The notes below the pieces were generated by a model. The model searched no databases and was not told the origin of the DNA. It saw nothing but the letters and a program-made list of their open reading frames with translations. A DNA stretch of 64,000 nt from Saccoglossus kowalevskii (taxonomy: Eukaryota > Hemichordata > Enteropneusta > Harrimaniidae): contig NW_003148769.1 in the NCBI RefSeq assembly GCF_000003605.2, positions 467,770 through 531,769 on the forward strand. Direction: 5' to 3'. A program made the position numbers and the translations under genes. How positions within the stretch are numbered: the first letter of the stretch is position 1; each line of letters opens with the position of its first letter. This document shows positions 1 through 64,000 of the stretch, in pieces.

Positions 1-274
1 AACCAAATAGTTTGATACAAATCTAAACCATCAACTGGGTTGGCTAGGTTGGCACCCCCCTCCATTCCACAGCTATGATGATTTGTGATTGGTCAACACT
101 CTCTCACCTCACTATGATGTACTGTGTGTAACTGCTGTTTCAATTTATAAATATAAACAATTTATAACATAAAATCCAGACATGATTTTGTTGTGCATCT
201 TCATGAATATTTGTGCAACAATACTCGTTTTCTAAACTCTGGTGTTGCTATGACAACCTTTTTTTCTACAATAC

Positions 275-8039
<7,765 letters not shown>

Positions 8040-9243
8040 CTATAACCTGAAAAAAAGAACATAGCATAACTATTACCGGTACAACCTTGTCCATTGATGA
8101 CCTATAATAAATAACAAATGTGTGGATGAATAACAAACTAAGAATGCAATATCTTTTCTTTGCATGGTAAAAGTGAGTACATGTACAAAAATCATGAAAC
8201 ATTCAAATAATATATTATCTTGGGTAAAAATATAGGCTAAAAAAGTCATCATAATTACATAAATAAAGTAATTACTGTGGTCGTGTGAATGGAAAGGAAT
8301 ACCTAATTACCAACATCATCAGAAAACTTGCTAACAAATTGCCTGTGTTGATGTCTGGAGATCGTTATCAATTTGAAAAACTTTGGGCCACCTCATTCTC
8401 AAAAAGAGGCAATGGTATTACGGGCAATAGTAGACGGCAGTTTGAATCAGCACAGGCAATTCATTAGCAAGATTACTGACAATGTTGGTTCCTTTCATTT
8501 ACGTCTCCACAATAATATTCATATTTCTGAAAAGATACTGTATTAATCGCAATGCTCTTCTAGAACAATATAACTTGAATTTTATATAAGTTTCAAAAAA
8601 CTAATAGTTCAGCAACATATCTAAGTAAAAGTTGGCTGAGTTATTAGAATGACAAGCAAAACAATTTTAAGTAAAATTTAATAACTATCTTGAAGAATAT
8701 ACACAGAACATGCATCATGGTTGACTTGGCTGAGATCCCAACTTGGTAAATATAATATACAATTTTAAAAGAAATTGGATCAAAACTGTTTTGAGTTTTT
8801 TAGTCACAAGAAAAAGTTTTACAATGGAGTCATCTACAATGATACAGACAAGATAAAAATTAAGATAGACAAAATAATATTTAAACACTAGATTTTCTGA
8901 CAAATTCAAGCAAAATTCTACCCCAAGCAAACACTAAGCTGAATTTTGAATTTTCAAAAACTCATCATTGTCATAAAAAATTCCAACTTACTCTTTGAAG
9001 TATTTATTCAAGTTATAATATGCGACATATTTAGGGCACATTACCATTTGCAAAAAAAATGTATATGAAAGTTTGTATAGCAAGCTAAAGTGGCGTAATC
9101 TGCGAATTGAAAAATAGTCACAAGAAGTTTGAGATGAACCCAAAATCGCAAAGAAATACTAATTAAAATGAGTAACTCTATGAATGAACTTTAGTTTAAC
9201 TGTTTGTCCTTGCTTATTTACAAGGCATGTATCAAGTACATGC

Positions 9244-9460
9244 TTTTGGTGTTTTCTCTCGCATCGGTAGTCCGATTCGTTTATCTATTGGTAATCGCGA
9301 AACCAGCTATATTTGCTAATAAACTGTCATTAACCTGGCCGACATGGATTTGTGACATCCGGTATGGTAACTGACTACGTATCGTACTGTAGCTCTAGGG
9401 TTTCGCAATTACCAATAGACGACCGAATCAGACTGCCGATGTAACAGAAAACGCCAAAAA
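9244..9460. mobile_element. MITE-like element with about 67-bp inverted ends
   Basis: The left arm (9244-9310) and right arm (9391-9460) are inverted copies with roughly 80% identity. Shared blocks include ATCGGTAGTC/GACTGCCGAT and CTATTGGTAAT/ATTACCAATAG. The 80-base centre is unique and non-coding. It lies in the long first intron of ULK4. Target duplications are not clear, so the superfamily is unknown. Confidence 0.75.
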
Positions 9461-9666
9461 CGGACACCAGTGAAACCATGAGCTACAGAACTGCAGCTAT
9501 ATGTTCATCCGACGATTTGGAAATCATTTCCAATTTCGTGAGTCTTCGATTCTGTATCTATGTTTTACCTACGTCACGTTTTACCTCGAATAATTCAATT
9601 ACACAAATAATATGCAAATTCATACATGAAAACACTGCTTGGTTATAGTCATAATCATAAACTAAC

Positions 9667-9725
9667 CTGTGCTTTAAGTTATAGTTCAACTAGACCGCCA
9701 TTTTGTCTGTTTACGTTTTGAGTTG
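9667..9725 (-). promoter_or_regulatory. Probable untranslated first exon of ULK4 with YY1-type site
   Basis: A good donor (CACAG then GTTAGT) ends at 9667 on the minus strand and could splice to the acceptor just above 8046 that opens the start-codon exon. Inside it, reverse of 9695-9704, is AAAATGGCGG, a classic YY1-type motif often found just after transcription starts. Its ATG opens a three-codon upstream frame, M-A-V-stop. The 5' limit is not defined by the sequence. Confidence 0.5.
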
Positions 9726-10879
9726 ACGACTGTCACAGTGTTGTAATCAGCGCTAATGATCATACGTAACAATTTTCTATTCTTCAAATCACCGATGTAT
9801 TACCAGCTCTCAAAAAACAAAGATGGATTCGTTCGAGGATTAAATTTGGCTTTGTAAACTATGCGATGGGTTAAGAAACGACAAGTTTGCTCTTGTCGCA
9901 AACATGTTCAGTGGAGTAATGAGACATCGAACAAATATCAAAAATGGTTTATTCCATTTGGTCAATGACGCAATGGCTAACCATTAGGTTGTTGTCGTTG
10001 ATATGTCATAAACCAGTGTACAAACTTTTTTGAAAGTGGTAGCATACATTTTTACCGAATAAATGAGTAACTAATCAACAACTATGTGTATCAATGCCAG
10101 CTAGTTACCTGGTTTCCCAAATTGGTATTACCTTTTACCGAATAGTTTCACCCATGAGGGAATCCTTTGTACTGACACTCATTCGGGCATTTGGGGATTC
10201 CCTCATGGAAACCGCACACCGCCAGAGTTACGTAATTAACATCAGCAGTATAATCAGCACCGGATTCAGTTAGCTGTTTCTGATGGTGCTTGTTCGGTGG
10301 TGCTTGTTGTACTTGATTGCGTTAGAGTCGACCATATGATGGGTAGCTGGAAAAAAATGCGTGTCAATTGTTGCTGGGGAAAATGTTATCATACTCAATA
10401 AAAATAAAACTGTACAGACAAGACACTTCGAAAAAATGCTCTAGTCACATTCTTCCCATCACACCTATGATTTCAAATGTTTGACCCTTAATGTCTCATA
10501 ATATGTTGAATTGAATTATCCATGAGAAATTATTGATGTCAATTCGTCTCTGTTCAGCGCCTGACAAGGTCGCCTGAGTTTAGTTTCGCCCTACGCGGTG
10601 CTCCAAACCCAACACTAAGACAATTTATTAGTTGTCTGAGCTCAACATGAGGTTTGATGCCATTCGGCCGGCGAAGTTGACACTCACGCCTACGTGTCAG
10701 GCTAGGGGCAATTTATCTGCTTGAGGAATTTTAACATTTTTCATGGTATAAATACTCTGAAACATTCGATATTATGGGTGCACAGATACAATTTGCGCCC
10801 TCGTGCAGTATTTCTACTCTGGCCAACACTGTGGGGTTATACCTGTAAACCACCGTCACTTGGGGCTGAAAATCAATAA

Positions 10880-11002
10880 ATACTAATTTAAAAAAACAAC
10901 AAAAAACATCCGCTACACGTATATAAATTATTTATATACGTATAAATTATAAATAATTTATATACGTATAGCGGATGATTTCTTTTTTTTTAAATTAGTG
11001 AC
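10880..11002. repeat. 123-bp foldback (palindromic) repeat
   Basis: The outer arms TACTAATTTAAAAAAA and its complement, then CATCCGCTACACGTATATAA and its complement, converge on an AT-rich centre. Nearly the whole interval can pair with itself. It looks like a MITE or hairpin element. Nothing coding is present. Confidence 0.75.
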
Positions 11003-11654
11003 TATGCTGTAAGCCCACGTTGTGTCGTCACAGGAAGCGCTTTCCCAGCACAGACCTGTGTCATATGATGCCTTACTAGCCGATTTTGGCTAAAATAGCG
11101 CTCCTCCGCCTCTTTACACGAGTGTTTATACACGGAACTTCATATTGCTTTTTACAATTTAAGTTGCCTTTTAAACACATATTTTAGCGAAACATTGTTT
11201 AGGGAGTGAAATATTAATGTCATACATAATTCAATCTTTGAAACAACAGAAACTAACACACAATAACGATAATCAAATTTGTGTTTGAAGTTCGGAAGTA
11301 ATTGCGTAATTTCCGGTTTCAACTAGTTCGAAAATAGAACGTCCTTAAACGCGATAAAATCACGCGTAGAACGCCTTCAGACAACCATACACTAGTAGCG
11401 TAAACTTATTGCGAATTTGCGCAATTTGGGCCCAGTTTTCTAAGTTTCATTTATCATTATTTAGTAAACAAGTCCCCGAAACAATTTAATATATCCGTAA
11501 AATACGTGCCAATCGACGATTGACTTCGAAACGTCGAAGCTTCGAACAAACTCCCAGCACACCTTGCGAGATATGCGTCAGATCGGTGTAGAAAGGACGC
11601 CGACCTGCAGCGTCAACGCCCACACTATCTCTTGCTATTACTATACCATTACTA

Positions 11655-11709
11655 TCCATTCTCTACTATCAGTCACAGGATGGCGCGTGACCCTTGTTAC
11701 GCAGGATGA
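11655..11709. repeat. Dispersed repeat A, copy 1
   Basis: The block ending GGCGCGTGACCCTTGTTACG is shared almost unchanged with 18366-18428, in the same orientation, about 6.7 kb away. It marks a dispersed repeat family in the intergenic region. Identity of the family is unknown. Confidence 0.7.
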
Positions 11710-11740
11710 TTATTGATTTTCACTACCCAATGCGCGTAAC

Positions 11741-12118
11741 ATGTTCTTTTGTGGAATCGTTCAGTGATTCTATTTTATAGTCGGTTCTTGTGTGTGTTCT
11801 TACGTTCTAGTGTTCTACCTGCACGTTTAAACATTTACTCCTATGCTATCGATAACGAAAAACGAGCCATTGAAACGTATAGTTATTTTTAATAGTTACT
11901 TAGGACTACAATTACAAATATTATCTAATATATATGTTCTATTGTGGAATCATTTAGTGATTCTATTTTATAGTTCTTGTGCGTGTTCTTACGTTCTTAT
12001 GTTCTACCTATACATTTAAACATCTTCTATTCTATCGATAAAGAGCTATCGCTCGAAACTTCTAGCTATTTTTAATAGTTACTTAGGACTACGATTACCA
12101 AATATTATCTACTATATA
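11741..12118. repeat. 2 x about 190-bp tandem duplication
   Basis: Unit 1 (11741-11933) and unit 2 (11934-12118) align along their full length, starting ATGTTCT...GTGGAATC and ending TTATCTA.TATATA. Divergence is moderate, with small indels, so it is older than the duplication at 1857. No coding content is visible. Confidence 0.9.
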
Positions 12119-13065
12119 TCACACTATCTCGTGGTGTTTCTAAAATATATTACTGATAACAGTCACTATGAACGCACTCGATGTTGATTACATCTATGTC
12201 AGAAGTCAGCGAACTCAAAATCCGACACTCGCCCATCCGGGAAAATATATTATTTTTCTATTCAGCATTCTAGTTTTTCTGTGCTGGTTCAGTTAAGATC
12301 ATTCCCATTTATTTTTCTGTCCACTTAAAATGCGTTAATTCTTAATACTATGGTGAGATTTTCTTTTATTTCACGTTTTTCAGAGACTAAATTGAGTGGA
12401 ACTCTATCTCAGTTATAATAAGATTGACATTTGAACTTACTCAAATATTTCAACATATTTTGGACAACCTCTTACAAACTGATACCTGATAAAACACACT
12501 TGGGAGAACGTCGATCAGTTCTTCGCTTGAGTTATGCAAATATCGACTATGTCTACCTTTTCCCTTGATGCAATGCGCGAAACACAGAAAAACGTTCCAA
12601 GGACGCGCGCGTTTTGTATTCAGGTACTGAGAATTTATCTTTTTTTCTAAAATCCTGGTCCGACGCGAAAGAACATACCAGTCGTAGAAATTTTCCCGCT
12701 CTAAAGGTGGAAGCCTATTTATAAATGAAAATACCTAGAATTTATTAATTTTGCAATAAAATAAAGCTTGTTGTATTTTAGTAGACAGAGATGTTATCGT
12801 GCCCTGGCCATTGATGTCTGCATGCATTCCAAGCCTTGCGTTCAAGTTCACATTGACGGAACGTAACGACAGCGAATCGTATGTATCGTATTGCTGCAGT
12901 GTGCCTGAAAGCGAAACTTGGAACGCAAATTATTCAGCCCTGATTCAGCAATTGCCGCGGCAAGATAAAGGTGAATTACAGTCAGATATCTGTGTGTGAA
13001 AGTACTGAAATTTCTTGGGAAATTATAGAATGTTTACCTTATTTCGTTTTTGTATCGGTTTCTAT

Positions 13066-13200
13066 GAAGGGGGCAAGAGGGGATAGCTGGTACAGGTTAC
13101 AGAAAATAAAAAAAAAATGCATTTTACGATTTTACAGGAAATAAAATGGAAAGTTTCATTTACAGTAAAAAATAGGTTTTTACACATTACAAATAAATCA
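13066..13200. repeat. Dispersed repeat B, copy 1 (TTTTACA-rich)
   Basis: Starts GGGGGCAAG.GG..TAGCTGGTACAG and runs into many short TTTTACA/TTTACA words. The same start and word pattern recur at 14946-15070 in the same orientation. No coding content. Confidence 0.6.
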
Positions 13201-14945
13201 AATTTCTAATTACATTTTAAATATTTACAATATACTGGATAATTTGTGTTTAAGAATCGAAATCTTAAATTGCGCACCGTGACTGACGAATTACGGCATT
13301 TAAGGTAGAAGCCTAGCCATAATTTTTTCATTAATTCACAAATCACATGACAATGTTCATTAGTTTATTATGTACAATAATGAAGCTAATGTTCCATGGT
13401 ACAATGAAATAGCATTATTTTGTGTTTTACAGTTATGCTTTTTGCGAAACATGTTCTAATATTTCTTGAAAATTGCTGTTTTTAGAACAATTCTATAGAA
13501 CACAATGTTAAAGAAAAATTGTACTTTTGACACTTTTTAAAACCCAGATTTTTTAAATAATTCAGAACAACAAGTACTCCATCATTATAATATATAATTT
13601 TTTCAGCCTATGTCACCAGGCTAGATTTTGAGATATTGCATAATATCTCTGCCATAGGAACCTATGGTAAAAATGTTATAATAGTGTCAATATGGCGACT
13701 TTCCACTAAAATACAACCATAAATTTTTCGAAAAAAAAGGCTGGTGACCCCCAACTTTTTTTAGGTCAATATCCTTATATTGCCTTAGAGTACAATTTAT
13801 TGCACAATGAATAAATTCTGGGTTTTTAAATTCATGAGTAGAATGCTTTATACGCTTAGAAAAAATAACGGACGAATAAAATAGCTGATTACATTTTACA
13901 ACTAGCCCATGTCTACGAATTAACGTTCTTTATTTATTTGAATTACGTTATTACGAAAATAAAAACAATTGATTACAGCTTACGTAAATACCTCCTTGCC
14001 GACACTCTTCTATATTCAGTTTCACGGGGACATAGAAGCAATAAATACACATGTAATTTGATAATACTCTATGGTTTTATTGCATATATTTGAAATAATA
14101 ACACGTGGTCACGCAAACGCATTCATCAATGATATTTAAAATATTGTTTAAATAATGTGCCAGTATTTCAATAATAGTGAAACACTACGTTACATGATAT
14201 TGTGGGCGTATTAGCATTATGTACTGTAAAAAAAATCCCGCCCTCTAGCGAAACAACGCTGAAGTCATTGAAACCTACTTTACGTTACAGTTTTGAGTGC
14301 ATTCGTCATCGTTCAGTGCTGCTAACCAAAATTGCCCTTTGTTGATTGCATCTGTGTGTTTTTTTCTCAGATTTATTACCGATACTAGAATGCTTTCAGT
14401 GTAGTAATTGCACAGGCACTGGTTTCGGTACATGCGTGTGTCCATTGATGAGCACTCAATAATTTAATACAACGAGTTTAGTCCCTTTCACATGGGTCAA
14501 CGTTTCAGTTTTCTCACAGAAGGCGTTTCACACTCACAGGGCACGCTGGGAGCAAATCCACCGATGAAAAGGTTTTGGTAAAAGGACCAATTTACAATAA
14601 TCTTAACAATATATGGTATTTCTGCTGTGTTCCTTTGGTGATCAGCCTAGTATTGCTAGAGAATGGAGCGTCTAGTACATTGCAACCCAATTTCATGGAC
14701 AACAATGGAAAGTGTGTACATTATCACCATGTTTGCCGAGTTTGAACTAACATCGGTTTCAAGATGAAAACTGAGTAAAAGTGTGTTTAGAAAAAATATT
14801 CAGAAGAATTTACGTTAATTAAATTTCACATCAAAAATATAAATCACACTGGCGGATCTGCAATGAAACAAAAACAAACAGTTAGAAGAAATATACAACA
14901 TAGACAGCGACTAGTGGATGTTCGTGTCACGTGTCCCTCGTACAT

Positions 14946-15070
14946 TGAGGGGGGCAAGGGGCCGGGGTAGCTGGTACAGTTTTACGGGAAATAGAAAGAG
15001 CTTTTTACAATTTACAAAGAAAAAAAGACGTTTTACAGTTTACAATGAAAATTGAATTTTGCAGTGAATC
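14946..15070. repeat. Dispersed repeat B, copy 2
   Basis: Second copy of the repeat at 13066, with the shared start GGGGCAAGGGG..GGGGTAGCTGGTACAG followed by TTTTACA words. Divergence is substantial. Confidence 0.6.
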
Positions 15071-15360
15071 ATCTAGTCATTTTACATTTTCGAAAATGTA
15101 ACTGGATTATTTTTTACGACTTTTTTTATTTGGATGTAAATTCTTGTACGTACAGAGAAAAATGACACATTTTTACAATGTACGAAAACAATATTTGTTT
15201 GATTACGTTGTATGTCTAGCCTGTTTTTCAATTTACGTTGTACGAACAAAAAATAGTGCAAATACGTTGAACGAAAATAATCCTTGCTCCTCCTCTTTAC
15301 ATTATTCCCATGAACCACGCTCTCTAGCTACAGAACGTGTTCGTTACTTCAAAATGGCGT

Positions 15361-15445
15361 ATTCTCGCGAGCGAACATCCGGGTATTTCCGCCGCCAGGC
15401 ATCCCACCGGTGAAAACACTGTCAAGAACTCTAAATAAACTGTAC
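15361..15445. repeat. Dispersed repeat C, copy 1
   Basis: ACATCCGGG...TTTC.CCGCC.GGCA..CC...CGGTGAAAAC is shared with 18453-18540 in the same orientation. Copy 2 lies directly after repeat A copy 2, suggesting that A and C belong to one larger family. Confidence 0.6.
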
Positions 15446-17378
15446 TTTGATCAGTGTAACATAAATAAATTTGGTTGTTCATGGTTGAGTTCTGTTTTCT
15501 CGACTTTAGCTGTTTTCTTGCTTCAACTTTGAGGGTGGAGGCAATGCCGATCAAACCGACAATGGTATCTGGTTGTGTAGTCGTTTGTCATCTAGGATAT
15601 TGTGAAATCTCTCATAAACATAATCATCGATGAACGATTACAGATAAAAGCAATACTGACGATTTAAACGGACCTCACGGAGCAATCCGTCAAAAGATGG
15701 TGCGATTTAGGAAAGGTTAAATACAAAAGCAGGTACTTAACTACTTTTTAATTGGCTGCCTGTCATTTATTTCACGGAACCTTTTGTTAGGCAAACTAAT
15801 ATAGAGCTATTACATTTTACGCATTTATTTTGTCTGCGTTCATCATTGATGTCGGCTATTGCCGGCCAGCTTATGATTAACACCATTCACTTCAGAGACA
15901 AGTATATCTGTATATTTCCGGATTTTACTTACAAGTAACACTGAGATGAGTCACTGGTCACGTGTTTAGTACTTGCTTGTACTTTTACAGCTCCTCCGTG
16001 GCTGGGTGCGTTTGACTGATCTGGGAGTCTTCAATACGTAGTCACGTGACCCAGGACTTACTTTCGTACCAAGTTTCGTTAAATATAGCTTATCTGTAGA
16101 AAAATAAAGACACGTTACTCTCGGATCAACAAAGTGGTGTTTAATATAAAATGTTTTTAATCTAAATATTTATAAACTCAGACGGCATTTACAAATAACA
16201 CGACCTCGTTCAGTGGTGTAGTAAATCTATGTCGACAATCACAAATAGTTACAGATTAATGTTTGATTGCTTCGCCAGCTTGGTCACTTATCAACTTACT
16301 AGTAGTCGAACTGTCTTGTGTGGATTTCAAAAGAAATTGTAATGGCGTATTTATGGGACAACCTGGGAGCAAAACCACGGACGACTTGAGTCGGAGTCAT
16401 GACTCAAGTGTCGGACACCAGTCAATTACATTATCAAGTCGTTATGTTACGGGCTGCAAAAACGTATTTGGTCCTTAAAATATGGCTGGGACGAGCAAAA
16501 ATAACTAAAACAAATAAACAATCTGAAGAATTGTGTGAATTATCAAATGAACCCTAATCGTACCAAATATGTATGTGGTACAATTAGAGTTATAACGGCC
16601 CCGTAACGAATTTGGTCACTGTCGGGGATAAAGACGGTTAGGTCGCTGTAAATATGAATAAAGATGATCTAATTTACAACAGATAATGAAATACCGACTA
16701 CTTGGAGAAAAACACGCCAGACTATCCAGTCACGGTCAACGAATAAATCCACGAATTGGGACCATAAATTCTAACACATACACCGACTAAAATATAGAGG
16801 CATCTATAACAAAATCATTTTTTTCTTCTGTGTTGAAAAGGTTTGAGCGCAAACGTCGATAATATGAAATTATACCCCGCAATAAAACTCGACTGCAGTC
16901 TATTGATGCAGCGCTACTGTATAAACTCCAAACAAACACCGTCGAGAGCAGGAATTATTTTTTTTTTAATCTGATGCAGGTACAATCTCTGATTTTTTAA
17001 TCCACGTCCATCGGTTTACGGCTGGTTGTGCTACCGCTCATTGTCTCGTGTACACCGGCGGAGATGCTAAGTTAGCGATCGTACCCTTGAAGCGACCCTC
17101 GCCTCTACCTTATCTTATCTTATTTTAGTCAGATTGATAGTGTTATTGTCACATATACACAATATTTGGAGATATTGTAACCTGGAATCCAGATATTCGG
17201 ATTGCCCTCCCTGGCGCGCTAATAGACGACACTTAGTATTGCGAAGCTCTCTTCGTAAATTATGTCTGCAACCCACGCTGAAAATTCTCATTTGCTGGTA
17301 ACATAACTTATGAAATGATGGCTTCGAATAATACACCGCCACCGTCACGAACTGAACTGAAAAATAGCATTAACTTAC

Positions 17379-18093
17379 TAATATAAGCTTTAGTCTTACG
17401 AATTGAATCGTAGAACATTGTCCCAGAGAACATTGGAAACAACCTCAGAGCAGTTATCTCCACGAGGACGATAACAGTCATGAAGATGACCAGAATAAAA
17501 TCGAAGAGCACCGCCGGCACTTGTAACACAGCCACAATAACGTAACGTAAATAATACAGCACAGTTGCGATTGCAGTGTAGACAAAACACAACCAGTTAA
17601 GGATGGTAGCTGAAAGTGAAAGAGATACGCGGTTATTGGAACTACTGTGTCGGTTTATCAAGTTATAATATATGAAACACACTTTTACTTTGTACGATGA
17701 GCACTGGCTTCGGTTTGAAGCACTAATATACTGGCTTCGGTATTTGACGATTTTGACTTTTTATGCGTTCAAAAATCAAAGTCGTCAAAAAAAAAAAAAA
17801 AAAAAAAACTTTCACGTCAAAGCCAGTGAATTCAGAGCTATAGCTGGGTACATTCAGTTGCAACACTGCCATAAGTGAGCAGCTGCATACTTCCTCTGTA
17901 TTTAGCCATACCGACAAAAAAAATAGTGAACTAGAGCGAAACTGATTCACTACTCCGCGGCAAAACGGCAATGTGTTAACTTTTTATTCCATCATACGAT
18001 TTCACACACTGGATGTTTGCATGATTTGAGAATAAAAACAAAACTTAAGTTGCCTCTACACAAATACAGAAACTTACCACCAGTATTTGCCAT
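17379..18093 (-). CDS. Small multi-pass membrane protein, unrecognised (5' two exons)
   Basis: Exon 1 (18078-18093) encodes MANTGG-start and ends in a consensus GTAAGT donor. Exon 2 (17379-17609) follows a pyrimidine-rich CTTTCAG acceptor and also ends in GTAAGT. Joined in phase they give about 82 residues beginning MANTGATILNWLCFVYTAIA, with two to three hydrophobic helices between residues 7 and 65, then a basic tail with YDSIRKTKAY. Conserved reading across a splice junction and clean splice sites support a real gene. I do not recognise the family. The last exon is not fixed: an acceptor near 16494 would add a short tail and stop in phase, but other choices exist. If the protein ends there it is about 90 residues. 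Confidence 0.55.
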
Positions 18094-18365
18094 TACAGCT
18101 CACTTGGATTAAAAACTTTTTTGGCACGGTTTAGTGACTGGTATTATGATATTTCGATCTCTTGATTGTTCTGTGGAGCACCTGTGTGAACGATGCCAAA
18201 TGCTTGAAGGTTGTATAGAGTTCTGGCAAAATTCGTTTAGAACTTCTGGAATGTTCGAGAAATTACATCACTCACGTTTCAGTTCGTGCTCCGAAGTTCG
18301 ATATGCGCGACTTTGAAGTCGGTAGAGTTCGATACGCGCTTCTTATCGTGAAGCGCAAAGACGCA

Positions 18366-18540
18366 ACCATTCTCTACCATCGGTCCCACGGACGGAGGAT
18401 GGCGCGTGACCCTTGTTACGCAGGATGAGACGCAACCTGCGCTTGTAATTCTATTCTCGGACGGACATCCGGGCATTTTCACCGCCTGGCAACCACCACG
18501 GTGAAAACAAAGGCCGAAAACTCCCAGCAAACTATACTGT
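18366..18540. repeat. Dispersed repeats A and C, adjacent second copies
   Basis: Repeat A copy 2 (18366-18428) is followed at 18453-18540 by repeat C copy 2. Both match single copies at 11655-11709 and 15361-15445. It lies about 270 bases upstream of the start codon of the small membrane-protein gene. Confidence 0.65.
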
Positions 18541-19086
18541 TTGGGATAGTTGTTGAGACTCACCCGAACAGAGCAGGAGAAAATTACCCCTATTTTAGCT
18601 GTTTTCACCTGTTCACCGCAGCTTACACTGAACCCACAGTACATGGTGCGCGCCCTAGCAACGTAGAACGTCCTGTGACGTAGCCTCGCTCCTTGGATAA
18701 CTGGCATCTAATATTAGCTGCTATCAAAGTCACGTGAATCTGTGGCTAGCGATTTCCGTCGACCATGTTTTTATTTCTCACGCCATTCATACTGTTATCG
18801 GTGTTGATTCCGATTGCGAATATATTTGACATATAAAATAAGACTTTCACTTTATATCGAACGACAGAGTTCCAGGCAGTTCCACGCGTTCCAACGTACG
18901 CTCCAAATGACGACTTTCTCATTCCAATCTATATTGTTTATCAATCTCCTTCTCATAGGTCTTTGCGCTTTACGCAGTAGTCAATTTCCAATTATGTGGC
19001 CAAGCACTACGCACGGCAAGTTTTAGCAGTTTTACGTTGTGCGAGTTAACGATACTGTAGTCGCACGCGATGCTCTAGAACCAGAG

Positions 19087-19290
19087 CGGCGACACGAAAT
19101 TTTACCAACCCTCGCTCCGAAGGCGCAAGCTTACGGGGGGGGGGGGGTCCCACGGGGCATGTCCCCTTAACATTTTGAAATCGAGACCCTCTGAAACGCT
19201 ACGTACACCATTTTGAGGAGCAAATTTTGCTGACACAAAATGTTTACGCTTGATATTATTTGATTTTTTATGAAGGGACGACCACCTTCT
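19087..19290. repeat. Dispersed repeat D, copy 1 (poly-G containing)
   Basis: A G run followed by conserved words TTTGAAATC, CATCTGAAACGCTA-like and GGGCAAATTTTGCTG. The same order recurs at 24722-24925. Divergence is about 20-25% by eye. No coding frame is seen. Confidence 0.7.
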
Positions 19291-19620
19291 TTGTCCTGGT
19301 TACATATCTAGATTGGAATGAAATATTAAACACTCAAATAAATGTCTTACAATCCCCGTTTGTCTATTTTCCTAGGGGAAGACAATGAACAATATTTCTG
19401 ACCTGAATTCGTATTCGAATTTTCCGCGCCTAATAGCGCCTTGCCAGATTATATAGTTAGTCATTTATTGTAGAATCTAATGATGTGACAAGTTTTGGAA
19501 TACTACACTTTTGTGATGCTAATATGCATATTTTTTGTATCTAATTACGTGTAAGAATGTGTAATTAAAATGAAGTTACCAGGTCACTTGTACGAGACGA
19601 TGAATTACGGACATCAAGAT

Positions 19621-20114
19621 ACGGACATCGAGTTAGGAATAATTACTACGCTCACTTTTGCGAAACCACGCAAGTATTTAAACTCGATGTTAAATTGTCA
19701 GAACAGAACTTCGTGTTACGGCAATATACATTTTTGTTTTTGTTTAACGTCCGCATTTAGTAACTCGAACTTTAATTAACAGTTGACCGAACTTCGAGTT
19801 ACGGGTAGCATGATTCTTTTGTTTTGTTTAACGTTCAAATTTAGTAACTCAAACTTTAATTAACATGTAACGTAACTTCTAGCTGTGGACAACATACAAC
19901 GTTAAGCCAATTAAAAAATATATGCTGCCTGTAACTCGAAGTTCGGTTAACTGTTAATTGAAGTTCAAGTTACTAAATGTGGACGTTAAACAACAAAATT
20001 AATTTATGTTGCTCGTAGCTCGAAGTTCAGTTAACTGTTAATTAAACATCGAGTTATAATTTGGGCGTGGTTTCTAAAACATGGGGTTGGTAATTTTCGT
20101 AACTCGATGTCCAT
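19621..20114. mobile_element. Foldback element of about 494 bp with internal TCGAGTTAC repeats
   Basis: The ends are inverted copies: GGACATCGAGTTA at 19623 and its complement ending at 20112. The arms of about 180 bases pair over most of their length. Inside each arm the module AACTTTAATTAACAGTT-CGAACTTCGAGTTAC is itself repeated two to three times. This makes a large hairpin with nested direct repeats, a typical foldback or non-autonomous DNA transposon build. No transposase or clear target duplication is visible, so the superfamily is open. Confidence 0.8.
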
Positions 20115-20299
20115 AGTCTCCACTTTGTAGATCAAACGAATTCGAATATACACATGAGTATGCAAATCTGCTTTGTACAGTGATAGTAAGTAACGAGTAA
20201 CTGTAATTATAACATGCGGTATTACAGCATGCAAAGTAAGTAGACTCGATACAGGATTAAACGAAAATGGTTTAATGGGATGTTTGTATTTTTTTCAAT

Positions 20300-21700
20300 A
20301 GAGAGGGTAACATACAATATTGGTTATATTGACATATTCAAGTTTAACCGACCATTCCACAATAAAATATATAATGGTGGACGCGTAGAGTTACGGATTC
20401 GCTCGAATAGCTGGGTCTGAAAAAAACTAATACACTACTACTATTATTTCTAACATGGCCGGGCCGTTTCCACCAATCAGATAGCAGAATTTACGATCTC
20501 AATTCACTGTAAAGATTTCTAAGAGCTCACCTCAGCTCACTTTCTGGGATAATGAACAGGAGCTAACTTTTTTGAAGTAGTGGCGGCGATTATATCAGCG
20601 ACCGACAAGTATCTATTCTTTTTTAGATCGAATAGGATAATACAGTAACATGTACATAGTTATATCATAAAATGTTTCCCTACTGCAATTTCGTGGATAG
20701 TGGAAGCTTAGGCTAGAAACACGTCTAAATAAATGAAATGTTCAAGGGAGAATATTTATAATCATTGCGGCGAACTGCTCAGCCGGGCGGGACTGCTCAT
20801 AAGAACGCCATTATATTTGAAATGTTAATATTTGTAACAACGAATTTGGTTGGTAGACAACTTTGCCATTGCACCCAATCAGATACGACCTCAAACATAC
20901 ACGCTTCTGAATAGAGCTACCGCATGGAGAAAGGACTGAACAGATACAAAATCGTGTGCGCCCTTTAATTATTTTTATTGACCTACAACTCGCATGTTAC
21001 AAGTAAGTAACGGCGTAAGTAATATTGAACAGTGGGGGCGTATTTACAGTGTATGAACGTAAATATCAATGAAAATGTCTCAAGTACGGACCGAACAAAA
21101 AGTAAAAGTAAAAGACAAATGTTTTTTTGCGTTAGCGTGAGTGAAATTTGGCCAGTGTTATCGTGACACAGCTTCGTCTACCTGCTTCTTTAAAACACAT
21201 TTTCCATGACTTTGCTAAATTTAGTACGCAAGCGTTTGCTTTCGAGTCGCGCACACAGTATATTCAACAATTTATACAACATTTTTCATACTAACACCTA
21301 TCCGTATATGAAGATTTCATATAACATATTTAGAGTTATTACACTACACTACACTACAAGTGATATCACGCCGCTTTACTAATTTGGACGAATCGCCTCC
21401 GAGAAGGACTGCCCTAGCCCATTGTTATGTTTTCCCCGTATCCAAAAAGTTTCTTTGAGAAGGTCAGAAATAAGTCTTAATACTTTAGAACACTAAAGAT
21501 CTAGTATCACATCATGTTGTTGCTATACAGATCTCCTGACTAAATGAACCGTTTGTGAATTTAAACAACCACAAGAATTAGTGTGTATCACTTATTGCCC
21601 AGCATAACAAGTGGGCACGTGCATCGGTACCGTAGGAACAATGGCCAGTTTAAACGGAAGAACAGTGATCGTGTACTACACTCGCCCTGGAGTCCGTTCG
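20300..21700. other. Intergenic DNA, no supported feature
   Basis: No exon chain, recognisable protein or strong repeat structure is visible. Only a short CACTA-type run near 21343-21358 stands out. Confidence 0.5.
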
Positions 21701-21738
21701 AGTCGCTGCATTGGAGTGGCCCAAGTAACGTGGCAATA

Positions 21739-21753
21739 GTGACCCGTGGCAAC
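21739..21753. promoter_or_regulatory. Full RFX X-box match, GTGACC-CGT-GGCAAC
   Basis: The sequence fits the X-box consensus GTNRCC-N(0-3)-RGYAAC at every position. Related half sites lie nearby, including GTTGCTATGCAC at about 21798. An octamer ATGCAAAT follows at 21822-21829. An ATG at 21858 (AAAATGAGTGGAAC) opens an unrecognised frame with a possible donor after about 16 codons. RFX sites mark many ciliary gene promoters. No gene could be assigned, so the promoter role is an inference. Confidence 0.4.
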
Positions 21754-22813
21754 GAAACGTAATCCTGGGAGTAAAGTCACGTGACTAAATCGGTCCGTTG
21801 CTATGCACATTGCAGAACATATGCAAATCTGGCGTGGCAGTCGTAAAAGCCAAAATGAGTGGAACAGAAAGGAGAGCGTCGCCTGTGTTTTGGAGTGTGG
21901 GTAACTACTTGCTACGTACATTAAACAGTTACACATATACTCCTCTAAAACAAATATCATCAACAATTATTAACACACATGGTATTGGACGTTCGTTGCT
22001 TTTATACATTGACATAAAAATTGCAGTTTTCCAAACATCAACAGAATTTCCAGAATTAGTCTGAATTTTGTTTGAAATGCCTCTTGTTTTGCAAGATTTG
22101 CTAAACTCCAGACATATTGACGAAGCCAAAAAAATCGCCAACTCTTTTGACCTCAGACGAGTAAATAAAACTACATCTGGACATCATAACCCCTATCTTA
22201 TCTACCTTGGTACATCCGTCAGGCAGACAGGATTTTCATAAAAAAGTGACATACTGCTAAATTTAAATTCATGTATTGTTTATTCAATCGAGGTATCAAC
22301 TTTACAAGCCAACCCATTTAGCTAGGCATTTTAATTAAAATGATTCCCAACATAAGCAATTATACATGCACGTTTACCCCTTTCCGCGTCTGTTTAGAGC
22401 ATTCGCACCCTATAGTGAATCCCCGGGATTAAAGAAAGAGACAATAAAAGTCACCTTACAAAATATTAAAATTACTTTTGTTTGAAACATACTATCGGTG
22501 ATTTTACGAAAATACGAAAAGACGTGTAATCAGCGGACGATGCTAAGTATGTGTGTTGGTGCGTGTGTGAATGGAGGGAGGGGGGTCTTACTATTTCACA
22601 ATGTCTACATTCATACCACCAAAGAATAAACAGCGAACAACACTCTGTCTCGGTCAATGTGTCAAGTCTCACGCGTGAATTTATCATACACTTCACAAAT
22701 TGTCGTGATTTCTGCTACAATAAAAAAATTAGTCAAGAATGACTGTACATGCATAATATGACAGAACCCCACACCCTCCCCGTGGCTTTCGTTGCGTATG
22801 GAAGTTATTTTCA

Positions 22814-22894
22814 CGAGTGATGCGGTGTATCCTGCGGCCGTACTTTCACAAGCGAAGCGAGTGAAAGTACAGCAGAATACACCGCATCTCGGAC
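22814..22894. repeat. 81-bp near-perfect hairpin
   Basis: GATGCGGTGTAT and GTACTTTCAC on the left are mirrored by GTGAAAGTAC and ATACACCGCATC on the right, around AAGCGAAGCGA. Both arms also share a CTGC/GCAG step. It looks like a minimal MITE. A second hairpin (CCACAGTCC/GGACTGTGG) follows at 23029-23055. Confidence 0.8.
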
Positions 22895-24721
22895 GACTAT
22901 GATACACAATTTATGTTGATGTTAAATGTTCCGCCACATAATTGTGCATTGGCAAACATGCCGTGCAACTGCGGTAGTACTCCACAGACGGGATGACTTT
23001 CGTCGACAGCGGCTGTCGCTTAGCTGCACCACAGTCCTTCGTTGATGGACTGTGGCTGCACGCTACACCTTCGTGTGTGATGTTGCTTGCTGGTCGTGGA
23101 TTGACTGAGTCTTGATTACCGGTTAAAATGTTGCTCTTTTGGCGTTGGTAATTTTTATTTGGAACTGAGTAACGCCGCAACGTCGCCAGCAGAAACCTGG
23201 TATCTCGATGGTTGCAGCTGCATAGTAATCGCTGATTTTACTGCTGGTGGATCTTCTGAGAGCCCTTCAAGGTTTATAAAACTCAGTTTCCAGGTGATCA
23301 ACATACATTAAGTTCTCCCAATCGTAGTATTCCATGTGATGTACACCTGACATGCCAAAAATGTTGTTGAACGATTTGAACTGGATAAAAATAGCAGACG
23401 AAAATGTGTTTACAAAATAAAAATAGTTCGGTAGCCAATGAAAATACCATGTTCATTTGCATATCGACCGTGAAAATACCGAAAACATTATTGCATGGGT
23501 GATATGCAAATTAGTTTGGGCCAAAATAAGTGACTGCCTAAAAGTACCATTACTGTTGTTCAAATTTCATGTCACTCGGCAAGTATATTCATGTACCCCA
23601 AGGGCAAAATATCGTACTTCTAAACATTGTTTATTCCGAAAAACTGTACTCCTGAAGGGACTACTTTGTTTGCTCTCAGACCTCATTTGCATATGGGTTG
23701 TGGAAATACCGATTTTGATTTCAGGGACGAATCAAAATAAACTGCAGTACATATGTAATAATGTGAATTATTTTGTTAACTATGACAAATGTATAACAGA
23801 CTTGTCCCATATTTTGTTGGTTCGTAGCATTTATCTGAACATGGATTAAGTGTCCACGGGGAGTGGCTGTATTAACCTCGTGGTGATCCAGTGCAAACAT
23901 GTTGAACCGATATAAAACACGTGCTTACGACCACAGTGTATAGCAGTGTAGTTAGTTGCACTCACATGTAGTAAGGCTAACTCATGAATGTACACTAACA
24001 TAGAACGTAGTGACAGGGTGGAATCATTTTACAGTCATATGCAAGAAAGTACGGAATCGATGTCGGAATTATATACTCCAGCTGACGTGTAGTGTATCAA
24101 ATTATTGAGCAATTGGATGCTGGAATTACATGACGTTAGTGACAAAATTTAGGAGAATGTTAACATCTTTCACATCAGTACTCCTCGATATCGATGGAGG
24201 TTTTTCAAGCTGCTTAATGGGATCTATGCCGCGGATTTGTTTTATCTTGTCTTGTTTCAATTGATACATATCAATATGTGTGTTTTGCTGTGTGGACGTT
24301 TCACGTTCTTTATGGCAATTTCAACGTTATTTGTGAATCTCCATGCTGGAACTATCGTACATGTTACAACGACTTTTGATGTGACTGAAATATACAAATA
24401 GATAAGTTGAATTCTCTGTTATTAGTAGGCATTCATAGTAAATTGCATAGCTGAGATACTGCTGTTTAAATTTGATTGTTTTTATTTGTATTAACGTGAG
24501 TAGAGTATGAGTGCCGACATATCTAGTAAATTGAGTATAAGTGCCCACGTGTGGAATGGCTGTATCAGCCTCGTGTAACGCAATGCAAACATGGTCGCCA
24601 TGTGTAAAACTTGTGCACTAGACCACGGCGAACATCAGTGTCGCTACACACACATGTTGTAGACTAAACTCAGAATGTAAACTAATATGCACCGGACATA
24701 CTGAATGGATAGAACCCAGGT

Positions 24722-24925
24722 GGCGACGGCACGAATTTTTGCATGGGGGGGGGGAGATGAAGGGGGAGATGAAGGCGTGACCTAACTAGTGGGTCCGGGC
24801 ATGTTCCTCCTTAAACAATTTGAAATCTAGATCATCTGAAACGCTATTTCCTGCATTTTGAGGGGCAAATTTTGCTGGCACAAAAGGTTTAAGCTTGATT
24901 TTAGAGGGACAACGCCCCAACATTT
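24722..24925. repeat. Dispersed repeat D, copy 2 (poly-G containing)
   Basis: Second copy of the 19087-19290 repeat, with the G run and the words TTTGAAATCTAGA, CATCTGAAACGCTA and GGGGCAAATTTTGCTGGCAC. It is inserted between two blocks of the duplicated field. Confidence 0.7.
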
Positions 24926-24969
24926 TTTTCGAGTCTACCGCTGACACACATACTCGACTAAGTCACATG

Positions 24970-27900
24970 AGTCCAAATATTGATTGTTTCATGATATTCG
25001 GGCAGTTGTAAACTACCTGAAGTATGATTATCTAAGTGGTAACTGGTTGTATCAACCTCCGGGTGATCCTGTACAAACATGTATTAAAACACGTGCACAC
25101 CACCGCTATCTTATCTACGTCGTATATCAATTAGACAGACAGGAAGTTTATGACGTAGTGACATATTGCTAAAGTTAAATTCATGTACTTTAAGCGAGGT
25201 TTCAACTTTACCCGCCAAATCATTTATCTAGGGATTTCAATTAAAATGATTCCCCAATACATAAGCTATACATTCATGTCACCATTGGAAAAAAAATGTC
25301 GGTGATTTTCTATTCAAGATATGAAATGCGCATGTGATCCGTAGACGATGCCATGTATGTGTGTGTGTCCATATTGGTGAGGTCCTTATTCATTCGCAAT
25401 GTCTACATTCATAATAGCAAAGTATTTATAAACAGAGAAACACACTTCTGTTTTATCATACACTTAATAATAAAAACTTACATGATGTTATACATTTACA
25501 TAGTGTGCTTATAAACTGTTTTCCAAAGGCATGACGTATAATGTATCGTATATTTTGCTGGTTCTAAGCATTTATCTACTAAACGGGGTCGAGTGTCGAC
25601 ATGGGGAGTGACTGTATGAACTTCGTGGTGATCCAGTGCAAACATGTTGAACCGGTATAAAACACGTGCTCACGACCACAGTGTACAGCGGTGTAGTTAG
25701 TTGCACGCACGTGTACCGGACTAACTGACCAGATGGGATCATTTTACTATTACGTGCACGGAAGTACAAAATCGATGTCGGAATTATATACATCTGCTGA
25801 AGTGTATTTCTGTGCAATTTGTTGAGCAATTGAATGCAGTACAGTTAAAATTACATGACGGTTTGTGACAAAGTTTAGAAGAGTGTTAACATCAGTACTC
25901 CTGAATATAGGAGGACATTTTTTCAAGCCGCATAATGTGATCCAGACCGCGGATTTGTTTGATACATAATTTTATACGAAATTTATTACAATTTCAATAT
26001 GTCAATTTCAAACGTTGTTTGCAACGTCAGTTACAGCGACCTGGATAAATCTAATTCTTAGTTTTTGGTAGGCATTCGTACTGAATTACATATCTGAGTT
26101 GCTATTTAAATTGAGGTGACAGGTCAATACGACTCTGGTTTATCAATAACTTGCAAGGTAGGATCGCGAACATCCTTATCGACGTGTAGACTTGCACACA
26201 GTCTCTTGTTTGTTTGTTGGTTATGCTTTTTTCCAATAGAATATTATTTGAGTGTATAAATAACTAAAGCAGAATCACCACAGAAGCTTAATAGACAGTG
26301 AAACAAACAAAATATTCGTGACCTTTGTAGCGACCTTTTGCCACGCCAGTGACGATCATGACTGGCATCCGCCCCCAATCAGTTTCAAAATTTGAGTAAG
26401 ATTTTCAGAAATATACGTTTGTCTCGATATTTATTAGAAAATGCGCCAAAACTGAAGTTACACACGCTTAAAATTCAAAATATTTTTTGAGATATTGTTT
26501 GCGATGGTATTTACCAGCTAGAAGTCGAGACTGTGATATGTAAATCACGCCAATTTGTGACGTCATTGAATTAATATCAAGAGAAACCTTGCACGGGTCA
26601 CATGTCTCTTGTTTAATTTCCAGTATACCACATCAACAGATGTACGCAACTAAGTATTTTATCGGTAGGTTTCAAGGTGCAAAATTCAAGAGACAGTTAC
26701 ACCCAATTACTACGTTCCTACCATTGAATTAAAAAATGCTATGCTTACCGAAGCTAAAAAGCTTCAATCATTATATATATAACTTATTTGCTATATAAAA
26801 TAGAAAAAAAAAACACTGTTGGTAGCGGAGTGCCACAATTCCCTACACGTAATAAGTTAATTAGCTAATTCGCATAAGTCTGAAATTTACCATGAGGATG
26901 ACAAGATTTCCATTATATAATCAGCATTACGAATAAGGTGGTCTATAAAAACAGATTATGTTACAAGCGCAAGTCCAAGATTCGTTCAACCCTTGCTGCT
27001 CTAAAGTTCAGTGCTTATTACTTAACACTAACTTCATATTACAGTGTACATTTGTCACGTCATTGTCACGTGTTTACCGGGAAGACACAGCTGTTTCTAG
27101 TCGCTGCAAAAAGCTTCTTCTTACACAAAAATACAACAAATCCACAACGATTTTCCAAACATTCTGTATGAACGCTGTTTTAAACGTCTCATGATACTTG
27201 TCTACTAAATGAAGTATTAATGTCCTCATGGCGAATAGCTGTATCCACCTCGTATTGCAAACATGTTGAATAGGTATAAAAACACGTGAACAACACCGCG
27301 ACTACACCATAGTATTACAAATAGTTTATTTAAACACTGAAAAAATGACAGTTATAAAATAAAGACGCTGTTTTCAATGTTTCCTAAAGCAGTTTGGCCT
27401 GGCTGCTGCACATGAGACTTATCTACGTCGAACAACACTCTGGCAGACAGGAAGTTTATGAGCTAGTGACATATTGTAAATAAAAAGTGATATACTTCAA
27501 GCGTTTAAAATGATTACCCAACATAAGGAATACATTCATGTCACCACTAGAAAATACTACTCAAGATGAAATGTGCATGTGACCAGTGAACGATGTAAGT
27601 GTGTGTGTATCTGTGGGTAGTGCTAAGGTATAAACACCAAAACACACTTCTGTCTTAGTCAATGTGCCAAATCTCATGCATCGATTAATGATACACTTCA
27701 CGTTTTTTTTTTCAATTTGCTGTGTCTTAAATTCTGACTTAATAACAAATAGAATGAAGTTATACTATACATGCATATTGTGAATTAATTTGCCTTTCTC
27801 AACTGTTTCTGCAAAACTTGACTATGACAAATAACAAATGCATATTTTGTTGGTTCGTTGCATCTCTATACTGAACCGAGTCTGAATGTCCACGCGGGGA

Positions 27901-28480
27901 GTGGCTGTACAAACTTCGTGATGATCCAGTGCAAACATGTTGAACCTGTATAAAACAAGTGCTCACGACCACAATCTATAACAGTGTAGTTAGTTATACT
28001 GATGTGTAGTAACTCGTTAACATGCATCGGAAGTACTACGTTAAAACGTTTTACTATTATGTGCAAGAAAGTAAAGAATCAATTATTTATTGCTGCTGGT
28101 GTGTATTGCTGCGCAAATTTGTTGCAATTTAATGATGTACACTTCGAATTACATGACAAAGTTTAGAAGAATGTTAACATCATTCACAACAGTGTTCCCG
28201 GATATCAGTGGACGTTTTTCAAGCTGCACAGTGTTATCCACAATGCGGATCTATTTATTTATGAAATTCATTTACATTTCCATGTGTGTTTTGCTCAATT
28301 TCAATGTTATTTGTGGATCTCCATGTAGGAAATACCGTTCATGCTATAGCGACTTTTGATGTGACTGAAATAAAAGAATAGATGAATTGGATTTTTGTTA
28401 TTAGTAGGTATTGTTAGTAAATCGCATAGTTATTTAAATTTGATTGTTTTAATTTGTAATAAATGTTGTGGTATTGCACG
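24970..28480 (+). repeat. Segmental duplication, copy 1 (partner 36150-40390)
   Basis: This 3.5-kb block matches 36150-40390 module by module, for example 24984-25170 with 36190-36370 and 27200-28480 with 39115-40390. The offset is about 11.2 kb at the left and 11.9 kb at the right. The difference is explained by the LINE inserted at 37068 in copy 2. Copy 1 keeps the uninterrupted site at 25861-25890. It contains the H2A fragment at 26962. Confidence 0.8.
26962..27009 (+). pseudogene. Histone H2A fragment 1 (N-terminal tail only)
   Basis: Sixteen codons read YKRKSKIRSTLAALKF, matching the H2A tail around AKGKSKTRSSRAGLQF. The homology ends abruptly and unrelated repeat sequence follows. No start codon with the MSGRGK opening is present. 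About 20 bases upstream is a TATAAAA, and 80 bases upstream a mutated octamer (ATTCGCAT). It is clearly non-functional. Confidence 0.65.
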
Positions 28481-29067
28481 GTGTATCTGCATCTGTATAG
28501 GGAAATACAAATTCCAATATATAGAACTCTTATGTTATTTCTGTGCATTCTCGCACTAACTTCATATCACGACGTACATTTAACACGTGTTTATCGCGCG
28601 TGTTCCCTTGTTTCCGTTACCGGTCTCCAATGATTGTAGAAAGCTATTTCATTTTCAGAATTGTATATGAACCAAACGTGAGCGAAAACAGCAACTACCA
28701 AAAATGTGACTCCTAATTTGCACATTATTATCATGGAAGTAGCGGAAACCTAAAATGCTATGATTGTTGAAGATAGAATAAACACTCATGGCAGTAAAAT
28801 GACCAGTACAAACTTTGGTATCGAAGATAATTATAATAATTTGCTTTAAATATGTTGTGATTTCAAAAATCAAGTTTTCTTGAAACATTATGCTATCACT
28901 TTTTTGCTATTTAAGCTCGAAAAACCTTGTTGGCTGCAGAGTAAAGTCTTAACCAGCAACAATATCTATATAGAAACATATGCAATTAAGTGTTATGGAA
29001 TTTTATATTTATATAATCTCCATACTGACTACTACTATGTTCCCCTACTTCAAAAGATTACGTTGCA

Positions 29068-29300
29068 AAGACCAAAGACCAAAGTCAAAGACATGATCGT
29101 CTTCATGCTGGTCTACAATTCACAGTAGGCCGAGTAGACAGATTCTTACTCAATATCAACTATGCCGAGCATGTTGTCGCCGGCGCCCAGTACACTGACC
29201 TAATTGAGTACTTCCATGTAATTTGCAATTGGCTTTCCAAAACGATGAATAATTGAACAAGCTCATGTCGAGAGTCTCCATCGCCCAGGGTGATGTATTT
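29068..29300 (+). pseudogene. Histone H2A fragment 2 (most complete)
   Basis: The first block (29068-29220) reads KTKDQSQRHDRLHAGLQFTV then GRVDRFLLNINYAEHVVAGA, aligning with the H2A tail, L-N helix and [20 protein letters not shown]. A deletion of about 27 codons follows. The second block (29229-29297) resumes as LAFQNDE, a stop, then LNKLMSRVSIAQGDV, matching [23 protein letters not shown]. An internal deletion with a frame change and an in-frame stop make it a pseudogene. Length is about 60% of a normal 125-130 residue H2A. Confidence 0.85.
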
Positions 29301-30799
29301 CAGTGAAGTTGACAGTGACATTGATTGACATTGTTATGTGATGCCAGAGTATGTGTGCGTGTGACTATTTGCAGGAGAGTGATTTAATATTTCGAATTAT
29401 CTACATTCAAAATACTAGATTATTTATAAACAGCAACACAGAGTTCTGGGCTGAGGCAACATATTTATATTCCATAATACCCATTAAAGTAAACACAATC
29501 ACACCATATTTTGATGTCAACAATCATCATCTTAGAACCAGGTCTGCAAAGCAGCTATCCCAAATTTCTCAGTACACACAAAAAAATTAACCTCCAGGTT
29601 CTCGAGTGTAGCATGTTGAACAGGTATACAACACGTACACGCCACCGCGAAGGTCATTAGTACACCAGCACACATGATATTGCAAATAGTTATTTTCACA
29701 GAAATAAAAACAAAAAAACAACAACATTTCCCGTCTGGACGCTAAACGTCTCTTAAAAGTTTGGTCATGCTGTGAGAAATAAGCTTTACTAGGTATAATC
29801 TGGATTTTGTATATTGTGTGGAGCTCCAACATCTGGGAGCATTATTCTGTTTGCCAGTCCCTAAAGTAGAACAAGACAGTGTATAATATAAGTTTACTCA
29901 ATACAGTATCAGTACAGAAGCAATGGCCTGTTTTCTCACCTGCATATTTAGTTGGCTCATAATATTCCCGTCTACTAAAGAAAGTATTATTGTCCACATG
30001 AGGAGTGGCTGAATCGACCTCTTTCTTATTCAGTGAATACATGTGTAAGTATGAAAATACGTGCATATCACCGAAGTTGGCTACAGACATAGTATTTCAA
30101 ATAGTTTACTTACATATAAAAAATAATGATAATTTTTCATTATAATTATCATTAGACGCTGTTTCCAAAGTATCTGATGCCAGTTTGGCTAGGCTGCTGC
30201 ACTGAACTCCAGAGATATGGATGAAGCTAAAAATAACATCAACCTTTTTGACCTTAGACGAGTAAATAAAACTACCTCTGGACTTTGTTCTGCTATAAGT
30301 TAGCATCCTTTTAATCACGCCATAACCTCAATGTTGTCTACCTCTGTACATCAGTCAGACAGACAGGAATATTATAACATAGGGACATATTGCTAAATTT
30401 AAATTCATGTATTGTTTATTCAATCGATGTCTCAAATCTACCCACCAACTCATTTCGCTGGGGATTTCAATTAAAACGACCCCCTAACATAAGCTGTATT
30501 TGGTGAAGGCAATCTGTGAATTGTCGTAACGTCGGTAGAAATAAAATCTTGAAGATCAAGTTCTGGTTGAGCTACTATTCCTTATTAACCACTACACTAA
30601 TCACTTAGTGTACTCCCATACTTCAATAAAGACTTCTAACGTTGTAGTTGGACAAACTCTACTCAGTATATTATATTATGTTTAACCCCTTTCCTCACCA
30701 TCAAACAACTTAAACTCTTAAGTTTTTACACCGTATTTTCATGCCAGAGTAAACAGGTTGATAAAATAATGAAACAAATAGAAATGGTCTCCAAATACC

Positions 30800-33660
30800 C
30801 ACACAAAAATAGTCTGTCCCGTGATCAGATATGCAATTTATTATGTCATAACCTCTATCCTACCTGCCTCGTATGTCAATTAGACAGACAGGAGGTTTAT
30901 GACGTAGCGACATATTGGTAGATTTAAATTGAGGTTTCTACCCGCAAACTCATTTAGCTGGGATTTCAATTAAAATGATTCCTCAGCATAAGCAATACAT
31001 TCATGACACCATTTGAAAATATTAAAATTCATTCGATTTTGGAAAATGTATCAGTGATTTTTTTTATTATTATGAAATGAACATGTAATCAGTGGACGAT
31101 GCTACGTACGTTTTTGTGTTGGTCGGTTAATCTTAATCTTTCACAATATCTACATTAAAATCACCAAAGTATTTTCATGAAACAAACTTCTCATGTGGCA
31201 CTGTATCATACATTTCTGATTTATCAATTTAATTTCAGAAATAAAAACTTAAGTATTAAATTCTATAGCTGAGTTGCTATTTAAACATGATATTTTTATT
31301 TGTTTTATCAAATTATATGATTTTGCGGTATGGCACAGGTATCTGCATCCCAACATATAAAAATAAAATGCGAATTCCAAATATACTTCTTGGTATTTTC
31401 AAGATGATGGGATTTTTTTTTCACTGAGAGAGTTTCAAATTTTTAACCATTTTATCGTTTTATTTAAATCTTTTTTTTAACCATTTTATTCACTCTGACA
31501 GTGCGAGGTTAAATCGACCTCCGCGACGGATCGGTTGATACTAGTCACCGTCGATTACTGCCTTCTTTGTTGTACATAGTAGTAAATAAACCAGAGAGTC
31601 CAAAACTAGACTTAGAGCGTATTTTCACGTCGATTGAAACGTTTTTTCAATCTGTTTGCCACCAGTTCCCTCCTTTCATCACAAAATAGTTCAAAAATAG
31701 CCAAATTGTTTCAGTGACAACTTGAAAATTGCCTCAAATTCTATCTGTTGGTTCAAAATTTGGGTTCATTTCCAGAAATTTTGAAGAATATAAGGAAAGT
31801 GCAGACAAAGTTGGGCAAGAAAGTCTAGTGGTGAAAAACCGAAACTCGTAGCATTTCATTTCATGATTGTATTCAGTTGACATGGCCAGTAAGGTGATTG
31901 GTCAATACGACTCTTGTTTAGAATAGATAGGATCGCGAAACCCTTATCGACACCCATATCGTAGTTTGTATGAGCCCTCACCTGCACGTGTAGACTTGCA
32001 CACAGTCTCTTGTTTGTTGGTTGGTGGTGTTTTTTCAATAAAATATTTTTTAAGTTTATAAATAACTAAAGCACAAAAGGGTAGACAGCAAAATAAAGAT
32101 GAGATGTGTGCCCCTTGTAGCGACCTCTTGCCACCCCAATCAGTTTCAAGATTTTCAGAAATATACATTTGTCTCGATATTTTATTATAAACTGCACCAA
32201 AACTGAAATTTCGCACGCTTACATTTCAAAATATTGTTTGAGATATAGATAATAGAAATACCCTCACAAAAATAGTCTGTCCCGTGATCAGATAAGCAAT
32301 TTATCATGTCATAACTGTGTCGTATATCAATTAGACAGACAAGAAGTATATGACGTAGTGACATATTTAGCTAGGAATTTCAATTAAAATGATTCCTCAG
32401 CATAAGCAATACATTCATGTCACCAAGGGAAAATATTGAAATTCATTCGTTTTTGGAAAATTTATCAGTGATTTTCTACTCAAGATATGAAATGAGCATG
32501 TGATCAGTGGACGATGCTAAGTACGTTTGTGTGTTGGTCAGTTAATCTTAATCTTTCACAATATCTACATTAACAGTTTTTTCATGAAACAAACTGCTCA
32601 TGTGGCACTGTATCACACATTTCTGATTTATCAATTTAATTTCAGAAATAAAAACTTAAGTAGTAAATTCCATAGCTGAGTTGCTATTTAAACATGATAT
32701 TTTTATTTGTTTTATTAAATTATATGATTTTGCGGTATGGCACAGGGTATCTGCATCCAGCATATACAAACAATGTGAATTCCAAATATACTTCTTGGTA
32801 TTTTCAAGATGATTGGATTTTTTTCACTGAGAGTTTCAAATTTTTAACCATTTTATCGCTTTTTTAAATCATTTTTTTAACCATTTTATTCACTCTGACA
32901 GTGCGAGGTTAAATCGACCTCCGCGACGGATCGGTTGATACGAGTCACCGTCGATTACTGCCTTTGTTGTACATATTAGTAAATAAACCAGAAAGTCCAA
33001 AACTAGACTTAGAACGTATTTTCACGTCGATTGAAACGTTTTTTTTCAATCTGTTTGCCACCAGTTCCCTCCTTTCATCACAAAATAGTTCAAAAATAGC
33101 CAAATTGTTTCAGTGACAACTTGAAAATTGCCTCAAATTCTATCTGTTGGTTCAAAATTTGGGTTCATTTCCAGAAATTTTGAAGAATATAAGGAAAGTG
33201 CAGACAAAGTTGGGCAAGAAAGTCTAGTGGTGAAAACACCAAAACTCGTAGCATTTAATTTAATTTTATGATTGTATTCAGTTGACATGGCCAGTAAGGT
33301 GATTGGTCAATACGACTCTGGTTTAGGATAGATAGGATCGCGAAACCCTTATCGACACCACATCATAGTTTGTATGAGGCTTCACCTGCACGTGCAGACT
33401 TGCATACAGTCTCTTTCTTGTTTTTGTTCAATACAATTTTATTTGAGTGTATAAATGTCAAAAGCAGGATCACCATAAAAGTCTGAGCAGCCCGTGAAAC
33501 AAACAAGGGATTTGTTACCCTTGCAGTTCACTCTTGCCACACAAGTGACGATTGTTACCAGAATGGAGTTCGGTGCGTGTAGTTCAATAACATTCCTCCA
33601 ATCAGTGTAAAGATTGGAGTAAGATTTTTGTATCATTGTTCATCAGAAATCGCGTCAAAA
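30800..33660 (+). repeat. Young tandem duplication, unit about 1.4 kb
   Basis: Unit 1 (about 30800-32230) and unit 2 (about 32260-33660) align with an offset of about 1400-1460 bases, for example GTGCGAGGTTAAATCGACCT at 31501 and 32901. Long stretches are identical, so this is the youngest large duplication in the field. The units include the CCAATCAG-containing segment and the dispersed family also seen at 650-815. Confidence 0.85.
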
Positions 33661-34103
33661 TAAAAAGAATTTTTGGGGTATACTTTATAATGGCACTGCT
33701 GTAGCTTATTAGGTTGAAAATCCAAGTGACAATTACAGACCAGGCTAAATGACATACATTCAGGATAGTTAGCCATTGGCATGTACATTACAGAACAAAG
33801 CAGCTTGCAAAAGTTTGATAAATCGAATACACCCAATTCCTAACTTGTTACCATGAAAGTAACGGTAATTATAAAATTCTTACCAAATTACTGGCATTAT
33901 GATCAATAAAAAACGAAGATTATGTTATTTGCTATCACTTACTTGTTTTTTAGAATAGAAAAACACTGTTGGTAGCAATTCCCTACACGCAATAAGTTAA
34001 TTAGCTAATTTGCATAAGTCTGAAATTAACCACTGAGGATGACAAGATTTCCATTATACAATCAGTATTACGAATAAGACGTCCCTATAACAAAATATAA
34101 TGT

Positions 34104-34194
34104 TACAAGGGCAAATCCAAGGTTCGTTCAATCCATGCTGCTCTACATTTCACTCAATATAAACTACAACGAGCGTGTTGGCGTCGGTACTCCA
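34104..34194 (+). pseudogene. Histone H2A fragment 3
   Basis: The tail block YKGKSKVRSIHAALHFT is followed, after a deletion and frame change, by NINYNERVGVGTP, matching [13 protein letters not shown]. An intact octamer ATTTGCAT lies at 34008-34015, about 90 bases upstream, as in real H2A promoters. The fragment ends at an abrupt join to spacer repeat. Confidence 0.75.
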
Positions 34195-34369
34195 TTTGAA
34201 TTCCTAAGGATTTAATACGATAACATCACACCATAGAAAACAGGTTGCCAGAATAATGGAAAGGTATCAAAATACACATGCACAAACTTGTCTTCTCATG
34301 ATCGTAATTTGCCCAGACTATAACCTCTCTCTTATCTACATTATACATCAGTCAGGCAGGCAGAAAATG

Positions 34370-35200
34370 TATTGATTTACTTCAACCGAGGTTTCAGCTC
34401 ACCCGCAAGCTGATTTGCCTAGGCATTTCAATTATAATGATTCCCCAAAATAAGCAATACATTCACGTCGCCATTGAAAACTATTCAAATAAATTATTGT
34501 TTGGGACATTTATCAGTAATTTTCTACTCAAGATATGGAATGCGCATTTCATCCGTAAAGGGACGGGGGGGGGGGTAATCATTTGCAATGCCTATATTCA
34601 TAGTACAACAATAATTATCAACAGGAAAGAAACACTTCCATCTCATCATACACTTAATAATAAAAACTGAAATGCATTTATAAATATATATAAGGATGAC
34701 AAATAACAAATGCATAATAAAGTGGTCGCATATTTTGTTGGTTCAAAGCGTTTATCTACTGAACGGGTTCTGAGTGTCCACGTTGGGAGTGGCTATATCA
34801 ACCTCGTAATGATCCAGTACAAACATGTTGAACCGGTATAAAACGTGTGCCCAGAACCACATTGTACAATGTTGTAGTTAGTTACATGCACTTGTAGTAA
34901 GACTAATTAATGAATGTACGCTAACAATCATCGGATCTACTGACAGGCTGGAATCGTTTTACTTGTGTGCAAGGAAGTACAGAATCAATGTCGGAGTTAT
35001 ATATTTCTGCTGACGTATTGCAGTGCCATTTGACAAAACTGTTTATGACAACGTTTAGGAAAATATAGGATAGTATCATTCACAACATCACTCTTGAGTT
35101 TCGGTGGACGATTTACAGGCTGCATAATGTCATCCAGACCACGGAATTGTTTGATATGGAATATGGAATTTTAAACAACATTTATTGTAATTTCCATAAG
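34370..35200 (+). repeat. Duplicated block, copy 1 (partner about 43890-44700)
   Basis: Aligns closely with 43890-44700 at an offset of about 9.5 kb, including TTGATTTACTTCAACCGA, a G run and the TATA/E-box module. The ends of the match are gradual, so the original boundaries are uncertain. Confidence 0.7.
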
Positions 35201-37067
35201 TTGAATTCTCTGTTATTAGTAGGCATTCATAGTAAATTGCATAGCTGATACTGTTGTTTAAATTTGATTGTTTTTATTTGTATTACCGTGAATGGAGTAT
35301 GATGTGTATTGTTGTGTTAATATATTGATCAATCATCTCTTGTTCACTTGGAATCACATGGCCGTTCATGACGGTTTAGAAGAATGTCAACATCATTCAC
35401 AACTATACTGCTGGATATCAGTGGACGTTTTACTACCTGCATAATGTGATTCACAATGCAGCGGTTATTTTTGCGCATACGTTGTGGCATCCTCCTAATA
35501 ACCTAATATTACCAACATTTATTTTTATTCAAGTATTCAAAGGCAGCCTATAGCGGAATACAATACTAAATATATATACTGAATCATATATTAAACTTCT
35601 GTCTAAAACTTCTTGCCGATCCGAACTACACCAACGTTGATCTACGTATTTGTCGCGTTACACTTAAGTTGGCATGGCTAGTCAGGTGACAGGTCAAATT
35701 GACTGCAGTTTATCATTAACGTACTTTAAATAAGGCTTCTCTAGTACGTTCTTTTCATTACAAGGAGAACTGTATCTGTAGGAAGCTCCTTTAGTCTTCC
35801 CCTGACACACATACTTAGGTCACACGAGTCCAAATGCTGATACATTTTTGAAATTTTATATATGCAAAAATTATAAATTTACAATTGGCAAATTGTCAGG
35901 AAAGTGAGGCACTGTCATATACATTACGTTGTTAGCGTGGGAATAACAGGACCATAAATTCATATAAGTATTTTATCGAAAACGTTAATCACATAATTTG
36001 CTTTGAAATTTCAGCGATGGCAAATATCAAACTAAATATATTATCAATTCTTCTTTAATTAAACATTGTTGGCAGTATAAATAGGTAATATGTGACAAAA
36101 TAAGTGAAACTATAAATGCAAAATGTGAATTATTTTGTTGCTTATGAACTGTTTTTTCAAATAGTTGCATATTGTGAAGGTTCGGGCATTTGTCCACTAA
36201 ATGAAGTATGATTATCCACGTGGTAACTGGTTGTATCAACCTCCGGGCGATCCTGTACAGACATGTTCAACAGGTATTAAAACACGTGCACACCACCACT
36301 ATTTATCTCCGTCGTACATGAGTCAGACAGACAGAAAGTTTATGACGTAGTGGTATATTGCTAAAGTTAAATTAATACTTTAAGCGAGGTTTCAACTTTA
36401 TCCGCCAAATCATTTAGCTAGATTTCAATTAAAATGATTCCCCAACATAATGAATACATTTATGTCATCATTGGAAAAAAATGTCCGTGATTTTCTATTC
36501 AAGATATTAAATGCGCATGTGATCCGTAGACGATGCCATGTATGTGTGTCCATGTTGGTGAGGTCCTTATTCATTCGCAATGTCTACATTCATAATACTA
36601 AAGTATTTATAAAGAGCAGAACACACTTCTGTCTTATACACTTAAAAATAAAAAAAAACTAAGATGAAGTTTTACACATACATAGTGTGCTTATAAACTA
36701 TTTTTCAAAGGTATGACTATGAATAATAACAAATATATCGTATATTTTGTTGGTTCAAAGCATTTATCTACTAAATGGGGTCTGAATGTCCACGTGGGTT
36801 GTGGCTGTATGAACTTCGTGGTGATTCAGTATAAACATGTTGAACCTGTATAAAACACGTGCTCACGACCACAGTGTACAGCAATGTAGTTAGTTGCACG
36901 CACGTGTACCGGACTAACTGACCAGATGGGATCATTTTACTATTACGTGCAAGGAAGTACAAAATCGATGTCGGAATTATATTCACCTGTTGAAGTGTAT
37001 TTCTGTGCCAATTTGTTGAGCAATTGAATGCCGTACAGTTAGAATTACATGACTGTTTGTGACAAAG

Positions 37068-37790
37068 TTTTTTTTTTATTTCACAAAATAATAAAATACA
37101 AGACACACAGAAATAATGGAATAAAAACAAAAAAGACATATGTTCACAATAGCTGATCTAATAAACTTCAATATAATCTGAAAGACTTTGATTTTACATT
37201 GTATATCCTTATTTTGTACATATCTATTTTCTTTTGGTATGCTAAATAATTACAACAAATTATAAAAGATGGCTTTACATTATTGTACTTACAATTGAAT
37301 ATATTTTTTCATCAGCAGTAAAAGGTAATTTGAACAAAGAATGTAGACTGAATTTAAATTAGAGTCATGTACATTTGATGAAAAATTTACCGAAATATTA
37401 CAATTATTGTCAAGGGCCAATTCAAGATCGCGACGCACTGAGGAGTCATGGATACAATTATAAAACAAATGAAGCAGTGTTTCAGGAAAATTAGGATTTT
37501 GTAGCGATTTCGCGTGATTTGTAGTCAAGCTTGTCGTGCGTTCGCCAGCGCGCTCAGCTACGCGCTTTGAGACATTTGATCTACGATTGCGTAGTTCGTC
37601 AACCTGAATAATCTGAGAGTCGTGGGCTTTGCTGTGTGACGGCATTGTTTTGTTTAATTTTGTTACGTATTTAGTATATTGACATATTGTGTACAGTGTA
37701 TTTGTTGAAAGAGAATGGTGCAAAATGGAACGCAATGTAGCGTATAGCTGCGCACAGGATGGCGCAGGATGTTGTTGCAAAAATCAATTC
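37068..37790 (-). mobile_element. 5'-truncated LINE, 3' end with poly(A)
   Basis: On the minus strand an open frame includes FPETLLHLFYNC, a typical C-terminal LINE reverse-transcriptase zinc-knuckle phrase, then SVYILCSNYLLLLMKKYI near the end. It is followed by A-rich 3' UTR, AATAAA and a poly(A) run at 37068-37077. The join to host sequence is sharp at GACAAAG. The pre-insertion sequence survives at 25861-25890. The part from about 37520 to 37790 is less certain. The clade cannot be set from this short piece, but an L1-like or Tx1-like ending is plausible. Confidence 0.7.
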
Positions 37791-38009
37791 TTCGTCAGGC
37801 TGAAGCTGTTGAAATTAAGTTTATCAAAACTACCATGAAAGTAAAAAGGCGTCCATAATAAAACTTAATAGAATTCAATCACTGCTCTTGAACTCTTTCA
37901 GCTTGTATATTTGTGTTCATACATGCATTCAGCTCTACAAGTGTGACCTGGAAGTTTTCCATGATTGAGTGCCACAATTTCTGTTTTTAGATTTATTCGG
38001 TATAATAAT

Positions 38010-38032
38010 ACAAATGTACACCCCAACAGCGG
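38010..38032 (+). repeat. Inverted repeat flanking assembly gap, left arm
   Basis: ACAAATGTACACCCCAACAG and following bases up to the first N are mirrored exactly by the first bases after the gap (38675-38699). The unresolved 642 bases thus lie inside a palindrome or between terminal inverted repeats. Confidence 0.85.
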
Positions 38033-38674
38033 NNNNNNNNNNNNNNNNNNNNNNNNNNNNNNNNNNNNNNNNNNNNNNNNNNNNNNNNNNNNNNNNNNNN
38101 NNNNNNNNNNNNNNNNNNNNNNNNNNNNNNNNNNNNNNNNNNNNNNNNNNNNNNNNNNNNNNNNNNNNNNNNNNNNNNNNNNNNNNNNNNNNNNNNNNNN
38201 NNNNNNNNNNNNNNNNNNNNNNNNNNNNNNNNNNNNNNNNNNNNNNNNNNNNNNNNNNNNNNNNNNNNNNNNNNNNNNNNNNNNNNNNNNNNNNNNNNNN
38301 NNNNNNNNNNNNNNNNNNNNNNNNNNNNNNNNNNNNNNNNNNNNNNNNNNNNNNNNNNNNNNNNNNNNNNNNNNNNNNNNNNNNNNNNNNNNNNNNNNNN
38401 NNNNNNNNNNNNNNNNNNNNNNNNNNNNNNNNNNNNNNNNNNNNNNNNNNNNNNNNNNNNNNNNNNNNNNNNNNNNNNNNNNNNNNNNNNNNNNNNNNNN
38501 NNNNNNNNNNNNNNNNNNNNNNNNNNNNNNNNNNNNNNNNNNNNNNNNNNNNNNNNNNNNNNNNNNNNNNNNNNNNNNNNNNNNNNNNNNNNNNNNNNNN
38601 NNNNNNNNNNNNNNNNNNNNNNNNNNNNNNNNNNNNNNNNNNNNNNNNNNNNNNNNNNNNNNNNNNNNNNNNNN
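38033..38674. other. Assembly gap (642 N)
   Basis: Run of N. Open frames crossing it are artefacts. Its size may be an estimate. Confidence 0.99.
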
Positions 38675-38699
38675 ACCGCTGTTGGGGTGTACATTTGTA
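38675..38699 (-). repeat. Inverted repeat flanking assembly gap, right arm
   Basis: Reads ACCGCTGTTGGGGTGTACAT and a few more bases, the exact complement of the left arm. Sister-copy sequence around 26950 lacks this arm, suggesting an inserted DNA element occupies the gap. Confidence 0.85.
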
Positions 38700-38708
38700 T
38701 AGTGTTGC

Positions 38709-38844
38709 AAGGACAAGTGCAAGATTCGTTCAACCATGCTGCTCCACAGTTCACAGTGAGACAAGTGAACAGCTTCTTACTCAATATCAACTACACCGAG
38801 CGTGTTGGCGTCGGTACTCCAATACATTTGGCTGCAATAATCCG
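38709..38844 (+). pseudogene. Histone H2A fragment 4
   Basis: KDKCKIRST in one frame, then APQFTVRQVNSFLLNINYTE followed by RVGVGTPIHLAAII in another. It aligns with KSKTRS...[34 protein letters not shown]. One frame change is present and the homology ends before the alpha-2 helix, where a spacer module begins. The open frame continues for over 80 residues after the histone part, but that tail matches a spacer repeat, not histone. Confidence 0.8.
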
Positions 38845-41800
38845 TTGGATCGGGATGATGTATAATAAGGTTATTTCAAAAATACCGCAGGCAGTACTTG
38901 CTCACATCGACCTCTGTAACGCATCGGTCAATACTCCTGCTGTACTGTCTTTTAGTGCATATTACAATGTACATTTGTCACGTGTTTATCGTGCGTTCGT
39001 CCTTCGTTCCATAACCGGGAAGACACAGCTGTTTTTAATGGCTGTAAAAAGTTTCTCCTTACACACAAACACAACCAATTCACAACGATTTCGACACTGT
39101 TTTAAACGTCTCACGATAGTTGTCTACTAAAGAAGTATTATTGTCCTCATGATGAGTGGCTGTATCCACCTTGTTTTGATTCAGTGAAAAAAGCATGTTA
39201 AACAGGTATAAAAACACGTGAACAACACCGCGGATACATCATAGTATTACAAATAGTGTATTTAAACACTGAAAAAATGACAGTTATACAATAAAGAAGC
39301 TTTTTTCAATGTTTCCTAAAGCAGTTTGGCCTGGCTGCTGCACATGAGACTTATCTACGTAGAACAACACTCTGGCAGACAGAAAGTTTATGAGCTAGTG
39401 ACATATTGCTAAATAAAAATTGATGTACTTCAAGCGTGGTTTCAATTACAATGATTACCCAAAATAAGGAATACATTCATGTCACCACTGGAAAATACTA
39501 CTGAAGATGAAATATGCATGTGACCAGTGGACGATGTAAGTGTGTGTGTATCGGTGGGTAGTGCTAAGGTATAAACAGCAAAACACACTTCTGTCATAGT
39601 CAATGTGCCAAATTGAAATCTCATGCATCGATCAATGATACACTTCACGTTGTTGTCAATTTGCTGTGTCTTAAATTCTGACCGAATACAAACTAAAATG
39701 AAGTTATATTATACATGCAAATTGTGAATTAATTTGCCTTTCTCAACTGTTTCTTCAAAACTTGACTATGACAAATAACGAATGCATATTTGGTTGGTTC
39801 GTTGCATTTGTATACTGGACCGAGTCTGAATGTCCACGCGGGGAGTGGTTGTATGAACTTCGTGGTGATCCACTGCAAACATGTTGAATCTGTATAAAAC
39901 ACGTGCTCACGACCACAATATATAACAGTGTAGTTAGTTATACTGATGTGTAGTATGACTAACTCGTTAACATGCAGCGGAAGTACTAGGTTGAAACGTT
40001 TTACTATTATGTGCAAGAAAGTAAAGAATCAATGTCGGAATTATTTATTGCTGCTGGCAATTGCAATTTAATGTACACTTCGAATTACATGACAAAGTTT
40101 AGGAGAATATTAACATCATTCACAGCAGTGCTCCTGGATATCAGTTGACGTTTTTCAAGCTGCATAGTGTTATCAACAATGCGGATCTATTTATTTATGA
40201 AATTCATTTACATTTCAATGTGTTTTGCTCAATTTAAATGTTAATTGTGGATCTCCATGCATGAAATACCATTCATGCTATAACGACTTTTGATGTGAAT
40301 GAAATAAGACAATAGTAAATTGCATAGCTGAGTTATTGTTATTTAAATTTGATTGTTTTAATGTGTAATCAATTCTGTGGTATTGCACGGGGTATTTGAA
40401 TCTGATGGCGATCGTTTTTTTTTCAGCGAGAAACTTTCAAAAAAAATATTATAACAATTTCACTATTTTCTGAGAATCCTACATTAAGTGATTAGTTTGT
40501 GATGGTGTATAATAAAATTATTACGATGATACCGCAACATATTCATTCAGACAATACTTGGGCACATCAACCTCCATGACACGTCTGTCTATACACCCGC
40601 TGTACTGCCTTAGTGTATGTCCCCAGCATAATCAATACATTCATGTCACAAAGGAAAATATTAAAATTACTTCACTTTTGGAAAACAATTATCAGTGATT
40701 TTCTACTCAAGACATGCAATGCGCATGTGATCAATGGTCTTAATTTTTCAAAATGTCTACATTCAAATTATCAAAGTATTTATAAACACCGAAACACACT
40801 TGTCATGTGCCAATGTATCATTTGTCTTAATTTCAGAAATAAAAACTTACTTAAGTCAGGTATTACTATACGTCATGCATATTGTGAAGTATTTGTTGCT
40901 AATAAACTGTTTTACGTATAATAATGTTGTCGCATATTTTGTTAGTTCGTAGCATTTGTCTACTGAAAGAAATCTGAGTGACCACGTGGGAAGAGAGTTT
41001 TACAACCTCGTGCTGATCCAGCGTAAACAGGAACTGGTATGTTATTGAAATAATAAACAAAAATAAAAGTTTGACTCTCTATCAATAATACGTAATTGTC
41101 GTAAATGGCATAGCTATTTGAATATGATTGTTCTAAAACGAAGCTGTAATAATTGCTAATTTGCATAACAATTCACTCAGTAAGAAGTTTGCTAATGCTC
41201 ATAATTAAAATAGCTGTAACAGCTCCGAATTTAAATGTAATATCGTTTTGTTAAAAGTTATAAGTGCATAATATGGAGATCCCTTCATTTCTTTTTTTTC
41301 ACCATGTTTTTTTTTTAGTATTTACGTACATCCCTGCTAAATCTAAGTATTCGAAAGAGAGAATGTTTGCACCTGTTATCTATATTTTAAAATCGTTTTA
41401 TGAGTATGTTCCATTATACACAATTCTACAAAATTTTAACAGTCTATAGCCAAGAATGTTTGGATAATAAAAAGCTAAAAAAAAAAATCACGAAACTCAC
41501 GAACCTGCAGCTCTACCTTATTTTTTTATTCTGTCAGAAATGGAAACACAACAAATTAGAAAATCGATAAATGTATGATAAATGTATGAGACGTGACACA
41601 TTGACCCAGGCTGGTGTTAGCTTATTATCATATATATTTGTTTGTACTGAGTGATTCAGAATAGCTGCGTTCTATACCTGGTTATGAGATGCACAATGTT
41701 GACATCAAAAAAGTGGTGTGATGTTTACGTTAACTGGGTACCAGGGACTATCTAAATGCCTCACCCCGAGAAGTATTTGTTATTGTTTATAAATACTCTA

Positions 41801-41899
41801 GCACTTTGAATGTATGAATTAAATCCACAGTGTGTATCACTCTATGCAGTTTTATTTTTTGTACTCATCATAAATTTCTAGTTTTAGAAAATGGTCTAC

Positions 41900-42180
41900 C
41901 CGATGGCAAAAGATTCACGGGTCAAAGGTCATCTTGGTGTGGCGAGTCGTATTGACCTGTGACAGTTGCTGACCATTTCAACTGAATACTATCATGAAAT
42001 GTAGAGTTAAAACATAAATAATGTCAAGAATCGTAGTGAAAATGACAATTATGATTAGTATGGGGAGTATCGACTGATCCGTCGCGTCGGTCGATGGGAC
42101 CTAGTACTGTCTGAGTGAATACTTTACTGTAAAGTGGGTGAAAAGATTGAAAACGGCTACCATCTTGAAAATACCACGAA
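41900..42180 (-). repeat. Inverted copy of part of the 31.5-33.4 kb repeat unit
   Basis: Read on the minus strand, 42060-42120 resembles the GACGGATCGGTTGATAC segment of 31501/32901, and 41930-42000 resembles TTCAGTTGACATGGCCAG at 31870. The order is inverted relative to the direct copies, showing that at least one rearrangement flipped a block. Confidence 0.55.
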
Positions 42181-43889
42181 GTTTACAACTTGCATTTTTA
42201 ATTTGTTAGGATGCTGATACCATTTGTCATACAGCAAAATCGTATAGATTGATACAAATTAGTGCACATTCCAGAACTTTAAAAAAAAGCTCCTAGACGC
42301 TTTGACCTTTTGTTTTATAAAATTTTCTCAAATGATTGACAATGTGTTTATCTTCAAAACGCCGTCGGGCATTGATTTTGGGTGAACAGTGTTACAATAA
42401 TCGTACAGACAACTTGTTTTGGTGTTAATTTATGCATAGACTTGAAGTAGTACAATTTGAGCTGCTGCCCTGCAAAATTGACAACTGTAGACAGTTTTCA
42501 AGACAGTTTTCACTTTCTTCATAAACCTATTTTGACAGGAAAAAGAAGCATGGTTAAGAAGCTAATTTTTTTAAAATCACTTTTAACCAAAAAAGCCCAT
42601 TTTTATGCATATTTTTCAAACTACGTGTCCATGAAAAACATTTTTTAAAATTCATACAATAAGCTTTCTGAAAATATATATTTTTGTGGACAAGGGAGGT
42701 CATCTTGGTTTGCGAATTAACTAATTAAAATACCTGTCAGGTAAATTGCATCTTTACCTTAAGTGGAACTATACATGCATAAGTGAACCTATAAATGCAT
42801 AATGTTAATTATTTTGTTGCCTATAAACTTTTTTTTTCAAAAAGATGACTGACAAAAAACTAATGGTTTGAACATTAATGTATTTTTTTGTTGACTGTAT
42901 TCCATAAATATGACTGGATAATACAATAGTCATAATTTTAGGTGCTTGATGATATTTGTTTACTAAATAAAGTATCATTGTCTAGGTTGTAAGTGGCTGT
43001 ATCGACCTAGTGTACACAACCGTGGTTAGCTATACTTTACTTATACTCTGAAAATATAATGACAGTTTTTCGAAAAGAATTTTCATTATCAGTCTGGACG
43101 CTGTTTCCAATGTGTGTTAAACCACTTTGGCCAGACTGAACTCCAGACATATGGATGAACCTTTGATGAATAAATGAATCTGCCCCTAACGTTTGTTATA
43201 TTTGAAATCTTGACCTTTTAATCACGCCATTACCTCATACGTCGGTACATAAGTCAGACAGACATGACGTTTATGATATAGAGACATATTGCTAAAATTA
43301 AGTTTGTGTATTGTTTATTCAATCGCGGTTTCAAATCTACACACCAACTCATTTAGCTAGTGATTTCAATTAAAATGACTCCCATAACATAAGCAATACA
43401 TTCTTGTTTAATCCTTGCACGCAAGTTTAGAGCATTCGGCCCCGATAGTGAATCCTAGGGCTGAAGTGAAACTAATTACATGAAAAAAGTGAATTATTTT
43501 GTTGTTTTTAAACTCTTTTTTAAATAGTTGCTTATATTGAAGTTCGTATGATTGTCAACGTGGTAAGTGGTTGTACCAAACTGTGGGCGAACATGTGTTA
43601 AAACACGTGCACACCAGTGCTGTGCACATTAGTTTGACCAGGCTGCTGCTTATGAGGCTGTTTTCTGATCTGAACTTCATTTATACCGGAAAGCAAAAAT
43701 AGACCATTTGAACTCCTAAGGATTTAATTCGGTAACTTCATGTCAGAGAAAACAGGTTGTCAGATTAATGGGAATAATGGAAGGGTCTCAAAATACCCAT
43801 GCACAAATGGTTTTCTCATGATCGTAATTTGCCCAAACCATAACCTCTTTCTTATCTACGTTATACATCAGTCATACAGGCAGAAAGTT

Positions 43890-44700
43890 TATTGATTTAC
43901 TTCAACCGAAGTTTCAGCTCACCCGCAAGCTGACTTGGCTAGGCATTTCAATTATAATGATTCCACAACATAAGCAATACATTCACGTCACCATTGAAAA
44001 CTATTGAAATAAATTATTGTTTGGAACATTTATCAGTAATTTTCTACTCAAGATATGGAATGCGCATTTGAACCGTATGAGGGCGGGGGTTTCTAATCAT
44101 TTGCAATGTCAACATTCATATTACAAAATTAATTATCAACAGGAAAAAAACACACAATTTATACATATACATAAGAATGACTATGAGAAATAACAAATGC
44201 ATAATAAAGTGGTCGCATATTATGTTGGTTCAAAGCGTTTATCCACTAAACGGGGTCTGAGTGTCCACGTGTGGTGTGGCTGTATCATCCTCATGGTGAT
44301 CCAGTGCAAACATGTTGAACCGGTATAAAACACGTGCCCACGACCACAGTATACAACGGTATAGTTATATACATGCACGTGCAGTAAGACTAATTCATGA
44401 ATGTACGCTAACATGCACCGGATCTATTGACAGGGTGGAATCGTTTTACTATTGTGTGCAAGGAAGTACAGAATTAATGTCGGAATTACATATTACTGAT
44501 GACGTGTATTGTGTATTGCCAATTTAGATGACTGTTTATGCCAACGTTTAGGTAATAATAGAGTAGTATCATTCACAACATTATCGTGGCAATCTGTGGA
44601 CGATTTACAGGCTCCATAATGTGATCCAGACAGCGAATTTGTTTGATATGGAATATGGAATTTTAAACGACATTTATTATAATTTCAATATGTGGGTTTT
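43890..44700 (+). repeat. Duplicated block, copy 2 (partner 34370-35200)
   Basis: Matches 34370-35200, including TTGATATGGAATATGGAATT near 44643 and the TATA/E-box module near 44319. Confidence 0.7.
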
Positions 44701-45480
44701 GTTGTTGAACATTTCGCATTTGTCATGTCAATTTCAACGTTTCGCTATGCTGAAACTACCGTTCATGTTAAAGATTGATAAGTTCGATTCTCAGTTATTA
44801 TGGAATCGTAGTCAATTGCATAGCTGTGTTGCTATTATACCTTTTGTTTTTTTAATTTTATCAAATTATATGATTTTGCGGTATGACACAGGGTATCCAC
44901 CAGTTACCTCTTTCCATCACAAAGTAGCTCAAAAATAGCCAAATTGTTGGAGTAAAAATTAAGAAAAATTGACTCAAATCTGTTGGCTTCAAAATTAGGG
45001 TTCATTTCCAGAAATGTTGAAGAAAATAAGAAAAAGTGTAGAAAACACCAAAATCGTAGCATTTCATTTCATGATTGCATTCATTTGACATTTGACATGG
45101 CTACTAAGGTGGTTCATCAACTTGAAAGATAGGATCGCGAAACCCCTATTGACACCCATATTATAGTTTGTACGAGGCGTCACCTGCACATGCAGACATA
45201 GAGTCTCTTGCTTGGACTTTTTCAATAAGTGTAAAAATGACGAAAGCAGGATCACCACAAAAGCCGGGTAGACCGTGACACACTGGTGACGATTGTTACT
45301 GGCATTAGTGCGTGAGGCTCAATTAAATTGCACCAATCAGTGTCAAAATTAGAGATATTTTAATTTGGTAGTTGGCAATGACGCTTTAAACAACACGAAG
45401 TCTATAATCCTTCCCGTCATTTTCATTGGGCCACCCGGAACGACAAAACATTTAACGAACTTATGATGGAAGTCATCCAC

Positions 45481-45579
45481 CCGCCCAGGAAGATGCAGTT
45501 TCAGTGTGTGGACGACATCAATTGCGACGACTGCCTTTCTCTTTGCGTGCTCGATGTAAGCGATGGCGTCATACAAACG
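45481..45579 (-). pseudogene. Histone H4 fragment (C-terminal third)
   Basis: On the minus strand the frame reads RLYDAIAYIEHAKRKAVVAI then DVVHTLKLHLPGR, aligning with [32 protein letters not shown] of H4. The EHAKRK and DVV cores are intact. The normal ending TLYGFGG is lost; the frame runs on without homology to 45349. The N-terminal two thirds are missing. A CCAATCAG box lies at 45334-45341. Confidence 0.8.
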
Positions 45580-47571
45580 ATTATTGTGTCCCACTTCTAA
45601 AATAGGAAAAACAAAAATGAAGTTACTTTTTTTGGAACATTTGTCATCTTATCAACGTTGTGATGACTTCCATTAAATTTTAACACTTACCAAATGAAGA
45701 CCTTCACTATTTGTATTAATTTATATTATTTAATCGATTTAAGTCGAATTGAAGTTTGCATATATTAGAGTTAGTGAGGAGGAATGGTATGGTAAATTTA
45801 ATATTAAATTCAATTTAATTGTACCATGCCATCCCCTTTACTAGCCTTAAGCTTCGCAAGCATTTCTATGTTGAGTCACATGAAGTATAATGTTCTACTT
45901 TGTTGCATTTATATTTGATTAAACGTGAATGAAAATACAATTCTCTGTCGAATTGAGTTTAATTAATGTCCAATTAAATAGCAACACAAGTAATTGAATA
46001 AAACACACTACAAAAACGACAATTATCCGAATATCTTGTCTGCATATTAGAGAAGCTAAAAAATATCATTAAATAACATTATTTTATAAACTGTTTTCAA
46101 AAATTACTTTGACAAAAATAATGATTAATACAGTAGTCGCAAATTGTTGGTTCATGATATTTGTCTAATAATGAAGTATGATTGTCCACGTGGTAAGTGG
46201 CAATATCGACCTCGTAGTGGTCCAATGCAAACATCTTGAACAGATATAAAACTTGTGCACCCCATAGCAGTGTACATAACTGTAGCTACGCACATAGTAT
46301 TGTAAATAGTTTACTTACACGTTAAAATAATGTCAGTTTTTCGAACAGAATATTTGTCTGGACACTGTTTCGAATGTTCATTAAAACAGTTTGTCCAGGC
46401 TGCTTGGCGGGTCTGAACTCTAGACATATGGACAAAGCTAAAAATAACATAAACATTTTTGACGGGTAAATACAACTATCCCTAGTCTTTGTCAGAAGTC
46501 AGAAAACGTTAGATCACGCCATAACCTCTATCTTATTCACGTCTTGCAAAAATCAGACAGACAGGATGTTTATAAAATAGGAACATATAGCTCAATTGAA
46601 ATTCACGTAAGTTCATTGAATCGAGGTTTCAAATAATTCCCCAACATAATGAATACATTCATGTTTAACCCAAAAAATATCAAAATATCTTTTATAAATA
46701 GCAAAACACATCTATGCCTTGGTCACTGTGTCAAGTCTCTTGCGTCAATTTATCATACATTTGATTTGCTAATTTTGCTAATTTGATTTGTCTTGCTTTT
46801 TGAAAGTAAAGTTAAATATGCACTGTGAATTATTTTGTTGCTTAGAAACTGTTTTTCAAAAAAGATAACTATGACAATTAACAATTATATATAAGGCAGT
46901 TGTCGCATATTTTGTTGGTTCAAAGCGTTTATCTACTAAATGGAGTCTGAGTATCCATATTGGGGGTGGTTGTATCAATTTTCTGGTAGTTCAGTGCAGA
47001 CCTGTTTAACCGGTACAAAACAAATGCACATTAGTGGTATCTGCATCCTAGATACGTTTTTTTAAATAATAACAAATTTTCTCATTTTTGAGAATCTTAC
47101 ACTAAGCGGTTGGATCAGTATGATAAGGTTATTACAAAGATATCACAAAATATTCCCTCAGACTGTATTTGATCATATCGACCACTGTAACGTGCCGGTA
47201 CTGTACTGTATTAGTGCATAATTCTTGAAGTAACGGAATCTTAAAGTTCTGTGATAATTGAAGATAGAAATACTCTAGTTGTAGCAAAATGACCAGTACA
47301 ACATTATGCAACAAAGACATCAATTATATAATTTGTATTTCATTAGTTATTGCGAAAGTCGAATTTCTATGAAACATGCAAACACGTGTTTATTATTTAA
47401 CACACAATAAGTTAATTAGTCAAATTGCATAAATTTGAACCAGCAAACAATTTATTATTTTTACATCAACAATTGCGCTTAAGTTCCTTTTAATTTAGCA
47501 TTCATGGTGCCAAACATTCCATTATAAAATCATCATTCTAACTAAAATGTGCCTCAATGTCAAAAGATTTT

Positions 47572-47735
47572 GATGCTGCTCTGCCATGGAAATAGTGGAG
47601 TTGGCCGGCGACACCACCTGTGACAAGTGAAGAAGAATCTTTCCACGTTCATGTAATTGGCCTTTCGAAACGAGGAAGTATTGAACAAACTTAGGTCAGG
47701 AATGACTATCGCCCCGGGTATTGCTCTGGTGTTTC
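47572..47735 (+). pseudogene. Histone H2A fragment 5 (C-terminal half)
   Basis: AMEIVELAGDTTCDK, a stop, then RRIFPR aligns with [22 protein letters not shown]. After a frame change LAFRNEEVLNKLRSGMTIAP aligns with [20 protein letters not shown]. It complements the N-terminal fragments elsewhere in the field. One internal stop and one frame change make it non-functional. Confidence 0.85.
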
Positions 47736-48799
47736 AGTATGTGGACGACATGCATGGATTAGACCAAAAAAGTCGTTTGACCTCAGCACAACGTGCAAGA
47801 CGCCTTGGTGGTACCTTCACGATGACGCTTAGCTATCATCTGATTAGACATTTTTCTTTTTCCCAAATATTATATACGTTTGATGAGCACTGCATAACAT
47901 GCTCAAGACGTCATGGAAACAACAATCAATAGAAACACCAAATATGCTATAATTTCCTTATTATTCAATCTAGAAAAACAGTACTGGTAACAACATTAGT
48001 CACACTGATGATTATATAAATTTGGCATCCTGTATGATAAATTCAAAGCGCTTATGTAATTGCTGTCATATCGAGAATTTAACTCCACTCATCATTTCTT
48101 TAGCTAGGGGCCTCAATAGAAATGACCCCATACTATTGAGAAATATATGCATGTTAATTACCTTCTGTGTCTACTTAAGACTTTCGACCTTTAAAGTAAA
48201 CTCTCGTGTTTAGAGGACTTTTAAATTCAAGTCTCAAGGTATCCAATGTGCACGTGCTATGTGATAGACATTAGAGGCACATATATGGAACACATGTATG
48301 CATGAGTGTATTTGTAAAGTGGCAGGCAGAGGAGTTTTAATCTTTCAAATTAACTATATCCATAGTATCAGGGTATTTATAAACAACAAACACTTCCGGG
48401 TGAGGCAATATACATTTTGATATACCAAAGCAATCTAACATCAGTCTGGTTCAGTGTGTCACGTCTCATGCGACAATTCATCAGATATTTTACGATTTGT
48501 AAACATTGTAGCGTCTTAATTGCCGACAGAACAAAACTTAAATTACGTGTAACTATACATAAATGATGACTTGTCAAACATGTTGAAACCGATATAAACA
48601 TATGCGAGCCATCAGGGTACACATCAGTGTAGCTACACGCATGATATAGTAAATACACTGAATTGAAAAACTACGAATTTTACGAATTAGTCCGGATGCT
48701 GTTTTTTAAAAGTCTCGTCAATGTCAAATTGTTGCACATACGACTTGTTGATCTGAACTAGTGTACTAGTATATCTGAAAATAGGATGCAACTTTTTTT

Positions 48800-51500
48800 T
48801 TATCTCAGATGGTTAAGAGAAACCTTCTCTATCCTTCGGATCAGTATCTTTTTAATACTGCGACTTACGAAGCTTACCAAAATAATTATTTCAGATTTTC
48901 AGTAAAGATGATCCCACATATACAAATTGTTTGTCTCGTGATCACGCCATTACCTCCATCTGAGTCAGCCAGTCAGACACACACAGTAAGCCACCCCTGA
49001 CATAGACTATAGCATACCCGTTTGTAGTCTGTTAAGATCATTCAACCCATAAATAAAACTTCAGGAGAGGGGAAGACGTCTTGTTTTCTCTTAATACAGA
49101 CACTCATAGTACCAGAGTATGTCTTCAATCAGGTAATTTCTCGTGCAATAATGTATCGTACCTTTGACGATTTGTCAATTTGTTGTGTCTAAATTTGTGA
49201 TAAAATGACAAACTTAATTGAGGTTTGACTATACATGCCCATTGCGAATTGTGTTTTTGCTTATAGACTTTTTTAATATGACTATGACAAACATTTGTTC
49301 ATTTCATTTGCCTACTAAATTGAGTACGAGTGTTCATGTGCGAAGTGGATGTACCAACTTCGTAGTGATTCAATGCAAATATGTTGAACCGATATAAAAC
49401 ACGTGCTTATTTCAGTTTGGTCAAGCTGATATTCCATTGGCTAGTATAACCCCCTTCGTCATGTTAAAAGTCTGTTATGTGGCATTTAAGTTTCTGCTTC
49501 AACCCATATTAGTGCATTTTTGGTGCGACAATTTTTTTGTGTTGCGGGAGACTTACATAGGCTGTTGATTGTTTAGTACTAAGTTTAATGTTGCACTTTA
49601 ATACCATTCACATAGTTGCAAGACTTAGGAGGAATAAGTGAAGTAGTTGAGGTCTGAAACATAATACAGAAATTCATGCAATGACGATCATTTCGGGCTT
49701 ATCATATAACATGTGATCGAGTGTCACATGTTAACGCACGTAGATTCACAAAGATTTATTCACGCTTTGAATTATTAAGGCCTATAGTAATTTGCAATAA
49801 CAAGGTCAATTTTTCACTCAATTCAATTTTTGTGCAACGAGTAGGCCAATAGACGAAATGTTTTACACACAATTTAGACGAAACTTAAAATGAACAGGAT
49901 GCAGCTCAACAATCGTATCCTTTTAGACGAAAGTGCAAAATGAAGGTATTTATCCGCATTCATCAAATATCAGCAATTGTCAAGAAAACTATAAACCCTG
50001 TGAATTAATTTAAACAATGCACAATTACATATGGTTACAAAACAATGTTTTTTTTACTCATTCTAAGTTTATTTTGTTGTCTATTTGCTGCCATATATTA
50101 GACATATTGTTGAGCAAAATGTTAGTGATTGCCTTAAATGACACAGTAACAATACATTTGACACTGTAAACATCTTGAAGGTGGAGCCTGGATTTTCAAA
50201 GCTAGAAATTAATAACACACACAAAATAAAATTTTTAAACAAATGCTAAAACATGCAAAGCAATTTCCACGTAAATCTAAAAAAAGAATTTCAAAAACAA
50301 AATAAAGAACATTCCACAGATGACGGTCATATTCCAAAGGAGCCCACCAAATTCATATACTGAATTTTAAGTGAATAATTTCTAGAATTGAAAATCGAGA
50401 TTCGTCACGAAATAGCCATACACGCATGAAAATAGTTGAAATATCTTAAGTAAATTTCTAATATGAAAGGTCGCCAAAATATAAGATCCACAATCAGCCA
50501 GAATGAATTTGAATAATATTTGTGAAAACATTAGTAAACAAATATATCAAAAAAGCTTGTAACCAAATAAAACATTCAGAAAACTTAAATAAAACACAAA
50601 TATTTTTGATCATTATTTGCTCTCGTACGTTTTTGCCATGTTAATTTCACATTACATTTGTTATGATATTGACAGTAAATGAGGGCACCCATTAGAGAAT
50701 TAAATCACGTACAGTAGTTATAAATCAAGTATTCTATACATAAAAATCCATAGTGTATTCAATAACGTGTTTACGTTTACAAAATAGTCATAATACATTT
50801 TATAAAAACAAATCTAAAAAATGGTTGGACAGCCCGTCGATTTTTCTCTAAAAGATGGAAAAAAAATTGTGGGACAATTTCAACAAATATTAGAACTATT
50901 CACATGTGAAACATGTGGCTTGGGTCATCTATATAACAAGTGAACTAAAGTTTAACAACCTCACTAAGTAAGGGGATTACATAGTTTCGTAGCTAGAGTT
51001 GATCAAAAGAAGATGGCTAAAATTGTAAATGTATCTATTTTTTTGTAAGACTCAATCAACTGATCTGTGATTTATTTTATAGTATACATGGACCAATGCA
51101 ATGTTTGTGATTATTACGGTTGATCACATGACATGAAATAAGTTCTGTTAACATGCTTAATCCTAGGCCTTTTTATCGCAGTTTTCGTTGGGGCAGCAGC
51201 AATAGATATTATGTTGAATCTGTCGGTAATTGGTACTGGTAACTACTGCAGCTGGTCGGTGGTGAGAGTTGTTTTTAATAATGTAGGTGGTGATACTGCT
51301 GTTGTTGGTAGTGGCAGTAGTTGGCGATGTCCTATCATGATTTACATAATTGTGATGGTAGTGGTGGTGGTAATTTTTAGCCGTGGTTGGTTATTGTTGT
51401 TGGTAGCGGCAGGTAATGTTACTTTTACTTTCATTATTTTCATTTGGCTTTGCCAGCTACAGCTAGTGAATGTGATGATTGTTGATGGTAGACATGATAA
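48800..51500. other. AT-rich intergenic DNA, no supported gene
   Basis: No exon or recognisable element is visible apart from one more diverged TATA/E-box module near 49380-49405. A GGT-rich stretch at 51240-51440 gives an open plus-strand frame by composition only. Confidence 0.5.
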
Positions 51501-51502
51501 TA

Positions 51503-54500
51503 TTATTTTCGTAATTTTGCTATAATACATTTGGTGATGACTGCTGCCACTAATGCTGCATATCGATCCCATCTATGGTCAGTCAGGCCATCAGAATAAT
51601 TACACACACCTCTCACAAACATACTCTGCTTCGCGGCAGTGTAAGTAGCTGAGGCAACACCACTGTTTTCCATTTCAAATCCAATTACATTTTCAGATTC
51701 TGCGAGTCTATCACGAATTTCTGCATTTTCCATGGCGCAGTTCGCTGATGCCAAAATACCGAAGTGTACTTTAGGTTCTCCTGGGGAACGTAACTTCTCT
51801 AATGGATGAGTTGATTCCCCTGGTAACACATCACTATTAGGTCTTCCAAACATTTCTCGGTTCTGTTGGTTCATTTTCGAGTAGATTTGCTTCAACGTTT
51901 CAGCTACTACTTTGCGGTTTTCTGGATCCATCTTGAACTCCCTTGCAGCATTCAACCCTTTCTGGGACAGCCGAATCGGGTTTTTTGACCTGATGTTTTC
52001 TGCAACATTTACAATGGCTTTTTGAGAAACGATTTTGCCTAAATCATACTGAATAAAAGCTGGGCCACTAGCGACTATTGGCGAGGAAACGATGACGTCA
52101 CCTTTGCGTACATGAGGACGAATATACGCTGTTGTTTCACTGACTTTCATATCATCATACTTTGTATTTGGCACTCCACCAGCCACGCCCACCATGAATA
52201 CTATTTCAACGGTATTGAATGTGTCACACAGATGGGTGGTAGTTATTGCTGCACTGACTTCACCAATCTCTCCAACTGGCAATTGAACTATTACTGTAGA
52301 CTTTCCGCCTATCTCCCCCAACTTGTAATGGTTAGGGTCACTTCCGGGTTGCTGACCGTCATACTCAGTGGGTGACTCTAGTATTGACATCACTGCCTGG
52401 TATTCCCAATCTGATGCAGTCACAATACCGATCTTCGGTGTATAACCTGGAATATCACATTTTACAGTTAGAAGTACATAGCAGTAATTATGAGATTGAA
52501 ATATATTTTTGTGGACTAGAATTTCAGACATAGCGATAGCAAATAGTATTGCTTTTATAACAATGGTATAATGAGCATGCTCCACAAATCAACCATTAAC
52601 AATAAATGAAAGGTAATCTGTCGTGTATAACCACACTGATAACTTACCTGCAGTGGCAAATTCGTCAGTCTTGGGAGCAAGGACATTAACAAACTGGCTA
52701 TGTGTATTCTTAATGGTTACACGATCTAAGAAATAATAAGATTATCCAAATTTGCATTACTCGTGTATGAGCGATAATAAGCTCAGACAATTCAAACAAT
52801 AAAATTATGAATTTAAAAAAGATTTAATCAATTCTATAGTATACTAACCTTTTGGGTACCAGAACTCTGGCAACTTGATTTGATGCGTTTTCCAACAACA
52901 GGGTTTATCAATAGAAACACAACCATCATCCACGTCGAGCGAATCCGGTACAGGTTTTGTTGCATCATGTTGACCACTTGTACATCTGATACATACTTTG
53001 TAGGATAACGCCGGGTATTGACTTTTGACCACTTCAGTCAGTGTATTATCTACATCTTCCCTGATCTTTGATCCTACGGATCCAAGCAGTCTGCTGGAAT
53101 CTGTACATGCAAGAATAATGTCGCATTTGTTCTTCGATATTAGCACATTGGTACGACTTTCTTCAATGAAAAATGTGGCTCCATTCTGAAACAACTCTAC
53201 ATTCTTCCATTTCTGTATGCGTTTCACAACAAGGTTGTAGAATATTCCATCTGGCAAGAAATTGTCGCTGAAATGAAAGTGAAGTGGAACAGTGCTTGAA
53301 TGGGATCTGGGAATGGGAAGTTCGCCCGTCTTCAGCATACATGGCATATAGTAGGAGGGCTTATCTGTGTCAGATATAACCGGACGCCTGCAAATAATAT
53401 TGAACTTTTTATACATTTCTAGAAGAACTTCTTTATCACAGGATCGGTCTTCCTGTCGAAGAACAATATCAACCATCTCTTCTTGTAATATACCATGGTT
53501 ATCAAGCTGACTGCAAAGCTTTCCTAGGCGAGGGGAATCACCAATTCTTTTCTTGTAAGAAGCCGATGTTGTTACGAGAATTCGCAACAAGTCAGCTAAC
53601 CAGGATGGATCAATTATAACCACGTTTCCTAGGATTCTGTCTTCATGAAAGTGGATAATTTCACGAATGCTGTGGTAAAATCGTAACATCTTGTCGACAG
53701 TGTCCGAGGTGAGGCCTAAACTTTCTCCAACTTCGTACACCTTTGACAAATTTACCCATCGCTTATTCAGTTGGCGCAGCTTCAGTTCCAGCTGTATTTG
53801 GACACTTGGCTGTTTACCGAGGTAACACGATTCCTCGGCAAGTGTCCGAAGTGCTTCCCGAAGCTCCGGTACTCCAGATCCTGACGAATTGTCAACAGCA
53901 TATATTCCAGCGTAGTTTTCGTGAGCACGTGGCGTAACATCTCGTACGTATTTCTCTATTCTAGACATACGATCAATAACAACCTCCTGAAAACATTACA
54001 TTGAAAAAAAATATATAATAAAACACGAACTGCATAAAATGTTTTTGGAGTATGATGTATTGAAAATCATTTGCATAGAAATGATTTATTGGTTCATAGT
54101 AACATTGTTAAATGACAAATACAGGAATTGGCATTGCATAACATGCCAACAAAAGTTTTCTTTCATGAATTAATTGATGTCATGTATAATTTTGATAATG
54201 ACCTCTGGTTGGATGTTCGACATATCGCCAACATTGATTGAGTCCGGGGAATCATGGTTTTAAGAAACGTAGAAAATATTAATTATAAAAGTGAAATAAA
54301 TGAAAATAAATACACAGATTCAAAGTAAAACTCTTTTCAAACATTTATAAATGGTAGTTACTAAATAGTTCACATCTTCTTGTATTGTTATTCAATGAAC
54401 TACAGAGAATCTGCGTTACATTTAAATTCACATATAATCATATTTTAAAATAAACTCATTCATGGCTTACCTGTGGAACCAAATCTGTTTTTGTGCAAAC

Positions 54501-57500
54501 TATGACGAACTTTGTAACTGATGTGTTTATTTCACTGCTGAATATCGAACGACCATATATTGAATTAATCCAATAGTACAACACATCTAGTAATGGATAA
54601 TAATAATTACTTAGATATCAGTTTGGAAAAGTAACTTTAATTAGAAAATGGTTTCACCCTTATATCTAGGAAACCGACACAAGTAATTACACCTTCTTGT
54701 CATGAGATGGGAAAGAAAACATTGACACGTGTATACTGGCAGTTTTCGATTTATGTAATAGCAAATGTAACCACTTACAGACCCTGGTCTAATAAAATAC
54801 ATACAAATTGGTAATTTAATGCAATGCATTCAATGATTTGCTAATGTGTATAAATATACACATTGGCAGGATCAGTTGTTATTGTATAAATAAAGGTACA
54901 ACAAACATTTACTGAACGCTGCTGAAACTGTTGTGTCATTTTAGGGAGGTACAGTTTTATATTAATCAAATCGTCATCTTAGGAGACAATATGTTGAAAA
55001 CAAATTGCGTCAATTATATATATTTACCTTTTTGCATCTCCAACGTCCCTGTGTCTTCACCTTCGAAATACTCAATTTTATCTTCAAGTAATTTGGAAAT
55101 GTCAACTACAAGAACGTAGATACATTTCCTCGCCAGAAATATCTATGTACAGGAGAAATAGTTTTAAATTATTGATTCGGTTTTATTATTATTGATTCTT
55201 AACACCTGCTTGAAACAAGCACGACTATGGAGCTGCACTTTTACTACACTGTGCAACAATTCATTATTTAATAAAATAATAACACGTGTTACAAAGTTAC
55301 AAAATATTTATTTTAGCTAACTTTGATTAAGATTGTTCAAAAACAAAAACTAATATACACAATTATGCAAACTTACCTGGTGAGCTGTATAATAAATTTT
55401 CTGACCAGCAAAATCCCATAGGGAGAAGTGAAAGTCTGGTGCGTCAATATCAATTGCATCCAATAGACCACATAAACGTATCAACATTTCCATTTCAGTT
55501 TCCCCGTCGAGTTTTAAGTAATCGTAAATACCGCCATCATCAACTTCATCCCGAGTTATACCTCCTTCCATGCTTGGATTCTGTTTCGCCTGACTTGCCA
55601 CTATATTCGCGAGTAGCTTTTTTAAATCGTCCTCTGGTATATTGCTGAAGTAGGAGCCGGCTTTACCTACAAATAATAAATACAAACAACGACAAAATAT
55701 TTATCAGTTGTCTATTGTCTAATTTGCTAATTTGCTAATTAGGCATTACTGATTAAAGTACTGACTAGAATACCGCATGACTAAGTGAACAACTGATTTG
55801 ATGCAGCTTAATATCTTAATGACAATATCAGGCGACTGAAAATATCTAATAGAACAAAATTATACAATACCAACAATAAGATTACAGACTATAAAATTAA
55901 CCGTAATACATACATTTGGTTTACATTATTTACATAAATTAATATGTCGCCAGTTTTTCTGGCCTGTAAATACATAGTTGTGATTGGATGAGAGTTTTAA
56001 TTTTTGCAAGTCAGGCTAAAGTTTCGTCAATCCCCAACATGCAATCGGGTCTATGGCGCTAATTGGTGTCTGTATATTTTACATTCAACTTTGCTACTAA
56101 AAGGTAACTACAAAACCGAAATATTGATGCAAATTCGCGTCACTGCTTGATGTATTTATTATCATTGTATGCACATTTCATTTAGCCATTGTTGCAAATA
56201 AAACGCTTCAAATGCTGATTCACATTTGAACATGTTGGTGCTTTAAAGTTTTCAGCATTTCAGAATTACCTATAAAATGAAGTGTGTATAATATACTAGG
56301 AATAAACAACACTAGAGGCATAGTATACCACCCAATGATGTAGCAAGAGATTTGAGTTATCGACTGAACTGAACGGGCTACCATCAAGGAAGTCTGGATG
56401 CAAATGCCTTAACTGTCGAGACATAAAAATATCACTAGCCTCTAATTAGCAACAAAGTCGCAGCCATCCCAAATAAACGGTTGATGTCACAAAAAAGGGA
56501 ATGTGACATTGACCAATAATAAATGGTATGCCACCTTCATTCATAAAATTTGATAATGAGATATAGCAGTGAATTTAGTGTCTGTATAAAATTTAGTCTG
56601 TATTACAAATTATGAAACAGAATATTGAAGGCTTTGCGTAGTATTTTCTCAAATACATCCTACTATTCCAGTAAATTCAAATACGCTCCAAAATATTTAA
56701 ATCAGTGAAATGTTTGCAAAGTTCTGACAACATTATAATGTGGTACAGTTCTTGCTGTTTGAAGGTTTTTGGGAAAAAAATGTGCAACTCCATCTTTAAT
56801 ATTCGCACTGCTGTCAGCCAGGGTGGACTCTCTGTAAAAAACCTGAATGCATATTATGTAAGATTATGATTTGTATACCTAGGAAATATACACAAATCTA
56901 ACAAATAAACTCAATTTTGATTACACGAAGTATTAATTCAGTTCACATCATTTTCAAAATGTGATTGAATACAGCTTGGTAATCTAGCAAATACATTACA
57001 TGCCTCTTTTTGTCCATGTTGATATTTCAATTCTAAATATTTCAATCCCATCTGTAGTTTTATATTCACGTTGATATTGTTCACCACCAATACTTCTAAT
57101 TGTTGATGTTTTTCCAGCTCCATAAGAACCAACAAACATGAAGCACCCTCTGTACGTTTCTTTGTGCGCATCTTGTGTTAAGGCAGCCTGGAATATGCCT
57201 GGTATGAAATACATATTTGTTATTCTATAATACAGACATTAGGTTATCATTGTATTTAGATTCAAATAGTAAAAATGACATCTGGTAACGGAAACACTAA
57301 ATAATGGTTACTTACCCTCTGTATCCATCAAATCGGTGCGAGAGAGAAAAAAAGAAACATAAAAATACCAGTTAGTGCTGTATTTGCAAATGTAATTTCA
57401 GTAATTGTAAAAATGACATCTGGTAATGGAAACACTAAATAATGTTTACTTACTCACTGTATCCATCAAATCGGTGTGGGAGAGAAAAAAAGAAACATAA

Positions 57501-60358
57501 AAATAAGAGTTAGTGCTGTATTTGCAAATGTAATTTCAGTTATTGTAAAAATGACATATGGTAATGGAAACACTAAATAATGTTTACTTACTTTCTGTAT
57601 CCATCAAATCGGTGCAAGAGAGAAAAAAAGAAATATAAAAATGCCAGTTAGTGCTGTATTTGCAAATGTAATTTCAGTTATTGTAAAAATGACATATGGT
57701 AATGGAAACACTAAATAATGTTTACTTACTTTCTGTATCCATCAAATCGGTGCAAGAGAGAAAAAAAGAAATATAAAAATACCAGTTAGTGCTGTATTTG
57801 CAAATGCAATTTCAGTAATTGTAAAAATGACTTATGGTAATGGAAACACTAAATAATGTTTACTTACCAACTGAATCCATCAAATCGGAGCGACATAGAA
57901 AAAAAGAAACATGAAAATACCAGTTAGTGCTGTATTTGTAAATGTAATTTCAGTTATTGTAAAAATGACATATGGTAATGGAAACACTAAATAATGTTTA
58001 CTTACAATCTGTATCCATCAAATCGGTGCAAGAGAGAAAAAAAGAAACATAAAAATATCAGTTAGTGCTGTATTTTCAAATACAATTTCAGTAATTGAGT
58101 AATGAAAACAGAAATATCAGCATAACATTATGTCATCATTGTATTTAGATTAGAATTGTAAAAATAACTTATGGTAATGGAAACACTAAATAATGTTTAC
58201 TTACGTTCTGTATCCATCAAATCGGTACAAGAGAGAAAAAAAGAAACATAAAAATACCAGTTAGTGCTGTATTTGCAAATGTAATTTCAGTAATTGTAAA
58301 AATGACTTATGGTAATGAAAACACTAAATAATGTTTACTTACGTTCTGTATTCATCAAATCGGTGCAAGAGAGAAATAAAGAAACATAAAAATACCAGTT
58401 AGTGCTGTATTTGCAAATGTAATTTCAGTAATTGTAAAAATGACTTATGGTAATGGAAACACTAAATAATGTTTACTTACGTTCTGTATTCATCAAATCG
58501 GTGTGGGAGAGAAAAAAAGAAACATAAAAATAACAGTTAGTGCTGTATTTGCAAATGTAATTTCAGTAATTGTAAAAATGACTTCTGGTAATGGAAACAC
58601 TAAATAATGTTTACTTACCAACTGTATCCATCAAATCGGAGCGACATAGAAAAAAAGAAACATGAAAATACCAGTTAGTGCTGTATTTGTAAATGTAATT
58701 TCAGTTATTGTAAAAATGACATATGGTAATGGAAATACTAAATAATGTTTACTTACAATCTGTATCCATCAAATCGGTGCAAGAGAGAAAAAAAGAAACA
58801 TAAAATACCAGTTAGTGCTGTATTTGCAAATGTAATATCAGTAATTGTAAAAATGACATCTGGTAAGGGAAACACTAAATAAGGTTTACTTACCAACTGA
58901 ATCCATCAAATCGGTGCGACATAGAAAAAAAGTAACATGAAAATACCAGTTAGTGCTGTATTTGCAAATACAATTTCAGTAATTGAGTAATGAAAACAGA
59001 AATATCCGCATAACATTATGTCATCATTGTATTTAGATTAGAATTGTAAAAATGACATCTGGTAATGGAAACACTAAATAATGGTTACTTACGTCCTGTA
59101 TCCATGAAATCGGTGCAAGAGAGAAAAAAAGAAACATAAAAATACCAGTTAGTGCTGTATTTGTAAATGTAATTTCAGTTATTGTAAAAATGACATACGG
59201 TAATGGAAACACTAAATAATGGTTACTTACGTCCTGTATCCATGAAATCGGTGCAAGAGAGAAAAAAAAGAAACATAACAATACCAGTTAGTGCTGTATT
59301 TGCAAATACAATTTCAGTAATTGAGTAATGAAAACAGAAATATCAGCATAACATTATGTCATCATTGTATTTAGATTAGAATTGTAAAAATGACTTATGG
59401 TAATGGAAACACTAAATAATGTTTACTTACCCGCTGTATCCATCAAATCGGTGCAAGAGAGAAAAAAAGAAACATAAAAATACCAGTTAGTGCTGTATTT
59501 GCAAATGTAATTTCAGTAATTGTAAAAATGAGATCTGGTAAGGGAAACACTAAATAATGTTTACTTACGTTCTGTATCCATCAAATCGGTGCAAGAGAGA
59601 AAAAAAGAAACATGAAAATACCAGTTAGTGCTGTATTTGTAAATGTAATTTCAGTAATTGTAAAAATGATATCTGGTAATGGAATTACTTAATACGGTCT
59701 ACTTACGCTCTATTTTCGTCAAATCTGTGTGAGATAAAAAAAGGAAAAATATCGTTTCGGTCAGTCATGTTCACCAATGGCAATGTAACATTCCCCGGAC
59801 CTTACTGACAGTCTGCATGTGGGGTACTCAACATAAAGCCAAGTATTTGATGATTTCAGTTACGAAATAAAGTATTACAGGCAAGAATGGGATCACTAAG
59901 AAGAAGAGGTCATGCTGTGCCTTTGCGAAAATATGAATATTATTTACTGTCCGCAAATTTCATGGCTTGCATAGAATGTTGCATAATCTTTCCAGAAAGC
60001 CTAACGTTGCCGGAGTCATACGGTATCTGAAATGCAGCCCAGGTGTTATTGTGTCTGAATTTCAGTCCTATGACATCCGTTTATATACACAGTTTTCTAT
60101 TTGAATTAACCAATCCCAAGAAAGATAGAGACAATTACAAATAATCAGGTGTGGCATCCACTAATCAGGAGAGGCCCAAAATAGCGTTAAACAATAGGCT
60201 TCACAAGCAGATGTAATTGTTCTTGGCTGTAAGCTTACAAACTCAGAATATATATAAGGACCATGACGCGGTGAATGAGTGTGAAATGTTGCTAAAATAT
60301 CTTCAAATTAAACATGCACAGCAATATCTCACATACCTTGTATGTCATCCTCATTTTC
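51503..60358 (-). CDS. Roc-COR GTPase with C-terminal nucleoside-phosphorylase-like domain (10 exons, 5' end unresolved)
   Basis: Minus-strand exons: 60337-60358, 59707-59724, 57000-57198, 56809-56831, 55377-55666, 55028-55142, 54471-54586, 52849-53986, 52648-52725, 51503-52446. They join in phase into 980 residues plus stop. Roc domain: P-loop GSYGAGKTS about 37-45, DFAG 172-175, TKTD 254-257. COR domain about 262-640, with HFHEDRILGNVVIIDPSWL. C-terminal domain about 667-980 is of the PNP/UDP phosphorylase (MTAN-like) fold: VTASDWEYQA, GVAGGVP, GFEMENSG and CNYSDG. ROCO proteins are GTP-controlled scaffolds. The appended nucleosidase-type domain suggests purine-nucleoside or NAD-related chemistry in signalling or defence; that is inference. 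The kinase and LRR parts of LRRK-type ROCOs are absent from the seen exons. The 23-nt exon is supported only by phase and borders. The start codon is not established. Confidence 0.85.
57290..59745 (-). repeat. Tandem array of 17 splice-site cassettes, unit about 138 bp
   Basis: Sixteen direct units plus one diverged outer unit lie in the intron before the P-loop exon. Each, on the minus strand, carries CACTAAC (branch-point-like), a long pyrimidine tract, ACCGATTTGATGGATACAG, three variable bases, then GTAAGT. From 57316 to 59707 the triplets are AGG, TGA, AAA, AAA, TTG, ATT, AAC, AAC, AAC, TTG, ATT, TTG, GAC, GAC, CGG, AAC, AGC. Units are otherwise about 90-97% alike. Some hold an extra 55-60 bases with CATTATGTCATCATTG, making a higher-order pattern. 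The outermost unit (59707-59724) is a true 18-nt exon with a CACAG acceptor. In the other sixteen that acceptor reads CCG and is lost. Confidence 0.9.
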
Positions 60359-60690
60359 CTAAAATAAAATAATATAAATAGATTAGGAGATACAACGTCG
60401 CCAAACAAAACTGAAACTTTGACTTTTTGACTTGTAGTCATTGAGGAATAATCTACACGTTTGTTGCTATAATAGTAAATAATTTTCACAAAAAATAGAT
60501 GTTTAAAACAGTAAGAATTTCGTTGTGTTAGGTTGTCAGGTGACGCCATGATTGGACAAGCCCAATTTGGTGATCAGAAGAGTTCCAACTTGCTAGGAAG
60601 TTGAGTATTAATGATAATTGGTATACAATACTTTGAACCTTGACAAAATATCCAAAACTGCAATTGCCAAAAAATGTTCCAGGAACATGC

Positions 60691-60823
60691 TTGAAGCGCG
60701 GTGGTCGTCGCGCAGCGCGTGTTCGAATTTCATGTAATTAAACAATGTATTTTACACGCGTTGTATACGTCGCTATGAGTCCCATATCGAACACTACGCG
60801 GCACGACGACTGCCGCCCTTTAA
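60691..60823. mobile_element. TTAA-flanked MITE, copy 2
   Basis: A 133-bp relative of the element at 3637-3903. The right end, reversed, reads TTAAAGGGCGGCAGTCGTCG; the left end reads TTGAAGCGCGGTGGTCGTCG. Arms of about 33 bases are inverted copies. The left TTAA has drifted to TTGA. Confidence 0.7.
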
Positions 60824-61512
60824 CAACAACAGAGTAACAGAAATCATTGGCCAAAAGTCGATTTCTTTGTGATCTCATAGTTCAAGTAGTTTTGAATGTA
60901 TGTTGGTTTATTTTAGAAAAATAAGATTATTTATGAAATCACTGGATTCACATGGTAAAAAATCAAGTAACTACCTCTATGTGACCATGTGAATATCGGA
61001 AAACAACAATGTCGCGACATGCTAACACGGCGGTGATGAGACCGACCTTTAATTAATGGTTTTTCATGAAACATGATTCTCTCAAATCGCCAACAAGCTT
61101 GGCAGTATTCAACAACGATAAGGCTAATAAACACTACGCTAAAGTATGCAAAAGAATCGGCATATCAGCGTTTTTAAATAACACTGCTGGTACACATTTA
61201 ATACATAGAATACTTATGAACTTACCATTATGCCAATATTCTGTGTTGTCGACCAATGCTAATAACAATGTAAATGACGCTTCAGTCGTCAGTCGATTAT
61301 CATTCTAATCCAACAATGGCGACATCTCAGTCTCGCAATGTGGCACTGCAATAAAATAAGTTTTAATAGCATCGACGAACTGCACGAACATCCAGGCTAA
61401 TCTATAATATATCAGAGTGAAATCCACGTAACGCAATGTACAAGTATAAGGGAGCGAGCACAATGTAAACACAATGTTCTAAAGGCAGTAAATACGAAGG
61501 AAAAATACTTAC

Positions 61513-61572
61513 CGTGTGCTGTTCAAAACAGTTCCTATCTGACGACTTAATAAGATTGCGAATTTATATATA
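61513..61572 (-). promoter_or_regulatory. Candidate promoter and leader exon of the Roc-COR gene
   Basis: On the minus strand TATATATAAA (61563-61572) is followed about 30 bases later by a short segment ending CAGCACACG with a consensus GTAAGT donor (gt at 61511-61512). The segment reads open in the frame of exon 60337-60358 but has no ATG. It is either a leader or an internal exon. An alternative start is the ATG at 60547-60549 (MASPDNLTQRN), which has only weak donors. Neither is proven. Confidence 0.35.
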
Positions 61573-61914
61573 CACATTACAAATTCTATAAATATGTCAC
61601 ATTGTTTCATTACTAGGTTTTGGTGTTTAGACATGCATACATTCTGATAGTAAAGATCAAATGTCATCTCGTACAATCTAGGGCACTATATTGTGCTAGA
61701 GAGTTGTTGACCCGCTTGCAACCACTGCAGTATGGTCATTATAGCATGGATACCATGTTTGTATAACTATCAACAAATGATAAAATCCACAATTTAAACA
61801 ACAATCAGGTTTATATTAAACCTTAGGTAATGTTATTTTATTGCATAAATTAGCTGTGCATTTTTCTAGAAACTTATATTAATTGCTAGCATTACAATAT
61901 CGATTGCTGATACA

Positions 61915-62110
61915 TTAATACAAAAACAAAAACAAAAAAACATAATGTCTTAAATAAAATAAAACTCGTGCAAAAGTCATCGTTTGTTTGCACAAAATTA
62001 TAAATGCAGACAAATATTACAACATAAAGCACAGGATTCGAACACACGATCCCGAAAGTCGCTAATGCTGGCAGGCCTGCTGCTCCCCCATGTAACACTC
62101 ACTGCACTGC
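61915..62110 (-). mobile_element. Possible tRNA-derived SINE fragment
   Basis: On the minus strand a B-box-like TGTTCGAATCCTG (near 62032-62044) follows a GC-rich tRNA-like segment and leads into an unrelated tail ending in TTTTTTTG/TTTTTG runs at 61919-61940. The A-box is not clear, so this could be a SINE remnant or a degenerate tRNA pseudogene. Confidence 0.35.
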
Positions 62111-62767
62111 ATGCACACTCAATCCCATAACTGAGTTTAAACCGATAACACTGCTAAAAATATCACTGGCTGGACAATGTTTGAAAATTCATTTAAACAT
62201 TTGACAATAATACACGTGTAATAAACGAAAATTCAAATCATATGATTTTTACCTTCAATAAGTGAATTGTGCCTATAGGTGCGTTGAAACCATGCAACGA
62301 AATAACACCACAGTTTACATATTTACAGGTATGCAGCACAACGTCTTAAGAATGAACACATTTCAGGATTAAAAGAAATAAGACGTCGTGTGAACAGGGA
62401 CAAATGAGGTGGCATGATTAATTTAGTTCATCATTAACTTTAATACTGCAGTGGCCAATTGAGAATCACGTGACATGTGTTTATTTTGTCTTATATTCAC
62501 CAAGGACACACAGTTTTACCTGATTACCAGTGGAACAAATTTGATGGTCCATATGTTGGTCACACAGTTAGGGAGCTTGGTGGTACACCGCCCTTCTCCA
62601 CACATACATAAATGTAGTTACAGAGAAACTGTACATTTTACAATGGTTTTACAAGTTAAATATCACATGAGTACTAACAAATTCAATAATCCGATCAATA
62701 CTAATATGCGAACCATCGGCAAGGTAAAATAGGTAAAATATAGTTATAAAAGAAGTTTACTTAAATA

Positions 62768-62782
62768 TATATATATATATTA
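62768..62782. repeat. Short AT dinucleotide run
   Basis: Simple (AT) repeat of about 15 bases. Confidence 0.8.
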
Positions 62783-62835
62783 GAGCAAGTTTGTGAACAA
62801 ATAGGAAAATGTAAAGGTCACAAGTATTCTAATAG

Positions 62836-62837
62836 TT

Positions 62838-62900
<63 letters not shown>

Positions 62901-62947
62901 TTTTTTTTTATTTTCATTTATTTATTTATTTATTTATTTATTTATTT
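62836..62947. repeat. (TTTA)n microsatellite, 3' tail of the adjacent LINE
   Basis: About 110 bases of TTTA repeats with one T-rich interruption. On the minus strand this is (AAAT)n and directly follows the LINE remnant, where such repeats are the known 3' tail of several aquatic-animal LINE families. Confidence 0.9.
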
Positions 62948-63425
62948 GAGATACCAACAGGTTTCCCCGATTACAGGCACCCATAAAAAACAAAAATATT
63001 TACAAGAATAATATAAAATAAATGAAAGACCCAAAGCTCAACATATGGCATTTGAAACAGATGTCTTGAAAGAAGATAGACTCGTAAAAATGTCCACATA
63101 ACCATCAATATAAATGCAATTTAAAAAGTCAAGACAACGAGGGATAAAAGAATATTTTCTGAGATTACTGTGATAAAGAGGTAATTTGAAGGGTTATACG
63201 GGGCGGAGATTTCTGGAGGGAGCATGAAAAGGAATGTTGGAAATAGTGTAGGGAGAATAAAAAAAAAATATTAAGGCATTTATGCAAAAAGACGGAGTCC
63301 AGGAAAGCTTTACGATTCTCAAGTGACAATAAATTAAAACGAAGGCATAATTCATGATACTGTGATGATCCAAATGGACGAGAAGTTGGAATAAAGAAAT
63401 ATTGAAAATAGTTCTGAAACAAAGC
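62948..63425 (-). mobile_element. LINE remnant, 3' end of ORF2 and 3' UTR
   Basis: The minus-strand frame 63165-63422 includes YHELCLRFNLLSLENRKAFL then DSVFLHKCLN, matching the region C-terminal of LINE reverse transcriptases (LGL.SLEDRR...D..FLYK). Below it the sequence is broken and ends GGGGAAACCTGTTGGTATCT followed by (AAAT)n. The clade is probably Jockey/CR1-like. It is 5' truncated or continues toward the gap. Confidence 0.65.
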
Positions 63426-63553
63426 TATTTTCCATCATGGAATGCATATACAAACAACAAAAATTTAAATATCAGAATTATGTCATTGTAAATGAAATTT
63501 TCATCAGAAGCATTTTAATAATATAACAATAAACTATTTTACTTTGATAATTG

Positions 63554-63751
63554 TTATATTCCACGCGAGTCAGTCAGCCAGAAAAATAAAGATTCCTGAT
63601 GAAGAACTTGAGAAAATGGTTCGGAAACAATGCCACAATACATTTTGAAAACTCCAACAGCATAAATACGGTTGAGGCCTGCGGGGTCAAATAGGACAGC
63701 AGGCAGGTGTGTATTTGTATCGTCACGCACTGAGAAAGGTTGAAGGTACAA
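63554..63751 (-). other. Unassigned open stretch, possible last coding exon
   Basis: The minus-strand frame reads LPAVLFDPAGLNRIYAVGVF then KMYCGIVSEPFSQVLHQES and ends SRGI-stop. Composition looks coding and the frame is open up to about 63751. I do not recognise the protein. No acceptor can be confirmed because the gap at 63800 is near. It may be the final exon of a gene lying in or past the gap, or part of the neighbouring LINE. Confidence 0.25.
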
Positions 63752-63799
63752 TCCTCCACATAGAAATGGTTAAGGTACATTCACTTCATATCTTATGTG

Positions 63800-64000
63800 N
63801 NNNNNNNNNNNNNNNNNNNNNNNNNNNNNNNNNNNNNNNNNNNNNNNNNNNNNNNNNNNNNNNNNNNNNNNNNNNNNNNNNNNNNNNNNNNNNNNNNNNN
63901 NNNNNNNNNNNNNNNNNNNNNNNNNNNNNNNNNNNNNNNNNNNNNNNNNNNNNNNNNNNNNNNNNNNNNNNNNNNNNNNNNNNNNNNNNNNNNNNNNNNN
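63800..64000. other. Assembly gap (N run to window end)
   Basis: Run of N reaching the end of the window. Confidence 0.99.

What the first reader, a model, noticed from the sequence alone, without database searches (positions are those of the whole stretch)
57290..59745. Array of 16 potential 3-nt micro-exons with hypervariable triplets before a P-loop exon
Each unit keeps a branch-point-like CACTAAC, a pyrimidine tract, an AG and a perfect GTAAGT, with exactly three bases between AG and GT. Those bases differ among units (nine different triplets in 16 units) while flanks are nearly constant. Three-base inclusion never shifts frame. The upstream exon ends phase 1 (CAA G) and the downstream exon opens GC, so a single insertion gives Q-[E/V/D/G/A]-[G/S/C/R]-I-F-Q with no stop for any unit, even TGA. 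This could be a protein-diversifying cassette at the edge of a GTPase domain. The alternative, a decoy splice-site minisatellite tuning transcription or splicing, is equally testable.
Basis: partly seen in the sequence, partly recalled or inferred. Interest (0 to 1): 0.88.

Follow-up and report, generated by a model that had tools for sequence, protein, structure and literature searches.

The report
Sixteen one-codon exons in a row
An acorn-worm gene for a large GTP-binding protein appears to carry sixteen consecutive exons of only three bases each, separated by near-identical short introns, so that one stretch of the protein would be built codon by codon; if RNA confirms it, this is an extreme form of gene splitting.

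Summary
On the minus strand 16 units each carry a branch-point motif, a pyrimidine tract, CAG, exactly 3 nt, then GTAAGTA. The three columns between CAG and GT are the most variable of 117 compared: mean pairwise difference 0.686 against 0.060 in the flanks. CAG, GTAAGTA and the branch-point motif do not vary. Of five other repeat loci in the genome with CAG-NNN-GTAAGT, four keep NNN fixed or nearly so; in the fifth it varies little more than its poorly conserved flanks.

Joining all 16 triplets in order gives an open frame, M-ENEDDIQ-DLTKIE-QPGRLDFEQQHFEKMK-GIFQ...GAGKTS, inside a 988-residue Roc-COR-PNP gene model. I favour serial inclusion, intron by intron, over choosing one unit. The array probably grew by tandem duplication from an 18-nt exon, with recombination between units. 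Selection on the triplets is inferred, not shown. The genome is Saccoglossus kowalevskii or very close. No RNA was available, and the homologues found lack a usable N-terminus, so inclusion itself is unproven.

The parts
61226..61228 (-). proposed start codon at the very end of a 5' exon (ATG|GTAAGT)
   Evidence: joins in frame to the 22-nt exon; inferred
60337..60358 (-). 22-nt micro-exon GAAAATGAGGATGACATACAAG (ENEDDIQ, ends phase 1), TTTTAG/GTATGT
59707..59724 (-). 18-nt micro-exon ATTTGACGAAAATAGAGC, the likely founder of the array (DLTKIE)
   Evidence: resembles the last 18 nt of each unit
59569..59571 (-). 3-nt exon AAC
59431..59433 (-). 3-nt exon CGG
59231..59233 (-). 3-nt exon GAC
59093..59095 (-). 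3-nt exon GAC
58894..58896 (-). 3-nt exon TTG
58757..58759 (-). 3-nt exon ATT
58619..58621 (-). 3-nt exon TTG
58481..58483 (-). 3-nt exon AAC
58343..58345 (-). 3-nt exon AAC
58205..58207 (-). 3-nt exon AAC
58006..58008 (-). 3-nt exon ATT
57868..57870 (-). 3-nt exon TTG
57730..57732 (-). 3-nt exon AAA
57592..57594 (-). 3-nt exon AAA
57454..57456 (-). 3-nt exon TGA (read A|TG A|AG in phase 1, not a stop)
57316..57318 (-). 3-nt exon AGG
57004..57198 (-). P-loop exon (GIFQAAL...GSYGAGKTS), GC donor AG|GCATGT
55377..55666 (-). Roc exon with WDFAGQ
55028..55142 (-). Roc exon
54471..54586 (-). Roc exon with CTKTDL
52849..53986 (-). COR exon
   Evidence: PF16095 COR-A
52648..52725 (-). linker exon
51503..52446 (-). 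PNP_UDP_1 exon to the stop codon
   Evidence: PF01048

Best explanation
A chain of sixteen 3-nt coding exons, spliced in series by intron definition, encodes 16 residues just before the P-loop exon of a Roc-COR-PNP protein. Each intron between units (thirteen of 134-135 nt, three of 196-197 nt) has an invariant GTAAGTA, a branch-point motif, an AG-free zone and a CAG; a last intron of 117 nt leads to the P-loop exon. Removing them in order joins one triplet at a time onto an 18-nt micro-exon and then onto the P-loop exon, giving DLTKIE-QPGRLDFEQQHFEKMK-GIFQAAL. Shown from sequence: the signals, the open frame, the concentration of variation in the triplets, and recombination between units. Inferred: the duplication history (copying of an 18-nt-exon/intron unit whose first AG became CG, moving the 3' splice site 15 nt downstream and leaving 3 nt of exon), selection on the triplets as coding sequence, and actual inclusion in mRNA.
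For: Triplet columns are the 3 most variable of 117, 11-fold over the flanks and 11-14-fold by parsimony. No change in CAG, GTAAGTA or the branch-point motif across the 16 units. The branch-point-to-AG interval is AG-free in 16 of 16. Control: five other repeat loci of the same genome contain CAG-NNN-GTAAGT. Their triplet versus 20+20-nt flank differences are 0.000/0.146 (7 copies), 0.000/0.038 (4), 0.000/0.100 (3), 0.095/0.223 (7) and, in the fifth, irregular one, 0.444/0.321 (4); here 0.686/0.068 (16). The serial reading is open, while 82.6% of 50,000 shuffles of the same triplets hit a stop. Serial inclusion completes a 988-residue frame from ATG to stop with Roc, COR-A and PNP_UDP_1 domains. 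Introns of 123 and 201 nt occur elsewhere in the gene model, so 135 nt is an ordinary size here (from the coordinates). Only 5 of 16 triplets end in G, so the exonic side does not follow the usual 5' splice-site consensus (recalled) while the intronic side is perfect.
Against: No RNA data. No homologue with the array residues was found: the Saccoglossus homologues P0001 and P0004 start inside the P-loop exon, and the Ptychodera homologue's first 13 residues look like a translated 3' splice site (my reading, no DNA seen). A search with residues 1-110 found nothing. Triplet order has no unusual helical moment (stop-free shuffles reach it in 60% and 38%). A stop-free order is only p about 0.17, and 31% of random triplet sets of intron-like composition are stop-free. 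The triplet position that falls on the codon wobble varies as much as the others (changes 4, 6, 5), which does not favour simple selection on amino acids through point mutation. Intron sites next to the triplets are not more diverged than mid-intron sites, so intron conversion with selection against conversion of exons is not clearly supported either. One of five control repeats also has a variable triplet.
Confidence: 0.52

Rival explanations
1. Alternative or stochastic inclusion: each transcript takes up none, one or a subset of the 3-nt exons, so the array diversifies the residues before the P-loop.
For: Any single unit keeps the frame without a stop. 127 of 136 contiguous skips are stop-free. 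Near-identical introns and equally strong sites would be expected to allow skipping (inference). The triplet diversity itself.
Against: Five of 8 triplet types are repeated (AAC four times), which adds nothing to a one-of-N choice. No docking-selector complementarity: z -0.03 with the upstream intron, -0.80 with the last intron, 0.31 with the start of the first array intron; one unit tested. 38% of random half-subsets contain a stop. Close adjacent splice sites favour serial joining (inference).
Confidence: 0.27
2. A non-coding intronic minisatellite: splice-like motifs without use, or decoys tuning splicing of the 3.1-kb interval.
For: A tandem array of 138-nt units with recombination between units is ordinary minisatellite behaviour. 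No transcript was available and no protein found shows inclusion. The reversed control pattern matches the genome 84 times and the forward pattern 19 times, so splice-like spacing in repeats is common.
Against: No minisatellite process is known to me that changes exactly the three bases between CAG and GT 11 times faster than neighbours while leaving CAG and GTAAGTA untouched. Four of five other repeat loci with that motif do not do so; the fifth varies throughout.
Confidence: 0.14
3. Near-identical introns inserted into, or were copied over, a pre-existing contiguous exon every 3 nt (introner-like spread or intron-precise retro-homogenisation), so the triplets are simply the old exon.
For: The concatenated triplets read open. 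Flanks differ by 2 of 114 sites between some units whose triplets differ at 3 of 3. The sharp boundary falls at the splice sites.
Against: Upstream intron variants travel with their triplet: the three TTG units and no others carry A44/G46, only the two GAC units carry C59, only the two AAA units carry A29; association p 0.032 on the upstream side, 0.39 downstream. That points to triplets duplicated as DNA. The scored genome matches of the intron lie in this array (12 of 12; that search skips very common words and is a lower bound).
Confidence: 0.07

Closest known systems
Schistosome micro-exon genes (MEG)
   Same: Most of the coding region is made of very small symmetrical exons (PMC4350168, passages).
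   Different: MEG exons are larger (several to 36 nt, recalled) and encode mostly secreted parasite proteins. Here there are 16 exons of exactly 3 nt with near-identical introns, at the N-terminus of a Roc-COR protein.
RPS24 consecutive micro-exons (3, 18 and 22 bp)
   Same: A 3-bp exon next to 18- and 22-bp exons, the same three sizes as here (PMC12686416, passages including part of the abstract).
   Different: One 3-bp exon, not sixteen; alternatively spliced; no tandem duplication mentioned in the passages seen.
Drosophila homothorax 3-bp micro-exon
   Same: An exon of 3 bp, conserved and functional (PMC7392893, abstract).
   Different: Single; it is the first three nt of a longer exon, used alternatively.
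Arabidopsis APC11 single-nucleotide exon
   Same: Shows that an exon of 1 nt is spliced constitutively (PMC4674806, abstract and opening text).
   Different: A single exon; no array.
Plant micro-exons of 1-15 nt
   Same: Very small coding exons, most of them missing from annotation (PMC8831610, passages).
   Different: In the passages seen, adjacent ones occur in pairs of different size, not as an array of equal 3-nt exons.
Primate L/M opsin genes
   Same: Introns of duplicates more alike than exons, explained by gene conversion in introns with selection keeping exons different (PMC3213168, abstract).
   Different: Whole genes, not one-codon exons; here divergence is not raised at intron sites next to the triplets.
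Intron gain by tandem genomic duplication
   Same: A new intron arises through tandem duplication (PMC4974935, search listing and start of abstract).
   Different: There one duplication gives an intron; here repeated rounds would each add an intron and a codon.

Membership tests
3-nt micro-exon | complete 3' and 5' splice signals flanking exactly 3 nt | tested here: met
   16 of 16 units
3-nt micro-exon | inclusion in mature mRNA | not testable with these tools
   no transcript data; no protein of this locus appeared in the length ranges searched
Micro-exon gene (MEG-like) | several consecutive micro-exons that keep the frame | tested here: met
   22-nt and 18-nt exons followed by 16 of 3 nt, gene frame open; at the level of gene model only
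Schistosome MEG family | coding region mostly made of micro-exons | tested here: not met
   most of the 988 residues lie in large exons; domains Roc, COR-A, PNP_UDP_1
Mutually exclusive exon cluster (Dscam type) | docking sequence complementary to a selector in each unit (recalled) | tested here: inconclusive
   duplex energy of one unit intron with three flanking stretches no better than shuffles; one unit only
Introner-like element | near-identical introns dispersed in many genes | tested here: inconclusive
   12 of 12 scored genome matches lie in this array, but that search skips very common words and scores only the best candidates
ROCO (Roc-COR) protein | Roc GTPase domain followed by COR | tested here: met
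   PF08477 1.5e-11, PF16095 9.4e-10; COR-B 19.8 bits, below its cut-off of 27

The most novel reading that the evidence does not exclude
A codon-by-codon exon array: the protein segment before a GTPase P-loop is written as sixteen one-codon exons whose number and identity can change by duplicating or recombining a 138-nt unit, and whose splicing may vary from transcript to transcript, making the array both an evolutionary and a somatic diversifier of one segment of an immune-type receptor.
Probability: 0.2. Interest if true: 0.95.

Novelty: new variant of a known kind. Interest (0 to 1): 0.8.

Why it matters
Exons of 3 nt lie near the limit of splicing: PMC4674806 (abstract) gives 3 nt as the smallest alternatively spliced and 6 nt as the smallest constitutive exon known before its own 1-nt case. 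Sixteen in succession, with near-identical 135-nt introns, would be a natural test of whether the spliceosome can join single codons in series by intron definition, and in what order. It would also show a route by which a protein grows one residue at a time through DNA duplication, with hypervariable residues. Annotation may miss such genes: no protein of this locus turned up in the searches made, although that can have other causes.

Tried and rejected
Searching for homologues with the array residues: three protein searches gave Saccoglossus P0001 and P0004, which begin inside the P-loop exon, Ptychodera P0005, and two distant hits (P0002, P0003). BLAST aligns LDFEQQHF with LLFYQEFF of P0005, but I do not count this: P0005 residues 1-13 (MCEHKYSLLLFYQ) read like a translated pyrimidine tract ending in CAG.

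Amphipathic-helix test: not significant. Docking complementarity: none in one unit. Intron RNA fold: z -0.62. Dispersed introner: 12 of 12 scored matches in this array.

Arrays in paralogues: the contigs of L013, L014 and L044 (C3952, C3354, C1359), which hold related P-loop exons, have no match to the pattern; tandem-repeat scans were run on L042, L043 and L044 only. L042 (gene C2347) is N from 1854 on, so its upstream part could not be read. No P-loop exon was found in L042, L043, L045 or L046 at E 0.01.

A structure prediction of the spliced protein was not tried, because the tool's description admits only proteins read letter for letter from the DNA.
Full report
WHAT IS THERE. On the minus strand between 59706 and 57315 lie 17 GTAAGTA sites: one closing an 18-nt exon, and 16 in units of 137-138 nt (three of 199-200 nt) (tandem arrays seen independently). 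In each of the 16, CAG is followed by exactly 3 nt and then GTAAGTA. A CTAAC branch-point motif lies 53-55 nt upstream with no other AG in between, in 16 of 16. The triplets are AAC CGG GAC GAC TTG ATT TTG AAC AAC AAC ATT TTG AAA AAA TGA AGG. Units were found by their GTAAGTA, but counts of CACTAAC (16) and of the pre-exon motif (17) show that no unit with a broken donor was overlooked.

MORE THAN CHANCE. In the alignment of the 16 units (the founder unit, the first 3 columns, 2 gapped columns and the columns from 122 on were left out of the counts) the triplet columns are the three most variable of 117. Mean pairwise difference is 0.686 against 0.060 in 114 flank columns. Four listed unit pairs differ at all 3 triplet bases but at only 2 of 114 flank bases. 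Parsimony gives 4, 6 and 5 changes at the triplet columns against 41 over all 114 flank columns, and none in CAG, GTAAGTA or the branch-point motif.

CONTROL. I searched the whole genome for CAGNNNGTAAGT-N(110-140)-CAGNNNGTAAGT: 19 matches, 12 of them in this array; the tool's reversed pattern gave 84, so such spacing in repeats is not rare in itself. The other 7 matches lie in five repeat loci. Triplet difference versus 20+20-nt flank difference: TAT 7 of 7, 0.000 versus 0.146; ATT 4 of 4, 0.000 versus 0.038; CCA 3 of 3, 0.000 versus 0.100; GTA 6 of 7, 0.095 versus 0.223; and an irregular repeat with GGA, GAA, GAA, TTA, 0.444 versus 0.321. The array here gives 0.686 versus 0.068. In four controls the triplet is calmer than its flanks and in one it is 1.4 times as variable; here it is ten times as variable. 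The controls differ in unit length and divergence, so they are not perfectly matched.

THE GENE. A gene model with ordinary splice sites (one GC donor, after the P-loop exon) runs from ATG at 61228 through a 22-nt exon, an 18-nt exon, the 16 triplets, the P-loop exon (57198-57004), Roc and COR exons and a PNP exon to a stop at 51503. It has 989 codons including the stop and no internal stop. Pfam finds Roc (1.5e-11), PNP_UDP_1 (7.3e-11) and COR-A (9.4e-10). The nearest solved relatives by sequence are 4wnr, 3dpu and LRRK2 entries (that the first two are bacterial Roco proteins is recalled). The best homologue is Saccoglossus kowalevskii LOC102809977 (P0001, 46% over 94%). P0001 itself matches the window's genome on contig C2347 in five pieces at 99, 97, 94, 94 and 72%, so the genome is S. 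kowalevskii or something very close.

HOW IT MOST LIKELY WORKS. The frame passes through the array only in phase 1: CAA G | triplets | GC ATA. All 16 in order read Q P G R L D F E Q Q H F E K M K followed by G I F Q A A L. Shuffling the same triplets creates a stop in 82.6% of 50,000 orders, and skipping either TTG that follows ATT creates one; this is modest evidence (p about 0.17). With introns of 134-135 or 196-197 nt between units, a last one of 117 nt, and full signals on each, intron definition can remove them one after another; 3 nt is too short for exon definition (recalled). Only 5 of 16 triplets end in G, as if coding need overrode the exonic half of the 5' splice site while the intronic half stayed perfect. 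I therefore favour serial inclusion, at 0.52. Inclusion is inferred, not shown.

HOW IT AROSE. The last 18 nt of the units (ATTTGATGGATACAG, with small variations, plus triplet) correspond to the 18-nt exon ATTTGACGAAAATAGAGC, and CACAG before that exon corresponds to the CACCG or near variant in the units. Loss of that AG would move the 3' splice site 15 nt, to the next AG, and leave a 3-nt exon. Amplification was by DNA duplication: upstream variants travel with the triplet (association p 0.032 over 46 upstream columns, p 0.39 over 42 downstream), and units recombine (24 of 91 site pairs fail the four-gamete test). Triplet differences persisting while flanks stay alike suggests selection on the triplets. 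Two results do not fit the simplest forms of that idea: the wobble position varies as much as the others, and intron sites beside the triplets are not more diverged than elsewhere.

WHAT COULD NOT BE TESTED. The homologues found do not reach the array: P0001 and P0004 start at the Met inside the P-loop exon, and P0005 from Ptychodera begins with what looks like translated intron. A search with residues 1-110 gave no hit among 25 candidates, and no near-identical protein of this locus appeared among the scored candidates of 543-1729 residues (7993 scored, capped) or about 223-709 residues (4091). That fits a gene whose annotation failed, but it may have other causes. Other intron spacings were not searched in the genome. 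An immune role is a guess from the domain mix; nothing here tests it.

AGAINST WHAT IS KNOWN. Single 3-bp exons are known (homothorax, PMC7392893, abstract; RPS24 with 3, 18 and 22 bp in a row, PMC12686416, passages), as is a 1-nt exon (PMC4674806, abstract and opening text). Schistosome MEGs are genes of many symmetrical tiny exons (PMC4350168, passages). Small plant micro-exons are mostly unannotated (PMC8831610, passages). Opsin genes show introns more alike than exons through conversion and selection (PMC3213168, abstract). In the held open-access library I found no array of consecutive 3-nt exons (searches; two of them returned nothing at all, and listings were read, not whole papers). 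I rate this a new variant of a known kind.

CHANGES ON CHECKING. 

Noticed in passing
window 56998-57003, minus strand: The P-loop exon appears to use a GC donor (AG|GCATGT).
   Followed up: partly
window 59430-59234, 59092-58897 and 58204-58009, minus strand: Three introns carry about 61 extra nt that resemble part of the last intron before the P-loop exon (by eye), perhaps the ancestral long form.
   Followed up: no
C601:114773-117217 (L032, L040): Pieces of a related gene at 76-77% identity to P0001, one with two stops inside: a likely pseudogene or partial copy.
   Followed up: no
L044:3917-5036: A 28-copy, 40-bp minisatellite about 1 kb upstream of a paralogue's P-loop exon; the consensus unit contains TAGGTTAAT but no GTAAGT.
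   Followed up: no
L013:4240-4350 and 4776-4985: A Roc paralogue preceded by a stretch reading like an ankyrin repeat (TPLDYAKANNHTDIMKELTKSKK; my reading, no family search).
   Followed up: no
P0005 (Ptychodera flava): The first 13 residues of this database protein look like a translated 3' splice site, so the annotated N-terminus may be wrong.
   Followed up: partly
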